Source: Caldifarciminota bacterium (GTDB taxonomy: Bacteria > Hydrothermota > UBA3073 > JACQXS01 > JAGMCI01). From it: a stretch of DNA of 64,000 nucleotides. A model generated the notes under the pieces. It had not been told where the DNA came from. It did not search any database and saw only the letters and a program-made list of their open reading frames with translations. Positions 1-64,000 of the stretch are shown piece by piece. Every line of letters begins with the position of its first letter. Position 1 is the stretch's first letter. The stretch lies in NCBI GenBank assembly GCA_023129325.1, contig JAGMCI010000008.1, positions 1 to 64,000 on the forward strand, in the 5' to 3' direction. The position numbers and the translations under genes were made by a program.

Positions 1-122
1 AGAAGGAGCCTGGCTGTTATACTATAACCTGGGATGCTAAAGAATTTCTATCTGGGATTTATTTTGTAAAGTTTAGTGCTGGGGATTATACTTCTACCAA
101 GAAACTAATTTTAATGAAATAA
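1..122 (+). CDS. C-terminal end of a T9SS cargo protein (5' cut by window edge)
   Basis: Reading from base 3, the last 39 codons give a strand with TITWDAKEFLSGIYFVKF followed by a basic tail TKKLILMK and a TAA stop at 120-122. This matches the last part of the type IX secretion C-terminal sorting domain, which is recognised at the outer membrane and links or releases the protein at the surface. The same ending is seen in five other proteins of this window. The body of the protein lies outside the window, so its function cannot be stated. Confidence 0.75.
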   Translation, partial: KEPGCYTITWDAKEFLSGIYFVKFSAGDYTSTKKLILMK

Positions 123-133
123 ATTTTATCCTT

Positions 134-1012
134 TCACTTCTTTATAGCATAAACTGTTACTATATCTCCGCCAATAATTCTTAATAATGGATAATTTAAA
201 ACAGCTACCATATTTCTCTTAATAATTTTTAGTGATACCTGATTTAGAAGATTTAAACAGCTGTTTCCAATAATTTTCTTAAAGACGAAAAGAGGTAAAA
301 CATTCCCTTCACGCTTATCTATTTTTATTATACTGAATCCAGTTCTTTCTAATAATCGTCTTAATGTATTTATAGAAAAAAAGTATAAATGATATGGCGG
401 TGCAAGCAAGTACCACCTATCTCTGGAAATCTTTGCGCCTATGCTCTCAATATCACCAGTTGAAACAACAAGCAATCCATTAGCTTTCATATATTTATTA
501 GCTTTTAAGAGAACTCTTTTCGGGTCTTTCACATGTTCAATTGTGTCATAAAGAGTGATTACATCGAAATAATTTTTATATTTTTCACCAAGATCTAAAT
601 AACAAAAGTCATCGCAAAATACCTTTAGTCCCTTCTCTTTGGCTAAATTACAAGCATATTCTGAGATTTCAACCCCCTGCGCATCCCAACCATCGTCATT
701 TGCTACTTCCACAAAAAATCCAACTGCGCATCCAATATCTAATAATTTACCTTTCCTGAGATGCAGCGTATTTATTAATTTAATTCTTTTTTTAAACCAT
801 GCAATTCTTTGTTTACGCTCCCCAACATAATCGTTATAAGCGGCACCTTTATAATAATCTATGTTGTAGAATAACGCAGAAGAACTTGGCTGATTTTTTA
901 CAAAAACCAATCCACATCTTTGGCATTTTACAATATCAAATCCGTCTTTTGTATATAAATATTCATTTTCTGATGAACCACAAAGGTTACAGGTAGTCAT
1001 TTGTATAGGCAT
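134..1012 (-). CDS. class I SAM-dependent methyltransferase with N-terminal zinc-ribbon
   Basis: The protein starts with a CxxC ... CxxC cluster (CNLCGSSENEY, then VKCQRCGLVF), followed by a Rossmann methyltransferase domain with motif I LLDIGCAVGFF, an acidic residue at the next strand (VEIS) and motif IV-like DVITLYDTIEHVKDP. This Zn-ribbon plus methyltransferase-11/23 arrangement is common in enzymes that modify sugars or lipids in cell-surface pathways; the substrate is unknown. The frame stays open to 1168, but the extra 52 codons run through two intergenic palindromes (1074-1126), so the ATG at 1012 (or 1000) is the likely start. No Shine-Dalgarno site precedes either. Confidence 0.8.
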   Translation of the reverse strand: MPIQMTTCNLCGSSENEYLYTKDGFDIVKCQRCGLVFVKNQPSSSALFYNIDYYKGAAYNDYVGERKQRIAWFKKRIKLINTLHLRKGKLLDIGCAVGFFVEVANDDGWDAQGVEISEYACNLAKEKGLKVFCDDFCYLDLGEKYKNYFDVITLYDTIEHVKDPKRVLLKANKYMKANGLLVVSTGDIESIGAKISRDRWYLLAPPYHLYFFSINTLRRLLERTGFSIIKIDKREGNVLPLFVFKKIIGNSCLNLLNQVSLKIIKRNMVAVLNYPLLRIIGGDIVTVYAIKK

Positions 1013-1073
1013 TATATGATGTAGTTCCAGAATGTCAAGTAAAAAGCAATTTTTTAAGATTGCCACAAAGACT

Positions 1074-1126
1074 TGTAGGGGCGTATTGCAATACGCCCCT
1101 ACAGTTGTATCCGCCTCAGGCGGATA
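1074..1126. repeat. two adjacent palindromic elements
   Basis: A perfect 30-bp palindrome (TGTAGGGGCG ... CGCCCCTACA, 1074-1103) is followed five bases later by the core CCGCCTCAGGCGG (1111-1123) inside a longer TAT/ATA-flanked palindrome. Both families recur elsewhere in the window. Confidence 0.85.
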
Positions 1127-1196
1127 ATTCTTTTTGTGTACCTTGGTATCTTGGTGATTTTGTGGCATTATTCACAGAGAAAAATAGAGAAATTAG

Positions 1197-1224
1197 TTGA
1201 CTTTGTTAATTTATAGAATATAAT
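1197..1224 (+). promoter_or_regulatory. promoter of acpS, probably leaderless
   Basis: TTGACT and TATAAT are separated by 16 bases. The -10 box ends 7 bases before the GTG start of acpS, placing the transcription start at or next to the start codon. No Shine-Dalgarno site is present. Confidence 0.6.
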
Positions 1225-1231
1225 TGAATAA

Positions 1232-1576
1232 GTGAAGGTAGGAATTGATATTGCAGAAATTAAAAGAATTAGTGAAGTAGTCAGACATTGGGGAGACAAA
1301 TTTCTTAATCGCATTTTTACTAAAAATGAACTTAAAGAATGGAAAGCCCGAGGCAGCAGAACTTCTTTTCTTGCTGGCAGATTTGCTGCTAAAGAGGCTT
1401 TCTTAAAGGCAATTGGGACCTCAGGAATAAGATGGAAAGAGATAGAAGTACTTGGTGGATTGATGGAAAAGCCAGTAATCTGGTTCGGGGGGAAAAAAAT
1501 AGAGGGTGCTGATTTAAGTATTTCTCATACTGAAGAGCTTGCTATCTCAATTGTTATAATTCCAAATAATGCGTAA
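1232..1576 (+). CDS. acpS: holo-[acyl-carrier-protein] synthase
   Basis: AcpS transfers the 4'-phosphopantetheine arm of coenzyme A to the serine of acyl carrier protein, switching on fatty-acid synthesis. The family signatures are all present: GIDIAEI at the N-terminus with Mg-binding Asp6, RIFT near residue 28, the FAAKEAF motif with Glu55, and DLSISHTEELA near the C-terminus. The 114-residue length is normal for the family. The start is GTG, 7 bases downstream of a TATAAT box, with no ribosome-binding site, so initiation is probably leaderless. The neighbours are unrelated in function. Confidence 0.93.
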   Translation: MKVGIDIAEIKRISEVVRHWGDKFLNRIFTKNELKEWKARGSRTSFLAGRFAAKEAFLKAIGTSGIRWKEIEVLGGLMEKPVIWFGGKKIEGADLSISHTEELAISIVIIPNNA

Positions 1577-1590
1577 AGAAACCACGAATT

Positions 1591-1636
1591 ACCTGCCTTT
1601 CCTGCCTCGCCGTCAGGCAGGGCTTTGGCAGGCGGG
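1591..1636. repeat. nested palindromic element of the CCTGCC type
   Basis: An inner palindrome CCTGCCT ... AGGCAGG (1601-1621) lies inside an outer pair ACCTGCC ... GGCAGGCGGGT. It sits between acpS and the next gene. The same family recurs at 22968, 35585, 38301, 53991 and 56855. Confidence 0.75.
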
Positions 1637-1655
1637 TCTTTAGTTAAATCTGTAT

Positions 1656-2144
1656 ATGTTTTTTAAAAAAATCATAAGCTTGAATTACAAAAAAGAAGTG
1701 CCAGTGACTCAGGTATTGAAAAGCCCTGATAGGATTCTTGTCCTTCTGCCACTTGATTTTTATCGGCTTTCATCATTTATCCCAGCCATTACACTGCTCA
1801 GGGACAAACACAAAACAGCACAGATTATAGGAGTCGTGAGAAGAAGAAATTTCTTATTTTTCAGAGAAAGTAATTTATTTGACCAGATTGTATCTTATGA
1901 ATCACCTCCCATGCTCTTATCGCGTCAGTTTTTTAGACTTCGTAAAGCACTGAGGAATACTAAAGCCAGGCTATCTGTAGATTTTAATTTTAAAAGTGAT
2001 TTGTTGAGTTGGCTTGGAGGTGCTACATTAAGAGCAGGTTTACAGAAGTCCCCATTCATAAATTGTAGAGTAAAATTACCTAAACTTTTGAACCAAGAAG
2101 AAAGTGCTCTTCTTCTTGTAAAAACAATATGTATAGGTCCCTAA
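1656..2144 (+). CDS. half-length glycosyltransferase family 9-like protein
   Basis: The 162 residues resemble the N-terminal Rossmann half of ADP-heptose:LPS heptosyltransferases: a start strand DRILVLLPL, a helix with PAITLLRDK, then alternating strands (AQIIGVVRRR, LSVDFNFKSDLLSWLGG) and RAGL. The C-terminal nucleotide-sugar half is missing; full-length relatives are about 350 residues. The frame ends 16 bases inside the next gene. It could be a truncated remnant or a free-standing domain. The start is uncertain because no ribosome-binding site precedes 1656. The similarity is to a fold, so the activity is not established. Confidence 0.55.
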   Translation: MFFKKIISLNYKKEVPVTQVLKSPDRILVLLPLDFYRLSSFIPAITLLRDKHKTAQIIGVVRRRNFLFFRESNLFDQIVSYESPPMLLSRQFFRLRKALRNTKARLSVDFNFKSDLLSWLGGATLRAGLQKSPFINCRVKLPKLLNQEESALLLVKTICIGP

Positions 2145-3256
2145 AAGGTTACTTAATTTTTGCCGGTCTTGCAGTTCTTATTGCCTTTTTAATTTATTCA
2201 CAATATACAGCCAAAGAACTTGAAAAAGAGGCGGCAACTATATCCAGGGTATATGGGAGATTTTGTGCCAGTGCCACTGAGGATGAGACATCGGTCATTT
2301 TTGACGAAATTATTGCCAAAATAAATTTCCCTGTAATTGTTACTTCACAAGGTGGTGCCATTATAGCTGCAAGAAATGTAAAATCTGCAGATAAAGCAAC
2401 TATTTTAAGGCTTGATAAAATGCATACACCTGTTAAAATTGAGTATCGGGACAAAATACTTGCCTTTGTTCACTATGGAGATTCTCGTGCCAGAACACTC
2501 TTAAAGTTTGCTCCTTTTGCAGAGATTTTTTTAGGCATCCTTTTTCTTGCAATTGGTATTATTTGGTTTTACACTCTAAAAAGGAGTGAAGAAAATGCCA
2601 TCTTCGCTGGAATAGCAAAAGAAACTGCTCATCAACTTGGAACACCTATTTCCTCACTTATGGGCTGGCAGGAACTAATAAAAGATAAAAAAATTAAAGA
2701 TAAGTTTTCAGAAGACCTTGAACATCTCAGCGGTGTAGCAACTAAATTCCATAAAATTGGAAATCCTCCTGAATTTGAACTACAGTCTGTGGATAATGTG
2801 ATTAAAGAAGCTGTGGAATATATGAGAGGAAGGATTTCAAAAAATGTAAAAATTGTAGAAAATTATTTGTGTGATTGCGAGATAAGACTTGACAGGGAAC
2901 TATTTTTCTGGGCTATTGAGAATTTAATTAAAAATTCCGTTGACGCAGGAAGCACAGAGATAAAAATATCATCTCTGAAAAACAAACGTCTTAAAATAAA
3001 TGTAGAGGATAATGGTAAAGGTGTGTCCAAAGAATTACGAAGAAAAATCTTCTCTCCTGGCTATGGTTCTAAGGAATATGGTTGGGGGATTGGCCTATCT
3101 CTCAGTAAAAGAATTATAAGAATGCACCACGGGAAAATACTTTATCGTCCAAACCCGTCCCGACACGGAACGGGTCGGGAGAATAAAGGTTCATTATTTA
3201 CAATATTACTTCCTTTTCCCGATGTAAATCGGGATGTGCCTTCAGCACAAAAATGA
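2129..3256 (+). CDS. membrane sensor histidine kinase, probable PorY-type partner of the PorX-like regulator
   Basis: Two membrane helices (about 7-25 and 128-150) enclose a periplasmic region of about 100 residues. They are followed directly by a HisKA-type dimerisation helix with the phospho-accepting His168 in KETAHQLGTP and by a HATPase domain with N box ENLIKNSVDAG (Asn269), G1 VEDNGKG and G2 YGWGIGLSLS. It overlaps the upstream gene by 16 bases and the regulator downstream by ATGA, so kinase and regulator are translationally coupled. Given that the partner is PorX-like, this is likely the kinase controlling T9SS genes. The end of the ATPase domain carries two palindromic insertions (residues 341-352 and about 364-370). 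Confidence 0.85.
   Translation: MYRSLKGYLIFAGLAVLIAFLIYSQYTAKELEKEAATISRVYGRFCASATEDETSVIFDEIIAKINFPVIVTSQGGAIIAARNVKSADKATILRLDKMHTPVKIEYRDKILAFVHYGDSRARTLLKFAPFAEIFLGILFLAIGIIWFYTLKRSEENAIFAGIAKETAHQLGTPISSLMGWQELIKDKKIKDKFSEDLEHLSGVATKFHKIGNPPEFELQSVDNVIKEAVEYMRGRISKNVKIVENYLCDCEIRLDRELFFWAIENLIKNSVDAGSTEIKISSLKNKRLKINVEDNGKGVSKELRRKIFSPGYGSKEYGWGIGLSLSKRIIRMHHGKILYRPNPSRHGTGRENKGSLFTILLPFPDVNRDVPSAQK
3154..3180. repeat. palindromic element inside the histidine kinase gene
   Basis: A GC-rich inverted repeat, CCCGTCCCGAC ... GGGTCGGGA, is read in frame as NPSRHGTGRE between the last two strands of the ATPase domain. The same type is found in intergenic DNA at 15197-15245. Confidence 0.75.
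3217..3234. repeat. second palindrome at the end of the kinase gene
   Basis: TCCCGAT ... ATCGGGA, read in frame as PDVNRDV just before the stop codon. The same palindrome occurs without coding at 47855-47872. Confidence 0.7.
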
Positions 3257-4758
3257 AACGCATACTCTGGATAGATGATGAAATCTCGCTCTTAAAATCT
3301 CTTTGCTTATTGCTTAAAGAACATGGCTATGAGGTCTCAGGTGTCTCAAATGGTGAAGATGGCTGTGACTTGATAAGAGAAAGAAAATTTGACCTCGTGT
3401 TATTGGATGAGATAATGCCTGGCAAAGACGGACTCCAAACCCTAAAATTAATAAGGGAAATTGACCTATCGGTTCCAGTAGTTATGATAACAAAGAGTGA
3501 AGAAGAATCTATGATTGACAAGGCTTACACTCATGGAGTTCAGGACTTTCTTGTTAAGCCATTAAAGCCAAGACAGTTAATCTCTACCTGTAAACGGTTA
3601 CTTGAGAGGGAAAGCCTAATTCGCAAAGCATTCCCTGAAGATTATACGAAATTTTATCAATCAGTAATTCAAAAAATTGGGCTTGATTTGGATTGGAAAG
3701 AGTGGGGAGCTATTTACTTAAATCTTGCGAGATGGGGGATAAAAATTGCCGAAGAACCAGAACTTGAAAGACTTCATAAAGAACTTCTTCGGGAATGTGA
3801 AAAAGAATTTTCAAAATTTGTTTCTTCAAATTATAGTAGCTGGATAGAAGAAAAAGAAGGTCCACCACTTTCAGCAGATGTAGTCTCCAGATTTGTAATA
3901 CCTTATACCACTCAAAGCAAAAAGGTATATTTTATTATTCTTGATTGTCTCAGGTTTGACCAATGGTTTATTCTTAGGCCACTGTTGGAAGAATTTTATA
4001 AAATCAAGGAATCTCTTTATTTCTCAATTCTACCTTCAGCTACTCCGTTTGCCAGGAATGCCATATATAGTGGTCTTTATCCGGGAGAAATTTGTCGTCA
4101 ATACCCTGATTTTTGGAATCCGGAAGAAAATAAGTATGAAAAGGAGCTTTTTTATGCACAACTTAGACACTTTGGAATACAGGGTGGGTATATAAAGGTG
4201 AGAAATCTGAATGAAGAATTAAATTTAAAAAAGTCCCTTTTAAATTTTAAGAATACAAAACTTGTCTCAATTGTAATAAATTTTCTTGACTATCTTGTAC
4301 ATTCAAAACATACATCAGCTGTTCTTGAAGAACTTGCTCCAGATGAACATGGTTTAAGAGAGCTCACTAAAGTGTGGTTTTCAAGGTCAAAAGTTTATGA
4401 AATATTAAAGGAATTAGCTCAAGAAGGGAATCCAATAATACTTACCACTGACCATGGGGCAATTCTTACAAAGAGACCAACAATTATTTATGGTAGCAAA
4501 GCGATATCCCGCAACCTTAGATATAAATATGGACCCGCTTTAAGGTGTGACCCTAAACATACTCTGTTTATAGAAAATCCAAAGGATTATAAATTACCGG
4601 AAGGGTTAAGATATGGGATAGCCAGGGAAGATTATTATTTTATTTATCCAACTCATCCACAACAATATGAAAGAGAATACAAATATACCTTTCAGCACGG
4701 CGGTATTTCAATGCAAGAATTAATCATCCCCTGCATCACTCTCTTGCCAAAAACTTAA
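3253..4758 (+). CDS. porX: PorX-like response regulator with PglZ-type phosphatase domain
   Basis: A receiver domain (about 1-120) has the acidic pair Asp8/Asp9, phospho-acceptor Asp52, Thr80 and Lys102. A helical linker leads to a PglZ / alkaline-phosphatase-superfamily domain from about residue 225: FIILDCLRFDQW (Asp231), PSATPFARNA (Thr264), Asp400-His401 in LTTDHGAI and His482 in QHGGIS, the expected metal ligands and nucleophile. In Porphyromonas, PorX of this architecture and about 515 residues regulates T9SS genes and acts on nucleotide second messengers. The 501-residue length, the coupled kinase, and six T9SS cargo genes in the window support the same role here. Confidence 0.88.
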   Translation: MKRILWIDDEISLLKSLCLLLKEHGYEVSGVSNGEDGCDLIRERKFDLVLLDEIMPGKDGLQTLKLIREIDLSVPVVMITKSEEESMIDKAYTHGVQDFLVKPLKPRQLISTCKRLLERESLIRKAFPEDYTKFYQSVIQKIGLDLDWKEWGAIYLNLARWGIKIAEEPELERLHKELLRECEKEFSKFVSSNYSSWIEEKEGPPLSADVVSRFVIPYTTQSKKVYFIILDCLRFDQWFILRPLLEEFYKIKESLYFSILPSATPFARNAIYSGLYPGEICRQYPDFWNPEENKYEKELFYAQLRHFGIQGGYIKVRNLNEELNLKKSLLNFKNTKLVSIVINFLDYLVHSKHTSAVLEELAPDEHGLRELTKVWFSRSKVYEILKELAQEGNPIILTTDHGAILTKRPTIIYGSKAISRNLRYKYGPALRCDPKHTLFIENPKDYKLPEGLRYGIAREDYYFIYPTHPQQYEREYKYTFQHGGISMQELIIPCITLLPKT

Positions 4759-4761
4759 TCT

Positions 4762-6642
4762 TTAACGAATTAGAATTAACTTCTTTGTTCTTGCTTCTTT
4801 TGACCCTTTACTCTCAATTCTTAACTTGCAAAAATAGACTCCAGCTGGAAATTCTTTTGCATCCCAAGAAACAGCAGTGGTTAGTGGTAAGTTATCAGTG
4901 GCAAGTGAAAAAGATTTGACCAACCTTCCTGATAGGTCATAAATCTGTAGAGAAGCACTTGGCGCTTGACACTTAACACTTATCATTGCAGTTCTGCGGA
5001 ATGGATTTGGAAAAATCTTGAAGTAAAAGTCTTTTGGAGTCAAGAGATCTTCCTCTATTCCTGTCTTTTTGATTGTGAATGTGGAATTGGATTCGGCGTC
5101 GCCATACCTTAGATTGTAACCATGAGCTTCAATCTTTATTTTGCAATTGGTGGCTTCTGTGTCTGGGACTGCCCAGGGCTGTGGTGAATCATCTTGAATG
5201 CCATATGCAATTGTGTCTGTGTATGTATTACCAGAATCAAAAGATAATAAAATAGTTATTGAATCTACTGGTGGTTCGGCGAGCCATCTTATTGTATCAA
5301 TAGTATTACCAGTTAGTTCCTCGCCACCATTGGGGTAAATGACTTCTACTGGTATGGCACGCTCAAAAATAAAGGTCTCAACATCACCAGTATCCTCTAC
5401 ACACTCAGTATAGCCACTTACAACTATTTCACCCCATCCATTTTGATTAAAGTCATAAACACATAATGCCAACCCTATAAATTGGATTCCCTGCTGGTGA
5501 CTTATAAAATTGCGGTCCCAGATTAGTTCAAAGCTATTTGGACCATTGCATCTCCAAATTTCAACTTTCTTCCCATTAGTAAAAACAAGTTCATCAACTC
5601 CGTCGCCATCCACATCACCTGATGCTAATCCGCCGCATCCCCACATTATATTTCCCCCAGGTATTGAAGTGGACCAGACAGGCTCATACTGATTATCACC
5701 AGTAGTCTCAAAAACAGTAAATAAATATCTGAACTGTCCGCCTACATTATTGCAGCCCATCACAATAAATTCTGGCTTCCCATCCTGGTCCATATCATTT
5801 GCTTTTCTATGATGATAAACATTATATGTATCTACGGTATCTTCCCATATAAAATCATAATTATCACCTGTTGTGTGTTCCCAGGCATAAACCTCCCCAT
5901 GCTGACCACCAAAAATGAACTCATTATGACCATCTAAATCAAAATCTCCCCATACCATCTCTCCAAATGTAAGTCCACCTTGTTGAAACACAAGCTCATA
6001 AGAATTATCACCTGTATTCTCATAAATATAAATTTCGTGCCATTGAGAATTTGAGATAAAAAGCTCTCTCTTTCCATCGTTATCAAGGTCAGTTATCTGG
6101 CTTGGCATAACAACAGGGTCAAATGCAGTATTAATTTTCCAGATAGGTTGAGTAGGGAAAGAATTAAATGAAGGACTCTCAAAAACAAATAGTGTTCCTC
6201 CTACTGGCTCAAAGTATTTTGCGACTATTAAGTCTGTTAAACTATCTTCATCAATATATCCCACCGCACAAGGACAAAAGCGATACGGTAGAGAGCATAC
6301 CTTGTAATACTCATTATCGTTCGTATTTTCGTATATATTAGTATATGCACCCGTATTTAACATGATTAACTCATTCTTCAAGTTGTGATTTGTATCAAAC
6401 CAAAGAAGTGGAAAAGAAGGTTGTATGTTTCCGTCCGGTATGTAGAAAACTTCTTTAAACTCCCACAAATTATCCAGCTTTTGAAGAGTATTGCAATATG
6501 TTGAGGAATACACTCTTGAAGTATCCATAATGGGGCTCTGTAAACCTGTCATAGAGTCTTGTGGTCGATAATATCTATCAAAAGAATGAGAAAAAGCAAA
6601 TATAGGGTAAAGAATCAAAGTTAAAAAACATAATTTTCTCAT
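4762..6642 (-). CDS. exported FG-GAP/VCBS-repeat protein with T9SS sorting domain
   Basis: A signal peptide (RKLCFLTLILYPIFAFS) is followed by about seven beta-propeller blades marked by DLDNDGKRELF, DFDLDGHNEF, DMDQDGKPEF and DVDGDGVDEL, typical calcium-binding FG-GAP/VCBS motifs. A Ig-like segment (VIYPNGGEELTGN ... LSFDSGNTY) follows, then the T9SS C-terminal domain (FPNPFRRTAMISV, IYDLSGRLVKS, GVYFCKL, KKLILIR). It is probably a surface or secreted protein; its ligand is unknown. The ATG at 6642 was chosen because GGAGG lies 7 bases upstream; an in-frame ATG at 6648 touches that site. It lies 58 bases downstream of another T9SS cargo gene. Confidence 0.85.
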   Translation of the reverse strand: MRKLCFLTLILYPIFAFSHSFDRYYRPQDSMTGLQSPIMDTSRVYSSTYCNTLQKLDNLWEFKEVFYIPDGNIQPSFPLLWFDTNHNLKNELIMLNTGAYTNIYENTNDNEYYKVCSLPYRFCPCAVGYIDEDSLTDLIVAKYFEPVGGTLFVFESPSFNSFPTQPIWKINTAFDPVVMPSQITDLDNDGKRELFISNSQWHEIYIYENTGDNSYELVFQQGGLTFGEMVWGDFDLDGHNEFIFGGQHGEVYAWEHTTGDNYDFIWEDTVDTYNVYHHRKANDMDQDGKPEFIVMGCNNVGGQFRYLFTVFETTGDNQYEPVWSTSIPGGNIMWGCGGLASGDVDGDGVDELVFTNGKKVEIWRCNGPNSFELIWDRNFISHQQGIQFIGLALCVYDFNQNGWGEIVVSGYTECVEDTGDVETFIFERAIPVEVIYPNGGEELTGNTIDTIRWLAEPPVDSITILLSFDSGNTYTDTIAYGIQDDSPQPWAVPDTEATNCKIKIEAHGYNLRYGDAESNSTFTIKKTGIEEDLLTPKDFYFKIFPNPFRRTAMISVKCQAPSASLQIYDLSGRLVKSFSLATDNLPLTTAVSWDAKEFPAGVYFCKLRIESKGSKEARTKKLILIR

Positions 6643-6664
6643 TTTCATACCTCCTGAAAGGTCA

Positions 6665-6694
6665 GCGAGGAGGGTGATAGGACCCTCCCCGCTA
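6665..6694. repeat. hairpin between two T9SS cargo genes
   Basis: GCGAGGAGGGT ... ACCCTCCCCGC forms a long GC-rich hairpin between the stop of the upstream gene and the ribosome-binding site of the next. There is no T run, so it is not a standard terminator; it may stabilise the upstream message or be another palindromic element. Confidence 0.55.
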
Positions 6695-6700
6695 TGAGTT

Positions 6701-8692
6701 CTATCTCAGAACAATAACCTTCTTGGCTTCAGTAGAATTATCAGTCTGTAATCTGCAGAAATAAATTCCATTTGAGACTTCTCTTCCATAATCGTCTTTA
6801 CCGTCCCAGTTGACTGTTTTGATTCCACTTTGCTTTTCTGCATCTATAAGAGTTCTTACCGCTCTTCCTGTTACATCATATACCCTCAGAGTAATATGTG
6901 ATGGTGTCGTCAACTCATATTTAATGGTCGCAGATTGGGTCAGAGGATTAGGAAAAATTCGAAGGTGTGTTATAGAAGATTTTCCACTTCCTGCACATTG
7001 TGCACCACCAGTGCCACCTATCCTTTCATACTGATAGAGTATAATCTTTTCTACTGATGCAAAATCACCGGTTAGTCGCTTTGCAGTGAGTATAACTTCT
7101 TGGTCATCTTTATAACAGGAAAGCGGTATAATCATACTAACAGTATCTGGGACACCTGTCTTGAGTTTCAATACTCTTGCCATTTCTCCATCTGCCTTGA
7201 CTTGTGAATTCCATTGGTTTCCTTTTATTGGTTCTTCATGATGCCCAATAACCTCAAGCTCATAATCATAATCCGGATTTAAGTGAGGCAGTCTGTATTT
7301 AAGTTCAGTGGCTGAATAATCAACCGAATGTTCAGGATATTGAATGTATCCCTCACGCTCAAGACAATAAGGAGATGCGTCTTCTAACCCACAATCAACA
7401 TCATAATATGAACCAGCTTTCACTCCAACAATAGTTATGCACATAACTGAACAGGGTCTCGTGTAAATATCTCCCCCATCTGAAGGTCGCCGAGTATAAG
7501 CAATATATAGCTCATTCTTTTTCTTAGCTTGCTTATATTGAGCCTGTGGAAATAGATTCCAGCCTGCTGGGTCATCAGTAGCTGGCTTCGGAGCACTGGA
7601 AAGGTCTGTTTTTCTGTAAAATATCTGGTAAGTGCTGTCAGCAAGATGCTCGCCCCAGACTACATATTCCGCATTTTCAGTAAGATGAGGCATCCCAGAA
7701 TAATAGGCAGGAGTATTAGAAACATTCTTCGCAGGTAAAGGATCCCACCAACCAGTCTCAAGGTTTTTCCCTCTTAACTTCACCTCATCTTCTTCAGACC
7801 AAACAACAGTTACAGTTGGAATAGGTGCAGGTATATATTCAATATAAGGCTCTTTGGAATCAATATCTGGTGTTTCCGAAATATTAAATGGTGTAGACCA
7901 CTCTGTCCCAGTCCACTCTGTGTAATAGATATCATTATTACCGTCCTTGACAGCCTCCCCGTCCCCATCTCCCTTACCATACACAATATGCGGGTATCCA
8001 TTTGCATCAATTGTCATTGAAGGTTCTGGATAATATATGCAAGTGGGCTTAGGGTTAAACCAATCTGGTGGCAGAGAATCTAATACTGTCCAATTGACAT
8101 CTCCTGGACCCGTAGCTGTGATAGGGCAATATCCATAACACAACTTCCAATACCTGCCATACCATCTTGAAACTGGACTTATGGGAGTACAATAACGAAG
8201 ATTTCGGTTAATAAGAATATGCACAATATTATTCTTTATCTTAATCGTAGCATCTGAGGGATACACATCTCCAACTGTAGAGAGCGATGTTAACTCCACC
8301 CTGTCAGTCCAGTTTCCACTTATCCTTCTTCGGAGAGATAGTACCCATTTTCTTGGCCTGCTTCCAGCTCCAGGACCTAATGCGAGCAACTCAGTCGTGC
8401 TGTCATATACAACGCAAGGGTTGCCATCAACATCAAGTGCAAGTCCACATCCACGTCCACGTCCTACAATTTCAGGAGAACTCCATACTCCACCTGTAAA
8501 ATGACTGTAATAAATAGTATCTGGGTTCCACTCAAATGCCTTTATATAAATCAGGCGAAGGTTAGCTCCGTCTCTAACAAGCTTTGTTGAATGGGCAGTT
8601 GCATACCAGCGGCAAGTATCATCAACTACAGTACCATAAACTACACTTCCCAGAAAAAGAGAAGCCATTAAAAATCCTTTTATATACTTCAT
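6701..8692 (-). CDS. exported beta-propeller-like protein with T9SS sorting domain
   Basis: A signal peptide (MKYIKGFLMASLFLGSVVYG) precedes about 400 residues of sialidase/BNR-like repeats (strands such as LRLIYIKAFEWNPDTIYYS, GCGLALDVDGNPCVVYDS, PHIVYGKGDGD, and VVWSEEDEVKLRGKN), then a beta-sandwich region and the T9SS sorting domain (FPNPLTQSATIKYEL, VYDVTGRAVRTL, NGIYFCRL, KKVIVLR). The strong site GAAGGAGG precedes the ATG. The upstream DNA carries a palindrome at 8706-8729. The gene is followed at once by a second T9SS cargo gene on the same strand, so the two may be cotranscribed. Confidence 0.83.
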   Translation of the reverse strand: MKYIKGFLMASLFLGSVVYGTVVDDTCRWYATAHSTKLVRDGANLRLIYIKAFEWNPDTIYYSHFTGGVWSSPEIVGRGRGCGLALDVDGNPCVVYDSTTELLALGPGAGSRPRKWVLSLRRRISGNWTDRVELTSLSTVGDVYPSDATIKIKNNIVHILINRNLRYCTPISPVSRWYGRYWKLCYGYCPITATGPGDVNWTVLDSLPPDWFNPKPTCIYYPEPSMTIDANGYPHIVYGKGDGDGEAVKDGNNDIYYTEWTGTEWSTPFNISETPDIDSKEPYIEYIPAPIPTVTVVWSEEDEVKLRGKNLETGWWDPLPAKNVSNTPAYYSGMPHLTENAEYVVWGEHLADSTYQIFYRKTDLSSAPKPATDDPAGWNLFPQAQYKQAKKKNELYIAYTRRPSDGGDIYTRPCSVMCITIVGVKAGSYYDVDCGLEDASPYCLEREGYIQYPEHSVDYSATELKYRLPHLNPDYDYELEVIGHHEEPIKGNQWNSQVKADGEMARVLKLKTGVPDTVSMIIPLSCYKDDQEVILTAKRLTGDFASVEKIILYQYERIGGTGGAQCAGSGKSSITHLRIFPNPLTQSATIKYELTTPSHITLRVYDVTGRAVRTLIDAEKQSGIKTVNWDGKDDYGREVSNGIYFCRLQTDNSTEAKKVIVLR

Positions 8693-9033
8693 TTTAATCC
8701 TCCTTCGCAGACTAAAGCCTGCAACTACAATTACTCTCTCTCAAAAATTCTAAATCCGAAATGCTAAATCTCAATTTCCGAAATTCAAAATAATTTGCAA
8801 TGATAATGATATAGTCCGGATAAATCGGAGTTGCAATCCAAAATTTGGAGGAGCTCTTGCACAGCGATAAGATATACTTCTACGAGAGAGAGAGTGTGTG
8901 TATCATACATACCTCTTAATATAAATATAATCCTTTTTCTCCAATTATCAAGTTTTGAATAGTCCAATTATTCTTTTTTTACCACAAAAACTATAGCCTT
9001 AAGGTTAAAAGAGGTAGTTAGGTGTTGCAGACT
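8693..9033. other. intergenic region with palindromes, no supported gene
   Basis: The stretch holds a palindrome of the TGTAG...CTTTAG... type (8706-8729), an AAATCCGAAAT-type imperfect inverted repeat (about 8740-8790) and a short GA/GT-rich run near 8884-8900. A 60-codon minus-strand frame has no ribosome-binding site or recognisable domain. The promoter of the T9SS cargo gene at 8692 must lie here, but I see no clear -35/-10 pair. Confidence 0.6.
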
Positions 9034-10026
9034 CTATGAGAGGCCAACTTCTTTTCTAACTTCTTTTTCAAGGTTTGAAATCATATCAGGATGATTGGCA
9101 AAGTAGTTGATGGCATTTTCACGACCCTGAGCAAGTTTCTCACCTTTATAAGAAAACCAGGTCCCTGACTTTTCAATTAAGCTATGCTTCACTCCTAAAT
9201 CAAATATATCCCCTGTCCTTGAGATTCCCTTGCCAAAAATGATGTCAAACTCAGCATCCTTAAAAGGAGGGGCGAGCTTGTTCTTTACAACTCTCACTTT
9301 GATATGAGTCCCAATAATTTCATCACCCCTTTTTATCTTGATAACACTTCTTATATCTAATCTTATAGAAGAATGGAATTTTAACGCTAAACCCCCTGGT
9401 GTTGTCATTGGATTGCCAAATACCACGCCAATTTTGTATCTTATCTGATTTATGAAAATGGTGCAAGTTCTTGATTTTGATACAACACTTGTAAGTTTCC
9501 TGAGTGCTTGAGACATAAGTCTTGCCCGTAATCCCATATGAGATTCACCCATCTCGCCCTCAATTTCAGCTCTTGGAACCAGAGCCGCCACAGAGTCAAT
9601 GACTATGACATCAATTGCTCCACTTCTTGTCAGAGTCTCTGCAATTTCAAGTGCCTCTTCACCACTATCTGGCTGAGAGATAAGTAGATTATCAGTATCT
9701 ACCCCTAAGTTCTTAGCATAAACCGGGTCAAGGGCATGCTCTGCATCAATGAATGCACCAACTCCTCCCCTTTTTTGAGCTTCTGCTAAAATATGTAACC
9801 CAAGAGTAGTCTTACCGCTTGCCTCTGGGCCAAATATTTCTATAATTCTGCCACGGGGTATACCGCCTATACATAATGCTGCATCCAAAGAAAGGGAGCC
9901 AGTTGGAATTGCATCCTTTAAGGGCTCAATTTTCTTTTCGCCAAGCCTCATCACAGAGCCTTTTCCAAAACTTTTTTCTATCTCTTTTAAAGCCTCACTT
10001 ATAGCATGTTCTTTTGCTTCCTTCAT
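9034..10026 (-). CDS. recA: recombinase RecA
   Basis: RecA forms filaments on single-stranded DNA, promotes strand exchange and triggers LexA-type self-cleavage. The Walker A motif GPEASGKTT, the Walker B-like strand [10 protein letters not shown], the [16 protein letters not shown] segment with L2 ([12 protein letters not shown]) and the KSGTWFSY C-terminal core are intact. The ATG at 10026 fits best: GGAGG lies 7 bases upstream and the N-terminus then matches the usual spacing to FGKGS. An in-frame ATG at 10074 lies 6 bases after a TATAAT box and could be used by leaderless translation, adding 16 residues. Confidence 0.95.
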
Positions 10027-10080
10027 TTTAGAGCCTCCAGTCTCCTTTGTAAGATGTTCTTTTGATTCTTCCATCTTGGT

Positions 10081-10111
10081 ATTATATTAGCATAAAGTTT
10101 AATGATGTCAA
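10081..10111 (-). promoter_or_regulatory. promoter of recA
   Basis: On the minus strand TTGACA (10111-10106) and TATAAT (10086-10081) are separated by 19 bases, somewhat long. The -35 box forms an inverted repeat with that of the divergent gene at 10176 across an A/T tract. Confidence 0.5.
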
Positions 10112-10129
10112 GAAAAAATAATTTTTTTC

Positions 10130-10158
10130 TTGACTTTAAAGTAGAATTAGTATATTTA
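10130..10158 (+). promoter_or_regulatory. promoter of the Lys/Glu-rich protein gene
   Basis: TTGACT, 17 bases, TATTTA, then AAAGGAG and the ATG at 10176. It is divergent from the recA promoter. Confidence 0.5.
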
Positions 10159-10175
10159 ATTAAAAAGGAGTTGAT

Positions 10176-11012
10176 ATGGAAGATAAAGAAAAAACTTCAG
10201 AGGAAAAAGAAGTAAAAAAGAAACCTGTAAAGAAAGAGGCAGTTCCTAAAGAGAAAGCCGTGGAGTCTAAAAAAGAGGTCAAGAAATCCGCCTCAGGCGG
10301 ACTCACGAAGGAAGTTAAAGAACCTAAGGTTAGGGAAGAGGTTAAAGAAGAAAAGAAACCTCCTGTTAAAGAGAAGGAAGTTCCTGTAGAAGAGAAAACT
10401 GCAGAAATTCCCAAAGAAGAAGTCCCCGTAGAGGAAAAGGTAGTAAAAGAAGTAGAGAAAAAAGAGGTAACTCCTGAAGAAAAATCCGCCTCAGGCGGAC
10501 TCAGGAAGGAAGTCAAGAAGCCTGAGGGAGAGAAAGAAATAAAGCCCCCTGTTGAAGAAAAGGAATCCGCGAAGGAAGAGGTAACTCCTGAAAAGAAACC
10601 TGCAGAAGCTCCGAAGGAGGCAAAAAAACTTGAGGCAGAAGAAAAAAAGGAGCCTTTAGAGAAAGAGACAGTTCCTGAAGAGAAAGTTGTAGAGGCTGAA
10701 AAAGAGGTTAAAGAAGAAAAGAAACCCCCTGTTGAAAAGAAGGAAGTTCCTGCTGAAGAGAAAGCTGCGGGAGCCCCAAAGGAAGCTAAAGAACCTGAGG
10801 TCAAGGAAGAGGCCAAAGAAGAAGAAAAGAAGCCTCCTGTTGAAGAGAAGGAAGTTTCTGCAAAAAAGAAAAAGAAGAAAATAAGAAGGCTGACTCTTGC
10901 AGAAGTAGAGGAGAAACTAAAGGTTGTGGAATCTACTATGGGAGGATTTCAATCAAAGTATGCTCAACACCTCTTAAGAAGAAAAGAACAGCTACTTCAA
11001 AAAATGCATTAA
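10176..11012 (+). CDS. Lys/Glu/Pro-rich low-complexity protein with a short helical C-terminus
   Basis: About 235 of 278 residues consist of degenerate repeats of the type EKKPPVEEKEVPAEEK and APKEAKEPEVKEE, probably extended or weakly helical. The last 45 residues (RRLTLAEVEEKL, QSKYAQHLLRRKEQLLQKM) look like an ordered helical hairpin. There is no signal peptide or membrane helix. A good AAAGGAG site precedes the ATG. Two palindromic elements are inserted in frame, each giving SASGGL (codons 39-44 and 105-110). The function is unknown; a flexible linker or scaffold is possible, with the C-terminal helix as a docking part. Confidence 0.7.
   Translation: MEDKEKTSEEKEVKKKPVKKEAVPKEKAVESKKEVKKSASGGLTKEVKEPKVREEVKEEKKPPVKEKEVPVEEKTAEIPKEEVPVEEKVVKEVEKKEVTPEEKSASGGLRKEVKKPEGEKEIKPPVEEKESAKEEVTPEKKPAEAPKEAKKLEAEEKKEPLEKETVPEEKVVEAEKEVKEEKKPPVEKKEVPAEEKAAGAPKEAKEPEVKEEAKEEEKKPPVEEKEVSAKKKKKKIRRLTLAEVEEKLKVVESTMGGFQSKYAQHLLRRKEQLLQKMH
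10287..10301. repeat. in-frame palindrome encoding SASGGL (copy 1)
   Basis: TCCGCCTCAGGCGGA inside the Lys/Glu-rich coding region. It breaks the charged repeat with small and hydrophobic residues, as expected for an insertion. Confidence 0.8.
10485..10499. repeat. in-frame palindrome encoding SASGGL (copy 2)
   Basis: A second identical copy 198 bases (66 codons) downstream, in the same frame and flanked by a similar KEVK context, so it could have arisen by duplication of the surrounding repeat or by a second insertion. Confidence 0.8.
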
Positions 11013-11054
11013 TTTTTGAGACCACGGATAGACATTGACACACACGGATAAATT

Positions 11055-11519
11055 TTATTGTTTAATAAATATGGGGATGTGAACCGCTCCCAAGCACACA
11101 AGACTGACAATCATTCCTGCTAACAAGACTCCAAGAATAATAGCCGGGAGAGCAAATTTAAACCTCACCCCTAAAAGGAAAGCGGCTACACTTCCAGTCC
11201 ACGCTCCAGTGATTGGTAGAGGAATCATAACAAATAAAATTAGTCCTAATGCCTCATATTTTTCTATCAATTTAGAACGCTTTAAGGTATACTTGAACCA
11301 CCAATCAAAAAAAGTGTCAAATGGTTTATACCTTCTTAAAAAATTAGAAATTGGTCCAAGGAGCAAAAGTATTGGCACAACAGGAATCAAATTACCAATT
11401 ACAGATAAACCATAGGCTTGCCAATGTCCCATTCCTTGGCTCCATGCATAAGGGATAGCTCCTCTTAGTTCAGATATTGGAGCCATTGATAAAAGAAGGG
11501 TTATAAGATTTACTTTCAT
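11055..11519 (-). CDS. small multi-drug export family membrane protein (COG2426)
   Basis: This 154-residue integral membrane protein carries the family's SELRGAIPYA motif near residue 17, a central PFDTFFDWWFKYTLKRS loop and the segment IPLPITGAWTGSVAAFLLG. Four membrane helices are visible. The family (Pfam Sm_multidrug_ex) is widespread; its transport role is assumed and the substrate is not known. The ATG lies 7 bases after a TAAAAT box without a ribosome-binding site, suggesting leaderless translation. It is divergent from the glycerate kinase gene. Confidence 0.85.
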   Translation of the reverse strand: MKVNLITLLLSMAPISELRGAIPYAWSQGMGHWQAYGLSVIGNLIPVVPILLLLGPISNFLRRYKPFDTFFDWWFKYTLKRSKLIEKYEALGLILFVMIPLPITGAWTGSVAAFLLGVRFKFALPAIILGVLLAGMIVSLVCLGAVHIPIFIKQ

Positions 11520-11526
11520 AGATAGA

Positions 11527-11554
11527 ATTTTATTATATTTATCTCAAAAATCAA
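11527..11554 (-). promoter_or_regulatory. promoter of the small export protein, probably leaderless
   Basis: On the minus strand TTGATT, 16 bases, TAAAAT, then 7 bases to the ATG. Confidence 0.45.
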
Positions 11555-11561
11555 GTTTTAT

Positions 11562-11590
11562 TTGACAAATATAGTTTATTAAATTAAAAT
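11562..11590 (+). promoter_or_regulatory. promoter of glycerate kinase, probably leaderless
   Basis: TTGACA, 17 bases, TAAAAT, then 6 bases to the ATG at 11597. Confidence 0.55.
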
Positions 11591-11596
11591 GGGGCT

Positions 11597-12727
11597 ATGA
11601 AAATTGTTATTGCTCCAAATGCCTTTAAAGATTGCTTAAGTTCAATAGAAGTAGCCAATTGTATTGAGAAAGGATTATATGTAGGCACCCCTGAAACAAG
11701 TTCAGGGTCAAATCGTGCGGTAAAGCTGGTAAAAATACCACTTGCCGATGGGGGGGATGGCACACTTGAGGTTCTCACTTTTAAAGCAGGGCGCCGGTAT
11801 AAGAAAAAAGTTCACGGGCCGCTATGGGATTTGGTTGAAGCAGAATATGGTATTTTAGATAATGGAACAGCAATAATAGAACTTGCTTTGTCTTCTGGAT
11901 TATCTCTTCTATCTCCTGATAAAAGAAATCCAATAAACACAACAACTTATGGAACTGGAGAACTTATAAAAGATGCTTTAAATAAAGGTGTGAAAAAAAT
12001 AATACTTGGTGTTGGTGGCAGTGCTACTTGCGATGGAGGAGCTGGAATATTGGCAAGATTAGGTATAAAATTTATAAATAAACAAGGTAAATCTTTTATT
12101 CCAGTTGGCAAAACTCTTAAAGATATAAAAGAGATTGATTTTACAAGTTGTATAAAATTACCCAAAACCATAGTAGCTTGTGATGTTTTTAATCCACTTC
12201 TTGGCAAAGATGGAGCCGCAAATGTTTATGCACCCCAAAAAGGGGCATCATCTGAAGAAGTAAAACTATTAGAAAAAGGACTAACTCACTTTTCAAATCT
12301 TGTCCCAGAGGGCAAAAAATTAAGCCAGCTCCCAGGAGTTGGAGCTTCAGGCGGTGCGCCATTTGGATTATCGCTAATTGGAGCAAAAATTGTGAGTGGA
12401 GCAAAACTTATGATGGAAATGCTTGACTTTGAGAAAAAGGCAAAAGATGCCTCTCTTATAATTACAGGCGAAGGCGGAATAAACGAGAATACAAAATATG
12501 GCAAAGTAGTATATGAAGTAATGCAATTTGGCAGAAAGCATAAAATACCCGTAATTGCAATAACAGGGAATATTGGCAAAGGAACCCAGGAGCTTTATAA
12601 ACAAGGATTAACTTCAATTATTACTATAGGAAATGGTCCAATTTCCTTGAAACAATCAATACAAGATGCCTCAAGACTCTTGGAAGATGCTGCAGAGAGA
12701 CTGGGAAGGATGATAAGCATAATTTAA
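11597..12727 (+). CDS. glycerate 2-kinase (GlxK/GarK family)
   Basis: The enzyme phosphorylates D-glycerate with ATP, feeding 2-phosphoglycerate into glycolysis. The N-terminus MKIVIAPNAFKDCLSSIE, the segment IPLADGGDGTLEVL, the glycine-rich GVGGSATCDGGAGILARLG and the late LIITGEGGINENTKYGKVVYEV are characteristic. The 376-residue length is normal. The start follows a -10 box by 6 bases. No other glycerate-pathway gene is adjacent, so the source of glycerate (serine, glyoxylate or sugar-acid breakdown) is not shown here. Confidence 0.92.
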   Translation: MKIVIAPNAFKDCLSSIEVANCIEKGLYVGTPETSSGSNRAVKLVKIPLADGGDGTLEVLTFKAGRRYKKKVHGPLWDLVEAEYGILDNGTAIIELALSSGLSLLSPDKRNPINTTTYGTGELIKDALNKGVKKIILGVGGSATCDGGAGILARLGIKFINKQGKSFIPVGKTLKDIKEIDFTSCIKLPKTIVACDVFNPLLGKDGAANVYAPQKGASSEEVKLLEKGLTHFSNLVPEGKKLSQLPGVGASGGAPFGLSLIGAKIVSGAKLMMEMLDFEKKAKDASLIITGEGGINENTKYGKVVYEVMQFGRKHKIPVIAITGNIGKGTQELYKQGLTSIITIGNGPISLKQSIQDASRLLEDAAERLGRMISII

Positions 12728-12960
12728 AGTATAAACCATAGAGAGGGTGATAAAGAGAACACAGAGTTTTTTATTTCTTGTTTTTCCCATTTTTCCGTCT
12801 TTCCCTTTTTTCCCTTCATTACACAAAATTCAGTTTAATTCGGTGATTTTCGGTGTTTAATGCATTTTCTGGGTTTATTTTTTCTCTGTGGACTCTAATA
12901 TTCTCTGTGTTCTCTGTGGTTAAAGATTAGCAAGAATGATAAACAGTATCAAATAAAAAA
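12728..12960. repeat. intergenic repeat cluster
   Basis: This gene-free stretch holds copies of two dispersed repeat types: imperfect inverted ACAGAGA / TCTCTGTG segments (12740-12770 and 12890-12925) and a pyrimidine-rich TTTTCCC-type segment (12775-12832). Nothing in it looks coding. Confidence 0.65.
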
Positions 12961-12962
12961 AC

Positions 12963-12991
12963 TTGACATTTCTACGAGAACTAAATAAAAT
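12963..12991 (+). promoter_or_regulatory. promoter of the T9SS-cargo leader (copy 1)
   Basis: TTGACA, 17 bases, TAAAAT. It lies about 100 bases upstream of the pseudoknot leader element and over 200 bases upstream of the T9SS gene start at 13202, so the transcript has a long structured leader. Confidence 0.6.
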
Positions 12992-13049
12992 AAATAGATA
13001 GTTCTTTGGAATTCTGATTGCTTCAGGTAAAGATTTAGAGATTTAATTG

Positions 13050-13134
13050 TAGAAGGGGTGATGCCTATGAAGAAAAAAACATCTCTTTTTGCTAAGTGGA
13101 AGAACAAGAAGAGATGTAGACCAGGTCTTCCACG
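13050..13134 (+). ncRNA. candidate structured leader RNA (H-type pseudoknot), copy 1
   Basis: The box GGGGTGATGCCTATGAAG is followed by stem 1 (ACATCTCTT 13079-13087 with AAGAGATGT 13109-13117) and stem 2 (GTGGAAGA 13096-13103 with TCTTCCAC 13126-13133). Stem 2 starts inside the loop of stem 1, so the fold is an H-type pseudoknot with 8, 5 and 8 unpaired bases. A second copy with the same topology lies at 22931-23145, also before a T9SS cargo gene. I do not recognise it as a known riboswitch class. The alternative is a small coding sequence: ATG at 13061 opens 30 codons of a basic peptide, ending at 13153, but the frame is not kept in copy 2. Confidence 0.6.
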
Positions 13135-13156
13135 AAAATTGGTAAATGGTTAAATA

Positions 13157-13184
13157 GTAGGGGCAGACCTATGTGTCTGCCTAC
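13157..13184. repeat. palindrome between leader RNA and T9SS gene
   Basis: GTAGGGGCAGACC ... GTCTGCCTAC. Removing it would bring the distance from pseudoknot to start codon to 40 bases, close to the 35 bases in copy 2, so it looks like a later insertion. Confidence 0.7.
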
Positions 13185-13201
13185 ACGAATTGGAGAGAAA
13201 G

Positions 13202-14998
13202 ATGAAGAATTATGTAAAAGATATTTTGGCAGTTGCTATAATAGCGTTTATTCTGCCCGTAACTTTGTATTCCTGGTCCACAGACCCGACAGTTAACACC
13301 GCTATATGTGATACATTTAATTACTATACTAATCCTACCATAGTGAGTGCTGGTTCAAGTGGTGCTATAATTGCCTGGGAAGGTAGTCGTCCTACTGGTG
13401 AATATACATACCTTATTGGCGTATTTGCTCAAAAGGTGGATTCACTTGGGAATAATCTATGGCAAAAAAATGGTGTCAGAGTGTGTAGCACTGATTATGT
13501 GTTTTTTGGCTTATTGCCAGCAATAACTGATGATGGTGCTGGTGGCACTATAATTGTCTGGAACCAACAAGAACCTACATCATATTTTACCCATGACATC
13601 TATGCTCAGCGGCTTGATGCCGATGGCATCCCACAATGGACATCAGGTGGAGTGGCAGTCTGTGCTGAGGATAGTAATCAAGCCAGGCCCAGAATAGTGA
13701 GTGATGGTGCTGGTGGTGCTATAATTGTATGGTATGATGAACGCAAAGGAGAAGACAGCGTTCGTGTTTATGGGCAACGTATTGATGCAGATGGCAGCCC
13801 ACAATGGGCAACAGAGGGGATACCTATCACTACATGGGGGACACTGGGTTCTTCTTATACAGGGGCTGTCTATCCAACTATTAGCGATGGCAGTGGCGGT
13901 GCAATAATTGTCTGGCGGAATTTTTCCTATGGTGACTATTGGAAATATGTTTATGCCCAGCGCGTAGATGCGGGCGGCAACCTGCTCTGGGACCCAAATG
14001 GAGCAATGGTCTGCACAACTGGGTCTGATGGTAGTGACCCAGCCATAACATCTGATGGCAGTGGTGGTGCTATAATTGCATGGGGATTTGAGGTCTATGA
14101 AGGACCCCAGGGCTTACTTGCTCAGAGAATTGATTCATCTGGCACACTCCAGTGGGGACTAAACGGTGCCCTTGCTTGCAGTCTCTACGCAGATGATTTA
14201 ACCGATTTCATTGCTATTACGACTGATGATGCTGGTGGTGCAATCATGGCGTGGGGATATGACCGATTTGGAACCTGGCCCGATATATTCGGACAACGAA
14301 TTGATGCCAACGGCAGTCGACAGTGGGGTGTTTATGGAAAGACTGTTTTTATGTCTCCGGGAGACTCTAGCGCTATCGCCCCAATGATTATACCAGATGG
14401 CAGCGGCGGTGCTGTAATTGGAGTAATTAATAATACTTGGCTCGATTATGACCTCTATGCCCAGAGAGTAGATGCAGATGGTATTACACAATGGACAACA
14501 CCAGGAGTGGCAATTTGTACTCATGATAGTATGCTGGACCCTGGATTTGGTTATCCGAACATTATCACAACAGACCAGCAGGGTGGAGCTATATTTGTCT
14601 GGCAAGATAAAAGGAATTATGACCCAGCTACTTACAAGAAGGTTTACACAATTTATGCTCAGCGTGTTATGGGCAATGGCGAGCTTGGTCCTTCTGGACC
14701 TGGGGTTGAGGAGACAGAAAACAGAAGTCAGATACCAGAAATCAGACTAATGCAGAATTATCCAAATCCATTTAATCAGAAGACTGTTATTCGTTATTCG
14801 TGTCCGTGTCCGTGTAAAGTCTCTTTAAAGATTTATGATGTGTGTGGTAAATTAGTAAGGACATTGGTTAATGAACTGAAGTCAGCCGGCGCTTATACTG
14901 TAAAATGGAATGGTGAAGATATGCCAAGCGGTCTTTATTTCTACCAGTTAAAGGTTGGGCAAAAGACACGAACTAAGAAGTTACTATTGATTCGCTGA
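13202..14998 (+). CDS. exported beta-propeller-like protein with T9SS sorting domain
   Basis: After a signal peptide (KDILAVAIIAFILPVTLYSW) the protein has about nine 55-residue repeats built on the pattern DGAGGAIIVWYD ... VYGQRIDADGSPQW, probably propeller blades. It ends in a T9SS sorting domain (YPNPFNQKTVIRYSC, IYDVCGKLVRTL, GLYFYQL, KKLLLIR). The ATG at 13202 with GGAGAG upstream was chosen over an in-frame TTG at 13190. A pseudoknot leader and a palindrome lie upstream. It is expected to be exported and fixed to, or released from, the cell surface; no enzymatic domain is seen. Confidence 0.85.
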   Translation: MKNYVKDILAVAIIAFILPVTLYSWSTDPTVNTAICDTFNYYTNPTIVSAGSSGAIIAWEGSRPTGEYTYLIGVFAQKVDSLGNNLWQKNGVRVCSTDYVFFGLLPAITDDGAGGTIIVWNQQEPTSYFTHDIYAQRLDADGIPQWTSGGVAVCAEDSNQARPRIVSDGAGGAIIVWYDERKGEDSVRVYGQRIDADGSPQWATEGIPITTWGTLGSSYTGAVYPTISDGSGGAIIVWRNFSYGDYWKYVYAQRVDAGGNLLWDPNGAMVCTTGSDGSDPAITSDGSGGAIIAWGFEVYEGPQGLLAQRIDSSGTLQWGLNGALACSLYADDLTDFIAITTDDAGGAIMAWGYDRFGTWPDIFGQRIDANGSRQWGVYGKTVFMSPGDSSAIAPMIIPDGSGGAVIGVINNTWLDYDLYAQRVDADGITQWTTPGVAICTHDSMLDPGFGYPNIITTDQQGGAIFVWQDKRNYDPATYKKVYTIYAQRVMGNGELGPSGPGVEETENRSQIPEIRLMQNYPNPFNQKTVIRYSCPCPCKVSLKIYDVCGKLVRTLVNELKSAGAYTVKWNGEDMPSGLYFYQLKVGQKTRTKKLLLIR

Positions 14999-15587
14999 CC
15001 TGTTAGTGGAATAGTGGAAAGAGATGTAGGGTAAACCTTTAGGTTTGCAAGAGACAAATCTTTCATAGAAAATAGGAGTGTGTCTGAAAATTCAAGAAAT
15101 AATCACGAAACCACGAAGGAACGAAATCACGAAAAACTTAAGTCTTTTATTTATAATGATTTAGAAAACTTTGTGTTTTCAATATTTCGTGCTTTTCCCG
15201 ACAGGGATCCCGTTTCCGACAGGAATCCCGTCGGGACGGGACGGGGCGTGATAAAAAAGTAGTTTTCGGACAACCTCCTATCAAATAGTTGAATGGTAAG
15301 TAGTGTTAGTTGAATAGTTCACCCCGCAGGATTGCGGGATACCACCAATTAACCATTTAACTAATTACCATTTAACCAGAATATGAGGGAAGATGAGCCA
15401 ATGTAAAGACCCTGGCGACAAATTTTGTGAGTGTGAGGCTCACAAGTATTTTCATCGATTCATATATGGAGATGTTTAGAAATAAGGATTTTAAAGGAGG
15501 CGAAGGTCATTTTAGTGTTTGCAGACTCTTTATTTATAGGTGTTTGCAAATGCTAAACAGCCTTTTTATTTGAAAAGGAGGTGTGAT
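14999..15587. other. intergenic repeat array before the lipoprotein gene
   Basis: In order: a TGTAG...CTTTAG... palindrome (15025-15049), an ACCACGAA / TTCGTG inverted repeat (15098-15195), a dense CCCGAC/GTCGGG run (15197-15245), ATGGTTAAAT-type repeats around a CCCGCA/TGCGGG palindrome (15285-15375), and a hairpin TTGTGAG ... CTCACAA (about 15425-15448). The 60-codon frame at 15080 is made of these repeats and is not a gene. Confidence 0.65.
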
Positions 15588-16346
15588 ATGTTACAGAAAG
15601 GTTTTGTATACTTGAGCGTGCTTGCGATACTTGCAGGCTGTGAGAGGAAGGAGAAGATATCCGAAGATATGGTTTTGGTACCTGCCGGAACATTCATCAT
15701 GGGCTCAACTACAGGAAAGTTCGATGAACAACCTGAACACGAGGTCTATGTCGATTCTTTCTATATTGACAAGTATGAGGTAACAAATCGGGAATACAAA
15801 GAGTTTTGCGACCGATTTAACAGACCATATCCGCCAGAGCCTGGATTCGATGGGATGGAAGAATATTTTCTTAATTATCCCGACTATCCAGTAGTAAATG
15901 TTTCTTGGGAGAGTGCCCGTGATTATTGTTTTCTTCACAAGTTAAAAAGATTACCAACCGAAGCAGAATGGGAAAAAGCTGCAAGGGGAACAGATAAAAG
16001 AAAATATCCTTGGGGTAATCAGTGGGATAGCTTGAGATGTAGCAATCAGTCGAAATCACCGGTACCAGTGGGTAGCTTCAAGTTGGATAAAAGCCCTTAT
16101 GGATGCTATGATATGGCTGGTAATGTCCAAGAGTGGGTTAGCGATAACTATGAACCCGAGTACTATAAAAAGAGTCCTGGAAAAAATCCAGAATGTGAGC
16201 TTACAACTTATTTGCGTTGTATCCGTGGTGGGTCGTATGAGTCTCTCACTCCTGAAACGGATTGCCAATGTACTGCTCGCGATGCTGGGTTTGCGAAGAG
16301 TACTGATAGCTATATCGGTTTTAGATGCGCGAAGGAGGTTAGGTGA
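15588..16346 (+). CDS. lipoprotein of the formylglycine-generating-enzyme (SUMF1) fold
   Basis: A lipoprotein signal with LAGC (Cys18) leads into an FGE-sulfatase domain: MVLVPAGTFIMGS, EHEVYVDSFYIDKYEVTNREY, PVVNVSWESARDYC, RLPTEAEWEKAARG, YPWGNQWD, GCYDMAGNVQEW and RGGSYES ... GFRCA. True FGE oxidises cysteine to formylglycine with a copper-binding cysteine pair; here several cysteines (DCQC) lie near the end but the exact catalytic pair cannot be confirmed, and many relatives of this fold are non-catalytic sugar- or protein-binding parts. The start at 15588 has AAAGGAGGTG upstream; the GTG at 15540 lacks a site. It opens a row of seven exported or membrane protein genes. Confidence 0.85.
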   Translation: MLQKGFVYLSVLAILAGCERKEKISEDMVLVPAGTFIMGSTTGKFDEQPEHEVYVDSFYIDKYEVTNREYKEFCDRFNRPYPPEPGFDGMEEYFLNYPDYPVVNVSWESARDYCFLHKLKRLPTEAEWEKAARGTDKRKYPWGNQWDSLRCSNQSKSPVPVGSFKLDKSPYGCYDMAGNVQEWVSDNYEPEYYKKSPGKNPECELTTYLRCIRGGSYESLTPETDCQCTARDAGFAKSTDSYIGFRCAKEVR

Positions 16347-16369
16347 AGGAAGAGATTGTTGCAAATACT

Positions 16370-16480
16370 GTTAATCCGTTAATGGTTGCGCAAAAATGTG
16401 TGAATAAACCACAGAGAGCATAGTGAGAAAAAGGAGATAAAAACTCTGTGTTCTCTGTGGTTGATTTTATGTAACATTTG
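16370..16480. repeat. inverted CACAGAGA repeat
   Basis: ACCACAGAGAG (from about 16410) and TTCTCTGTGGT (to about 16460) form an imperfect inverted repeat between two genes. Confidence 0.6.
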
Positions 16481-16497
16481 AAAAAGAGGATGATATT

Positions 16498-18009
16498 ATG
16501 AATAGGATAAATAGGAATTGGATTGCCGTAATGATTACACTATTTGCTGTATTAGTTGGAGCTACAGCCTATGGGTATTATGAAGATAGAACTACTGTCA
16601 TTGGGGAAGTAAAAGAAGGGCACTCTATAACAAGTATCATCTATTCAGTAGATGGCGAACACTGGGCTTATGAATCGTTGTTGCTGGAGACTGGGAAAAG
16701 TGTAGTGGTAGTTGATGGTAAAGTTAGTAAAGAATATAAATTTATATATAACTTAGTTCTTTCGCCAGACGGAAAGCATTATGGCTATCATGCAACATTA
16801 GATAATGGGAAAGAGGTAATTGTAATTGATGGCAAGGAAAGCAAGGAATATAATGCAATTATGACTTTATCTTTTTTACCTGATGTAACACATTATGGAT
16901 ACATAGCAAAATTGGATAATGGCAATTATGTAGTGGTATTAGACGGTAAGGAAAGCAAAGAGTATAAGTATGCAAGTATTAAAGAAGCACAATTCTCTGA
17001 AGACCTAAATCATTATGCATTTTTTGGAATATATGATGAAGAAGAATTCTTTATGATGGGTGATGGGTATGCTATAATTGATGGCAAAGAATATTCTGCT
17101 TTTGCAGGAGCTGTATCCCTATCCCGTGATGGCAAACATTGGGCTTATCTGGAGAGAGTCTATGATGAAGATATGTCTCTCCTAACATATGTTATTATTG
17201 ACGGAGAAAAAAGTGAAGGATATTATAGTGCTACTTCAGTTGTCTTTTCTGAGGACAGTAAACACTGGGCATATGGTGCTGTCACACCAGAATTTACATC
17301 TTTACTTGTTATTGATGGGAAAAAGAAAGAGATAGTTCATAGCGCAAGCGAGATATTCCTTTCTTCAAATGGCAAGCATTATGCATATGAAATATCATTA
17401 AAAGGGCTTCGCTATGCACTGGTAGCAGATGATATGAAGGGCACAGAGCGCCTTTATTCTGGTGAAGTGGTTTTTTCACCTGATGGGGAACATCTTGCCT
17501 GTTATGGAAAATTAGAGAATGGGAAATATATAGTGATAGTTGATGGTAAAAAGAGCAAAGAATATGATGACATATCTTATCTCTCTCTGTTTTCAAAATT
17601 TTCGTTTTCAAGGGACAGCAAACATTATGGCTATACAGCTAAGATTGAAAATCACTATGTGGCAGTGATTGATGGTAAGGAGTATCCAGATGTCCTTTTC
17701 TCTGGTTTTTCGCCCTGCAGTAAATACTATGCCTCTTGGAAGAAGTTAGGTGAGGATAAATATGTATTTGTCATTGATGGTAAACAGGGTAAAGTGTATA
17801 AAATACTCTATGATGTGTTCTTTACAGGTGATAGCAAACATTATGCTTATGGAGCAGTGTTAGAAAATGATAAACAGGTGATTGTCATTGACGATAAGGA
17901 AACGAAAGAATATGAGAAAGTTTGGCACATAGAATTTTCTAAGGATGGCAAGAGTTTATTCTTTGTTGCTGATAAGAAAGCAATCTGCAAGATAACACTG
18001 GAGGAATGA
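16498..18009 (+). CDS. exported WD40-like beta-propeller protein
   Basis: A signal peptide (WIAVMITLFAVLVGATAYG) is followed by about ten repeats of roughly 45 residues with the pattern FSxDxKHYGYxAxLDNGKxVVVIDGKESKEY, which resembles the PD40/TolB-like propeller family. Each repeat has an aromatic H-Y/W-A-Y strand and an IDGK turn. There is no sorting domain or lipobox, so it is probably periplasmic. GAGG lies upstream of the ATG. Its stop overlaps the start of the next gene (ATGATGG), so the two are translationally coupled. The ligand is unknown. Confidence 0.78.
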   Translation: MNRINRNWIAVMITLFAVLVGATAYGYYEDRTTVIGEVKEGHSITSIIYSVDGEHWAYESLLLETGKSVVVVDGKVSKEYKFIYNLVLSPDGKHYGYHATLDNGKEVIVIDGKESKEYNAIMTLSFLPDVTHYGYIAKLDNGNYVVVLDGKESKEYKYASIKEAQFSEDLNHYAFFGIYDEEEFFMMGDGYAIIDGKEYSAFAGAVSLSRDGKHWAYLERVYDEDMSLLTYVIIDGEKSEGYYSATSVVFSEDSKHWAYGAVTPEFTSLLVIDGKKKEIVHSASEIFLSSNGKHYAYEISLKGLRYALVADDMKGTERLYSGEVVFSPDGEHLACYGKLENGKYIVIVDGKKSKEYDDISYLSLFSKFSFSRDSKHYGYTAKIENHYVAVIDGKEYPDVLFSGFSPCSKYYASWKKLGEDKYVFVIDGKQGKVYKILYDVFFTGDSKHYAYGAVLENDKQVIVIDDKETKEYEKVWHIEFSKDGKSLFFVADKKAICKITLEE

Positions 18010-18272
18010 TGGAAAAGAGCGACGAACAAATTATTCAAGAGTTCAGAAAAAAGAGGAAGCGTCAAATCATTTTAGCTCCTATTGCGTTGTTTGCTGTTAT
18101 ACTGGTTTTGTTAGTAAATCCTATCTCTATAATTATAGGCTCTATCATTATTTTGATTGCATTTATATACTCACTAAAGAATTGGCGTTGTCCTGTGTGC
18201 AATCGCTATTTAGGAAGAGGAGTAAACCTTAAAAAATGCCCAAAATGTGAAGCCAAGTTTTGGCAAGAATAA
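18006..18272 (+). CDS. small membrane protein with C-terminal zinc ribbon
   Basis: 88 residues: a charged N-terminal helix, two closely spaced membrane helices (about 24-58) and a cytoplasmic zinc ribbon CPVCNRYLG ... KKCPKCEAKF with four cysteines. Translation is coupled to the upstream propeller gene by overlap; ATG at 18006 or 18009 may be used. No family name can be given with certainty. Small TM-plus-zinc-ribbon proteins often accompany export or membrane quality-control genes, but that is only a general association. Confidence 0.7.
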   Translation: MMEKSDEQIIQEFRKKRKRQIILAPIALFAVILVLLVNPISIIIGSIIILIAFIYSLKNWRCPVCNRYLGRGVNLKKCPKCEAKFWQE

Positions 18273-18284
18273 GGGGCTGTCTAA

Positions 18285-18400
18285 AAATGGAGCCACAGAT
18301 TACACAGAAAAGGCAGAATACAGAAATCAGAAGTCAGATGTCAGAAGTTAGAAATTATCTGTTCTCTGTTTTCTGTTCTCTGTCTACCCGTGGCTTAAAA
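18285..18400. repeat. CACAGATTACACAGA / CAGAAGTCAGA repeat
   Basis: Inverted-repeat DNA made of GCCACAGATTACACAGA and TTCTGTTCTCTGT-type segments just upstream of the HEAT-repeat gene. Confidence 0.6.
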
Positions 18401-18410
18401 GAGGTGTGAG

Positions 18411-19838
18411 ATGAAGAGATTTGTGATATTATTTTCAGTGCTTCTTTTATGGAGCACAGTTTATGCCCAGCCAGATATTCCAGAGGAGAATATTCCCAAA
18501 GACATCCCTTCCGAGGTGAGGGAAGAGATTGAAAAGTTGTATTTCGAAAGCGACTATCGCCGAGGAAAGGCTGTTATTGAATTAGGGGAGATGGGTGAAA
18601 AGGCAGCTCCTGCTATACCATTCCTAATTGCTCTTCTTAAAGATTGGGATGTTAACGAGAATGCAGTATTGGCACTGGGGCGTATAGGCAAGCCAGCTGT
18701 AGAGCCACTCATTTCTGCTCTTAAGGATGAGGATGAGTGGGTGCAACAATTTGCAGCAAAGGCACTTGGATACACAAGAAATAAGCGTGCAGTAGCCCCA
18801 CTCATTTCTACCTTTAAGGATGAACATTGGGGCGTTTGCTTAGAGGCAGCAGAGGCACTGGGGCGTGTGGGCAAGCCAGCCATAAAGCCACTTATTGCTG
18901 CCCTTAAGGATAAGGATAAGAATGTTCGAGCTTATGCGGCAGATGCACTTGGGTATATACAAGATAGTAGTGCAGTGGAGCCATTGATTGCTACCCTAAA
19001 TGATGAAGATGGAAGTGTCCGAATGTATTCAGCAGGTGCATTGGGTGAGATAAAAGATAGTCGCGCTGTGGAGTCACTTGTTGCTGCCCTCAAGGATAAA
19101 GATTGGAGGGTCCGGTTAGGGGCGGCAGAGGCGTTGGGAAAAATAAAAGACAACCATGCCGTAGAGCCACTCAATGCCGCCCTTAATGATAAAAATAAGG
19201 ATGTTCGAAAACAAGTGGCAGAGGCAATGAGGAAGATAAAGTATCCTCTCTGTCTTGAAAAGGGAGAGAATGCGTTGCTTGATGGTAAATTTGACGAGGC
19301 ATTTGCATATTATGATACGGCTGTTCAAATGGATTCTACCTCAAGCGGAGCTTATCGTGGGAGAGGTCTTGCTAAACAAGGGCTGGGTGATGCTGAAGGA
19401 GCATTGGAGAACTATAACAGGGCAGTTGAGCACTTGACAACAGGCGACGATTATTCCGGAGTGACTATTGATGTATATATCCGACGCGGTCTTATAAGAT
19501 ATATGCTGGGTGACTATGATGGGGCAATTTCTGATTATGACTATGTGATAACAAAAGGTCTGGCGTATCATCATCGATTAGAGTTAGGGCCGTCCTATTA
19601 TTACCGAGGGCTTGCCAAGGCAACAAAAGGAGACCTTGAGGGTGCTATCGCAGATTATGATGAGGCGATTGAAGTAGATCCGTGTTTTGCAGAGCCGTTG
19701 GTAGAAAGGGGTTTTCTGCGTGCAAAGACTGGTGATTTGGAAGGCGCTCATGAGGACCTAAATGAGGCACTGGAATTAACTGATAATCCTGAATTCAAGG
19801 CAAAAATACAGGAAATTTTGAACAGCATCAAGCAGTGA
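18411..19838 (+). CDS. exported HEAT-repeat plus TPR protein
   Basis: A signal peptide (FVILFSVLLLWSTVYA) precedes seven HEAT/PBS-lyase-type repeats of about 31 residues (A..ALGRIGKPAVEPLIAALKD) at about 55-275, then four to five tetratricopeptide repeats (AYYDTAVQMDSTSSGAYRGRG, GAISDYDYVI, AIADYDEAIEVDPCFAEPLV). The mix of two alpha-solenoids suggests a periplasmic scaffold for protein interaction. The signal peptide and start site (AAAGAGGTGTGAG) are very like those of the TPR gene at 21398, pointing to duplication of the 5' end. No catalytic domain is visible. Confidence 0.83.
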   Translation: MKRFVILFSVLLLWSTVYAQPDIPEENIPKDIPSEVREEIEKLYFESDYRRGKAVIELGEMGEKAAPAIPFLIALLKDWDVNENAVLALGRIGKPAVEPLISALKDEDEWVQQFAAKALGYTRNKRAVAPLISTFKDEHWGVCLEAAEALGRVGKPAIKPLIAALKDKDKNVRAYAADALGYIQDSSAVEPLIATLNDEDGSVRMYSAGALGEIKDSRAVESLVAALKDKDWRVRLGAAEALGKIKDNHAVEPLNAALNDKNKDVRKQVAEAMRKIKYPLCLEKGENALLDGKFDEAFAYYDTAVQMDSTSSGAYRGRGLAKQGLGDAEGALENYNRAVEHLTTGDDYSGVTIDVYIRRGLIRYMLGDYDGAISDYDYVITKGLAYHHRLELGPSYYYRGLAKATKGDLEGAIADYDEAIEVDPCFAEPLVERGFLRAKTGDLEGAHEDLNEALELTDNPEFKAKIQEILNSIKQ

Positions 19839-19856
19839 TTTAAGGAAGGAGGGATT

Positions 19857-21218
19857 ATGATTACTTTTAAACAAAATAGTAGTTTACTAAAGACACTTCT
19901 TGTTTGTATCTTTTTGCTCATCGGATTTCAAAGTTTTGGGGACGACCAGGCAAAACTCCAAAAGGCGAGTGAGTGGCTTTCTGAAGCCCGCAGGGCACAC
20001 AAAAAGGAAGATTACATGGGGGCTATTGAGAATTTTCACAAGGCAGCGGAGCTTTTTCCGGAATATGCAGAAGCTATTGCCTTTTCCAAAGAAGCAGCAG
20101 ATTTACATAAAAAGGGTGAATATGACAAAGCTATAGCCTCTTATCGGAGAGCAAGTGATATTCTTATAAAGAAGGAAACAAAAACCGACATGGACAACAA
20201 CTATCCTGGTATGCTGAGCATTATGATTCAGAATGCAAAGGACCAAAAAATTGAAAAATGCCTTCAAGAGTCACCAGAAACATTAAAAGAGATAGCTCGT
20301 CTTATCTCATCTCAGGAAATATATACACTGCTTATATTGGGTCGTTCTCTTGCAAGGGATGGCAATTATGTTCTGGCTGTGAAAGCTCATACTGAAAATA
20401 TAGATAATTGGTATACTATTGTAGAAGCATACTATGAGCAAGCTCTGGCACACTATGAAGGTGATTTGGATAGACTACAAGCAGTAAGGGACCTCAGGGA
20501 GTATGTGTTCAAGCTTATAACGGCAATAGGAGTTAGTGAAGGCGAGGTACGTGAGCTTACAGATACGGAAAGAGTTGAGGTATGTTCTATTTTTAGGAAA
20601 TTTAAGGAGGTTATCAACGATGATATAGATGGTTTAAAGTCACGGACACTTCTATTTCTATTCTGGGGTTCACAGAGTTTCAATGAGGGTGATTCTCCTG
20701 GTGCAGAAACATTTTTCAACAAAGCAAAAGGAACAATAGACACAGTAAGGAGTGTATATCTTGATATGTATGACATTGAGGGAAAATGTGATATTGAAGT
20801 CCCGAGAGATGCCGAGGCTAACTATATAAGGGCTTTAGCATACTCAACTTTAGCAGATTACAAGTTTGCTGCCTTCGGTGATAGTGCAAAGGAAGAATGG
20901 GCAGAGCTTTGGCGTGACGCAATAAGTAATGTAGGCTATGCTATTTCAGCGAATCCCGACTATTTAGAAGCCTATATTTTGAGAGCAAAATTATACAGCC
21001 CGTTTTACGACAAAATCGCTGATGCTGAGCTCGACTATAATAAGGCGGTGGAGTTAGCACCTGATAATCCAGATGTCTATTATATTAGGGGGATGTTTTA
21101 TTATAAACAGCAGAAATTTGAGCAGGTAGTTACAGATTTTGAAAAATACTTATCACTTGCACCCGACAGCCCGAACGCCCCTGCAATAAGGGCTTTTCTT
21201 GAACAAATAAAACAATAG
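19857..21218 (+). CDS. exported TPR protein
   Basis: A signal peptide (LLKTLLVCIFLLIGFQSFG) is followed by TPR units at the N-terminus (AHKKEDYMGAIENFHKAAELFPEYAEA, KKGEYDKAIASYRRAS) and at the C-terminus (ADAELDYNKAVELAPDNPDVYYIRG, KFEQVVTDFEKYLSLAPDSP). A central region of about 230 residues is helical without clear repeats. GGAAGGAGGGATT precedes the ATG, 18 bases after the upstream stop, so it is probably in one operon with the HEAT/TPR gene. It is likely a periplasmic interaction protein. Confidence 0.8.
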   Translation: MITFKQNSSLLKTLLVCIFLLIGFQSFGDDQAKLQKASEWLSEARRAHKKEDYMGAIENFHKAAELFPEYAEAIAFSKEAADLHKKGEYDKAIASYRRASDILIKKETKTDMDNNYPGMLSIMIQNAKDQKIEKCLQESPETLKEIARLISSQEIYTLLILGRSLARDGNYVLAVKAHTENIDNWYTIVEAYYEQALAHYEGDLDRLQAVRDLREYVFKLITAIGVSEGEVRELTDTERVEVCSIFRKFKEVINDDIDGLKSRTLLFLFWGSQSFNEGDSPGAETFFNKAKGTIDTVRSVYLDMYDIEGKCDIEVPRDAEANYIRALAYSTLADYKFAAFGDSAKEEWAELWRDAISNVGYAISANPDYLEAYILRAKLYSPFYDKIADAELDYNKAVELAPDNPDVYYIRGMFYYKQQKFEQVVTDFEKYLSLAPDSPNAPAIRAFLEQIKQ

Positions 21219-21390
21219 AAATGATTTAGAGGGTATTTAGAAATAAGAAATCACGGAAACATCCCGCATTTTGCGGGATAAACTCCATGAGGGAAACACA
21301 GAAATTGTATTTAATTCAAGGTGTAACCGCAGATGAACACAGATAGACACAGATTAAACAAAAGAGACGATTCCGTGATGAAAAAAGGAG
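21219..21390. repeat. palindrome and CACAGATAGACACAGA repeat
   Basis: ATCCCGCATTTTGCGGGAT (21261-21279) is followed by AACCGCAGATGAACACAG-type repeat DNA. Confidence 0.65.
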
Positions 21391-21397
21391 GTGTGAG

Positions 21398-22219
21398 ATG
21401 AGAAGATTTGTAGCTATATTTTCAGTAGCCTTTTTATGGAGCACGGCTCTCTTGGCAACGACAGCCGAGGAGTATCTCGGTGAAGGTGAGAATGCCTTTG
21501 AGAAAGCGGACTATGATTCAGCCATTCAGTATTATACAAAAGCAATAGAACTTGATTCTCTGGATGCTAAACTCTATCTTTGGCGAGGCTTTGCATATAC
21601 CAGGAAGTCACAATTTCTTGAGGCAAAGCAGGACTTTGAAAATGTTATTGAACTCAACCCCGAAGGAGATGAGGGCATGTCAGCCAAGATTCGTCTGGTA
21701 GCATTAGATGAAGCCGAGAAGCTCAAAAAAGAAGTTGCAAAACAACCTTCAGAAGAGAAGCAAAAAATAATACATTCTTTGGAACAATTGCCCCCTGATG
21801 AATTAGAGTGTGCCCAAGTTTTGCAGATGATAGCTGAATATCATGAAAAAGCAGAGAAATTAGATAAGTCTGCTCAATATTATGATCTCGCTGGTTATAC
21901 TTACAAGCAAGCAGAAAACCACATAAAGGCGGCTCAAGTACTGGACAAGGCAGGACAAATTTATGGTAATATCGGTAAAGTGGATTACGCCGCTTGGAGG
22001 TACGGCTATGCTGCCAATGAATACCTGGTGGTAGAGAAATATATAGAAGCAGCAGAGGCATTCGTTAAGGCAGGAGAAAGATTTAAAGAGATTGATGATA
22101 TTTACCGTGCCTCCAATATGTATTATGCCGCAGGTGATGCCTATTATGATGCTGGTGATGACGATAAAGCCCTTGAGATGTATGCAAAAGCTGCCGATTT
22201 ATACGAACCACGGGACTGA
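21398..22219 (+). CDS. exported TPR protein
   Basis: Signal peptide FVAIFSVAFLWSTALLA, then a two-repeat TPR unit (AEEYLGEGENAFEKADYDSAIQYYTKAIELD ... LYLWRGFAYTRKSQFLEAKQDFENVIELN), a charged linker and about four further degenerate repeats (HEKAEKLDKSAQYYDLAGYTY, AAQVLDKAGQIYG, YRASNMYYAAGDAYYDAGDDDKALEMYAKAADLY). The strong site AAAGGAGGTGTGAG lies before the ATG. It is probably periplasmic and, like its two solenoid neighbours, probably an adaptor. The function is unknown. Confidence 0.8.
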   Translation: MRRFVAIFSVAFLWSTALLATTAEEYLGEGENAFEKADYDSAIQYYTKAIELDSLDAKLYLWRGFAYTRKSQFLEAKQDFENVIELNPEGDEGMSAKIRLVALDEAEKLKKEVAKQPSEEKQKIIHSLEQLPPDELECAQVLQMIAEYHEKAEKLDKSAQYYDLAGYTYKQAENHIKAAQVLDKAGQIYGNIGKVDYAAWRYGYAANEYLVVEKYIEAAEAFVKAGERFKEIDDIYRASNMYYAAGDAYYDAGDDDKALEMYAKAADLYEPRD

Positions 22220-22259
22220 GGAATAGAAAAATATGGAATTAAACTTGGAGGGATAAAAA

Positions 22260-22766
22260 ATGGATTTGCAAGAAGAAAAGCAAGAGGAAATTTTTAGGAT
22301 GGAAGCAAGTGCATCCTCATTGTTGATAGTAAACATTATTGGTGGAATCGTTGCAGGAGGGGTATTGTTATTTTTCCTCTTAGCGATAAGAGGTCTCTAT
22401 GCTTCTCTTATATTTATAGTGATGCTTCTGGCATTAGCCCTTTATTTTATAATAGATTACCTCAGATGGCGAGAAAATGGAATCAGAGTGATTGAGATTG
22501 ACGAGAGTGGAATTAATGTATATCGGGGGGAACAAAAGCAACTCTCAAGAATTGAAGCAAGCCAGATTACTGATATAAATGTTTTCAAAAAAATAAACAG
22601 GAAAGTAGTGAACATAATTCTCGGTGGGAAAGTTCACAAAGTCTTACCTGGAGTTACACTATTTAGCGGTCCTCGTCTAAGAATAACCAATGACGCATTT
22701 GAGGATAAAGATTTTAATACCTTTGTTGATAGGTTAAAGAAGTTAAAAAATACTATAAAAGTATGA
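22260..22766 (+). CDS. membrane protein with PH-like C-terminal domain
   Basis: 168 residues: a short cytoplasmic N-terminus, two membrane helices (about 20-70, LLIVNIIGGIVAGGVLLFFLLAI and ASLIFIVMLLALALYFIIDY) and a beta-rich C-terminal domain (IRVIEIDESGINVYRGEQKQLSRIEASQITDINVFKKI) that reads like a bacterial PH domain. GGAGGG lies 7-8 bases before the ATG. It ends the row of same-strand genes that begins at 15588. No specific function can be assigned. Confidence 0.65.
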   Translation: MDLQEEKQEEIFRMEASASSLLIVNIIGGIVAGGVLLFFLLAIRGLYASLIFIVMLLALALYFIIDYLRWRENGIRVIEIDESGINVYRGEQKQLSRIEASQITDINVFKKINRKVVNIILGGKVHKVLPGVTLFSGPRLRITNDAFEDKDFNTFVDRLKKLKNTIKV

Positions 22767-22866
22767 ACGCCACAGAATCACACAGAAAAGCACAAGAATT
22801 TTTTCTTCAGTGAAATTCTGTGTCTTTCAGTGGCTATTTTTCTCTGTGTAATCTGTGGCTGTTTTT
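22767..22866. repeat. composite inverted repeat after the PH-like gene
   Basis: GCCACAGAATCACACAGAAA and its near complement TTTTCTCTGTGTAATCTGTGGC enclose an inner inverted pair (GAATTTTTTC / GAAATTCTGTG). It is placed where a terminator would be but has no T run of its own. Confidence 0.65.
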
Positions 22867-22869
22867 TAC

Positions 22870-22897
22870 TTGACAATCACTGAAATAAATGTATATT
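22870..22897 (+). promoter_or_regulatory. promoter of the T9SS-cargo leader (copy 2)
   Basis: TTGACA, 16 bases, TATATT. It precedes the GGGGTGATGCCTATGAAG box by about 35 bases. Confidence 0.6.
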
Positions 22898-22930
22898 ATA
22901 TATAAAATTTTTGATATTTGAATTTATCTT

Positions 22931-23145
22931 GAGGGGGTGATGCCTATGAAGAAAAACGCCTAAAAGTCCCCGCCTGCCAAAACGAAGTGGCGGGCAGGCA
23001 AAATTCCTACCTGCCTGACGGTAGGCAGGAATACCTAAAAAAGAATTTAGGTGTTTGGGTATTTAGGCATTTAGGTATTTATAATTGAGCATCTCTTTCT
23101 TGCTATGTGGAAGGGCAGGAAGAGATGAAAGATAAGTCTTCCACC
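22931..23145 (+). ncRNA. candidate structured leader RNA (H-type pseudoknot), copy 2, split by palindromes
   Basis: The GGGGGTGATGCCTATGAAGA box (22933-22952) is followed by about 140 bases of inserted palindromes, then by stem 1 (CATCTCTT 23090-23097 with AAGAGATG 23120-23127) and stem 2 (GTGGAAGG 23107-23114 with TCTTCCAC 23137-23144, one G-U pair). Loops are 9, 5 and 9 bases against 8, 5 and 8 in copy 1. TTGCTA in the first loop is kept; the third loop is not. One inserted base in loop 1 shifts any reading frame, so conservation is at RNA level. Confidence 0.6.
22968..23080. repeat. palindrome cluster inserted in leader copy 2
   Basis: CCCCGCCTGCC ... GGCGGGCAGGC (22968-22999), ATTCCTACCTGCC ... 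GGTAGGCAGGAAT (23003-23032) and an ACCTAAA / TTTAGGT inverted repeat (23033-23078) lie side by side between the 5' box and the pseudoknot. Confidence 0.75.
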
Positions 23146-23179
23146 CTGTGAACCATTTAGCCTATAGTAAGGAGGGACG

Positions 23180-25975
23180 ATGTATTTAGTAATAGGATTG
23201 TTTCTTTTGACTGTTTCAGCAGATGTCCATCTTTCGCCTCAAGAGGTGCGCGAGCATATGGAATTATTGATAGAGGCAAATAAGGTGCCATTTGGACTTA
23301 AGAGGGCATGGTCTAACAAGATGGATATGAGAGTTGAACAACAAAAAAGGGAGATTGAGCCCACAATGCGGCGTATGGAGAAAGAGCGCATAAGTCCAGT
23401 TGAATATAGGGTTAGACAACATCTTAAAGAGGTAGCTAATCTACAAGCTGAAGGCAGGACTCCTGAGGAGATAGTAAGTTACTTCAATGTCTCAAGGAAG
23501 GGGATTGGCACCAGTGCAATTGCTGGTTCAACATATTGGGCAAAAGACACAAGTGGAATCTCTGGGGTAACCGTAAATGCCTTTGATGAATATGGTTATT
23601 TTGCTGGAAGCTACTATTCTGGTTACAATGGGTATTACATGATTAGTGGGCTACATAGTGGTAAATACTATTTGCGTACCTATAGCTATACTGGCTGGAT
23701 AAATGAGTGGTATGATAATGTTCACTCCTGGTGGGATGCTGCACTTGTTAATGTTGCCGATGCTGATACAGTATGGGACAAGAACTTTTACCTTGATTGC
23801 GCTGGCTTTGTAAATGGCTACTTCTATGAAGTTGATGGGTTCACTCCTATAGCTAATAAATCTGTTAACCTTTATGGATACACTGACAGCACGCATTACC
23901 AGTATTTTTACGCATATACTGATATTAATGGTGAATATACTCTTTCGGATGTTCCACAAGGTAGTTATAAATTTAAAGGTACAGTGAGTGATTATAAGGA
24001 CGAGTTTTATGATAATGTATCAACATGGGAAAGTGCTACGGTTGTGAATGTGAATGTAAATGATACTACCTTTGGTATAGACTATTCACTTGAACGTTGG
24101 CCCGCAGGTGCAATTTCCGGGCATCTACACGAGAGTGATGGGACAACCCCAATTTTTAATGCCTGGGTCTATGCATCCACATTTTGGGGGTATGAGCCAG
24201 GAGATTACGGAGGTGCATACACTGATATAGATGGCTACTATGTTATTGAAGACTTAATATGTAATCCATACAATGTGAGAACTAATGCTTCTGGATATGT
24301 AAATGAGTATTGGGATGATGCAATTAACTGGGAAGATAAAGATACTGTATGGGTGATTGAGAATGATACGATACCAGATATAGATTTTGTCCTTGACTTT
24401 GGTGGCGCAATTGCCGGCAATGTTCAGAGTGATGCAGGTGACTCTTTATGCTCGGCGTATGTTACTGCCTATGATACAAATAGCTGGTATGTTAATTCTG
24501 ATTGGACCGATGCGAGTGGAAACTATATAGTTGGAGGCTTACAGGCTGGCGATTATATTTTACGTGCATCTAAATCTGACTATGTGCCTGAATACTATGA
24601 TGATGTATTTAATTTTGTAGATGCTACCCGTGTTCCAGTGACTGTTGGTGATACTACACAACCTATCAATTTCAGTCTTGCCCCGGGAGCAGAATATGGC
24701 TATATCTCAGGCAATGTATATGAGAGTGATGGAACAACTCCAATTTCTTCTGTGGTTGAGGTATATGAGGCAAGTGATGGCGACTTTGTAACATCCACAT
24801 ACTCATGCCCTTGCGACGGTTATTATTTAATAGAGCTTCAGCCTGGTAATTATAAGCTCTATGCAACTCCATTAGGCTCGCAGTGGTGGCAAGCCCAGTC
24901 TGACCTTGCGCCTAACTTTGTGCCTGAATATTGGGATGGTTCACCGAATTGGACTGGTGCTACACCAATTACTGTCACTGCTGGAGATACGGCCCTTGAC
25001 AAGGACTTTACGCTTGAACTTGGTGGTTCAATTCAAGGTTTTATAACACACAGCGGAAAGCGGGTATCAAGTGATAGCACTACGGTTTCTATATTTGTCT
25101 ACAATGCCACTACTGGAGCATTCTCTGGCTGGGCATTTAATACATTCTGTGGTGGCTATCGTGCATATGGAGTGCCTGCCGGAACCCATAAAGTAGCTGC
25201 AATTATGCCTTACACTAATTATGCAGTTAAATACTATGGTGGCGGAGCTACATTTGATGATGCTTTAAGTGATACTTTAGTGGTTGTGCCTGCTGGTGAC
25301 CCAGATGCAAATATAGCAATTGATACTGCTGGTGGTGCTATATCTGGTTATGTAAAAACGGTATCTAATGGAGATACATCATTGCTATTTGATGTTGAGG
25401 TCTTTGGTTATGACGGGACAGGTCATCTGGTGCAAACTGGTACTGGACATCATGGAGATTACAGACTTGGTGGACTTAGGACAGGGAATTATGCATTGAG
25501 AACACTTGACTGGTGGGGAAACCTTACTGATGAGTGGTGGGAAAATGTGCCTATTACTGACGGGACGCCAAGGTATGATATTTTCTATGCAAGTGTTCCA
25601 GGAGCGGCCAGTTGGGTTAATGTTACAGACCCCGGAGAAGTATCTGGCATAGATTTCTATTTTGATGTTGGAGTGGAAGAAAGTCCTGCTCCTGAATTAG
25701 TAACCCTTTTACATCAGAATAAGCCCAATCCATTCAGTTCAGCAACTAATATTCAGTATACAGTGGGAAAGAAAGATTGGGTCAGCCTAAAGGTCTATGA
25801 CATTTGTGGTAGATTGGTTCGTGTCCTAACAAATGAGCGAAAGCAATCAGGAACCTACACAGTAAAGTGGGACGGCAAATCAGATAAAGAAGGAAGACTG
25901 TCAAACGGTGTTTATTTTTACCAATTGAAAGTAGGTAACGAAACGCGGACACAGAAGATGCTGCTAATACATTAA
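23180..25975 (+). CDS. exported multi-repeat protein (carboxypeptidase-regulatory-like domains) with T9SS sorting domain
   Basis: 931 residues. A short signal peptide (LVIGLFLLTVSA) and a charged helical region (to about 110) precede seven or eight beta-sandwich repeats of about 85-100 residues with the pattern GGAIAGNVQSDAGD ... YVTAYDT ... DASGNYIVGGLQAGDYILRAS ... YVPEYYDD, as in CarboxypepD_reg/SdrD-B-like domains that form stalks. The T9SS sorting domain is at the end (NKPNPFSSATNIQYTV, VYDICGRLVRVL, NGVYFYQL). GGAGGGACG precedes the ATG. With its pseudoknot leader it is likely under the same control as the gene at 13202. Confidence 0.85.
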   Translation: MYLVIGLFLLTVSADVHLSPQEVREHMELLIEANKVPFGLKRAWSNKMDMRVEQQKREIEPTMRRMEKERISPVEYRVRQHLKEVANLQAEGRTPEEIVSYFNVSRKGIGTSAIAGSTYWAKDTSGISGVTVNAFDEYGYFAGSYYSGYNGYYMISGLHSGKYYLRTYSYTGWINEWYDNVHSWWDAALVNVADADTVWDKNFYLDCAGFVNGYFYEVDGFTPIANKSVNLYGYTDSTHYQYFYAYTDINGEYTLSDVPQGSYKFKGTVSDYKDEFYDNVSTWESATVVNVNVNDTTFGIDYSLERWPAGAISGHLHESDGTTPIFNAWVYASTFWGYEPGDYGGAYTDIDGYYVIEDLICNPYNVRTNASGYVNEYWDDAINWEDKDTVWVIENDTIPDIDFVLDFGGAIAGNVQSDAGDSLCSAYVTAYDTNSWYVNSDWTDASGNYIVGGLQAGDYILRASKSDYVPEYYDDVFNFVDATRVPVTVGDTTQPINFSLAPGAEYGYISGNVYESDGTTPISSVVEVYEASDGDFVTSTYSCPCDGYYLIELQPGNYKLYATPLGSQWWQAQSDLAPNFVPEYWDGSPNWTGATPITVTAGDTALDKDFTLELGGSIQGFITHSGKRVSSDSTTVSIFVYNATTGAFSGWAFNTFCGGYRAYGVPAGTHKVAAIMPYTNYAVKYYGGGATFDDALSDTLVVVPAGDPDANIAIDTAGGAISGYVKTVSNGDTSLLFDVEVFGYDGTGHLVQTGTGHHGDYRLGGLRTGNYALRTLDWWGNLTDEWWENVPITDGTPRYDIFYASVPGAASWVNVTDPGEVSGIDFYFDVGVEESPAPELVTLLHQNKPNPFSSATNIQYTVGKKDWVSLKVYDICGRLVRVLTNERKQSGTYTVKWDGKSDKEGRLSNGVYFYQLKVGNETRTQKMLLIH

Positions 25976-25982
25976 AAGCCAA

Positions 25983-26038
25983 TGTAGGCACGGGTTCTAA
26001 TCGTATAAAAGATAGCACGAATTGAATCCGTGCCTACA
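25983..26038. repeat. long inverted repeat after the T9SS gene
   Basis: TGTAGGCACGG ... CCGTGCCTACA, arms separated by an AT-rich centre with an internal copy of GATAGCACGAATT. It may help end or protect the upstream transcript. Confidence 0.7.
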
Positions 26039-26098
26039 AAACTTTTTGAATTTTAATTTGTATAAGTGATAATGCCTATAGGTATATAGCTTTATAAT

Positions 26099-26899
26099 AT
26101 GAAAGTTGGATTTTTGCAATTTGAGCCTTTCTTTAAAGAGAAGGAAAAGAATCTTCAAAAAATAGAGAAATTGCTTGAAAATGTAAATGCTGAGCTTTTA
26201 GTTTTGCCTGAACTTGCAACTACTGGGTATGCGTTTGAAACAAAAAAGGAACTTTTCCCTCTCGCTGAACCAATTCCTGGGCCCAGCACTAAAAGATTAG
26301 CTAAAATTGCAAGCTCTAAAAATATATCGCTTGTTTTTGGAATTGCTGAATTAGATGAATCCCGCTCCTCTTGCGAGGGGCGGGATGAAAATAATATTTA
26401 CAACTCGGCTGTCCTTATCTCTCCTCGTGGCTCTGTTTATAAATATAGAAAAATACATTTATTCTTTCGTGAAAAACTAATCTTTACGCCCGGCAATCTG
26501 CCATTTGAAGCTATTGATATTAAAGGGGTAAAGCTGGGGCTTCTTATATGTTTTGACTGGCTCTTTCCTGAAGCCACAAGGACTCTATCTTTAAAAGGTG
26601 CACAAATAATATGCCATCCGGCTAATCTTGTCCTCCCTTATTGTCAACCTGTGATGCAGACAAGGGCAATTGAAAATCGGGTCTTTATTATAACTTCTAA
26701 TAGGACAGGAATTGAAAAAAATTATAAATTTACTGGCAAATCCCAGGTTGTAAATCCAAAAGGAGAAGTAATCTTAAAAGCTCGCCAAGAAGAATGTGTA
26801 AAAATTATTGAAATAGAGCCAAAAGAAGCACTTGATAAAAACTTAAATGAATACAATAATATCTTTAAAGATAGAAGAGAAGATTTTTACTTTAAATAA
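26099..26899 (+). CDS. carbon-nitrogen hydrolase (nitrilase superfamily)
   Basis: The catalytic triad is complete: Glu38 in LVLPELATTGYAF, Lys118 in YKYRKIHLF and Cys151 in LGLLICFDWLFPEATR. These enzymes cut C-N bonds in amides or carbamoyl groups; the N-terminal MKVGFLQFEP and the 266-residue length resemble omega-amidase / N-carbamoyl-hydrolase branches. The exact substrate cannot be read from sequence. A palindrome is inserted in frame at residues 87-97 (ESRSSCEGRDE), in a surface loop before the INNSAVLI-like strand. The gene overlaps the convergent nucleotidyltransferase gene by 8 bases. Confidence 0.88.
   Translation: MKVGFLQFEPFFKEKEKNLQKIEKLLENVNAELLVLPELATTGYAFETKKELFPLAEPIPGPSTKRLAKIASSKNISLVFGIAELDESRSSCEGRDENNIYNSAVLISPRGSVYKYRKIHLFFREKLIFTPGNLPFEAIDIKGVKLGLLICFDWLFPEATRTLSLKGAQIICHPANLVLPYCQPVMQTRAIENRVFIITSNRTGIEKNYKFTGKSQVVNPKGEVILKARQEECVKIIEIEPKEALDKNLNEYNNIFKDRREDFYFK
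26360..26386. repeat. palindrome inside the nitrilase-family gene
   Basis: TCCCGCTCCTC ... GAGGGGCGGGAT read in frame as ESRSSCEGRDE. The coding sequence on either side aligns without a gap to the usual family pattern. Confidence 0.75.
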
Positions 26900-27683
26900 A
26901 TTTTGATTTGTCATTTTGATTTTTGATTTTTACATTAGCATTTTTATAGCCCTTTGGATGTCCTACATCAAAAGCTTTGCCTTTTGCAAGAACGCCTAAA
27001 AATTTTCTTTCACTTATTATAGCTTGAAGAACAGGAACATCATCTAATTCTCCCTTATCCGTTATGTGCCTCAGGCGGAGATGGATTGGTCTGGATTTAT
27101 CAATATATTCAAATATTTCAGGAAAGAATATATGTCTCGGAAAAGTCCTTAAAACCATCGGCTTGCCATTAGTAGAAAAGAAGCCCGCTCCCTTATCACT
27201 AAGTTTTGTGAGTTCAAAGAGAGTTGAATTTATAGGAATGACCTCAATTTTACCACAATTCCCAAAGTAAGGTGCTTGAGAGCGAGTTACTTCTATTAAA
27301 CTTATTACATTCTTTTGATAACTTTCAGCTACCTGAAGAAGGCGAGTTATAGGGGGTTTACCAATAAAGATGTTATCTGGCAAAAGGACGGCAAATTTTG
27401 ACTCTCCAACAATCTCTTTGCATCTATAAATTGCATCTGCCAATCCATAAGGCACTGGCTGATAGATAAAAGTAATTTTTGGGAACTTGCTCAAATATTC
27501 TTGCAGTTCCTTTTTCTCAGGACTTATAACTATAATAATTTTTGAGAGTCCTGATTTTAAGGCTTCAAGCACTACCCACTCAATCATTGGTTTCCCCTGG
27601 ATAGGTAAGAGTTCTTTTGGCTTTCCACGACTTATATTTTTAAGCCTTGTTCCTAATCCAGCAGCAGGTATTATTCCAATCAT
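26892..27683 (-). CDS. sugar-phosphate nucleotidyltransferase (GalU/RmlA-like)
   Basis: An N-terminal GIIPAAGLGTRLKNISRGKPKELLPIQGKPMIEW signature with a G-x-G-T-R loop and the catalytic-type lysine, then YQPVPYGLADAIYRC and LLPDNIFIG, define the family that joins a nucleoside triphosphate and a sugar 1-phosphate. It is closest in pattern to UTP-glucose-1-phosphate uridylyltransferases, but the base and sugar cannot be fixed. The ATG at 27683 is preferred to a TTG two codons upstream. A partial CCTCAGGCGG palindrome lies in the gene at 27067-27079. The C-terminal tail (KIKNQNDKSKF) is encoded by intergenic-type repeat DNA that overlaps the convergent gene. Confidence 0.85.
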   Translation of the reverse strand: MIGIIPAAGLGTRLKNISRGKPKELLPIQGKPMIEWVVLEALKSGLSKIIIVISPEKKELQEYLSKFPKITFIYQPVPYGLADAIYRCKEIVGESKFAVLLPDNIFIGKPPITRLLQVAESYQKNVISLIEVTRSQAPYFGNCGKIEVIPINSTLFELTKLSDKGAGFFSTNGKPMVLRTFPRHIFFPEIFEYIDKSRPIHLRLRHITDKGELDDVPVLQAIISERKFLGVLAKGKAFDVGHPKGYKNANVKIKNQNDKSKFI

Positions 27684-27689
27684 ACTCAA

Positions 27690-27873
27690 AAAAGCATATC
27701 AGAATACCAGACTATCAGATTTGTGTAGTGAAAGGAAAAAGGGTAAACAGGGTAAAAAGGGAAGAAAAAAGAAATATAATTTCCCCTTTTCCCAATTTTT
27801 CCATTTTCCCTTATTTACACAAACCACAAGATTTACACCAGAAATGTCATTGCGTTTATCTGCGGTTAATGTA
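27690..27873. repeat. purine/pyrimidine-rich long inverted repeat
   Basis: TTTGTGTAGTGAAAGG ... (27719 on) pairs imperfectly with ... TTTCCCTTATTTACACAAA (to 27824). A sister copy at 56753-56937 shares both arms. The CDS-like frames across it are repeats, not genes. Confidence 0.7.
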
Positions 27874-28101
27874 TTATTTGGGGTTATAATTGCTTATTTC
27901 TCTTAATAGTTTTAGTGTCTCTTTGGCTTCTTTTTCATCAAGTATCTGGATGGCAAATCCGGCATGTAGGATAACCCAATTCTTAACCTTTACTTCAGGC
28001 ACAAGCTGGATGCCAATCTCACGGCTGACTCCAGCAATGTCTGCAAGTGCCATGCCATCTTCCTTAATCTCTACTATTTGGGCTGGAATACCTAAACACA
28101 T
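27874..28101 (-). CDS. hypC: hydrogenase maturation chaperone HypC/HupF
   Basis: The 75-residue protein begins MCLGIPAQIVEI, with the conserved Cys2 that carries the Fe(CN)2CO unit during assembly of [NiFe]-hydrogenase, and continues with the beta-barrel pattern ALADIAGVSREIGIQLVPEVKVKNWVILHAGFAIQILDEKEAKETL. Length and sequence fit HypC/HybG. It begins 5 bases after the PorV-like gene on the same strand, so the two are probably cotranscribed. No other hyp or hydrogenase gene is in the window. Confidence 0.92.
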   Translation of the reverse strand: MCLGIPAQIVEIKEDGMALADIAGVSREIGIQLVPEVKVKNWVILHAGFAIQILDEKEAKETLKLLREISNYNPK

Positions 28102-28106
28102 AAGAG

Positions 28107-28988
28107 TTAAAATACAATTGAACCAGAAAATCTTTTAACGAGCCCTAAGTCGGGGTGAAACTTCATAGCATAATCGAGCTTCAGTGTCCGATAAATTAAC
28201 CCACAACCAGTACTAAAGAATCCCTTATCTCGTCCCACACGAAGGGCAAGTTTTTCCTTCCACCAATATTCAAATCCCAAATAAGTATCTGTATGTAGGT
28301 TTGTAAATTCAGCTACTCTTTCTTCAAGACTTGTATCAAAGCCAAGACAAAAGTTTAGGTGTCCAACAGGAAAATCATGAAATGCTGTAATGCCGGTTTT
28401 TATAAGTGGTGGTATCCAATCACGACTCCCGTTAGACCAGAAAAGTTCTGTCCCTGTTAGGTTGACAATATTTAATCCCAGTGTTAGCCATTCAAATTTT
28501 GACAAAATGCCAATATCTGTCCCTAATCCATAAGCGGATACAACATTCCAATCCCTGAAAACAAATTTTACATTTATACCAACATCAAAAGTCTTAAATG
28601 AACGGGCATAGGAGAGATAAGTTACATAATCTGTTACATTAATATATTCTTTTGCCTCTATGCCAGCTTCAGATGAATCTGTTATAGCTATATCAGGGAC
28701 TCCAATCCAGTAAATTGATGCTCCAAGGGTATTGAGGGATGATGGATAAGCAAAAGCAATTGTATTAGTATTCACTATACCATCAAAATCTCCTGAATGC
28801 ATCAAAAAGAGCTCTCTTGTTTTAAGTTGTTTAAGACCAGCTGGATTCCAATAAAAGGCTGTTGGGTCATCACAAAGTGCTACAAAGGCATTTCCCATTC
28901 CCAAAGCTCTTGCACCGACGCCAAGCTCCATAAATTCACCCACATACCTATCGCCAAAAGTTAATAATAAACAAAATAAAAATACCAT
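28107..28988 (-). CDS. PorV/PorQ-type outer-membrane protein (T9SS-associated family)
   Basis: A signal peptide (MVFLFCLLLTFG) precedes a FadL-like beta-barrel with the family's opening GARALGMGNAFVALCDDPTAFYWNPAGL. The following pattern of amphipathic strands (NTIAFAYPSSLNTLGASIYWIG, VTYLSYARSFKTFDVGINVKF, YLGFEYWWKEKLALRVGRDK) ends in GLVKRFSGSIVF. In Bacteroidetes such proteins (PorV, PorQ) act in T9SS as shuttle or attachment-complex partners for cargo carrying C-terminal sorting domains. With 293 residues it is near PorQ size. Promoter and start spacing suggest leaderless translation. Confidence 0.82.
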   Translation of the reverse strand: MVFLFCLLLTFGDRYVGEFMELGVGARALGMGNAFVALCDDPTAFYWNPAGLKQLKTRELFLMHSGDFDGIVNTNTIAFAYPSSLNTLGASIYWIGVPDIAITDSSEAGIEAKEYINVTDYVTYLSYARSFKTFDVGINVKFVFRDWNVVSAYGLGTDIGILSKFEWLTLGLNIVNLTGTELFWSNGSRDWIPPLIKTGITAFHDFPVGHLNFCLGFDTSLEERVAEFTNLHTDTYLGFEYWWKEKLALRVGRDKGFFSTGCGLIYRTLKLDYAMKFHPDLGLVKRFSGSIVF

Positions 28989-28995
28989 TTTATTT

Positions 28996-29024
28996 ACAAT
29001 ATCTTAAATTGCCACTTTTGTCAA
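28996..29024 (-). promoter_or_regulatory. promoter of the PorV-like gene, probably leaderless
   Basis: On the minus strand TTGACA, 17 bases, TATTGT, then 7 bases to the ATG at 28988. Confidence 0.55.
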
Positions 29025-29432
29025 GAAAAATCTTGCTAATGCGTTGAGTAAAGCGAGACGCTTATGCTTAGAGTTTTCTTGATCCCGTACAAATGTATTT
29101 TGTGCGGTGGTCAAGAAAAATCTCTCACTTCGTGAGAGATGACTTTAAAGATAACAGGGATTAGAAGAGTCCCGCACATAATCCGCCTGAGGCGGAATGT
29201 GCGGGATAAGAGATAAAAAATGTAGGGGCAGGGCTTGTCCCTGCCCATCTCTTTAAATCCCTTTGATAATTAAACAGAAGGTAGCCATGAAAGTCTTATG
29301 TGCAATACCAAAAAAGAAAGAGGTACAAATTGAGCCTTTCAATACCTTTCCCGTTTGTGCGGTGGTCAAGAAAAACAGCCACAGATTAAAATGTAGGCAC
29401 GATTTTAGAATCGTGCAAAGTTTAATGAATTT
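29025..29432. other. intergenic region with palindromes and a direct repeat
   Basis: It holds the nested palindrome 29170-29206 (CCCGCACAT arms around CCGCCTGAGGCGG), two TGTAGG-type palindromes (29221-29247, 29392-29416), a hairpin CTCTCACTTCGTGAGAG (about 29122-29138) and a 22-base direct repeat TTTGTGCGGTGGTCAAGAAA(AA) at 29099 and 29354. A short plus frame from ATG 29287 with GAAGG upstream has no recognisable product and runs into the palindrome; it may be a gene remnant. Confidence 0.6.
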
Positions 29433-29669
29433 TCAGAAAACTAACTCAAAATTACTTACACCCCAGGCATGACATTCAGGACACCCAACAGGTTCACCTA
29501 TTTCAGCATCACCAACTGGCACTTTATCAGACACCCATTCAGGACAGCAATTTATGAACTCAGGTTCTTCATCATTAGACGCAACGCAGTAAGTATAATC
29601 ATTAAATTGGAAGACAAATTTATCTCCAGAATACCCACAATTCTTGCATTTATATAGTCTCATCCTCAT
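29433..29669 (-). CDS. small zinc-ribbon-like protein of the restriction-modification operon
   Basis: 78 residues with CKNCGYSG at the N-terminus, FINCCPEW in the middle and CPECHAWGVSNFEL at the C-terminus, giving two CxxC pairs and a CC pair for one or two metal sites. It is the last of four genes joined by overlapping start and stop codons, after methyltransferase and endonuclease. It could assist the endonuclease or act as a regulator, but neither is shown by the sequence. Confidence 0.6.
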   Translation of the reverse strand: MRMRLYKCKNCGYSGDKFVFQFNDYTYCVASNDEEPEFINCCPEWVSDKVPVGDAEIGEPVGCPECHAWGVSNFELVF

Positions 29670-29926
29670 ATCCCCTTTTGTTTATCTTTTTCCCAATTAT
29701 AATAAATTTCCATTACTTTGTGATACATATCAGTTTCAAAGCTTTCATCCCATTCATCTCCTTTTAGCTTGGCACCCAAAATATTACCTAAATGCACTTG
29801 AGCAAAAAGCAAAAACTCTCTTCTTTTAACTATCTCTGGTGGATATGGCGTATTGATCTTAGGTTTGTTTTCAAATAGTTCAAAGCCCAACTTTTTATAC
29901 TCTTGTTCTATTTCTTTTCTGGTCAT
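29666..29926 (-). CDS. small uncharacterised protein of the restriction-modification operon
   Basis: 86 residues, acidic and mainly helical (TRKEIEQEYKKLGFELFENKP ... FLLFAQVHLGNILGAKLKGDEWDE), with a proline-rich hinge INTPYPPEIVKRR. It overlaps the endonuclease gene upstream and the zinc-ribbon gene downstream by 4 bases each, so all are translated together. I do not recognise the family. Its place suggests an accessory part of the system, such as a subunit of, or control on, the endonuclease. Confidence 0.6.
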   Translation of the reverse strand: MTRKEIEQEYKKLGFELFENKPKINTPYPPEIVKRREFLLFAQVHLGNILGAKLKGDEWDESFETDMYHKVMEIYYNWEKDKQKGI

Positions 29927-30717
29927 TTTATCTCTTCTCGTTTTCTAAATTCAGCAAATCTTTTATCTATTTCATTTCTTAATTCTTCTCCTACTTCTTG
30001 AAATACATCTAATAATTCTTCATAGATGTTATCACTGGCAACAAAATTCCAGAATTCCTCACCAACTAAAATTTCTCCTCTTTCTAAATCATATAATCCT
30101 TTTAAGGTCCAGCGCTCATAAGGTTCGGGATGGTAAGGGTTATATGGGATTGCCAGTCTTGTAAAAACCTTTGCGTTTTTATCTTGACTCATCCTCAAAG
30201 CTGTCCACCTGAGAAGTTTAAGTTTTAATGCTACAAACTCTTTCATATTAGGTTTTGCACTTGTGATATCAAAGTAGTTTTCTGTATCTTCGACTTTCAC
30301 GAACAAATCTACTGTTGAATCTGGATCAACCTTTGCCTGACCTTTCTTTATTCCCATCCTAATCTGCTCAACTTCACTCATTTTATCAGCGGTAATCTCA
30401 CCTTTCCTCAACTTATAATGAATCTCATTTATGACTTTTCCCGTTTCCTCGTCTATTTCACCGAGTAATTTATATTGTCTTTCTGCATAATTGTTAGCAC
30501 CTTTTGCCAAAATTACCGCAACCTGTTCCCAGATAGACATTCCAAAAGTAGTATTCAACGATTGAATAAATGAAAACATAGCATATCTATCCTTGCCAAG
30601 AAGTCTATGATGAAATGGCATGTATACTGTTTCAGGCTTATACTTTTCCAATTTACTTCGTATGATTTGGCAAAGTAATGTATTGATCTTGATCTTAGTC
30701 CTTTTGGATAATTTCAT
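29923..30717 (-). CDS. probable TdeIII-family type II restriction endonuclease
   Basis: 264 residues. The central segment DSTVDLF (Asp137), then FDITSAKPN (Asp150, Lys155) and EFVALKLKLLRWTALR is the signature of the TdeIII family, whose characterised member cuts GGNCC. It fits a PD-(D/E)xK-type core. It overlaps the methyltransferase gene (ATGA at 30714-30717), as expected for a matched pair. The family assignment rests on this motif as I remember it and on the partner; the recognition sequence here is not proven. Confidence 0.75.
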   Translation of the reverse strand: MKLSKRTKIKINTLLCQIIRSKLEKYKPETVYMPFHHRLLGKDRYAMFSFIQSLNTTFGMSIWEQVAVILAKGANNYAERQYKLLGEIDEETGKVINEIHYKLRKGEITADKMSEVEQIRMGIKKGQAKVDPDSTVDLFVKVEDTENYFDITSAKPNMKEFVALKLKLLRWTALRMSQDKNAKVFTRLAIPYNPYHPEPYERWTLKGLYDLERGEILVGEEFWNFVASDNIYEELLDVFQEVGEELRNEIDKRFAEFRKREEIK

Positions 30718-32321
30718 ATTCCAAATCTACGGCTTGATTTTAAATGAAATATAATTTCTGAATAAGCTCCTTTATCTCGTTCAGTCCTATTCAACACAGG
30801 TCGCTTATAGCGATTAACAATTTGCATTCTTGATTTTTCTGCAATAGTCGGATAAAGATTATATTTATCATTTGCTATAAGAAAAATATCAAAATCATCA
30901 ACAAGAAATTTTTTACAATTATTAAGAACATCTATTATCCCTTGAACGTAGGATTCTCTTGCTTCTACACCTGAACCTCTGAAAAGTGGTCCTATTTCTA
31001 ACTTATCACTTCTAGAAAAGCCAAAAAGGTCATATGCATATGCGTGTTGTTCATGGTAATTTATTAGTCCAACATATGGCGGACTTGTAAGTATTCCTCT
31101 AATTACTTGTTTCTTAGCTAATTCAGCAAAAATCGGATTTTTCTTTTCTAATTCTCTCAAGATATTTATTGTCCTTGAATCACCTGTAAGGCATATTTGG
31201 TAAGAATCAGTTCTATAAAGATTAAACTCTAAAATTCTTTGAATTGTATCCTTAGTATATTTATCCCACCATTTATAAATTGAAAATAATGGCTTACATA
31301 TCTTTTTGTGCTTTGTACAATAATATGTTGTAAATACTGGCTCTTTTAAAGTCGCTAAGTCTGAATGAGTAGTTGCTCTGCATGAACGAATGGTTCTGCT
31401 TAAAATAATTGCTAATATCTTTTTGACATTAATATTTTCTATTTTTTTAATTTTCTCAAAAATATAATTAATTTCTTGTCTTACAGGATACAAATACCAT
31501 ATATCTAAGAAATTATCAGTTTTATCCTGCTTGAGTTTAATTTTATATTCATTTACTAATCTATTATAAATTGGTAAAAACTCTTTTTCCTTCTCTTTGC
31601 CATATTTTTTCTCATTTATTTCTTTCCTATTTAGTCTAAATTTGAAATCAGGTGTGGGAAAATATTTATTATTAAAAATTGCTAATTCTTCTAAAAGTTT
31701 ATTTTCAAAAGCAATAGAGTTAGAATTAGCAATATAACTTTTGAAATCTTCAGTAATATTATAAATTACTCTTCTTAGTTCGGGCAAATCATACTTTGCA
31801 ATTTTTACATTTGAAATAAGAACATTGAATGGAGAAATATCAATTCCAATAGCATGTAAACCCAATTCATTAGCTTGAACCAATGCAGTCCCACTTCCAC
31901 AAAAAGGGTCTAACACAATATCTCCCTTTTTGAAATATACCTCTTTTTTAAATTTGTCTGTGTGGTTATCTAAAAAGTATTCTACTAATTGAGGAATGAA
32001 TTTTCCTTTATACGGATGTAACCTGTGAACATGCTTGGTGGTATCTTTTTCTCTTAAATGGTCAAAAGATAAGTGCCAATTTAAATCTTGACCTAATTTA
32101 TCTTTCCATTGTATTTCTCTTTTCCCATGAAAAGAGTCATAATATTTTTTTAATTCATATTGGGAAACAAAAATTGCACCATTATCAGTAATCTTTCTAA
32201 CTTTACCATATTGCAAAAGGTAAGCAATATTTGATTTTGTTACTTCTCGGCTTAAATATCTGCTAGCCCAAACAATAGCTTCATTCATTGATAGCAGATG
32301 CTCTACTCTTTCATTAAGCAT
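30714..32321 (-). CDS. DNA methyltransferase (amino-methylating, SPPY type) of the restriction-modification system
   Basis: 535 residues. An N-terminal helix-turn-helix-like part (about 12-62) precedes motif I DPFCGSGTAL (138-147) and, much later, the catalytic motif TSPPYVG (412-418). The order I then IV and the serine in SPPY fit an N4-cytosine or N6-adenine methyltransferase. The long insert between them is rich in basic residues and is the likely target-recognition part. GGAGGTGCG lies before the ATG, and a TTGACA/TATATT promoter drives the four-gene operon. Confidence 0.85.
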   Translation of the reverse strand: MLNERVEHLLSMNEAIVWASRYLSREVTKSNIAYLLQYGKVRKITDNGAIFVSQYELKKYYDSFHGKREIQWKDKLGQDLNWHLSFDHLREKDTTKHVHRLHPYKGKFIPQLVEYFLDNHTDKFKKEVYFKKGDIVLDPFCGSGTALVQANELGLHAIGIDISPFNVLISNVKIAKYDLPELRRVIYNITEDFKSYIANSNSIAFENKLLEELAIFNNKYFPTPDFKFRLNRKEINEKKYGKEKEKEFLPIYNRLVNEYKIKLKQDKTDNFLDIWYLYPVRQEINYIFEKIKKIENINVKKILAIILSRTIRSCRATTHSDLATLKEPVFTTYYCTKHKKICKPLFSIYKWWDKYTKDTIQRILEFNLYRTDSYQICLTGDSRTINILRELEKKNPIFAELAKKQVIRGILTSPPYVGLINYHEQHAYAYDLFGFSRSDKLEIGPLFRGSGVEARESYVQGIIDVLNNCKKFLVDDFDIFLIANDKYNLYPTIAEKSRMQIVNRYKRPVLNRTERDKGAYSEIIFHLKSSRRFGI

Positions 32322-32362
32322 ATACGCACCTCCAACACTATTAATTTTTGTCCTTTTTAGTA

Positions 32363-32391
32363 AATATAACTTCAGTAGATGAATTTGTCAA
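32363..32391 (-). promoter_or_regulatory. promoter of the restriction-modification operon
   Basis: On the minus strand TTGACA (32391-32386), 17 bases, TATATT (32368-32363), with a 5' leader of about 35 bases holding a GGAGG site. Confidence 0.6.
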
Positions 32392-32395
32392 GAAA

Positions 32396-32520
32396 AATCT
32401 AACCACAGAATCACACAGAAAAAAACATATCATAGCTTGATTTTTCCATAAAATTCTGTGCCCTTCTGTGGCTAAAATCTGGTGTTAATCTCGTGAAATC
32501 TTGTGGTTCATATTTTCTCT
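32396..32520. repeat. CACAGAATCACACAGA repeat between divergent genes
   Basis: ACCACAGAATCACACAGAAA and AATTCTGTGCCCTTCTGTGG form an inverted repeat, followed by an AATCTTGTGGTT-type segment. Confidence 0.6.
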
Positions 32521-32537
32521 GGGCATCAAGAAATAAA

Positions 32538-32565
32538 TTGACAATAGAGGGAAAGGATATATAAT
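32538..32565 (+). promoter_or_regulatory. promoter of the DUF58 gene, probably leaderless
   Basis: TTGACA, 16 bases, TATAAT, then 6 bases to the ATG at 32572. Confidence 0.6.
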
Positions 32566-32571
32566 TAAACT

Positions 32572-33477
32572 ATGCCAAATTATCTTGACCCAAAAATATT
32601 ATCAAGAATAAAATCAATGGAGCTCAGGGCAAAGCTTGTCGTTGAGGGATTCCTTGTTGGGATGCATCGTAGCCCTTATCATGGTTTTTCTGTTGAATTT
32701 GCTGAACATAGACCTTATCAGTCAGGAGATGAGTTGAGAAGAATAGATTGGAAGGTGTATGCAAGGCAGGAAAGATTTTATACCAAACAGTTTGAAGAAG
32801 AAACAAATCTCAGAGCTTATATTATACTTGACACGAGTAATTCAATGGCATATTCATCTTCTGGACTTACAAAATTTGAATACGGTGCTTATCTTTCTGC
32901 TTCACTTGCCTGGCTTCTTATCTATCAGAAAGATGCTGTCTCTTTTACTCTCTTTGACGAAGAAATTAAACACTATTCGCCCCCATCATCAACTCAAACC
33001 CATCTTTCAAATATTATGCAAGTTTTAGAAAAGGCAAGGACTTCGCAAAAAACAAAAATCCCATCTGTGCTTAATGAAATTGCAGCAAAAATAAAAAAAA
33101 GAGGACTTATAATTTTTATCTCAGACCTTTTAGCTCCTGAAACTGAGGTAATAGATGCGTTGAAAATTTTTAGACACAAAAAGAATGAAGTCATCGTATT
33201 TCATATCCTTGACCCTGCTGAGCTGGATTTCCCATTTAAAGAATCAATGATTTTTAAAGACATTGAGACCAGCGATGAATTGCCTGCTGGAGAAGAGATA
33301 AAACTTTCATATCAACGAGAGGTGCATAAATTTATTGAGACTTATAAACAGGGTTTTTATTCACATAACATTGATTACTTACTACTTCCAAGTTCTGAGC
33401 CATTGGAAAAATCTTTAACCTTTTATCTATCAAAGCGAAGAAAGATAGGCTTAACTCATAGTTCAGCTTATAGATAG
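32572..33477 (+). CDS. DUF58 domain protein (vWA-like)
   Basis: 301 residues with the DUF58 signature YQSGDELRRIDWKVYARQERFYTKQFEEETN (about 49-79) and a von Willebrand-type strand IILDTSNSM with the metal-binding D-x-S-x-S (Asp87). DUF58 proteins are usually encoded next to MoxR ATPases and Bat (aerotolerance) membrane proteins, and are thought to help assemble or activate metal-containing or envelope complexes. A BatA-like gene lies downstream, but here a RAYT unit of about 530 bases has been placed between them. No MoxR gene is seen in the window. Confidence 0.88.
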   Translation: MPNYLDPKILSRIKSMELRAKLVVEGFLVGMHRSPYHGFSVEFAEHRPYQSGDELRRIDWKVYARQERFYTKQFEEETNLRAYIILDTSNSMAYSSSGLTKFEYGAYLSASLAWLLIYQKDAVSFTLFDEEIKHYSPPSSTQTHLSNIMQVLEKARTSQKTKIPSVLNEIAAKIKKRGLIIFISDLLAPETEVIDALKIFRHKKNEVIVFHILDPAELDFPFKESMIFKDIETSDELPAGEEIKLSYQREVHKFIETYKQGFYSHNIDYLLLPSSEPLEKSLTFYLSKRRKIGLTHSSAYR

Positions 33478-33484
33478 AATAGTA

Positions 33485-33509
33485 TGTAGCCGAGGGCTTT
33501 AGCCCTCGC
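33485..33509. repeat. left REP palindrome of the RAYT unit
   Basis: TGTAGCCGA-GGGCTTTAGCCC-TCGC. Its inverted partner lies at 33995-34019. Confidence 0.85.
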
Positions 33510-33518
33510 AAAATGTAA

Positions 33519-33991
33519 ATGAGCAAGAAGATTATTTCCCAAAAACACAGGCTTGAAGACTTTGACTATAAGGGGTTTTATGCCTATTTTTTAACACTGT
33601 GCTGTAGGAAAAAGCAAAAGCTATTTAAAGAAGAAAACAGGGTAGGCATAGTCTTAGATACTTTAAGAAAAGAGGCTGAAAAGTTTAAGTTCAAAGTATG
33701 GGCTTATTGTTTTATGCCAGACCATCTTCATTTATTAGTAGTGGGAAACTCAGCAGATTCTGATTTGAAGCAATTTGTAGCTTCATTTAAGCAAAAGAGC
33801 GGGTTTTTGTTTAATAAAAAAATTAGAGATAATTTATGGCAAAAGAGCTACTATGAGCATATATTGAGGAAAAATGAGGATGTGTGAGAGGGGTTGCATT
33901 GTGTATCTTTGAAAATCCTGTGCGTAAAAGTATAGTAGAGGACTTTAGAGAGTATCCTTTCTCTGGCTCATTTGAATGGGATTTAAAATGA
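33519..33991 (+). pseudogene. frameshifted REP-associated tyrosine transposase (RAYT, IS200-like Y1 family)
   Basis: The first 122 codons (to a TGA at 33885-33887) encode the Y1 transposase fold: the metal-binding histidine pair in CFMPDHLHLL (His69, His71) and the catalytic tyrosine in WQKSYYEHILRKNED (Tyr111 or Tyr112). The usual end of the protein, FENPVRKSIVEDFREYPFSGSFEWDLK in short pieces, continues in another frame up to 33991, so one indel near 33885 has broken the gene. RAYTs move or maintain REP palindromes; this one is flanked by an inverted pair of such palindromes and sits between DUF58 and BatA genes. Confidence 0.85.
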
Positions 33992-33994
33992 ATA

Positions 33995-34019
33995 GCGAAC
34001 CCTAAAGGGTTCGGCTACA
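33995..34019. repeat. right REP palindrome of the RAYT unit
   Basis: The reverse complement reads TGTAGCCGA-ACCCTTTAGGGT-TCGC. Compared with the left copy the ends are identical and the palindrome bases differ in pairs, so base pairing is kept. Confidence 0.85.
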
Positions 34020-34087
34020 ATGGAAACAACGAAATGGTTTGTAGTAAAAGGTGTTAGCCTTCGTAAAAGGAAGCAAACCTCATCAAC

Positions 34088-35689
34088 ATGGCGTTCTTAA
34101 ATCCTTTTTTCTTATTTGGGCTTTTTTCTTTGCCTATCCCATTTATTATTCATCTCTGGCATCGCCGGAGAATGCGAAGATTTGAATTCTCAAGCACTAT
34201 GCTCCTTAAACGTGCCGAAAAAGGAGAACGAGCATTTAGGAGACTTAAAAATATACTGCTTCTTATACTGCGTACACTTTGTTTAGCATTTTTGGTGCTT
34301 GGATTTGCTAATCCAGGTATCTTAAGAAGGCAATCCATTGTAGTCCTTGATAATTCTTACGATATGCTCACTAAATCCGGAGAACATACCCTTTTTGAGC
34401 AGGGAAATAAAATTGCAAATCGTCTTAAAGCTAAGGGCTCCAAAATCATACTGAGTTCAGGTGCCAAATTTCCTTCAAAATGTGAGTATAAGAAGTTTTG
34501 TTTGCCAATTGAAGGGATAAGTCATATAATTACTAAAGCTGGCAAATTGCCTCCAACATCTGGTATTAAGTTAATAGGACTTAAGGGGGGAGATAATTTT
34601 TCTATTGATTCTTTATTTTTCACTCCTACCAGAATAGGTATTGGGATAACAAATTTTACAGAAAGGGAGAAAAATAAACTAATAGCCTTATTTATAGATT
34701 CTAAAACCCTTGAGACAAGACTCACTATAGCTCCATATTCAACTGGTATAACATTTTTCCCTTTCCAAAATGTTTATGCTGGTTCATTGAAAATTGAACA
34801 AGATGCTCTTTCTATTGATGATGTAAGATATTTTGTTCATCCTCTGCTACCTGAATTAAAAGTTCTCCTTGTTGGAAATTCAAGGGAACTCTTTTTCTTA
34901 AAAAATGCTTTATCTCCGGAAGAGGGAGACTCAAGGATTAGTGTGGAAATAAGCCCAAAAATCAAGAATCCGAGAAACTATGATGTGCTTGCCTTTTCCA
35001 GCATCAGTTCTGTATATATGGGAGAAAAGACGCTTTCCTTTCCAAGAGAAGCGACAAGGCTGGATGACTTCCTGACTTTAAACTGGATTTCTAATACTCA
35101 TCCCATATTTTCAGGTTTTAAGTTTCTACCTGAACTTAAGAAAATCAAGTTCACAAGAAGGAAAGTCATTCCTAAAGAAGGGAAAGTAATTGCCAGATTT
35201 TCTGATGGGACTCCAGCAATCATAGAGTCCGCCTCAGGGGGACTTATTTTTTCTTTTCCATTAAGTCAAGTAGGAGAAGTTGTCCTATCACCACTTTTTG
35301 TCCCTTTAATGCACAGAGTAGCTTATTGGTTAGCCGGAAAACCTATAGAGGAACATAATTTTATAGTTGGCGAGAGAGTAAAATTTAAGGTCCCTGAATT
35401 TAAGTCTTATAAATGTATTGGTCCAAGCTTAACCCAGGAGATTACACCAAAAATTGAGGCGGATGGAATCTATATTTGCATAATGCCTGAAACACCAGGT
35501 ATTTATGAAATTGAAGGAATAACAAAGTTTGCCGTAAATATAAGTTCTAAACTTCTTCCTTCACCATTAAAGATTAAAGAAACACCTGCCTTGCCGGCAG
35601 GCAGGAAAGATTGGTTAAATTTAAAAAAGTTATTCTTTGTATTAGTTCTACTTTTGCTCGTAGCCGAATTAATAATAAGAAGATTTTAG
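34088..35689 (+). CDS. BatA-type membrane protein (aerotolerance-related N-terminal domain)
   Basis: The N-terminal BatA domain has FLNPFFLFGLFSLPIPFIIHLWHRRR (first helix), FEFSSTMLLKRAEKG and a second helix ILLLILRTLCLAFLVLGFA. A large soluble region (about 85-505) follows, and a last membrane helix (LFFVLVLLLLVAELII). Proteins of this build usually work with DUF58 and MoxR partners in envelope function. Two palindromes are read in frame: SASGGL at 35228-35243 and TPALPAGRKDW at 35585-35605, the latter just before the final helix. Both are in loops. Confidence 0.83.
   Translation: MAFLNPFFLFGLFSLPIPFIIHLWHRRRMRRFEFSSTMLLKRAEKGERAFRRLKNILLLILRTLCLAFLVLGFANPGILRRQSIVVLDNSYDMLTKSGEHTLFEQGNKIANRLKAKGSKIILSSGAKFPSKCEYKKFCLPIEGISHIITKAGKLPPTSGIKLIGLKGGDNFSIDSLFFTPTRIGIGITNFTEREKNKLIALFIDSKTLETRLTIAPYSTGITFFPFQNVYAGSLKIEQDALSIDDVRYFVHPLLPELKVLLVGNSRELFFLKNALSPEEGDSRISVEISPKIKNPRNYDVLAFSSISSVYMGEKTLSFPREATRLDDFLTLNWISNTHPIFSGFKFLPELKKIKFTRRKVIPKEGKVIARFSDGTPAIIESASGGLIFSFPLSQVGEVVLSPLFVPLMHRVAYWLAGKPIEEHNFIVGERVKFKVPEFKSYKCIGPSLTQEITPKIEADGIYICIMPETPGIYEIEGITKFAVNISSKLLPSPLKIKETPALPAGRKDWLNLKKLFFVLVLLLLVAELIIRRF
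35228..35242. repeat. in-frame palindrome encoding SASGGL in the BatA-like gene
   Basis: TCCGCCTCAGGGGGA, one base away from the perfect element. Confidence 0.7.
35585..35605. repeat. in-frame CCTGCC-type palindrome in the BatA-like gene
   Basis: CCTGCCTTGCC-GGCAGGCAGG, read as PALPAGR. Confidence 0.7.
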
Positions 35690-35699
35690 GATAATGGAT

Positions 35700-35799
35700 T
35701 AAATTTTGAAACCGTAACCACAGATTACACAGAGTTTCACTGGAGAAACAGAAAAGAGAAATATCTGTGTCTATCTGCGTTTATCTGCGGTTAATACAG
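35700..35799. repeat. ACCACAGATTACACAGAG / TATCTGCGTTTATCTGCGG repeat
   Basis: Inverted-repeat DNA between the BatA-like gene and lptD, ending just before the lptD start. Confidence 0.6.
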
Positions 35800-37734
35800 A
35801 TGATTTTTATTCTCTTTATTCTTGTTACAAAAATTGATACAACTGAGGTTTATTATACTGGCGACACACTTCACTATTTATGGCAAGAAGGCATAATCTG
35901 GCTTACAGGACACGCTGAACTTAAGACACCTGATATAATTACTAAAGCTGATACTATAAAATATGATTCAAATAAAAACTTTGTCACAGCTTATGGCAAT
36001 CCTATTCTCTGGGTCGGCAAACAGGAAATAAGTGGCAAAAAGATGTTATATGACTTGAATACAGGCTACGGCATCATCTATGATGGACGAACCCAAATTC
36101 AGAAGGGTTGGTTTGACGGCAAAATTATAAGAAAAGTTGGAAAAAAAGTCCTTAATGTAGATTATGGTAAATTTACAACTTGTAACCTTAATCCTCCTCA
36201 TTATTATTTTTGGGGCAGACGACTTAAGGTATATGTTGATGATATGATATACACGAAACCGCTTGTTTTATGCGTAAAAGGCATTCCCCTTTTTATTGCT
36301 CCTTTCTGGTGGTTTCCAATTAAGAAAGGAAGACAATCTGGGTTCCTTTATCCAAAAATTGGAAAGTCTGAGGGTGAAGGAAGGTATGTCAAAAATATTG
36401 CCTATTATTGGGTAATAAATAAGTGGTCAGATGCTACTTTTATATTTGATTATTTTGAGAAAATGGGACCAAGATTATTGCTTGAAGGAAGGTGGAGTAT
36501 TAAGCCTTTACTTTTAGGGAACTTTAATGCCTCTTATATAGTTGAAAGAGAAGGAAAAATAAAAAGAGGAGCAATTGATTTTACGCATTCTCAAAGACTT
36601 GGACACAGATTCTCTTTGAGAGCAAGTGGGAACTTTGTGAGTGATGCAGAATATAAAGTTGATTATGAAGAGACTCAACTTGTCTCACTTGATAAAATAC
36701 TAACCTCATATTTAGCAGTTACTAAATTATGGGACTTGGGAGGGGTAAACTTTGTAGTACAGGATAGAAAATACCTTGACAGGGATACAGAAGAAAAACT
36801 TCTTCCTAAGTTTACTTACAATCTTAATTCTATAAGAATATTGGGTGGCTATTTCTCTTATGGTGGGGCATTTACAAACTCCATCTCCCGAGATAAATAT
36901 TCAGAAAAAAGTGAACGATGCTCTAACAATAGGTTTAGATTATCCTTTCCATTTAAGATAATACGGTATTTAAGTGTTTCGCCAGCAACAAGCCAAAATT
37001 ATACTTATAGAGTAAAAGACCTTTTGTATAAATCTTATCAAGGGTCATATTCTGTGACATTTTCAACAAATATTTATGGTAGGACAATACTTAAACCTGA
37101 ACTCAGACACATTATGAGTCCAAGAATATCTTACTCTTGGGAAGACAGCAAAGTCTGGACAGGTGCAGAGATTTCAACATCTAAAAAGAAAGCCTGTTCC
37201 TTTTCAATTTCAAATAATTTTTATGCGCTAATTGGGGAAAAGAAATGGTCACTTGCAAGACTTAACCTTGGTAGCTCATGGAACTTTGATGAGTCAAGAG
37301 TCAATCCTGTAAGTATTTCGCTTTACTCAAATCCTTTTCCCTTGATTAATTCACGGGCGTTTGCAACCTATAAGCCTTATGATGAACTCGAGAAATTTAA
37401 ATTTGAGAGGCTTACGAGTTCTTATAACTTTCATAAAAAGGATTTTTCACTTTCTATGACTTATAATTGGGTTCCAGAGCGTGACCAAAGTCTATGGGGC
37501 ACTGTTAAGATGCATCTCACAAAGAACTGGAATCTAACTCTTTCAAGAAGATATGATTTAAGAGAAAGAGAAATAGTTGGCGAAAGTTTTTCTCTTTATC
37601 GGGATTTGCATTGCTGGGAAGCATTATTTAATTTTAGTAGATATGGTGAGCACTGGAGGTATGATTTTAAGCTCAAGTTAAAAGCGATTCCGGAAATAAA
37701 GGTAGGAAAAGGAATAATTGGAATTTTTCTTTAA
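35800..37734 (+). CDS. lptD: LPS-assembly outer-membrane protein LptD/OstA
   Basis: After a short signal peptide (IFILFILVTK) an OstA-like N-terminal domain (TKADTIKYDSNKNFVTAYGNPILWVG, KKMLYDLNTGYGIIYDG) leads into the LptD core, with FTTCNLNPPHYYFWGRRLKVY, LFIAPFWWFPIKKGRQSGFLYP and a long series of outer-membrane strands. LptD inserts lipopolysaccharide into the outer leaflet; it shows that the cell has an LPS-type outer membrane. The 644 residues are shorter than in E. coli (784). The ATG at 35800 is preferred; an upstream in-frame ATG at 35767 lies inside a dispersed CAGATAAACGCAGATA-type repeat. Confidence 0.87.
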   Translation: MIFILFILVTKIDTTEVYYTGDTLHYLWQEGIIWLTGHAELKTPDIITKADTIKYDSNKNFVTAYGNPILWVGKQEISGKKMLYDLNTGYGIIYDGRTQIQKGWFDGKIIRKVGKKVLNVDYGKFTTCNLNPPHYYFWGRRLKVYVDDMIYTKPLVLCVKGIPLFIAPFWWFPIKKGRQSGFLYPKIGKSEGEGRYVKNIAYYWVINKWSDATFIFDYFEKMGPRLLLEGRWSIKPLLLGNFNASYIVEREGKIKRGAIDFTHSQRLGHRFSLRASGNFVSDAEYKVDYEETQLVSLDKILTSYLAVTKLWDLGGVNFVVQDRKYLDRDTEEKLLPKFTYNLNSIRILGGYFSYGGAFTNSISRDKYSEKSERCSNNRFRLSFPFKIIRYLSVSPATSQNYTYRVKDLLYKSYQGSYSVTFSTNIYGRTILKPELRHIMSPRISYSWEDSKVWTGAEISTSKKKACSFSISNNFYALIGEKKWSLARLNLGSSWNFDESRVNPVSISLYSNPFPLINSRAFATYKPYDELEKFKFERLTSSYNFHKKDFSLSMTYNWVPERDQSLWGTVKMHLTKNWNLTLSRRYDLREREIVGESFSLYRDLHCWEALFNFSRYGEHWRYDFKLKLKAIPEIKVGKGIIGIFL

Positions 37735-38024
37735 TTAGGAATGGGGGCAAGCTTCTTTTTGATGCTTTGATTTAGCAGTTTTATCTCTTCAGGTGATAAA
37801 TTTTGTGAGTTGAGAAATTCATCCCATTTCCCATATTGCTTGTAGTATTCAATACATTTCTTAATCAGCGCAGTCTTTAAATGTTCTTTTGCAAAAATAG
37901 AGATACTCTCTTCTATTATTGTCCTGGTTTGTGCTTCAATCTTGGCGGCATATATCTGTTTCCAGACAAATAAAACAACAACAAGAGATAGGGCAGGACA
38001 AATAACGATTAGTAAGAATATCAT
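37731..38024 (-). CDS. small single-pass membrane protein of unknown function
   Basis: 97 residues: an N-terminal membrane helix (MIFLLIVICPALSLVVVLFVW) and a helical soluble tail (AQTRTIIEESISIFAKEHLKTALIKKCIEYYKQYGKWDEFL). It overlaps the end of lptD on the opposite strand by 4 bases. A GTG at 38057 would add 11 residues; neither start has a ribosome-binding site. The amphipathic tail and clean frame make it a likely gene, but no family is recognised. Confidence 0.5.
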   Translation of the reverse strand: MIFLLIVICPALSLVVVLFVWKQIYAAKIEAQTRTIIEESISIFAKEHLKTALIKKCIEYYKQYGKWDEFLNSQNLSPEEIKLLNQSIKKKLAPIPN

Positions 38025-38057
38025 TTTTTCTTTATTTAATAGCAAAAAGCGTGCCAC

Positions 38058-38332
38058 TTAGCACTGAATACCACAGATAATGACACGGAAACGCACAGAA
38101 CCTTAATCTATGTAATTCTATGTTTATGTCTTATTTATCTAAGGTATGCAAATATTGCACACCTCATTAAAAAACCTAAATCCTAAGCACGAAATCCAAA
38201 ATTCTAAACATCCCGCACTTATGCATAAGTGCGGGGCCAATTTCCCCAAAGTTTGGGATTTAAAGAATTAGAATTTCGGATTTATGGTATCTGTATCCTC
38301 CCTACCTGACGGCAGGCAGGAGCGGTTATTAT
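38058..38332. repeat. intergenic repeat cluster before tRNA-Leu
   Basis: ACCACAGATAATGACACGG-type repeat (38070-38130), an AACCTAAATCCTAAGCACGA / GAATTTCGGATTT inverted repeat (38172-38285) with the palindrome CCCGCACTTATGCATAAGTG (38212 on) in its centre, and CCTACCTGACGGCAGGCAGG (38301-38320). Confidence 0.65.
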
Positions 38333-38417
38333 TGGGCGAGGAGGGACTCGAACCCTCACGGGCAAAATTACCCAAGGGATTTTAAGTCCCTTATGTCTAC
38401 CATTCCATCACTCGCCC
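38333..38417 (-). tRNA. tRNA-Leu (anticodon UAA)
   Basis: The 5' acceptor strand GGGCGAG (38417-38411) pairs with CTCGCCC (38340-38334). The anticodon loop CTTAAAA sits in a GGGA/TCCC stem, the T loop GGTTCGAGTCC is canonical and a long variable arm (GGGTAATTTTGCCC) is present, as in leucine tRNAs. CCA is not encoded. Confidence 0.93.
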
Positions 38418-38621
38418 AGAAAAGCAGTTTTAGTGAAGAGTTATTATTTTTTATTAAAGAACGATACCAGAATTTATACTATTCCTAAAATGCTAAGATG
38501 TCAAGAAAATTTTAAGGGAAATATTTCAGCAGAAAATTTGTGCCATATTTGTGTGAAAAAGTAGGGAAAATGTGTTCAGTGATTAAATAAATCGTGTGCC
38601 TACTAACAAGTTCTTGATTAT
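38418..38621. other. short gene-free stretch
   Basis: AT-rich DNA upstream of tRNA-Leu on its strand and downstream of the S9 peptidase gene. I see no supported feature. Confidence 0.4.
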
Positions 38622-40640
38622 CTAAGAGTTTTCCTTTAAATACCTGTCAAACCAGCGTCTAATATGATTTAGCCTTTCAATGCGCCTGTCTGTTCGACCT
38701 CCGCGCGATAGACCATGCGGTTCTTCTGGAAAACGAACCATTTCAGTATCTACCCCTAATTTCTTTAATGCAACAAAAATTTGCTCATCTTGTTCAATAG
38801 GGCATCGTAAATCTTGCTCACTGTGAATGACAAGGGTTGGAGTCTTAGCATTGCCAATATATTTCATAGGAGATTGTCGCCAATAATTTTCAAAACTCTC
38901 CCATGGAGGTTTATCTCCAAACTCCTCTTGAAAAGCCCAGTTGAAGTCGCTCGAGCCATACATACTAATCAGGTTGCTTACACTCCTCTGCGTGACCGCC
39001 GCTTTGAACCGATTTGTGTGTCCAATAATCCAGTTTGTCATATAACCACCATAACTACCACCTGTGACCCCCATTCTTTTTTTATCAATATATGGTCTTT
39101 TCTCAATAAAATCAACAAATGCCATCAAATCATCATAATCCGTTGTTCCCCAATTATTCCAGATTGCTTTAGAGTGCTTTTCACCATACCCTTGCCCACC
39201 GCGTGGATTGCAAAAATATACAATATACCCCTGTGCGGCTAAATAATAAAACTCATGCATAAAGAAATTTCCATACTGGACTCTTGGACCACCATGAATT
39301 TCTAAAATTGAAGGATATTTTTTATTTTTATTAAAATCAGGTGGTTTAAGAATCCATCCTTGTAAATCGTTATCAACTGCTCCTTTAAACCAAACTTCTT
39401 CAATTTTTCCTAAGTTTATTGCTCGTAATAAATTTTCATTGATATGTGTTAACTTACGAGCACGTTTAGCAGGTATATTATAAAGCCAGATTTCTCCTAT
39501 ATCTTTCATATCTGCATGGAAATAAATAAGTTTTGACTGGTCTTTGTTAAAACTAAATGAACCCACAACTCCTTTATCGCCAATTATTGTTTTTAAACTT
39601 TCACCATTTAACATTATTGATTTAAGGACAGTATTTCCATGATGTGCTACTTGAAAATAAAGTGTTTTCCCGTCATTTGACCAAGTAGGTAGCATCATCC
39701 TCACTCCACCAGGTATGTCGTTAATTGTCCAACTCGATACATTAAAGTCAAATTTTTCTGTTAAATTCTTTGCTTCTCCCCTGCCATTTGTAGGAACAAT
39801 CCATAAACAAATATTTTTCCATCCTTGACCTCGGCCTTTTCTACCATAGTAAGCAATGTATTTACCATCTGGTGAGAAATTAGGCATACCCTTTGGGCCT
39901 GAGGGTGTCTTAATTTTATGAAACTTGCCGCCAGTTGCTGGTATTATAAATAAATCTATCACATCTGGAGCAAAGTCAGGGTCTCTACTTCTATTAGAAC
40001 AAAAAACTATTTTCTCTCCATCAGGTGACCAACGAGGAGACCATTCATCATAAATAGCGCTATTAGTTAATTGTTTGCCTTTCCCGGTGCGTGCATTAAT
40101 TGTCCAGATATGCCAGCGTTCTTTTGGCAAAAATCCTTTTCCATCTTCTTTGTAAAAAACACGTGTGATATGGCGGGAAATAATGCCTAATTTTTTCTTT
40201 TGTTCATCCTTTTCCCGTTCAATATCTTCTTTATCCTTTTTTCTAAACATACAGACAAACTGCTTACTATCAGGTGACCACTCAAAAGAGTCAATATTGC
40301 CTTTTAAGTTAGTTAGTTTTTTTGCTTCTCCACCTTGAAATGGGATAATATAAATTTGTGGTTGTTTTTTATCAGCTCTGTTTGAAATAAAAGCAATCTT
40401 TTTACCATCAGGTGACCATTTTGGATTGCTATCTACTTGATTGCCATAAGTAAATTGTCTTGCACGACCTCCATTGGTTGGCACAACCCAGAGATTAGAG
40501 TATCTTTTTTTAGTTTTTTTATCAACTCTATCAACGCAAAAGACAATATTATTTCCATCAGGTGCGATTTCAGAGTTAGAAACAAGTTTAAAACGATATA
40601 AATCTTCCGCAGTAATTTTGTGGGTTTTCAATTTAGCCAT
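38622..40640 (-). CDS. S9 family serine peptidase (acylaminoacyl-peptidase / prolyl oligopeptidase type)
   Basis: 672 residues. An N-terminal propeller (to about 400) is marked by SPDGKKIAFISNR, SPDGEKIVFCSNR and SPDGKYIAYYGRKG repeats, and the alpha/beta-hydrolase domain carries the triad Ser529 (GGSYGGYM), Asp610 (SEQDLRCP) and His642 (EEPHGLSRGG). The oxyanion-side motif LEIHGGPRVQYG is present. There is no signal peptide, so it is cytoplasmic and probably cuts short peptides. It has a TTGACT/TACAAT promoter and a GGGGGAAGG site before the ATG. Confidence 0.92.
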   Translation of the reverse strand: MAKLKTHKITAEDLYRFKLVSNSEIAPDGNNIVFCVDRVDKKTKKRYSNLWVVPTNGGRARQFTYGNQVDSNPKWSPDGKKIAFISNRADKKQPQIYIIPFQGGEAKKLTNLKGNIDSFEWSPDSKQFVCMFRKKDKEDIEREKDEQKKKLGIISRHITRVFYKEDGKGFLPKERWHIWTINARTGKGKQLTNSAIYDEWSPRWSPDGEKIVFCSNRSRDPDFAPDVIDLFIIPATGGKFHKIKTPSGPKGMPNFSPDGKYIAYYGRKGRGQGWKNICLWIVPTNGRGEAKNLTEKFDFNVSSWTINDIPGGVRMMLPTWSNDGKTLYFQVAHHGNTVLKSIMLNGESLKTIIGDKGVVGSFSFNKDQSKLIYFHADMKDIGEIWLYNIPAKRARKLTHINENLLRAINLGKIEEVWFKGAVDNDLQGWILKPPDFNKNKKYPSILEIHGGPRVQYGNFFMHEFYYLAAQGYIVYFCNPRGGQGYGEKHSKAIWNNWGTTDYDDLMAFVDFIEKRPYIDKKRMGVTGGSYGGYMTNWIIGHTNRFKAAVTQRSVSNLISMYGSSDFNWAFQEEFGDKPPWESFENYWRQSPMKYIGNAKTPTLVIHSEQDLRCPIEQDEQIFVALKKLGVDTEMVRFPEEPHGLSRGGRTDRRIERLNHIRRWFDRYLKENS

Positions 40641-40671
40641 CCTTCCCCCTTTTATTTTTTATTGTTTTTTT

Positions 40672-40700
40672 ATTGTACATTAAGCTATAATAAAAGTCAA
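40672..40700 (-). promoter_or_regulatory. promoter of the S9 peptidase gene
   Basis: On the minus strand TTGACT, 17 bases, TACAAT. Confidence 0.55.
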
Positions 40701-40709
40701 CTTTTTATA

Positions 40710-41606
40710 TTAACCAAGAACAACAAAAATAGCTCCAGAAAGGGCAAGTGCAATTGCTATAATACGCCTGAGTGTGATAGGTTCTTTCAGGAAAATGGTG
40801 GCTAATATGAAGATAAAAATGCTGCTTGTTTGATTTAATACTGATGAGATAGAGGCTTGAGTAAATCTCATTCCTGCCAACCAAATAAACATTGTCAGAT
40901 ACGTTCCAATAAAAGACCCACTGATTGTGTAACCCAAACTGCGAGTGGAAAAAAGTGATGAAATAATTTTATGCCGTGATGGATAAAATAAAGTAATAAA
41001 AATAAGAAAAACAACACCACCTAATAAACGAATTTCTGTTGTCCATAATAAAGGATTTTGTTCAAGTAATGGTTTTATCATTACAATACTTACAGCTTGT
41101 ATAGCCATTGCAGATACTCCCCAGAAGATTCCAATTAAAAGGTCTTTACGGCTTATTTTGCCTATCTTTTTTATATAAATTGTTGAAAGTGCAGCAGAAA
41201 TAATTAATAGTGCACCTATAATTTGTAAAATGGTTAAGCTTTCTTTTAACCATATTACAGAAAGACCTATAATGAATGGACTATACATACAGTCAACAAT
41301 AGCTGATAAGCCCGCTCCTATTCGATTTAAACTTTTTAAAAAGAGTGTATCGCTAATTCCTACACCAAGAATTCCGCTTAAAATAAGTAGAAAATAAGTA
41401 TTATAAGGAACCTGGCGGATTATTGCTATATTAAATATCCACATTGTAGGAAGGAATAAAACTGTAGCAAGAAGGTTCTTAAATAAGTTTAAGGCAAGTG
41501 GATGAACTGTTTCTCCACTTTTCTTAAAAAGTATAACTGCAAATGCCCAGATTAGTGCAGCTAAAAGTGATAGAAATTGTCCAAAATATGGGATTGTTTC
41601 ATTCAT
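40710..41606 (-). CDS. EamA-type (DMT superfamily) transporter
   Basis: 298 residues with ten membrane helices in two EamA repeats: the first from PYFGQFLSLLAALIWAFAVILFKKSGE, the second from SRKDLLIGIFWGVSAMAIQAV, ending in LRRIIAIALALSGAIFVVLG. The second half of each repeat contains the usual proline/glutamate helix (FLKEPITLRR). These proteins export metabolites or amino acids; the substrate is unknown. It lies upstream of, and on the same strand as, the S9 peptidase gene, 69 bases away. Confidence 0.88.
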   Translation of the reverse strand: MNETIPYFGQFLSLLAALIWAFAVILFKKSGETVHPLALNLFKNLLATVLFLPTMWIFNIAIIRQVPYNTYFLLILSGILGVGISDTLFLKSLNRIGAGLSAIVDCMYSPFIIGLSVIWLKESLTILQIIGALLIISAALSTIYIKKIGKISRKDLLIGIFWGVSAMAIQAVSIVMIKPLLEQNPLLWTTEIRLLGGVVFLIFITLFYPSRHKIISSLFSTRSLGYTISGSFIGTYLTMFIWLAGMRFTQASISSVLNQTSSIFIFILATIFLKEPITLRRIIAIALALSGAIFVVLG

Positions 41607-41947
41607 AATTTTATGCTACAATATTTTATTATAAAAGCAAGTTTTAATAGACAGGAGTTTCCCCATTTTTTCAGGTTTTTCTCTATAAACTGCTAAATAA
41701 ACAGTAAATGCAAAATGACCTTGTATCCACAAAGCATTTTATAAACAGGGATTGGATAAGATTAAAAGAGATTTTTTTGCCTCTTGATTTCTCTTTAAAT
41801 CCCTGTTAATCCCGCACATAACCTATGTGCGGGATATGTGTTCCATTTCTTTCTTTGTCCTTTTTCTTATTTGTCAACGAATTAGTCCATCATCCGTTAG
41901 TTAACGGAAACGGGTTGGGAGGAAATTTTGGGGAATGTTCAAATTTA
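41607..41947. other. intergenic region with palindrome, no supported gene
   Basis: An AACAGGGATT ... AAATCCCTGTT inverted repeat (about 41746-41809) is followed by ATCCCGCACATAACCTATGT-type palindrome (41809-41835). A further AT-rich stretch leads to tRNA-Cys. A 70-codon plus frame at 41825 crosses the palindrome and the tRNA and is not a gene. Confidence 0.55.
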
Positions 41948-42019
<72 letters not shown>

Positions 42020-42105
42020 ACAAACGGCAGTGATTAGTGCAGAGTGGTTAGTGATGAAAAGCGAAAACTTGTTACTAATCCCTAACCACTATTCCCTGAT
42101 TTTAA

Positions 42106-42178
42106 AGCGGGCGATGGGATTTGAACCCACGACCTTCTGCTTGGCAAGCAGACGTTCTACCAACTGAACTACACCCGC
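42106..42178 (-). tRNA. tRNA-Gly (anticodon GCC)
   Basis: Acceptor GCGGGTG (42178-42172) pairs with CGCCCGC (42113-42107). The anticodon stem-loop is CTGCTTGCCAAGCAG and the T loop GGTTCAAATCC. It lies 86 bases upstream of tRNA-Cys on the same strand. Confidence 0.93.
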
Positions 42179-42397
42179 ACAATTAAAAATATAATACAAA
42201 AATTGACTTTGTCAAGAAAAAAAGAAGCCACAGATTACACAGATTGTATCAAGTGGCATATTAGAGGACCAAAATATCAGTGGGAAGGGTACCAGTAACT
42301 CAGAACATCAGTTCCGATATGCTAATAATCTGATATTCTGCCCACTGATTTGCGGATATTCTAATATACTTAACAATTATCTGTGAAATCAATGGCT
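42179..42397. repeat. GCCACAGATTACACAGATT and ATATCAGTGGG inverted repeats
   Basis: One arm of the CACAGATTACACAGA family (42228-42246) is followed by an imperfect inverted repeat AATATCAGTGGG ... GCCCACTGATT (42268-42355). Confidence 0.55.
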
Positions 42398-43474
42398 TTA
42401 CTTTCTAAGTTCCTTATAAGGGAACCCTTTTTTCTGGTGCCAGGCTTTTGGATTTTTGAAGTAATTTGTTATTTCGGCATACTCTTCATCAGTTAAACAA
42501 GTTATGAGTCGGGGAATAGCAGTTGAAAGAGCGGCATCCCGATTTGTTAAATAATGAAGATTTACACCTTTTGATTTTAAAGTTTCTTTCCCTTTTTGCT
42601 GTCTGTCAAAGATTACAAGACAATCATTGACTTGGGCACCCCGTGCCTTAAGCTCATTTATCACTCTTTCCTTCCCCCAACCCTTGACAATAGTATCATC
42701 AACAAGGAGAACCTTTTTCATATAAATTTCGTGTTCCTTTATCTCAAGTAGAGAAGCTTCTTTATATTTTTTTTCACGCCTTGTAAAAAATGATGGTTTA
42801 TTAAGCTTCTCGCCAAGCAAAGTGCCAAATTGGATACCTCCTGATTCAATACTGCAGATGATATCAAAATCTAACTTGCTTATAAGAGTGGCTGCTTCAC
42901 TTATTATAAAATCATTGTATCTATTATATCTGGATAAACACTTAACATCAATGTAGAATGGACTATAATTTTTTCGTTCATCAACTTTAAAAAAAGGCTT
43001 TAAGTCTCCCAGACTTACCTTGATAGCGCCAATTTGCCATAAAAGGGCGGCAATAATTTCATTGAGGCTACCTTTTACATTTTCCATTATGTATTCAATG
43101 TCCTCTTTCACTTCTTTTTGGTCCCTAAAGATTCTGTAAAATTTCTTCGCCTCTTGTTCATTTTGTAACTCTATGGAAATGCCAGTAGTAGTGAGGCTAT
43201 AAATTATAAAGTGTAGTAATGTGGGCTTATCTTGACACAATATTGGATAAGTATAGGCATTGGCTTCGCTCTTGCATAAGCCAATTTTTATTGCCTTCTC
43301 GTTAATTTTGCTCTTGTATAGATTAAATATATCTTTTGCAAGAGTATCAAGTTCTTTTAATTCAAAAGTCGTCGGCGAAGATGCTTTAATGATATTTCTT
43401 TTCTGCTTACCGGAAGATTTATCCGGCGAGCAGGTAATTTCAATCTTATTAAATGTGAGCTGTGTTAACTTCAT
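42398..43474 (-). CDS. orotate-phosphoribosyltransferase-like protein with a long N-terminal extension
   Basis: The C-terminal part (about 175-330) is a type I phosphoribosyltransferase: DIICSIESGGIQFGTLLGEKL and the PRPP loop KVLLVDDTIVKGWGKERVINELKARGAQV followed by CLVIFDRQQKGKETL, as in OPRT (PyrE). The first 170 residues are an extra domain (FNKIEITCSPD, ASSPTTFELKELDTLAKDIFNLYKS) with no match I can name. At 358 residues it is much longer than PyrE (about 200). It may be a true OPRT with a fused domain or another phosphoribosyltransferase. It is followed, across a 72-base repeat, by the PHP-family gene. Confidence 0.72.
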   Translation of the reverse strand: MKLTQLTFNKIEITCSPDKSSGKQKRNIIKASSPTTFELKELDTLAKDIFNLYKSKINEKAIKIGLCKSEANAYTYPILCQDKPTLLHFIIYSLTTTGISIELQNEQEAKKFYRIFRDQKEVKEDIEYIMENVKGSLNEIIAALLWQIGAIKVSLGDLKPFFKVDERKNYSPFYIDVKCLSRYNRYNDFIISEAATLISKLDFDIICSIESGGIQFGTLLGEKLNKPSFFTRREKKYKEASLLEIKEHEIYMKKVLLVDDTIVKGWGKERVINELKARGAQVNDCLVIFDRQQKGKETLKSKGVNLHYLTNRDAALSTAIPRLITCLTDEEYAEITNYFKNPKAWHQKKGFPYKELRK

Positions 43475-43496
43475 GGCACTCTATCAACTAAATTTA

Positions 43497-43546
43497 TAGC
43501 CACTGATTACACAGATTATTTATTGAAATCCGTGTAATCTGTGGCT
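43497..43546. repeat. perfectly placed CACAGATTACACGGATT inverted repeat
   Basis: AGCCACTGATTACACAGATT and AATCCGTGTAATCTGTGGCT are near-perfect complements with a 10-base loop, filling the gap between two minus-strand genes. Confidence 0.75.
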
Positions 43547-44398
43547 TCATCTCTGAACTGTCGCTGGTTGAAATTGATGTGCTTCTACTCTGAAAACTTT
43601 AAGTTCTAACTTATTCAAAGTATCAAGCGCTTCTTTAATTCCTAATCCTAAGTGTTCTGGTTTATGAGCATCAGAGCCGATAGTTAAAATTGGATGAGGA
43701 TTATTCTTATGTAGTTTCTTTAATATCAAAGGCGATGGATAGAGTTCATTAAACCCCCTCTTTTTGCCACCTGAATTTGTATTTACCTCAATTGGCATCG
43801 CTCTGGATTTAATCAATTTAATTATTTTATCTATATAGGGTTCTGCTTCCTTAATTAACTTATCGCCATAATGGTAAAATCCATACTTTTTATATACATC
43901 AAGATGTGCCACACAATCAAATAATCCTGATTTTATTAAAGCTTCAAGCAAGGCAAAATACTTTTTGCATAATTCACCTGGAGCAATAGTTTTGAAATAA
44001 GCATAACACTCTCTGTGGTCTGATATAGCTATATGGTCTACACAATGAATAGCTCCAAGTATAAAATCAAACTCATATTTATTCAGAAATTCTCTTAATT
44101 CATTTTCAATCTCAAACTCGTAGCCTACTTCTATTCCTGCTTTAATTTTAAGGTCTGGATATTTATTTTTTGCATTTTTTAGGTCTTTGAGATAAATTTC
44201 AATCCAATTTGATTTCATTGAAACGATTTGATTACCTATTCGTACCTTATCATCAAGCTTTTTTCTTACCGGGTCAATCTCAAAATGTGGTGTAAAACAA
44301 ATTTCCTCAAGACCAAATTTTGTTGCACGTTCGCAGTATTCTTCTATAGTCCCTTTTGCATCCAGTGAATAATAAGGATGTATATGATAGTCAATCAT
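43547..44398 (-). CDS. PHP-domain phosphoesterase (histidinol-phosphatase HisJ-type)
   Basis: 283 residues with the metal-binding motifs of the PHP fold: MIDYHIHPYYSLDAKGTIEEYC, EICFTPHFEIDP, KAGIEVGYEFE, FILGAIHCVDHIA, DCVAHLDVYKKYG, PIEVNTNSGG and TIGSDAHKPEHLG. This set matches HisJ-type histidinol-phosphate phosphatases, but other phosphate-ester substrates are possible and no his gene is nearby. The start is one base from the mgtE stop, so the two are cotranscribed. The last residues are encoded up to the inverted repeat. Confidence 0.86.
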   Translation of the reverse strand: MIDYHIHPYYSLDAKGTIEEYCERATKFGLEEICFTPHFEIDPVRKKLDDKVRIGNQIVSMKSNWIEIYLKDLKNAKNKYPDLKIKAGIEVGYEFEIENELREFLNKYEFDFILGAIHCVDHIAISDHRECYAYFKTIAPGELCKKYFALLEALIKSGLFDCVAHLDVYKKYGFYHYGDKLIKEAEPYIDKIIKLIKSRAMPIEVNTNSGGKKRGFNELYPSPLILKKLHKNNPHPILTIGSDAHKPEHLGLGIKEALDTLNKLELKVFRVEAHQFQPATVQR

Positions 44399-44399
44399 C

Positions 44400-45731
44400 T
44401 TATTGCATTATTTTCACAGCTACACTAAAGTAGATGAGAAGTGAAGTTATATCCATAATTGTAGTAACCAGGGGACCTGATGTTAATGCTGGGTCAAAGC
44501 CCAATTTTTTAAACACAATTGGGAGTAAACCGCCAAGAGTTGTGGCAACAGTAATTGCTGCAGTCATTGAAAGTCCAACCGTAAGACCAAGCATAAGTGC
44601 TCTTTGACCCGCGAATGCCCTTATTGAAGCTACAATTCCAAGTCCAATTCCAACCAATATTCCTATTAAGAATTCTTTTCTTACGACTCGCCAGATGTGA
44701 CTTAATTTTATTTCTGCTGTAGCTAACCCTCGTATTACAACACTTGCTGCCTGGATTCCAGCATTTCCAGCACACCCAAGAAGTAAGGGAATAAAGATAG
44801 CAAGTGTTACCATTTTTTGCAAGACAGTAGAAAAGCTCTGAATTACAAATCCAGAGCCAAAACTGGCTAATAAAAGAACGATGAGCCATACAATTCTTGA
44901 CTTTGCTATATTTAGCGTACTCGTAGACAGATAATCTTCAGGTGGCTTTCCTGCAGCTCCAAATTTATAAGCATCTTCTGTATATTCATCTTCAATTACA
45001 TCAATCACATCATCAACTGTAACAATTCCATGGAGACTCTTGTTTTTATCAACAACTGGAATAGAAGGAAGGTCGTATTTGGAGATAAGATTAGATACCT
45101 TTTCCTGGTCCATATTTAAAGGAACAGATGGTATTTTATCCATAATTTTCTTAATAGGCGTTGAAGGTGGAGAAACGATAATGTCTTTTAAATCGATAAT
45201 ACCCAACAATTGTTTTCTTTTATTAAGGACATAAACTTGATAAAAGTCAAAATCAACTTCTTGTTTTCTCAAAAAATCTATTGCGTCTCCTGTAGTAACT
45301 GAATCTGGAACCCAGGCAAATTCAGTTGTCATAATTCCACCAGCTGTTTCTGGAGGATACTTAACAAGTTCCTTTACATCTTTTACCTCCTCAGCTTCCA
45401 TGAATGCGAGAAAGTGCTTTGCATCTTCTTCAGGGAGTTGTTCAAATAAATCTGCACGCTCATCCGGCGCCATCTCATTTAAAATCTTAACAGCCCTATT
45501 TTCATCAAGTAATTTCAAAATTTCAATCTCATCCCGAGGGTCTAAATGTTCAAATACCTCATATGAAGTCTCAAGGTCAAGTAAATTGAAAAGCACAACT
45601 TGTAAAGAAATAGGTAGTTCTTCAATTAGGCTGGCAATATCAACTGGTTCTGACTCGGAGAGCAAGGCTTTAAGGGAATCAAAATCTTTATTCTCTAAAA
45701 GTTCTTTCACTTCTGGTAGAAGGAGTTGCAT
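44400..45731 (-). CDS. mgtE: magnesium transporter MgtE
   Basis: 443 residues: an N-terminal helical domain with LIEELPISLQVVLFNLLD and the repeated DERADLFEQLP pattern, two CBS domains (ETAGGIMTTEFAWVPDSVT ... and IMDKIPSVPLN ... IPVVDKNKSLHGIVTVDDVIDVIEDE), a connecting helix and five membrane helices with the pore motif PLLLGCAGNAGIQAA and SGPLVTTIMDITSLLIYF. MgtE is a dimeric Mg2+ channel closed by Mg2+ bound to the cytoplasmic domains. Length and layout are normal. No Mg-sensing leader RNA is apparent upstream. Confidence 0.95.
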   Translation of the reverse strand: MQLLLPEVKELLENKDFDSLKALLSESEPVDIASLIEELPISLQVVLFNLLDLETSYEVFEHLDPRDEIEILKLLDENRAVKILNEMAPDERADLFEQLPEEDAKHFLAFMEAEEVKDVKELVKYPPETAGGIMTTEFAWVPDSVTTGDAIDFLRKQEVDFDFYQVYVLNKRKQLLGIIDLKDIIVSPPSTPIKKIMDKIPSVPLNMDQEKVSNLISKYDLPSIPVVDKNKSLHGIVTVDDVIDVIEDEYTEDAYKFGAAGKPPEDYLSTSTLNIAKSRIVWLIVLLLASFGSGFVIQSFSTVLQKMVTLAIFIPLLLGCAGNAGIQAASVVIRGLATAEIKLSHIWRVVRKEFLIGILVGIGLGIVASIRAFAGQRALMLGLTVGLSMTAAITVATTLGGLLPIVFKKLGFDPALTSGPLVTTIMDITSLLIYFSVAVKIMQ

Positions 45732-45778
45732 ATTGACCAGAACTTACCACATCTTTCCTATTTGTCAACTTTTTTCTC

Positions 45779-45806
45779 TTGACAAATTAGTTCTGTGAGA
45801 TATATA
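45779..45806 (+). promoter_or_regulatory. promoter of tsaC
   Basis: TTGACA, 16 bases, TATATA, divergent from mgtE. The leader to the ATG at 45899 is about 85 bases and consists of CACAAAG/CTTTGTG repeat DNA. A weaker TTGACA/TAAGTT pair for mgtE lies on the other strand (45768-45741). Confidence 0.5.
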
Positions 45807-45898
45807 TTAAGTAACTACGAATTACACAAAGTTATTTTAAAAGTCTTTGTGAACTTTGTGGTAAAAAATCTGTGCGTTCTGTGGTTAATTAAACTACA

Positions 45899-46513
45899 AT
45901 GATAAAAAAGGCAATCCGGGTGCTTGAAAAAGGGGGAATTATTGGATTTCCAACAGATACTGTGTATGGAATTGGATGTGATGCCTACGATAAAAAAGCT
46001 GTTGAAAGAATATATGAACTAAAAAAGAGACCACTACACAAACCATTGATTCTTTTTATAAAAGATAAGACTGAACTTCCTAAATATGTTACTTCTATTC
46101 CAAAAGTTGCTCTGAAACTTATAGATAAATTTTGGCCCGGTGCATTGACGCTTATTTTTAAAGCTAAATCCAACTGCCCAATAAAGGGACCTAATTCAAC
46201 AATTGGCATACGGATACCAGGTTGTGAACCAATACTTGAAATTCTACATTCCTACAAAAACCCTCTTGCTACAACGAGTGCTAACCTTAATGGCACTAAA
46301 GCACCTATAAAAGACTTAGAGGTAAACATTAAACCTGATTTTATTATTAAGGGGGGTGGCTCTGATGAAGGCTTACCTGTGAGCCATAGCTTTAGCGAAG
46401 GCTTACCTTCAACTATTCTTGACATAACTTGTTCACCTCCTGCTTTGTTAAGAGAAGGCAAAATTAAAAAATCAACTCTAAAGTCAATAGTCACAGAAAC
46501 ACAGATGCCATAA
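45899..46513 (+). CDS. tsaC: threonylcarbamoyl-AMP synthase (Sua5/YrdC/TsaC)
   Basis: 204 residues with the family motifs GGIIGFPTDTVYGIGCDA, KRPLHKPLILFI, FWPGALTLIF, IGIRIPGCEPI, PLATTSANLNGTKAP and STILDI. TsaC makes threonylcarbamoyl-AMP for the t6A modification of tRNAs. Between the usual GG and LPSTILDI motifs there is an extra piece SDEGLPVSHSFSEG caused by a palindromic element (46379-46406) with a duplicated GAAGGCTTACCT, so the loop has grown by about 13 residues. No clear ribosome-binding site precedes the ATG. Confidence 0.9.
   Translation: MIKKAIRVLEKGGIIGFPTDTVYGIGCDAYDKKAVERIYELKKRPLHKPLILFIKDKTELPKYVTSIPKVALKLIDKFWPGALTLIFKAKSNCPIKGPNSTIGIRIPGCEPILEILHSYKNPLATTSANLNGTKAPIKDLEVNIKPDFIIKGGGSDEGLPVSHSFSEGLPSTILDITCSPPALLREGKIKKSTLKSIVTETQMP
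46368..46407. repeat. palindromic insertion in tsaC
   Basis: GTGAGCC-ATAGCTTTAGCGA-GGCTTAC, an imperfect palindrome, with the direct repeat GAAGGCTTACC on each side. Confidence 0.65.
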
Positions 46514-46830
46514 ATCCGAAATCCTAATTTCTAAATCCTAAACAATGCCTAAATTCTAATTCTTCAAATTCCAAACTTTTGGGAATTGGAATTTGGGATT
46601 TGTTTAGAATTTCGGATTTCGTGCTTAGGATTTAGGTTTTTAAATCAGGTGTGCAAAAATTGCATACTTATCCGTCAGCTGACGGATAATAATAAGAACT
46701 ACAAATTTCACAGATTGCGATGTTGCTTTAATCTGTGTAATCAGTGGCGGTATTTTGTAGCAATTGTCACGAATTTTGCTTATATATAAATTAGAAAGAG
46801 AATAAAAAAATAAAGTTTTCTTGACTAAAT
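46514..46830. repeat. intergenic inverted-repeat block
   Basis: A long imperfect inverted repeat of AAATCCGAAATCCTAA / TTTAGAATTTCGGATTT type (46513-46640) is followed by an ACAGATTGCG / TAATCTGTGTAATCAGTGG pair (46700-46748). The plus frame at 46586 is repeat-derived. No gene is supported. Confidence 0.65.
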
Positions 46831-46832
46831 AC

Positions 46833-46860
46833 TTGACAAATGGGAAAAATGAAATATAGT
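46833..46860 (+). promoter_or_regulatory. promoter of the retropepsin-like gene
   Basis: TTGACA, 16 bases, TATAGT. A hairpin TAGAAGT ... ACTTCTA (46911-46932) lies in the long leader. The promoter is nearly the same as that at 47406. Confidence 0.6.
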
Positions 46861-46993
46861 TATATAAGGAGAATGCTACAAAAAAGAGCTATCATTTTTA
46901 AGAAGTATAATAGAAGTTGTTTTAGACTTCTATAGTATGAATAACTTGCCTGGTTCAGTTAGGTGCAGGTGGTTGAAAGGCTAATTTAGCAAA

Positions 46994-47416
46994 ATGAGGA
47001 TTATAAAAGAAATAGAGATTGAAGGTAAGAAGGCACAAGCCTTATTCGATACTGGCTCATTTCATACTTATGTTGTGAAGCGAGTTCTGGATGAGAGGCA
47101 TGTGAGTTGGATATCTGTCACACCTTATAAGATAGGATTAGGCGGAAAGGAAATTCAAGTGGACAAATGTTGTATTATTCGGGGTAAAATTGAAGGATAT
47201 GCATTTCATTCGGAGGTCACTCCCATTGATGACTTGGGAAAAGTAGATGGAAAAATCCTTGACACAATTATAGGTGCTGAAACAATGGAAGCTTGGGAAA
47301 TAAAGTTAGACCCAAAAAATGGAACCCTTGATTTAGAAGGTTTAAAAAGGAGAGTATTTACTGAATATTTTATAATGAAAAATGAACCACAGAGAAAAAA
47401 TAGGCTTGACAAATGA
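46994..47416 (+). CDS. retropepsin-like (clan AA) aspartic protease
   Basis: 140 residues. The N-terminal EIEGKKAQALFDTGSFHTYV carries the catalytic Asp-Thr-Gly, followed by the beta pattern VTPYKIGLGGKEIQVDKCCIIRGKIEGYAFHSEVTPIDDLG and the hydrophobic-hydrophobic-Gly motif DTIIGAETMEAWEIKLD. The single DTG implies an active homodimer. Such proteins are found in many bacteria with no known substrate. No ribosome-binding site is clear. Its stop codon overlaps the promoter of the next gene. Confidence 0.82.
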   Translation: MRIIKEIEIEGKKAQALFDTGSFHTYVVKRVLDERHVSWISVTPYKIGLGGKEIQVDKCCIIRGKIEGYAFHSEVTPIDDLGKVDGKILDTIIGAETMEAWEIKLDPKNGTLDLEGLKRRVFTEYFIMKNEPQRKNRLDK

Positions 47417-47433
47417 GAAAAATGAATTATATA
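47406..47433 (+). promoter_or_regulatory. promoter of the small helical protein gene
   Basis: TTGACA, 16 bases, TATATA; the spacer AATGAGAAAAATGAAT differs from that at 46833 by two bases. Confidence 0.6.
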
Positions 47434-47448
47434 TTAAATGGAGAGTAA

Positions 47449-47841
47449 ATGAATAAATATATAAAAGAGGCTAAAAGATATTATCAAATAGCTCTAAAAG
47501 AGATTGAGGAATCAAGCAAGAATGGCAACCCCGCACATAACTTATGTGCGGGGGAGATGGCAGTCGATGGTTGTGAGAAAGGATGGCTTTCTCTAAATCT
47601 TGCAATTAAGGCTATGTTTTTAAAAAAAGGAGCAGGAGAAAATAAATTGCCCAAAGACTACAGAGGGATGAGGTTTTTTCTTAAGAAATATGGGGATAGA
47701 GATTCGAGGAAAATGTTCAACAGTGCTTTTAGAATATTACATATAGATGGGTTCTGGGAGAGGGATGTGGACTATGGAGAGGCTTTCACAGTTCTTGAGG
47801 ATGTTAAGGAATACATTAAGAAGATAGAAAATGATAACTAA
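47449..47841 (+). CDS. small helical protein, HEPN-like
   Basis: 130 residues, all helical: YIKEAKRYYQIALKEIEESS, then VDGCEKGWLSLNLAIKAMFLKKG, LPKDYRGMRFFLKKYG and EAFTVLEDVKEYIKKIEND. The layout resembles HEPN/PaREP1-type four-helix bundles, but the RxxxxH nuclease motif is not seen, so a toxin role is not supported. A palindrome is read in frame as PAHNLCAG in the loop between the first two helices. GGAG precedes the ATG. It has its own promoter almost identical to that of the preceding gene. Confidence 0.6.
   Translation: MNKYIKEAKRYYQIALKEIEESSKNGNPAHNLCAGEMAVDGCEKGWLSLNLAIKAMFLKKGAGENKLPKDYRGMRFFLKKYGDRDSRKMFNSAFRILHIDGFWERDVDYGEAFTVLEDVKEYIKKIENDN
47529..47553. repeat. in-frame palindrome encoding PAHNLCAG
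   Basis: CCCCGCACATAA-CT-TATGTGCGGGG style palindrome; the same element is non-coding at 41809-41835. Confidence 0.8.
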
Positions 47842-47854
47842 TAACCAATTACTA

Positions 47855-47903
47855 ATCCCGATGAATCGGGATCCTCGGTATTCTAATCCCGACAAAGTCG
47901 GGA
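47855..47903. repeat. two CCCGA...TCGGG palindromes before the giant T9SS gene
   Basis: ATCCCGATGAATCGGGAT (47855-47872) and ATCCCGACAAAGTCGGGA (47885-47902), then a single ATCGGGAT half. Confidence 0.75.
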
Positions 47904-47939
47904 AGAACATCGGGATAACCGTCTTTAACTGGAGGGATT

Positions 47940-50900
47940 ATGAAAAAATTTAAAGTCTTATCAATACTTGGTGTTTTAGCGGCGGGCTTTCTTTTCCTTG
48001 CCAGTCAAAGCTCTTCTCCTGATAATCAATCTCCAAAGAAAGTAGTTCAACTTATGCGGATGATGAGCAAGCGAGCGGCAAGTGTGGAAAGGGCTGACAA
48101 GATTGAGTGGACAACCGCAAGGGTTGTCCCTACAAAGGGCGAACCTGTGGGGATAGGGCTTGCCCCTGTCCACAAAAAGCCACGGAAGGCTTATGAGCTT
48201 GGGAAGCCAGTTCCTTACAGCCCCCGCTATGGCAGACCACACAAATTCATTGAAGAAACTATACCTATGGAAGAATATTGGGGAGAACCTGCACTTCCTG
48301 AAGGTCCAAAGGTTACTACAACATGGGAAGGAGACCAATCTTCGAAGTCATGGAGTATTGCCGCTAACTGGGATAATGGAGTTCCAGGTGAGAACGATGA
48401 TGTTATAATTCCTGATGGCACTCCTCCTTGCACACTTTCAGTAGAAGGTAATTGCTACAATCTAAAAGTTGGAAGCAATGGTAAGCTCATTATGACAGTT
48501 GATGGATGGCTTAATGTTTATGGGGCTTCAATTATTGACAGTGGGACCGTAAAGGCACCACTTGATGACTTGGCAGACATTATGGTTCAAGGGAAGAAAG
48601 CTGTTATTGAGTGCATAATGGCTGGCGATTCTGTCTGGCATATAGATTTAAAGGTCTATCCGATGACACCTGCTACAGGTAACCGCATCGTTAGACTTGG
48701 TGCTGATACACATATTGAGGGCTTTCTGTCCATCGGACATCCATCATTTAATGCCAGCTATAAAAAAGCCAGTTTTTATTGCAGTAATGCTCCTGATAGC
48801 TTTAAATTGAATGTTCATGGTGATATTTATATCTGGAATGGCTTTAAGTTTGAGGAATGGGATAGTGAGTTAGAACAAGCGGATACTATCTGGTGCGGTG
48901 GCAGTTGGGCTAATGCCGGCGACTTTACAAGAAAAGTTGGCTACCCTGTAATCTTTTACGGAGATGAGGATACAATTGGACTTGGGTGGACTTATGAGGA
49001 AGTGACAGAGTTTGCTGATTTGACAGTAGTTGATACCGCTCACTATGTATTGGGGTATAACGAAATGGTCAAAGGTAATGCTGACATCAATGGCTATCTT
49101 GGTTTAAATGCTCAAGTATTACAGGTGGATACTAATGTGGCAGTTTCAGGGACGCTACATGTAGATGCCGGCTCTTATCTCTTACTTTCAGATGTCTCGG
49201 AAGTTGATGTAAATGATGGAGGTGTATTAAAGGCGATTGGGAATTCAGGAACAAAAGCAAATATAAGTGGAGCATCAATATCTGATTTTTATACACTTAA
49301 TATAAATTCAGGTGGTAAGATTTCAGCAAAGTATGCTAAATTTAATTATACTTGTGGAATTACTATAGCCGATGGTGCTACTATTGGTGGGCTTTCTTCA
49401 CGAGATAGTTTATATTACTGTGAATTTGGGCATACACAAGATAACGATACATTGCTTTGTATAATGAATGACCAGAAGGTTAATATCTGGGGGGCGTATT
49501 TCCCCCATTCAGCAACTGGGGCAAATAATGTTTATAGTAATAATACATTACCGGGAGCCGGTGGAGAGGACTCAATAATCTTCTGGAATTACTCGGGTCC
49601 ATTTTCAGGCACAGATTATGAACTTGACCCAACAGGACCAGATTCTGTAAATGGCATAATATTCTGGAAATTTGCTACTGGTCATTACAAAGGGAAGATA
49701 CTTGTATTTTATGATGATGATACTTATTGTGGGCCAAATGACCCGGATGTTGTGCGGACCAAGAATCACCTTGATGAGCTTGGCTATGCTGCTGATACAG
49801 TGAATATAGCTAATTATTCAACTTACTATTATCCAAATGAAGGGCACAAGTTCCAGATGCCCAATAAGGAGTGGGCAGAGGTTGTGTTTATGATAACAGC
49901 TGATGCCTCTGCTCCTCTTAATAATGCTGGACAGCGTGGCGCACTCATAAATTATGTGCTCTCGGGTGGCAGGCTATTTGTTTCAAGCGGGGACTTATGT
50001 TACGATACAAGAGGTGCAGATGGTTCTTTTGGAACCAACGATGATTGGCAGGCAACTTATTTTTGGCTCGTTCATGCGCCTTTTGAGCAGCAATGGATAA
50101 GTAACGATGAAGCAGACCATTTTGAACGCTGGACAGGAGGAACCACTCCGCCTTTAACCCTTATTCCAAATGACTTACCGGATATAATTAATTGCGATGC
50201 AGCTGACGACTGGCATACAGATGAATGCTATGTCAATAATATAGAGCCAGGTGTTATTGAATGGTGGTGTGCAGATGATAATGAGACATCAATATATCTG
50301 AGGTCTTATGAACTATTTAATACAAGACAGGTCTATCTTGCCACTACCGATACACATATGATTGTCACAGGCGGCGATGAATTGAAGAAAGATTTTATTG
50401 AAAATGTTATTTCCTGGCTATTGGAGCCAGTTAATTTGGTGCCTGATAAGCCAGTTCTTGTTGAAATATTTGATAATGCAGAACCCAAGATGGATGTTCT
50501 TGCTCAGGCAGTGTTTAAGTTTCATGGTGATGACCCGGAGAAGGACTTTATCCAATACAATTTTCAAACAGATGATGATTATTCTTTTGGCTCAATAGAT
50601 AAGAGCGATTGGACATCTTCTTATGCACCATTAGGAGAAGCTGCCTTTTATATGGATACCACAGGCTTAACCCAGGGCACAACTTACTGGTGGCGTGTAG
50701 CCGGTAAAGACCCTGCAGGTAGCCAGGATACATCTCTCTGGTCTGATTATAGGTCATTTACAGTTGCCAGTGCAGAGAGAATTGCAGAGGTAGATACATT
50801 TTTCACTCGCTGGTATCAAACAACAAATGAACAGTGGCTCACAAATACCTGTTATCAGGTAAAAGAATCAGCTGGCAGTTCTGTTCTTGGCGATTCTTGT

Positions 50901-53900
50901 ATCTTTTATGATAATTTTGATGACGAGACTACAGGCGAAGAGCCATCAAACTGGACAACTTCGTATAGTGGTGTTGCAAATGTAAGCATCTGTGATACTG
51001 TGTATTATGGGTCAGGTGGTAAGTGTTGCCACTTTGTGGATACACGAGCTGGGGAAGCCATTCCACCAGCGGCTCAATGTAAAATAGGCAAAAAGTGGAC
51101 TCCCGCGTTAGAGAAAGGAACTATAGAATGGAGATGCAGGACAGAGAAGGACGGCTTTGCGGTGAGGTTCCATAAGGTTGGAGGGACTTGGACCTGGTCA
51201 ACGCAAATTAATATGTGTAACAACACGAAAGGAATTTCTGTGGAAGATGCTAACAATAGTTTCACAACAATAGGACCCTGCACTACATATGCACCAGACA
51301 AATGGTATCATATGAAGATGGAATTTGATTGCGTTAAAGATAGTTGCTGGGTATATATAGATGGCGATGGCCCTCATGGATATGCTATTGCTAATGAAGC
51401 CTCTTTGGATTCCGCTACATTTCTTACTTATGGCAGTTTTGCGCCTCAAAATGCCTATCTTGATGAGGTATCAGTTTCAAAATATGATGCATCAGCAGAT
51501 TCGGGTAAAATGACAAGTGGGACAGTTATCCGTAAATGGGCGGCAAGGGGATGGAATGCACTTCATTGGGAACAAAATATTGCTGATGATTCAATAAGAA
51601 TCAATGTTCAATACTTGGATGCAGGCGTCTGGAAAGATAGCCTTCCTGGCACTTATGGGGATTCGGTAATTGAAGGTTATACATCGGCTGGCTGTGTGGA
51701 AGGAACGCTTAAGTTGGGCTTGCTTGATTCTTGCGGAGTTGATAGTATAAGGCTTATGGCTACTCTTTATCGTGGTGGTGGCAAAGCAAGTGAGAATCCA
51801 GAATTAAAGTGGTGGGATGTGAGATATACATCTGAGCCACTCGCTCAGAAGACGCCAGGCCTATGGATTGGCGTTGTGTCCACGGATTGGGACACGCGAG
51901 CCAACTGGGATGACTCGCTTGTGCCAGGTATAAATATTAATGTAAGAATACCTGAAGGGTGTCCCTATTATCCAGATTTGGATGAAGTTGCGTACTGTAA
52001 CAATTTCACTATGGATAGTGGTGGTGTGCTAAACTCTCAAGCATCTGGAGAGCTCGAGGTTCATCACAATTTTAAGGCAATGAAAGGTTGCACGCTTAAA
52101 TTAGACGCTGGAGGAGTTATTATCAAATCCTCACTTGAAGCTTCAGTTACAATTAGAACAGCATCAGGGCACTACTTCCATAACCTTACCATTAATAGTC
52201 TTGAGGCAAAAGTTGTTTTAGCAAGTAATATTGATGTAAACAACAACCTGACGATAACAGCTGGGACATTTAATCCTGGCAGTCATACTGTTTATCTGGC
52301 TGGTAACTTTGTGAACAATAGCACATTTAAGCCTTCTGCTTCTACAATATATTTTGACAGCACTCTTGCCCAGACAATTAGCGGCGATAGCAGCTTCACT
52401 TTCTACAATCTTACCTGCGATAAATCTGGTGGCACTGCTGAAGCACAGAAGAGCATTGCTGTGAAAAAGCAACTTAAGATAGATAATGGGACATTTAGTA
52501 TAAACCCAGGCGATTCCCTAATTATGTATCGTGCCAGCTCAATAGAAGTAAATGGAGGCGTTTTGAAGTTGGTAGGCACTGCAGATGATACAGTAACTGT
52601 TACCCTGGCCAGTGGTAGCAAAAAAACTAATGTTAGTAAAATATGGCAAACTTATGAACAAAGAAATATTGGAATACAGGATACTCATTTCGGTCCATTA
52701 AAGTTAAAACTATCAGAGAAGAAAGCTGTAAGGCGCTCAGGCTCAAAAATAGCTACGTCCTTTGAGGTTGCTAAAAACCTTGAAACGCTCAAGAATGCTC
52801 AACTTTTGGCATCACCAAAGTCACCGGGGGACACTGTCTTTGGCCCTGAGAGTTTTGAAGGTGACTGGATGCCCACAGACTGGACACAATACGACTGTTC
52901 AGGTGATGCTTCTGATAACGTATGGGAAAGACAGACTGATTGCTGCGGTTATTCCTCACCTGAGGGCACATTTTGTGCCAGGATGTATTACGATGCAAGT
53001 AATGTGATAAATAGAGCACTTGAAACACCAAATATATCACTTTATGAACATATAAACTGTCAACTCTCATTTTATTCCTGCATGTTTAATAATTGGAAAG
53101 ATACTCTAATTATTGAGCTCTCAACAAACACTACTGGGGGCAGTGGAGATGGTGATTGGACTGAACTTGCACGCTACTTAAATGATGGTTCTAATGATGG
53201 ATGGATACAGAGAAACATTGATATCTCTGCTTATGACAGAGAACAAACTGTATATATTCGCTTCAGGTCAGCTCAACCTGCAGATGCTAATGCTAATGGC
53301 GTAGACTATGTTATAATAACAGGTGATTATAAGCCTCATCCATACACATTTAACATAAATTCAGGTGGACATATAAATGCCAAGTATTATAAATTTGAAA
53401 AAATGGATAGCACTGGCTTAGTTATAAATGAGGGCGCTTTTATTGAGACTTTCACATTTGAAAGTAAACACTACGGCTTATGTGCTGGTCGCTTCACTGG
53501 TGGGACATCAGGTGGAACATATTTGACTATAAATAATTATCAAGGAATTCATCCTGATACTCTTCACATTTTTGGTGTTATATTTGATACTCTATGGGCA
53601 TGGAATATGAAATATAATGTTGCCAAGACAGTAGAGCCTGGGGCGGATAGTGGATATATTATGATGGATTCGCTTGAGAATCCAACTAAGGGCTCATGGG
53701 GTAATTTTTATGGCGAAGCTTATGAATATGACACCTACACCAGAATTTTCTGGGGGTATAGTCCAAATCCACTATCTGTTGAATTGGCATCATTTGAGGC
53801 AATAGGTCAATATGAGTCAGTCTTACTGCAATGGATTACAGAATCAGAATCTGACCATGCAAGATGGTTGCTTGCGAGAAGCGAAAAAGAACCAGGAATC

Positions 53901-54602
53901 GAGGAATCAAGGTATCAAGGGGTCAAGGAATCAAGTAGACAAAATAAATTTAGATTGCAAAATGCAAATTGGAAAGTGAAAGATGAAAGCCCTGCCCGAC
54001 AGACGGCAGGCAGGCAAAAACTGAAAACATCAGACGCAGATATATTACCACAAATCCGAAACAAATTCAAAATCCAAAATAGGGAAAAAGATTCACCATT
54101 TAACCAATCACCATTTAACCAGTCTGATTGGCAGATTATAGCAGAAGTTCAAGCAGAGGGTGGAGGATATACTTATGACTGGATTGATTCATTAGTTGAA
54201 GTTGAAACTACTTATTGGTATAAGCTTGGTGATATTAGTAATAAGGGTGATACAACCTGGCATGATAATTGGATTGATTCTGCTACTCCAAAAGGATGCA
54301 GGATTGTAAAATTTGGTTTAAAGCAATCCTGGCCAAATCCATTTGCAGATAAGGCTCATATTGAGTATGCTGTTCCTGGAAAATTACCATCAGCCAATAA
54401 GCTTAATGTCTCATTAAAGATTTATGATATCACTGGAAGACTTGTTAAGACAGTTATTGATAAAAGAAAATCACCTGGCTCTTATGAAGTTGGCTGGGAT
54501 GGAAAAACAGACTGGGGCAGGAACCTACCAGCTGGAGTCTACTTTTACAGACTGCAAGTAGGGCGTAAAGTATCTACCAAGAAACTCATCCTAATTCGGT
54601 AA
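47940..54602 (+). CDS. giant exported surface protein (2220 residues) with T9SS sorting domain
   Basis: Signal peptide (FKVLSILGVLAAGFLFLAS). Two related blocks begin with TTTWEGDQSSKSWSIAANWD (about 120) and LWIGVVSTDWDTRANWDD (about 1305), each followed by short beta-helix-like strands (VEGNCYNLKVGSNGKL; NFTMDSGGVLNSQASGELEVHHNF). Between them lie an alpha/beta segment (LVFYDDDTYCGPNDPD ... about 580-680), a fibronectin-like piece (YWWRVAGKDPAGSQDTSLWSDYRSF) and a LamG-like piece (GTIEWRCRTEKDGF). A MAM-like segment (ESFEGDWMPTDWTQYDC) and the T9SS domain (WPNPFADKAHIEYAV, IYDITGRLVKTV, GVYFYRL, KKLILIR) follow. It is probably a very large adhesin-like fibre. GGAGGGATT precedes the ATG. Repeats are inserted in frame at two places. 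Confidence 0.83.
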   Translation: MKKFKVLSILGVLAAGFLFLASQSSSPDNQSPKKVVQLMRMMSKRAASVERADKIEWTTARVVPTKGEPVGIGLAPVHKKPRKAYELGKPVPYSPRYGRPHKFIEETIPMEEYWGEPALPEGPKVTTTWEGDQSSKSWSIAANWDNGVPGENDDVIIPDGTPPCTLSVEGNCYNLKVGSNGKLIMTVDGWLNVYGASIIDSGTVKAPLDDLADIMVQGKKAVIECIMAGDSVWHIDLKVYPMTPATGNRIVRLGADTHIEGFLSIGHPSFNASYKKASFYCSNAPDSFKLNVHGDIYIWNGFKFEEWDSELEQADTIWCGGSWANAGDFTRKVGYPVIFYGDEDTIGLGWTYEEVTEFADLTVVDTAHYVLGYNEMVKGNADINGYLGLNAQVLQVDTNVAVSGTLHVDAGSYLLLSDVSEVDVNDGGVLKAIGNSGTKANISGASISDFYTLNINSGGKISAKYAKFNYTCGITIADGATIGGLSSRDSLYYCEFGHTQDNDTLLCIMNDQKVNIWGAYFPHSATGANNVYSNNTLPGAGGEDSIIFWNYSGPFSGTDYELDPTGPDSVNGIIFWKFATGHYKGKILVFYDDDTYCGPNDPDVVRTKNHLDELGYAADTVNIANYSTYYYPNEGHKFQMPNKEWAEVVFMITADASAPLNNAGQRGALINYVLSGGRLFVSSGDLCYDTRGADGSFGTNDDWQATYFWLVHAPFEQQWISNDEADHFERWTGGTTPPLTLIPNDLPDIINCDAADDWHTDECYVNNIEPGVIEWWCADDNETSIYLRSYELFNTRQVYLATTDTHMIVTGGDELKKDFIENVISWLLEPVNLVPDKPVLVEIFDNAEPKMDVLAQAVFKFHGDDPEKDFIQYNFQTDDDYSFGSIDKSDWTSSYAPLGEAAFYMDTTGLTQGTTYWWRVAGKDPAGSQDTSLWSDYRSFTVASAERIAEVDTFFTRWYQTTNEQWLTNTCYQVKESAGSSVLGDSCIFYDNFDDETTGEEPSNWTTSYSGVANVSICDTVYYGSGGKCCHFVDTRAGEAIPPAAQCKIGKKWTPALEKGTIEWRCRTEKDGFAVRFHKVGGTWTWSTQINMCNNTKGISVEDANNSFTTIGPCTTYAPDKWYHMKMEFDCVKDSCWVYIDGDGPHGYAIANEASLDSATFLTYGSFAPQNAYLDEVSVSKYDASADSGKMTSGTVIRKWAARGWNALHWEQNIADDSIRINVQYLDAGVWKDSLPGTYGDSVIEGYTSAGCVEGTLKLGLLDSCGVDSIRLMATLYRGGGKASENPELKWWDVRYTSEPLAQKTPGLWIGVVSTDWDTRANWDDSLVPGININVRIPEGCPYYPDLDEVAYCNNFTMDSGGVLNSQASGELEVHHNFKAMKGCTLKLDAGGVIIKSSLEASVTIRTASGHYFHNLTINSLEAKVVLASNIDVNNNLTITAGTFNPGSHTVYLAGNFVNNSTFKPSASTIYFDSTLAQTISGDSSFTFYNLTCDKSGGTAEAQKSIAVKKQLKIDNGTFSINPGDSLIMYRASSIEVNGGVLKLVGTADDTVTVTLASGSKKTNVSKIWQTYEQRNIGIQDTHFGPLKLKLSEKKAVRRSGSKIATSFEVAKNLETLKNAQLLASPKSPGDTVFGPESFEGDWMPTDWTQYDCSGDASDNVWERQTDCCGYSSPEGTFCARMYYDASNVINRALETPNISLYEHINCQLSFYSCMFNNWKDTLIIELSTNTTGGSGDGDWTELARYLNDGSNDGWIQRNIDISAYDREQTVYIRFRSAQPADANANGVDYVIITGDYKPHPYTFNINSGGHINAKYYKFEKMDSTGLVINEGAFIETFTFESKHYGLCAGRFTGGTSGGTYLTINNYQGIHPDTLHIFGVIFDTLWAWNMKYNVAKTVEPGADSGYIMMDSLENPTKGSWGNFYGEAYEYDTYTRIFWGYSPNPLSVELASFEAIGQYESVLLQWITESESDHARWLLARSEKEPGIEESRYQGVKESSRQNKFRLQNANWKVKDESPARQTAGRQKLKTSDADILPQIRNKFKIQNREKDSPFNQSPFNQSDWQIIAEVQAEGGGYTYDWIDSLVEVETTYWYKLGDISNKGDTTWHDNWIDSATPKGCRIVKFGLKQSWPNPFADKAHIEYAVPGKLPSANKLNVSLKIYDITGRLVKTVIDKRKSPGSYEVGWDGKTDWGRNLPAGVYFYRLQVGRKVSTKKLILIR
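48109..48173. repeat. two in-frame palindromes in the giant gene
   Basis: GGACAACCGCAAGGGTTGTC followed by CCTACA (48109-48134) and GTGGGGATAGGG ... CCCCTGTCCAC (48147-48173), read as WTTARVVPTKGEPVGIGLAPV after the signal peptide. Confidence 0.75.
53890..54122. repeat. block of intergenic-type repeats inside the giant coding region
   Basis: Starting near GAATCGAGGAATCAAGG, the block includes CCTGCCCGACAGACGGCAGG (53991 on), ACAAATCCGAAACAAATTC (54052 on) and two ACCATTTAACCA copies (54096-54120), all of which are normally intergenic here. About 75 codons, rich in K, R, N and Q, separate LLARS from DWQIIAEVQAEGGG. Confidence 0.75.
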
Positions 54603-54878
54603 ATAAAATCAAACCACTAATTTCATTCATCCCACACATTCCGCCTCAGGCGGATTATGTGCGGGACGGGTTATACGAAAAAACAAGCCACAGAATAGTA
54701 AAAAACAGTGCTATGGAGTGCAACAACGATGTTGTTGCATGCAAAATCACCGATTTTGCACTCCAAATAAATCTCTTCTATTCTCTTTAAATCCCTGTTA
54801 ATAAAAAAATTTGAATTTTAATTTGCCATTTTGATTTTTGATACCTACCCGATGGCAAGCGGGTTTAATTTTTACATT
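54603..54878. repeat. intergenic palindromes and a 52-bp doublet hairpin
   Basis: A nested palindrome (54631-54666: TCCCACACAT / ATGTGCGGGA around CCGCCTCAGGCGG), the 52-bp element TGGAGTGCAACAACG ... ACTCCA (54714-54765), a CTTTAAATCCCTGTTAAT segment (54784-54802) and ACCTACCCGATGGCAAGCGG (54843 on). No gene is seen. Confidence 0.75.
54714..54765. repeat. 52-bp double-hairpin element, copy 1
   Basis: TGGAGT and ACTCCA enclose two hairpins, GCAACAAC-GAT-GTTGTTGC and GCAAAATC-ACC-GATTTTGC. The whole element occurs identically, in reverse orientation, at 60415-60466. Confidence 0.85.
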
Positions 54879-55547
54879 TTATTTTCTGTGGTTATTTGTA
54901 ATTGCCTTCCCTACTGAAATTCCAATTATTGCTCCAACCAGGACATCGGATGTCCAGTGAGTGTTATCATTTATCCTTGACCAAGCAACGAGACTTGCTA
55001 ATCCATAAGCCACAAAATCTATGATAGGACTTTTGTACTGAGATTCAAATACTGAGGCTAAAGTAAATGCTATACTTGTATGCCCTGAAGGAAAAGACAT
55101 ATTTTCATGACTTAAAGTTGGACCAATCCAGGAAAAAGCCCCTTTGCCAACGGAAGGTCTTGCCCTGCCAGCAATAAGCTTTATACAATTTACAATCCCT
55201 CCTGTAATAAGTATACTTTCCAGTCCCATATTAGCTGTTTCCTTTAATTTTTCATTATTTAATAAAGAGCCACAGATATAAGCTCCGCCCATAATTCCAG
55301 AAGCCACAAGCCCATCACTAAGTGGAGTGCAGTAGCTTGCTACTGCATCACCAAGGCAATGCACTTCATTGGACTTTATAAAATCTTGAATCTTTTCATC
55401 CTGTGACATAATTCCATAAATCCCAACGCCAAGTCCAATACAAATTCCCCAATCTTTCTTTTCCCATCTTGAGGGAGATGTAATAACATAATTTATATCC
55501 ATCCCCAGTCCGCCTGAGGCGGACATAATTAAAATAATGAAAATCAT
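54879..55547 (-). CDS. PAP2 family phosphatase
   Basis: 222 residues with the three motifs of lipid/acid phosphatases: KLIAGRARPSVGKG, PSGHTSIAF and SRINDNTHWTSDVLVG. Several hydrophobic helices place it in the membrane; relatives dephosphorylate undecaprenyl diphosphate, phosphatidic acid or lipid A. Two palindromes lie in the coding region: SASGGL at the end of the short N-terminal hydrophobic stretch (55509-55523) and DAVASYCTPL (55323-55347). The start at 55547 lacks a ribosome-binding site, and ATGs at 55526 or 55505 are possible, so the first palindrome could in part be 5' leader. Confidence 0.85.
   Translation of the reverse strand: MIFIILIMSASGGLGMDINYVITSPSRWEKKDWGICIGLGVGIYGIMSQDEKIQDFIKSNEVHCLGDAVASYCTPLSDGLVASGIMGGAYICGSLLNNEKLKETANMGLESILITGGIVNCIKLIAGRARPSVGKGAFSWIGPTLSHENMSFPSGHTSIAFTLASVFESQYKSPIIDFVAYGLASLVAWSRINDNTHWTSDVLVGAIIGISVGKAITNNHRK
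55323..55347. repeat. single hairpin of the TGGAGTGCA family inside the PAP2 gene
   Basis: TGGAGT-GCAGTAGCTTGCTACTGC-A; the same ends as the 52-bp element but one hairpin only. Read on the minus strand as DAVASYCTPL. Confidence 0.65.
55509..55523. repeat. in-frame palindrome encoding SASGGL in the PAP2 gene
   Basis: TCCGCCTGAGGCGGA on the plus strand; on the coding strand it reads TCC GCC TCA GGC GGA, as in the copies at 10287 and 10485. Confidence 0.75.
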
Positions 55548-55555
55548 TTCAAATA

Positions 55556-55811
55556 ATGTATTAACCGCAGATGAACACAGATAGGCACAGATGGGGACAG
55601 GATAAACACATATATTTCTTATAGTTTATTTTATTAAACACTGAACCCCTAATTGTTATTTCAGTATATTCAAGAATTTCGGTGTCATTCAGTGTTCCAA
55701 AGTTAATCTTTTATCTGTGTGCATCAGCGTTTATCTGCGGTTTCTGTCTTTCCCCTTTTTTCCTCCGCCTCAGGCGGATTCCCATTTTCCCTTTGCTTAC
55801 ACATTTATTTC
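55556..55811. repeat. intergenic repeat block
   Basis: AACCGCAGATGAACACAGAT (55562 on) and TATCTGTGTGCATCAGCGTT ... GCGG (55709-55741) form a long inverted repeat that encloses a second one (ACTGAAC / TCAGTGTTC, 55651-55697). It is followed by a pyrimidine-rich segment carrying CCGCCTCAGGCGG (55765-55777). Confidence 0.65.
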
Positions 55812-56645
55812 TTAACCACGAATGGCACAAATAATTTGTTCTGGTTCTTTTACAACTTTTGCACCAGGTATCTTTCCCTCTTCAGCACAAACAAATATTG
55901 GTTTTCCCTGTTTTTTTGCCCAGTTAGCTGTATTTATTGTTCCACCTTTAGGACCTGCTTCTATTATTAAAACAGCATCTGAGAGCCCTGAAGTCAACCT
56001 GTTTCTTGCCATCGCCTGACCAATAGTCCAGCTGGCGGTTGGGAAAAATTCAGACAAAATTGTGCCACGCTTGAGGAGTTGAGTTTTTACTGGATAAAGT
56101 TCCTTATGTAATACAAAATTAAATACACCCATAGGAATTACCATTATTGTCTCTCCACCTCCTTTAATTGCTCCCAGATGAGCTTGAGTATCAATTCCCT
56201 TGGCATAACCTGATACGATTGTAAAGCCAGCTTTAGCTAAATTTTGAGCAAATTTAAAAGCTCTCTTTAATCCTGAACTTGAGGCTTGCCTTGCCCCAAT
56301 TATAGCAATACTTTTGCCTTGTGGCAGTTTGCCATAAACATAAATAATTGGAGGCAGATTTTTAAATGAACCCAATCTTTTTGGATAATTTTCATCACTT
56401 TTTGTAATTACCTTAAACTTCTTTTTTTTAAGTTCAGCGATAATTTTATCCATTTTCTGTAAATTTATACCCACATTTTGGGATAAAATATTTTTTATTA
56501 ACTTTTTCCCTAATTTTGGTATACTTGCAAGTTCAAGAAGAGTTGTTGAAAATACCTTTTCTGGGGTGCCAAATCTTTCAAGTAGTTTATTAAATGTAGC
56601 AGCTCCCATCCCTTGAATTGAGTGTAAAAGTAACCAATAATCCAT
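55812..56645 (-). CDS. dprA: DNA-processing protein DprA
   Basis: DprA loads RecA on incoming single-stranded DNA during transformation. The 277 residues include an N-terminal helix-hairpin-helix region (LLHSIQGMGAATFNKLLERFG, IPKLGKKLIKNIL) and the Rossmann core: YPKRLGSFKNLPPIIYVYG, AIIGARQASSSGLKRA, FTIVSGYAKGIDTQAHLGAI, LSEFFPTASWTIGQAMARNRLTSGLSDAVLIIEAG and GKPIFVCAEEGKI. The C-terminal winged helix found in many DprA proteins is absent. The ATG at 56645 is preferred; the seven extra codons to 56666 come from an ACCTAAACACC repeat. Confidence 0.92.
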   Translation of the reverse strand: MDYWLLLHSIQGMGAATFNKLLERFGTPEKVFSTTLLELASIPKLGKKLIKNILSQNVGINLQKMDKIIAELKKKKFKVITKSDENYPKRLGSFKNLPPIIYVYGKLPQGKSIAIIGARQASSSGLKRAFKFAQNLAKAGFTIVSGYAKGIDTQAHLGAIKGGGETIMVIPMGVFNFVLHKELYPVKTQLLKRGTILSEFFPTASWTIGQAMARNRLTSGLSDAVLIIEAGPKGGTINTANWAKKQGKPIFVCAEEGKIPGAKVVKEPEQIICAIRG

Positions 56646-56988
56646 AATACCCAAATACCTAAACACCTAAACACCTAAAAATTTTCTCTCTTAAGAAACC
56701 GCAGATACACACAGATAAACGCAAATAATTGTCAAGAGAAAAATGAAACCACAGATTTGTGTAATGAAAGGAAAAAGGGGAAACAGGGAAAAATGGGAAG
56801 AAAATCAAGTTAAAATTAGTCCCGCACATAATTGTAGGGTTATAAATTTGAATTCCTGCCCGACGGCAGGCGGATATATGCGGGATTTATTTCTTTCCCC
56901 TTTTCCCACTTTTCCATTTTCCCTTATTTACACCCTGATATTCTGATTCTCTAATACACTACTTGCCGCAATCTGTGCAATCTGTGGC
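56646..56988. repeat. long inverted repeat with nested palindromes
   Basis: ACCTAAACACCTAAACACC (56657 on) is followed by an AACCGCAGATACACACAG arm and by the purine-rich TTTGTGTAATGAAAGG arm (56755 on), whose partner TTTCCCTTATTTACACC ends at 56935. In the centre a CCCGCACATA ... TATATGCGGG palindrome (56821-56884) holds CCTGCCCGACGGCAGG (56855-56870). The 67-codon plus frame here is repeat-derived. Confidence 0.75.
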
Positions 56989-59148
56989 TTAAAAGCTTAG
57001 TTCTAATGAGAATTTCTTTTCTGGTTTTGGGAAAATGACGACTTTAGCTTCTTTCTTTATTCCAGCTTCAAGCTTAGCTATGTCAATAGCTTTAAGTAAG
57101 CCACCGACTTCATCTATAAGTCCAATCTCTTTTGCCTTTGTGCCACTCCATATTCTGCCCTGTCCGATAGAATCAACATAAGCTTTTGTAAGTTTTCTGC
57201 CTTTAGCTACGCGAGAGATGAATTTATCATAATACCATTCAATTTCTTTTTTAAATTTCTCTCGCTCTTCTTTGGTGAGGTGTCTTAAGTCTGAAAAATA
57301 ATCTGCATGCTCGCCTCTTTTAACCTGGTCCCAGGAAAGTCCAAATTTGTCATAAAGCCCCTTAATGATGAGATTTAGACCCAGCACTCCTATTGAGCCT
57401 GTGAGTGTAAATCTATCGGCAAGTATTTTATTGCCAAAGCAAGAAATATAATATCCACCAGAGCCTGCAACATTACTCATTGAAACGATGACAGGCTTCT
57501 CTTTAGCCACTCTTTTCACTGCTTGAGCTATAATTTCAGATGCCAGTGCGCTACCACCGCCAGAATTTACTCTGAATACAAGAGCCTTAATTGATTTATC
57601 TTTCCTTATTTGATTTAAAAGTTTTGATACAGTCTCCGAGCCCATATATTTACCACCTATAAATGGAGTTGGGTCATAACCACTTTCGCCAGTTACTATT
57701 GAGCCTTCAGCTATAAATAGGGCAATTTTTGGCTTCTCTTCCTTAAAAGCTCTTGAAATTTCTTTCTTGCTTAAGAGACTGGCAACTGGCTCCCTTTTTA
57801 TTTTGCCAAAAAGTTTATTAAATAAATCATCAAGCTCATCCCAATAAGCTAAAGTGTCAACAAGTCCTGAATCAAGGGCATCATCAGAATTGAAAAACAC
57901 ACCTTTATTTATAAAATCTTCAAACTTTGCAATTTCTATTTTTCTACTTTTTGCCATTTCTGTAACCATAGGTTTCCATATATCGTCAAGATAAGCCCCA
58001 ATTTGTTCTTTGCTCTCTTTTGACATATCTTCACGCTCAAAGAGCTCAGTAGCGGACTTATATTTGCCAACCCGCTCAATGTCTGTTTCAATGCCAAGTT
58101 TTTCAAGTGCCCCCTTTATATAAGGCATTTTTACTGAGATTCCAGGAATTACTACATCTCCAAGAGGAGTAAGAATAATATAATCTGCAACTGATGCCAA
58201 ATAATAACTTCCAAATCCATATCCGTTAGAAAAAACAATAATCTTTTTACCAGCTTTTTTAAGTTTTAAGAGTTCCTGCCTTAACTCCTCAGCTTGAGCT
58301 ATTCCAAACCTTGATGGTTTAAAGTTAATAAATACTGCTTTCACATCCTCCTTATTCTTAACAGATTCAAGATTATTTAAGAGGTTATAAAAAGTGGGCT
58401 CTTTTTCTGTCTGGAGACCAAAATATTTTGACTCTTCTTTCATCTCAGGATAAGAGCCCTTGATAGTAAATTCAGCTAATTTCTCTGGCTTAGGCATAAA
58501 AGTAGGATATGTTTCATGTGAAACAATAGTTCTTGCTCTTAATTTATTAAAGTCTTTATCTGTATTGGCTCCAATTTTAAGATTGCCAAGTGATATTTCA
58601 AGTCCAAAATTAAAGTTATTAGCTTTATTCCCTTTAAAAGAGAGAATGATGCCATCCAAAGGCTCAATTCCAATGCCATATAAGTAATCTCTGATGGTGC
58701 CTTCTCTGCACTTATAAAAAATATCTCCGAATACTGTAATTCTATCAGTTCCAGGGTTCAAAGCTAATCCTCCACGCAAATTAGGGGTGGTTTCAATGGA
58801 TGAGCATAAGCCAAGTGAGATGAATTTACTGGGTCTAAAGATTCCTCCAAGCTCGTGTTTCTTAGATTCTCCAAATTTATAATTATAACCAAGCCAGAAA
58901 GATTCTCCTATGTTAAAGCTATTTCCTATTATGTAATTGGGTTTTCTCTCTTTTCCAAAAATAGCTCCAAATCCTAAGTTTCCTGAAGATAATCCAATTT
59001 GTGTGACTGTATCAAAGAAACATACTACTTCGGAGCCTGGATTTATTCCCAGTCCAGCTGGATTTGTAAATAAAGAAATTGCCCTCTTTGAAGTGCTGAC
59101 AGAATTTCCTTCAAATATCCCTAAAATAAAAATAATAAACCCTATCAT
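56989..59148 (-). CDS. sppA: signal peptide peptidase SppA (67-kDa type) with an extra beta-rich N-terminal domain
   Basis: The first 225 residues follow a signal-like stretch (IGFIIFILGIF) and show KRAISLFTNPAGLGINPGSE and repeated amphipathic strands (FWLGYNYKFGESKKHELGGIF), similar to the FadL/PorV type of outer-membrane proteins. The rest is a tandem SppA: the first half holds the catalytic lysine (Lys364 in VGKYKSATELFERED), the second half the serine (Ser533 in VNSGGGSALASEII), and GSIGVLGLN follows. SppA degrades leftover signal peptides. At 719 residues it is over 100 longer than E. coli SppA. GGAGGG precedes the ATG. Confidence 0.87.
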   Translation of the reverse strand: MIGFIIFILGIFEGNSVSTSKRAISLFTNPAGLGINPGSEVVCFFDTVTQIGLSSGNLGFGAIFGKERKPNYIIGNSFNIGESFWLGYNYKFGESKKHELGGIFRPSKFISLGLCSSIETTPNLRGGLALNPGTDRITVFGDIFYKCREGTIRDYLYGIGIEPLDGIILSFKGNKANNFNFGLEISLGNLKIGANTDKDFNKLRARTIVSHETYPTFMPKPEKLAEFTIKGSYPEMKEESKYFGLQTEKEPTFYNLLNNLESVKNKEDVKAVFINFKPSRFGIAQAEELRQELLKLKKAGKKIIVFSNGYGFGSYYLASVADYIILTPLGDVVIPGISVKMPYIKGALEKLGIETDIERVGKYKSATELFEREDMSKESKEQIGAYLDDIWKPMVTEMAKSRKIEIAKFEDFINKGVFFNSDDALDSGLVDTLAYWDELDDLFNKLFGKIKREPVASLLSKKEISRAFKEEKPKIALFIAEGSIVTGESGYDPTPFIGGKYMGSETVSKLLNQIRKDKSIKALVFRVNSGGGSALASEIIAQAVKRVAKEKPVIVSMSNVAGSGGYYISCFGNKILADRFTLTGSIGVLGLNLIIKGLYDKFGLSWDQVKRGEHADYFSDLRHLTKEEREKFKKEIEWYYDKFISRVAKGRKLTKAYVDSIGQGRIWSGTKAKEIGLIDEVGGLLKAIDIAKLEAGIKKEAKVVIFPKPEKKFSLELSF

Positions 59149-59170
59149 CCTACCCTCCTTTTTAGTCTTT

Positions 59171-59199
59171 AAAATAATTCATTTATTACAAAAAGTCAA
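59171..59199 (-). promoter_or_regulatory. promoter of sppA
   Basis: On the minus strand TTGACT, 17 bases, TATTTT. Confidence 0.5.
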
Positions 59200-59207
59200 T
59201 AAATTTC

Positions 59208-59236
59208 TTGACCAACAAAAAATCTTGCTATATTAT
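59208..59236 (+). promoter_or_regulatory. promoter of the DAO-family oxidoreductase gene
   Basis: TTGACC, 17 bases, TATTAT, divergent from the sppA promoter; 14 bases lie between the -10 box and the ATG. Confidence 0.5.
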
Positions 59237-59250
59237 TAGTTATTAGGATA

Positions 59251-60381
59251 ATGAAAACCTATGACTCTATAATAATTGGTGGTGGGATTCTTGGTTTAGC
59301 CTCAGGCTATGAATTGGCAAAGCTTGGGCAAAAAGTACTCATTATTGAGAAAGGCTATCTCGCTTCAGGCTCAACCGGAAGATGTATAGGTGGGATAAGG
59401 CAGCAATTTTCAACAAAAGGAGCAATAAAATTAGCTATGGAGAATGTGCGCATTTTTAAGCAAATGAGAGAAGAATTTAGGGAATCAATTGACTGGTATC
59501 AAGGCGGTTATTTACTCCTTGCTCATTCAGAAGAGAAGAAAAAAGATTACCTTAATTTAATAAGAATTCAAAGAGAACTTGGACTTAAAGTTGAATTTAT
59601 TCCAATAAAAGAAGTTTTAAAACTTGTTCCTTTACTTAATCCAGATGGACTTCTTGGAGCTGCTTATTGTCCACAGGATGGACAGGCTAATCCATTTCTT
59701 GTTATCAGGGGATACGCCGAGGAAATAAAAAGATTTGGCAGCAAGATTTTAACCCATACAAAGGTAGTGAAAATTAGCACCAATGGAAATAAGGTAGTTT
59801 CTCTTCTCACTGATGAAGGAGACAAGTATTTTTCTCCTCTAATTATAAATGCGGCTGGACCCTGGGCAAAGGAAATTGGTGAACTCGCAGGAATTGAACT
59901 TGAGCTTGAGCCCGAATGTCACGAGGCACTTGTTACTGAAGGAATTGACCAACTATTTGACCCAATGGTAGTTGATTATAGACCGCGCGGTTGTTATTTC
60001 CAACAATTATTTGCCACAGGACAAATTATAGGTTGTTATACGCCAGAAAACCCAATTAAAGGGACACAAAGTTCTTCTTCATTTAATTTTTTAAAAGAAA
60101 TGCCCAAAAGGCTATTAAATCTGATGCCTCGACTTTCGGAATTAAAAGTCTTTCGTCAATGGACAGGCTGGTATACAATGACTCCTGATGGCAATCCTGT
60201 TATCGGGGAAACCAAAATAAAAGGTTTTTGGGTAATCGGTGGAGCTTCAGGGCATGGCTTTATGTTTGGTCCAACGCTTGGCAAATGTCTTGCAGAACTT
60301 ATAATTAAAGGCAAATCAAGCCTTCCACTTGATGAATTTCTCCTTGACAGGAAATATAAAAAGAAAGAAGCCCTAAAATAG
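59251..60381 (+). CDS. FAD-dependent oxidoreductase (DAO / sarcosine oxidase beta family)
   Basis: 376 residues. The N-terminal FAD-binding fold is SIIIGGGILGLASGYELAKLGQKVLIIEK (GxGxxG), with GSTGRCIGGIRQQF next, a middle IINAAGPWAKEIGELAGI and the C-terminal GWYTMTPDGNPVIGETKIKGFWVIGGASGHGFMFGPTLGKCLAELI. Such enzymes oxidise secondary or tertiary amines (sarcosine, glycine, proline, amino acids). The substrate cannot be told. No partner subunit gene is adjacent, so it may be a single-chain enzyme. Confidence 0.88.
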   Translation: MKTYDSIIIGGGILGLASGYELAKLGQKVLIIEKGYLASGSTGRCIGGIRQQFSTKGAIKLAMENVRIFKQMREEFRESIDWYQGGYLLLAHSEEKKKDYLNLIRIQRELGLKVEFIPIKEVLKLVPLLNPDGLLGAAYCPQDGQANPFLVIRGYAEEIKRFGSKILTHTKVVKISTNGNKVVSLLTDEGDKYFSPLIINAAGPWAKEIGELAGIELELEPECHEALVTEGIDQLFDPMVVDYRPRGCYFQQLFATGQIIGCYTPENPIKGTQSSSSFNFLKEMPKRLLNLMPRLSELKVFRQWTGWYTMTPDGNPVIGETKIKGFWVIGGASGHGFMFGPTLGKCLAELIIKGKSSLPLDEFLLDRKYKKKEALK

Positions 60382-60414
60382 TCGTAATAGTTTAGTTTTT
60401 CTAAAATCTTTACT

Positions 60415-60466
60415 TGGAGTGCAAAATCGGTGATTTTGCATGCAACAACATCGTTGTTGCACTCCA
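60415..60466. repeat. 52-bp double-hairpin element, copy 2
   Basis: An exact reverse complement of the element at 54714-54765, placed after the oxidoreductase gene. Confidence 0.85.
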
Positions 60467-60503
60467 AAAAGGTATAGTAAGGCAAGATGCCTTATCTGTA
60501 ATT

Positions 60504-60533
60504 ATAATAAAAAGGGGCGGCGATTGCCGCCCC
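60504..60533 (-). terminator. intrinsic terminator of the fibronectin-like lipoprotein gene
   Basis: On the minus strand GGGGCGGC-AATC-GCCGCCCC is followed by TTTTTATTAT. It lies 10 bases after the stop codon. Confidence 0.8.
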
Positions 60534-60543
60534 TATATTTTAC

Positions 60544-61347
60544 TTACTTTAGTCTTCTGAAGCCTGCTATTGGCTGAAATCCATAGAGGAACTTTATGTA
60601 GTGGTGTCCGGATGACTGCCGCTCGGTTATCTTTATCTTCAGAAAATACTTATCTTTAACAAAGAGTGCATATGTGCTATTAAGTGCAGTAATTTCAGCA
60701 TAATTCATCCAGCATCCCCATCCAGGAACCACTGAAACTGTATCATAAACATTGCCACCAAAATCATAAAAGCAAGTTGCATTCCAACCGTTACCATACA
60801 AATTATCTGGACTTATTATCTTATCGGTTCCCTTTACTAAACCCACAGAGTCCATATAGAAATCAACCATTGCTTTAGCGGTGGCAGCAGTTGAGTCTGC
60901 CATACTATATGTATTGCCAGTTCCATTATCAGCCCAACCATATCCACTTGGCCCAGTATCTGTGGGAGCAGCCATCCACCATACAGGTCCAACTGGATTA
61001 ACAGTCTCTACAAGTTTTGTAGACATTATATCTGTAGGGGCGCTCTCTTTTGTTCCTTTATAGGCACTTACCTTGTAATCACCAAGGGAAGTTGCCGTGT
61101 CTGTGTAAGTAGTGGCAGTTGTCGTGTCAAGGACAGCACCATCAAAGTAAATATAATATCCGTCTACTTCATCAGAAGATGCAGTCCAGGTCAACTTTAG
61201 AGAAAGAGAATCACTTCCAGCAACCACAATACCAAGGTTCGTTGGCGATGCTAATGGAGTGGGTTCTTCAGGGTTAAAGGTTTCTTTACAACCACAAAAA
61301 CCTATGATTAAGATAAATATCCCAAGGAACGCCAAATATTTTTTCAT
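60544..61347 (-). CDS. lipoprotein with fibronectin type III-like domain
   Basis: A lipoprotein signal ends in GFCGC (Cys20). Residues about 32-115 form a fibronectin III-like sandwich (PTNLGIVVAGSDSLSLKLTW, EVDGYYIYFDGAVLDT, YKVSAYKGTKESAPT). The remaining part is rich in Gly, Trp and Tyr (WWMAAPTDTGPSGYGWADN, GYGWADN, GWGCWMNYAEITA) and is of unknown fold. It is anchored in a membrane by lipid; the role is unknown. GGAGG precedes the ATG and a good terminator follows. It is 9 bases downstream of the coiled-coil lipoprotein gene, so the two form an operon. Confidence 0.8.
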   Translation of the reverse strand: MKKYLAFLGIFILIIGFCGCKETFNPEEPTPLASPTNLGIVVAGSDSLSLKLTWTASSDEVDGYYIYFDGAVLDTTTATTYTDTATSLGDYKVSAYKGTKESAPTDIMSTKLVETVNPVGPVWWMAAPTDTGPSGYGWADNGTGNTYSMADSTAATAKAMVDFYMDSVGLVKGTDKIISPDNLYGNGWNATCFYDFGGNVYDTVSVVPGWGCWMNYAEITALNSTYALFVKDKYFLKIKITERQSSGHHYIKFLYGFQPIAGFRRLK

Positions 61348-61356
61348 TATTCCTCC

Positions 61357-61863
61357 TTATCTGTATTTTGCCTTTACCTTTGGTCTTCTTTTTGAACCTG
61401 GTTTTGCCTTTAGTTTTTCAAGTGTTACCTTGAAGCTCTCAAGTTTAAACCCTGCATTGCCTAAAGCAGCTATTCCCATATTTAAGTTATCTACTTTTTC
61501 TGTAAGAATGGCTATATCCTCTTTCACCGTGCCCCTTGCTTTCTTGTCAAGAATAACAAGAGAGTCCTTAAAAACTCCTACCTTCTCTTTAAGCGATGTG
61601 AGTTCAAACTTATCTATTAAGAGCTTTGTCTCATCAATTTTAGCAAGAAGTCCAGCAATCTCACTCTTCTTAGGTTTTTCAGCAACCTTTGCCTCTATAT
61701 CTACGACTGTCATAAGAATTGACTTTCCTTCTTCAATCTTTGTCCCAAGGTCTGCAATGTCTTTCTTCAAGCCCTCAACTGCCTGCTTTATCCTCGCATT
61801 CTGACAGCCAAAGAGAATAATAGCTATGCCTATCATAGCTAAAAGGCTCGCTCCTCTCTTCAT
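61357..61863 (-). CDS. coiled-coil lipoprotein
   Basis: The signal sequence SLLAMIGIAIILFGC provides a lipobox (Cys20 counting from the chosen start). The rest is an almost continuous heptad coiled coil (IKQAVEGLKKDIADLGTKIEEG, KIDETKLLIDKFELTSLKEK, LTEKVDNLNMGIAALG) ending in a basic tail (KRRPKVKAKYR). The start at 61863 is fixed by AAAGGAGGTGTGAG; the frame continues 7 codons upstream without a site. The basic tail could bind the cell wall or an acidic partner, as in Lpp-like spacers, but this is a guess. Confidence 0.75.
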   Translation of the reverse strand: MKRGASLLAMIGIAIILFGCQNARIKQAVEGLKKDIADLGTKIEEGKSILMTVVDIEAKVAEKPKKSEIAGLLAKIDETKLLIDKFELTSLKEKVGVFKDSLVILDKKARGTVKEDIAILTEKVDNLNMGIAALGNAGFKLESFKVTLEKLKAKPGSKRRPKVKAKYR

Positions 61864-61884
61864 CTCACACCTCCTTTGAACCAC

Positions 61885-62060
61885 AGAAAACAGAAGACAG
61901 AAAACAGAGAACAGATTCTTCTGACTTCTGTATTCTGACCTCTGACTTCTGTTCCTTCTGTGTAATCTGTGACTTCATTTTAAAATTATACTTTAATTTT
62001 TTTATTTGTCAAGTTTTTTTATCTCATAATAGCCACAGAATAACACAGAAAGATACAGAA
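61885..62060. repeat. CAGAAGTCAGA and CACAGAATAACACAGA repeats
   Basis: GAACCACAGAAAACAGAAGA and TCTGACTTCTGTTCCTTCTG form an imperfect inverted repeat; GCCACAGAATAACACAGAAA follows. Confidence 0.6.
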
Positions 62061-62064
62061 ATCG

Positions 62065-62436
62065 TCAAAACACAAGTCTTTTATGCTCACATTTATTTTC
62101 TCCAAAATTAAATAAAAGTCCTACTTTAATCCTTGTGGCTTTCAAATAGTTTAAAAGTTGCTTCTCATGGATGTTGTTATATTCTTTCGCTGCTTTCAAT
62201 TCTACAATGACTTTGTCTTCAACTAAAATATCAGCTATATATTCCCCCACCAGAGTTCCTTTATAATAAACTTTGATAGGGTACTGTCTTTTAAAATCAA
62301 TCTTTCTTCGTTTCAATTCTTCTGAGAAAGCGTTCTCATATACTTTCTCAAGAAAGCCATAGCCTAAGTTTTTATAAACTTCAAATGCTGTGCCTATAAT
62401 TTGGTGTGTCAAATCTCCATACAAAAACTCTGTCAT
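62065..62436 (-). CDS. GxxExxY family protein
   Basis: The 123-residue protein has the name-giving GYGFLEKVYENAF motif and a following PD-(D/E)xK-like core (LVGEYIADILVEDKVIVELKA) with Asp and Glu-x-Lys in position. The family is small, often encoded near repeats in environmental genomes, and is thought to be nuclease-like, with no proven role. CACAGAATAACACAGAAA repeats flank it on both sides (62033-62055 and 62455-62520). The length is normal. Confidence 0.88.
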   Translation of the reverse strand: MTEFLYGDLTHQIIGTAFEVYKNLGYGFLEKVYENAFSEELKRRKIDFKRQYPIKVYYKGTLVGEYIADILVEDKVIVELKAAKEYNNIHEKQLLNYLKATRIKVGLLFNFGENKCEHKRLVF

Positions 62437-62542
62437 TGTAAATAGTGTTATGCTTCAGAATAACACAGAAATTATTGAAATATTTTTTTGTTTTTATTCT
62501 GTATTCTTCTGTGTATTTCTGTGGCTGAAATTTTTTTTCGGT

Positions 62543-64000
62543 TTAATGTCTAAAGTGTCTTATATGAGTGAATAGCATTGCAATATTATGCTCATCACAA
62601 GCTTCTATCACTTCTTTGTCTCTTATTGACCCCCCGGGTTCCACTACACATTTTATACCTGCTTTATAACTTAAATCTATTGAATCTCTAAATGGGAAAA
62701 ACCCATCAGAGGCTAAAGCAGCTTTTTGAGGAGTAAAACCAAAAATTTTCATATTGTTAACTGCAATCTCAAGTGCGCCAACCCGATTTGGCTGTCCTAC
62801 TCCTATACCTATAGTTTGGTTAGCTGTGGCAATACAAATGCTGTTTGATTTTGTAAGTCTCACTACTTTAAAAGCAAATTTTGCTGCCTCAAATTCTTCC
62901 TTGCTCGGTTGCCTTTTTGTGACTACTTTCCATTCAGCTGAATTGTCTTCAATAATGTCATTATCTTGAAATAAAATACCGCCATTTATCCATTTTAATG
63001 TTTCAGATGATAATTCCTTATTCAATGGGAGTTCTAATACACGCATATTTTTTTTATTTTTTAAGAGCTCAAGTGCCTCTTTAGTATAGGCAGGAGCTAA
63101 CAATGCCTCAATAAATGTTTTTGTAATTTCAGAAGCCAATTTCTCATCAACTTTTTGATTAACTCCTACTATCCCACCAAAACTTGACAAGGGGTCTCCA
63201 GAATGGGCTTTCTTGTAAGCATCAAGTCCGTTTTTTCCTATAGCTACACCACAAGGATTAGCATGCTTTAAAACACAGGCACAGGGCTTGGTGAAACTTT
63301 TGATAACCGAGAGGGCAGTATCCAGGTCATACAAATTATTAAATGATAATTCTTTGCCCTGTAATTGTATAGCACTGGTAAGAGATAGTCCTTTATAGCT
63401 ATTTTTTCTATAAAGAGAAGCTTGTTGATGTGGATTTTCGCCATATCTTAGGTCTGATACCTTTTGGTAAGTTAAATTTAGTATACCTTTGCCAAGAAAT
63501 TGAGTTATAAGAGAATCAAATCTTGAAGTAAGTAAAAAGGCTTCTTTTGCAAAATTAAGTCTTGTTTTTTCTCTTATAGAGCCATATTTTTTAAGCTCGT
63601 CAAGAACAATAGGATATTGGTCTTTTGAGGTTATACAGGTAACATATTTATAATTCTTAGCAGCACTCCTTATTAAAGTTATACCCCCTATATCAATGTT
63701 TTCAATTCCCGGCTTTTCCTCAAATGAATAAAGATTGCACACGACTATATCAATAAGTGGGATGTCAAGTTTTTTAAGTTCCTCAAGATGTGAAGGATTG
63801 CCCCTATCGGCGAGTATTCCACCAGCAATTTTAGGATGTAAAGTCTTTACTCTACCTGATAAGATTTCAGGAAATTGAGTTAGCTCCTCAATGCTTTGGC
63901 AAGAAATACCTTCTTTTTCCAAAAACTTCTTTGTGCCTCTGCTTGCAAGAATCTCAAATCCAAGCTCATGCAGTTTCTTTGCAAACTCCGAAATACCTAT
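62543..64000 (-). CDS. purH: bifunctional AICAR formyltransferase / IMP cyclohydrolase PurH (5' end cut)
   Basis: The enzyme performs the last two steps of IMP synthesis. The IMP cyclohydrolase part (from the right edge, ISEFAKKLHELGFEILAS, SGRVKTLHPKIAGG, YSFEEKP) and the AICAR transformylase part (YGENPHQQASLY, CVLKHANPCGVAIG, SFGGIVGVNQ, MLFTHIRHFRH) are both present. The frame is open to base 64000, so the true start lies beyond the window. The substrate-loop sequence ASRGTKKFL differs from the usual STGGT, within the range expected for a divergent lineage. Confidence 0.95.
   Translation of the reverse strand: MGISEFAKKLHELGFEILASRGTKKFLEKEGISCQSIEELTQFPEILSGRVKTLHPKIAGGILADRGNPSHLEELKKLDIPLIDIVVCNLYSFEEKPGIENIDIGGITLIRSAAKNYKYVTCITSKDQYPIVLDELKKYGSIREKTRLNFAKEAFLLTSRFDSLITQFLGKGILNLTYQKVSDLRYGENPHQQASLYRKNSYKGLSLTSAIQLQGKELSFNNLYDLDTALSVIKSFTKPCACVLKHANPCGVAIGKNGLDAYKKAHSGDPLSSFGGIVGVNQKVDEKLASEITKTFIEALLAPAYTKEALELLKNKKNMRVLELPLNKELSSETLKWINGGILFQDNDIIEDNSAEWKVVTKRQPSKEEFEAAKFAFKVVRLTKSNSICIATANQTIGIGVGQPNRVGALEIAVNNMKIFGFTPQKAALASDGFFPFRDSIDLSYKAGIKCVVEPGGSIRDKEVIEACDEHNIAMLFTHIRHFRH

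Follow-up and report, generated by a model that had tools for sequence, protein, structure and literature searches.

The element in front of the gene at 13202 is, as read from its sequence, a cis-acting 5' leader RNA that forms a module on envelope-protein mRNAs within a single class of the candidate division WOR-3 (Caldifarciminota). The loop of a hairpin pairs with a strand further downstream, as in an H-type pseudoknot, and both helices are kept in relatives. In total, 12 copies (10 of them non-redundant) were found in eight genomes, four of them in a single genome. Every copy lies on the sense strand in the position of a leader RNA, in the predicted 5' UTR, with a box or promoter before it and an exported-protein gene after it. 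The observation is confirmed and lies far beyond chance, and the element probably controls the translation or lifetime of envelope mRNAs. The initial annotation had read it as a pseudoknot leader RNA of a T9SS cargo gene. The pseudoknot leader held up, with covariation across genera, no match in Rfam and a failing peptide alternative, and the leader interpretation as a whole is partly supported.

Two copies are present in the window, the whole stretch of 64,000 nucleotides that was analysed. Copy 1 and its gene are composed as follows, S1 and S2 being the two stems.

12963..12991, plus strand: sigma-70-type promoter-like site, TTGACA-17-TAAAAT, 11 of 12 consensus positions
13055..13072, plus strand: box, an extended Shine-Dalgarno (SD) sequence GGGGTGAT followed by TATG, the start of a possible short ORF
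13067..13153, plus strand: possible leader ORF of 28 codons, MKKKTSLFAKWKNKKRCRPGLPRKLVNG, its frame unconserved in the other copies
13079..13091, plus strand: 5' arm of S1, ACATCTCTTTTTG
13092..13104, plus strand: loop of S1, 13 nt, CTAA GTGGAAGA A
13096..13103, plus strand: 5' strand of S2, GTGGAAGA, the central 8 bases of the S1 loop
13105..13117, plus strand: 3' arm of S1, CAAGAAGAGATGT
13126..13133, plus strand: 3' strand of S2, TCTTCCAC, followed by a conserved RAA
13202..14998, plus strand: downstream gene 1, exported protein of 598 aa with a T9SS C-terminal sorting domain (PF18962, E 3e-9)

The TTGACA/TAAAAT promoter proposed earlier is present at 12963-12991 with a 17-nt spacer. As the pattern search found one site with 1.0 expected by chance, this call is weak when taken alone; TTGACA also stands upstream of the element in copies c2, c3, L027, L028 and L029. 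The stems that had been described, 13079-13087 with 13109-13117 and 13096-13103 with 13126-13133, are both perfect complements. For stem 1 the pairing was correct, but not the length of 9 bp, since it extends to 13 bp (13079-13091 with 13105-13117, including one G-U). Because these 13 bp enclose a 13-nt loop, the loop lengths of 8, 5 and 8 had to be corrected to linkers of 4, 1 and 8 nt. The short box upstream of the stems was recovered in both window copies, and no further exact copy of GGGGTGATGCCTATGAAG (13055-13072 and 22934-22951) exists in the 2.02-Mb genome.

Copy 2 and its gene are composed of these parts.

22870..22899, plus strand: promoter-like site, TTGACA-18-TATTAT
22934..22951, plus strand: box, whose short ORF stops after MKKNA
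22957..23087, plus strand: palindromic, REP-like repeat insert of ~131 nt with strong inverted repeats, between box and pseudoknot
23090..23102, plus strand: 5' arm of S1, CATCTCTTTCTTG, with one bulge
23103..23115, plus strand: loop of S1, 13 nt, CTAT GTGGAAGG G, with the 5' strand of S2 inside at 23107-23114
23116..23127, plus strand: 3' arm of S1, CAGGAAGAGATG
23137..23144, plus strand: 3' strand of S2, TCTTCCAC
23180..25975, plus strand: downstream gene 2, exported protein of 931 aa with carboxypeptidase-regulatory-like repeats (PF13620) and a T9SS sorting domain (PF18962)

The same order of parts had been claimed for the region before 23180. The module is there (23090-23144), but its box is set apart from the knot by the insert, which has no counterpart in copy 1; box and pseudoknot therefore tolerate separation. 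S1 is part of the minimum-energy structure of both window leaders when they are folded as single strands. The stem sequences of the two copies are identical, so that this pair alone shows no covariation and the evidence has to come from relatives. Imperfect inverted repeats of the CTCTGTG/CACAGAG type were seen in intergenic DNA just upstream of both promoters (12754-12915 and 22764-22860 of the window), the two heptamers occurring 8 and 12 times in the window. A very large ORF of 2220 codons lies at 47940-54602 of the window.

Outside the genome, exact box and stem patterns gave nothing above chance except for a single box that lacked a pseudoknot. A third copy in the same genome, c3 (L003/L039), was reached through the box with two mismatches, and a fourth, L021/L027, in another family of the same order and with a different S1 sequence, through a loop/strand pattern. 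A covariance model of these four seed copies (R1) was searched against 16 genomes of the class and matched L049 (E 8e-11), L028 (2.5e-9), L029 (2.9e-9), L030 (8e-5), L031 (1e-4), L032 (9e-4), L033 (3e-3) and L043 (0.095). Independent copies were thus obtained in genera outside the seed set with E values of 8e-11 to 8e-4 per genome. The covariance-model search suggested by the initial annotation thereby returned further copies in the same class of the lineage. With a second model (R2), searched against 147 genomes of the phylum, strong matches were confined to the class. Copies that had not been used in training obtained E values of 2e-9 (L028 and L029), 7e-8 (L027), 5e-7 (L030) and 0.006 (L043), the last being a weak scorer with 0.006 to 0.095 depending on the model.

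Matches of R2 beyond the class, with E between 7e-4 and 0.5 and including L070 and L085, consisted of an SD sequence with the start of another gene or coding sequence and had no pseudoknot; the same was true of a weak match inside the class, L071 in genome G003. An exact-pattern scan of 84,980 GTDB species gave eight stretches, four of which were known WOR-3-lineage copies and four chance matches in other organisms. A scan of viral contigs gave 12 matches; they came from two sets of related phage sequences and lacked S1 pairing. A mobile element was rejected as an explanation, given the sense orientation of all copies ahead of exported-protein genes and the interlocking of S2 with S1. Rfam 15 had no family at the gathering threshold over the element, in the window and at 11 related loci, where only chance-level scores were obtained; the initial annotation could likewise not match it to a known riboswitch or leader class.

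Covariation was assessed in an alignment of 13 rows (A7), which had been fitted to S1. In the named pseudoknot, 87.3% of the cells were standard pairs compared with 53-66% when the partners were slid, and two-sided changes occurred at 10 of the 11 pairs of S1. Because of the fitting, the arms were tested again by reading outward from the 13-nt loop. In this unfitted test, the arms of S1 formed 99 of 120 pairs with their own partners, a value that only 2 of 100,000 partner permutations reached; shuffling within the arms gave 85 pairs at most. S1 comprises up to 13 pairs, and its loop, with the consensus NTAA-GTGGAAGR-R, measured 13 nt in all 12 copies.

S2 is formed by 6-8 nucleotides of this loop with the downstream UCUUCCAC strand. 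In A7, 94.1% of its cells were paired and one two-sided change was counted. Partner permutation was less telling (2,245 of 100,000), since the sequence of S2 is nearly invariant. Compensatory changes were found in two lineages, namely GTGAAAG/CTTTCAC in L031 and GTGGAT/GTCCAC in L030 (A-U to U-G), next to G-U exchanges in L029 and L043. The case for S2 as a helix is well supported, mostly by consistent pairing and by few compensatory changes, and is less decisive than that for S1. In the near-identical pairs L028/L029 (leader 98.9% vs coding sequence 92.2%) and L032/L033 (96.5% vs 98.5%), extra conservation of the leader was no more than modest, and they were not used as evidence.

A hydrophobic signal at the N-terminus was recognised by inspection in every downstream protein. 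Seven of the eight proteins tested with Pfam belong to envelope or surface families: besides the two window genes, c3, L027 and L032 precede PF13505 barrels, L049 a TonB-dependent receptor and L031 a DUF6588 protein. The eighth, behind L043, is a papain-like protease with a lipobox (lipoprotein signal by inspection). The designation as a leader of T9SS cargo genes fits both window genes, but not c3, L027, L031, L032, L043 and L049, whose genes lack the sorting domain. These targets are non-homologous and functionally related, which points to a shared control of the envelope at the RNA level. Barrel orthologues or paralogues without the element exist in G003, in G006 and among the second barrel genes of G000 and G002, so that the element is dispensable for barrel proteins.

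With a generic 16S rRNA tail in place of the genome's own, the box GGAGGTGAT proved complementary to this usual 3' end. The predicted duplexes with the generic tail ranged from -12.7 to -18.6 kcal/mol and were stronger than those of the gene's own SD in 10 out of 10 cases; the values for copy 1 were -14.1 and -6.4 kcal/mol. An ATG follows the box after 7-8 nt in six of the 10 non-redundant copies. The start codon is absent in L027, which has ATT and then a stop, and in L032 and L033, and the box is kept even in such copies. The distance from box to pseudoknot is 34-48 nt (~170 nt in copy 2 due to the insertion) and that from pseudoknot to gene 28 to 123 nt. As the distance to the gene varies and an insertion can separate off the box, the parts seem to work as modules that do not depend on a set distance to the gene's SD. 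Promoter, the same box and a short ORF without a pseudoknot were also observed at L013/L100 (G001:C3) and L102 (G004:C8). The boxes of L013 and L102 precede genes with signal-like N-termini, L102 carrying an ordinary hairpin instead; box and knot are hence separable. At L085 (G048:C3), which belongs to another family of the phylum, a pilin-like gene (GFTIIELL) follows AGGAGGTGATGCATATG and a short ORF, and the habit of placing a box leader before a gene may thus be wider than the pseudoknot.

As mechanism we tentatively prefer, at less than even confidence, a ribosome-docking pseudoknot leader that would tune the translation or stability of envelope mRNAs. The 30S subunit would dock on the box via its anti-SD tail. 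From a start codon at the box it would be ~12 nt to the base of S1, a position near the mRNA entry channel according to established ribosome geometry, and the pseudoknot could set how easily ribosomes pass to the envelope gene. Alternatively, the bound 30S might stay and shield the mRNA, and a regulator may stabilise or melt the pseudoknot. Leader pseudoknots are known as high-affinity targets of bS1, and entrapment of 30S has been described in E. coli (PMC10931766). It speaks against docking that a role of the pseudoknot for S1 only or for a protein only would look identical, and that the gap of ~130 nt between box and knot in copy 2 would demand another geometry for a contact between 30S and pseudoknot. 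Ribosome docking was placed first and a dedicated regulator next on account of the bS1/30S precedents and because RNase J and CsrA were not detected in the class genomes. More doubtful is the broader proposal of a post-transcriptional envelope regulon spanning the WOR-3 lineage, in which a ribosome-docking pseudoknot for 30S loading or trapping would be transplantable among unrelated outer-membrane and T9SS genes, would control them jointly and would work without a leader peptide product, CsrA or RNase J.

The dedicated regulator, possible rather than likely, would be an RNA-binding protein or small RNA that acts in trans on an envelope regulon and recognises the 13-nt loop together with UCUUCCAC. 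A loop constant in length and nearly so in sequence across genera, the occurrence before unrelated envelope genes (four in one genome) and the varying gene distance are in agreement with such a site, but no candidate protein or small RNA emerged. CsrA, the best-known binder of GGA in loops, was undetected in 16 of the 16 class genomes, and the loop of L031 has lost the GGA (GUGAAAG) with its pairing kept, which argues against a CsrA leader.

It is unlikely that the element is a riboswitch for a small molecule, with translational control through an H-type pseudoknot aptamer as in preQ1-I or SAM-II. Its compact knot, A-rich third loop and promoter-proximal position in the 5' UTR would suit an aptamer; the target genes, however, encode structural or surface proteins that share no metabolite, and Rfam gave no riboswitch match. 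At L049 (G000:C37), moreover, the gene is already under a cobalamin riboswitch (1183-1395, 66.5 bits), with the pseudoknot leader directly 3' of it (1501-1587) and then the TonB-dependent receptor. Since the riboswitch precedes it, the element appears there as a separate, added module and not as a ligand sensor, and the ligand sensing considered by the initial annotation gained no positive support.

Still less probable is a 5' stabiliser of the STAB-SD type, in which a 30S subunit parked on the SD-like box would block a 5'-3' exonuclease and the pseudoknot would be an extra roadblock. The box is indeed an extended SD-like sequence apart from that of the gene, some boxes lack a start codon and lie near the predicted promoter, and parking of 30S on an upstream SD is established for cry3A (PMC4113751). 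Yet RNase J (TIGR00649), the exonuclease that STAB-SD counters, exceeded the cut-off in none of the 16 class genomes, compared with nine of 14 control genomes. Although G000 is 89% complete, the absence extends over the whole class.

We consider it very unlikely that the 3' strand of S2 (CUUCC) serves as an anti-SD switch that sequesters the gene's SD unless the S1 loop captures it. In c3, L027 and L049, the strand is predicted to pair with the gene SD about as well as within S2, but CUUCC pairs with any GGAGG by nature. Where S2 has co-evolved away, the strand retains its pairing with the loop and pairs less well with the SD (-7.9 and -5.8 kcal/mol in L030, -8.4 and -4.5 kcal/mol in L031). 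An intrinsic-terminator attenuator was likewise unsupported, as neither window leader contains a terminator on the sense strand.

A conserved short leader peptide (attenuator-like uORF), with the RNA stems as a by-product of its codons, is highly improbable despite the ATG in most non-redundant copies and a uORF stop that overlaps the gene start in c3, because starts are lost, ORF length at the box varies between 5 and 37 codons, all three phases occur across the S2 strand and the S1 arms covary as pairs rather than codons. The small basic peptide of the initial annotation is thereby discarded for want of a conserved frame, and there appears to be no peptide family, as tblastn with the c3 leader peptide matched only itself above noise. 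Initiation of translation at the box could still be relevant, which the peptide sequence apparently is not.

Taken with the preferred docking mechanism, the element represents a compact test object for how an upstream SD box and a pseudoknot could steer ribosomes. It is a covarying structured leader, absent from Rfam, in an uncultured phylum for which no paper on post-transcriptional control was found; the literature search also gave none that joins WOR-3 with structured RNA leaders or T9SS. That CsrA and RNase J were undetectable above the cut-off in 16 genomes of the class bears on mRNA turnover there.

Among known systems, the alpha-operon (uS4) and rpsO (uS15) leaders of E. coli likewise have a 5' leader pseudoknot beside an SD sequence, and these pseudoknots act on 30S (PMC10931766). 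They are located where a ribosomal protein gene begins and are bound by its product, whereas the element precedes exported-protein genes only, has the gene's SD 28-123 nt past the pseudoknot and lacks an Rfam match. STAB-SD of Bacillus thuringiensis cry3A shares the SD-like sequence in the 5' UTR, upstream and separate from the gene SD, but is without a pseudoknot as described (PMC4113751), unlike the element, which in many copies also has a start codon. A single H-type pseudoknot in the 5' UTR is common to the element and the preQ1-I and SAM-II riboswitches. In the latter, metabolite genes are regulated and their SD lies within or beside the knot; the element has no metabolic target and is again not matched by Rfam. 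With the orphan cis-regulatory RNA motifs of comparative genomics it shares a covarying structure, a place on the same strand before functionally related genes and a putative function; it differs in that it is confined to a single class of WOR-3 and has no entry in Rfam 15. The element is therefore a new family of orphan leader RNA within a kind already known, the structured 5' leader RNA.
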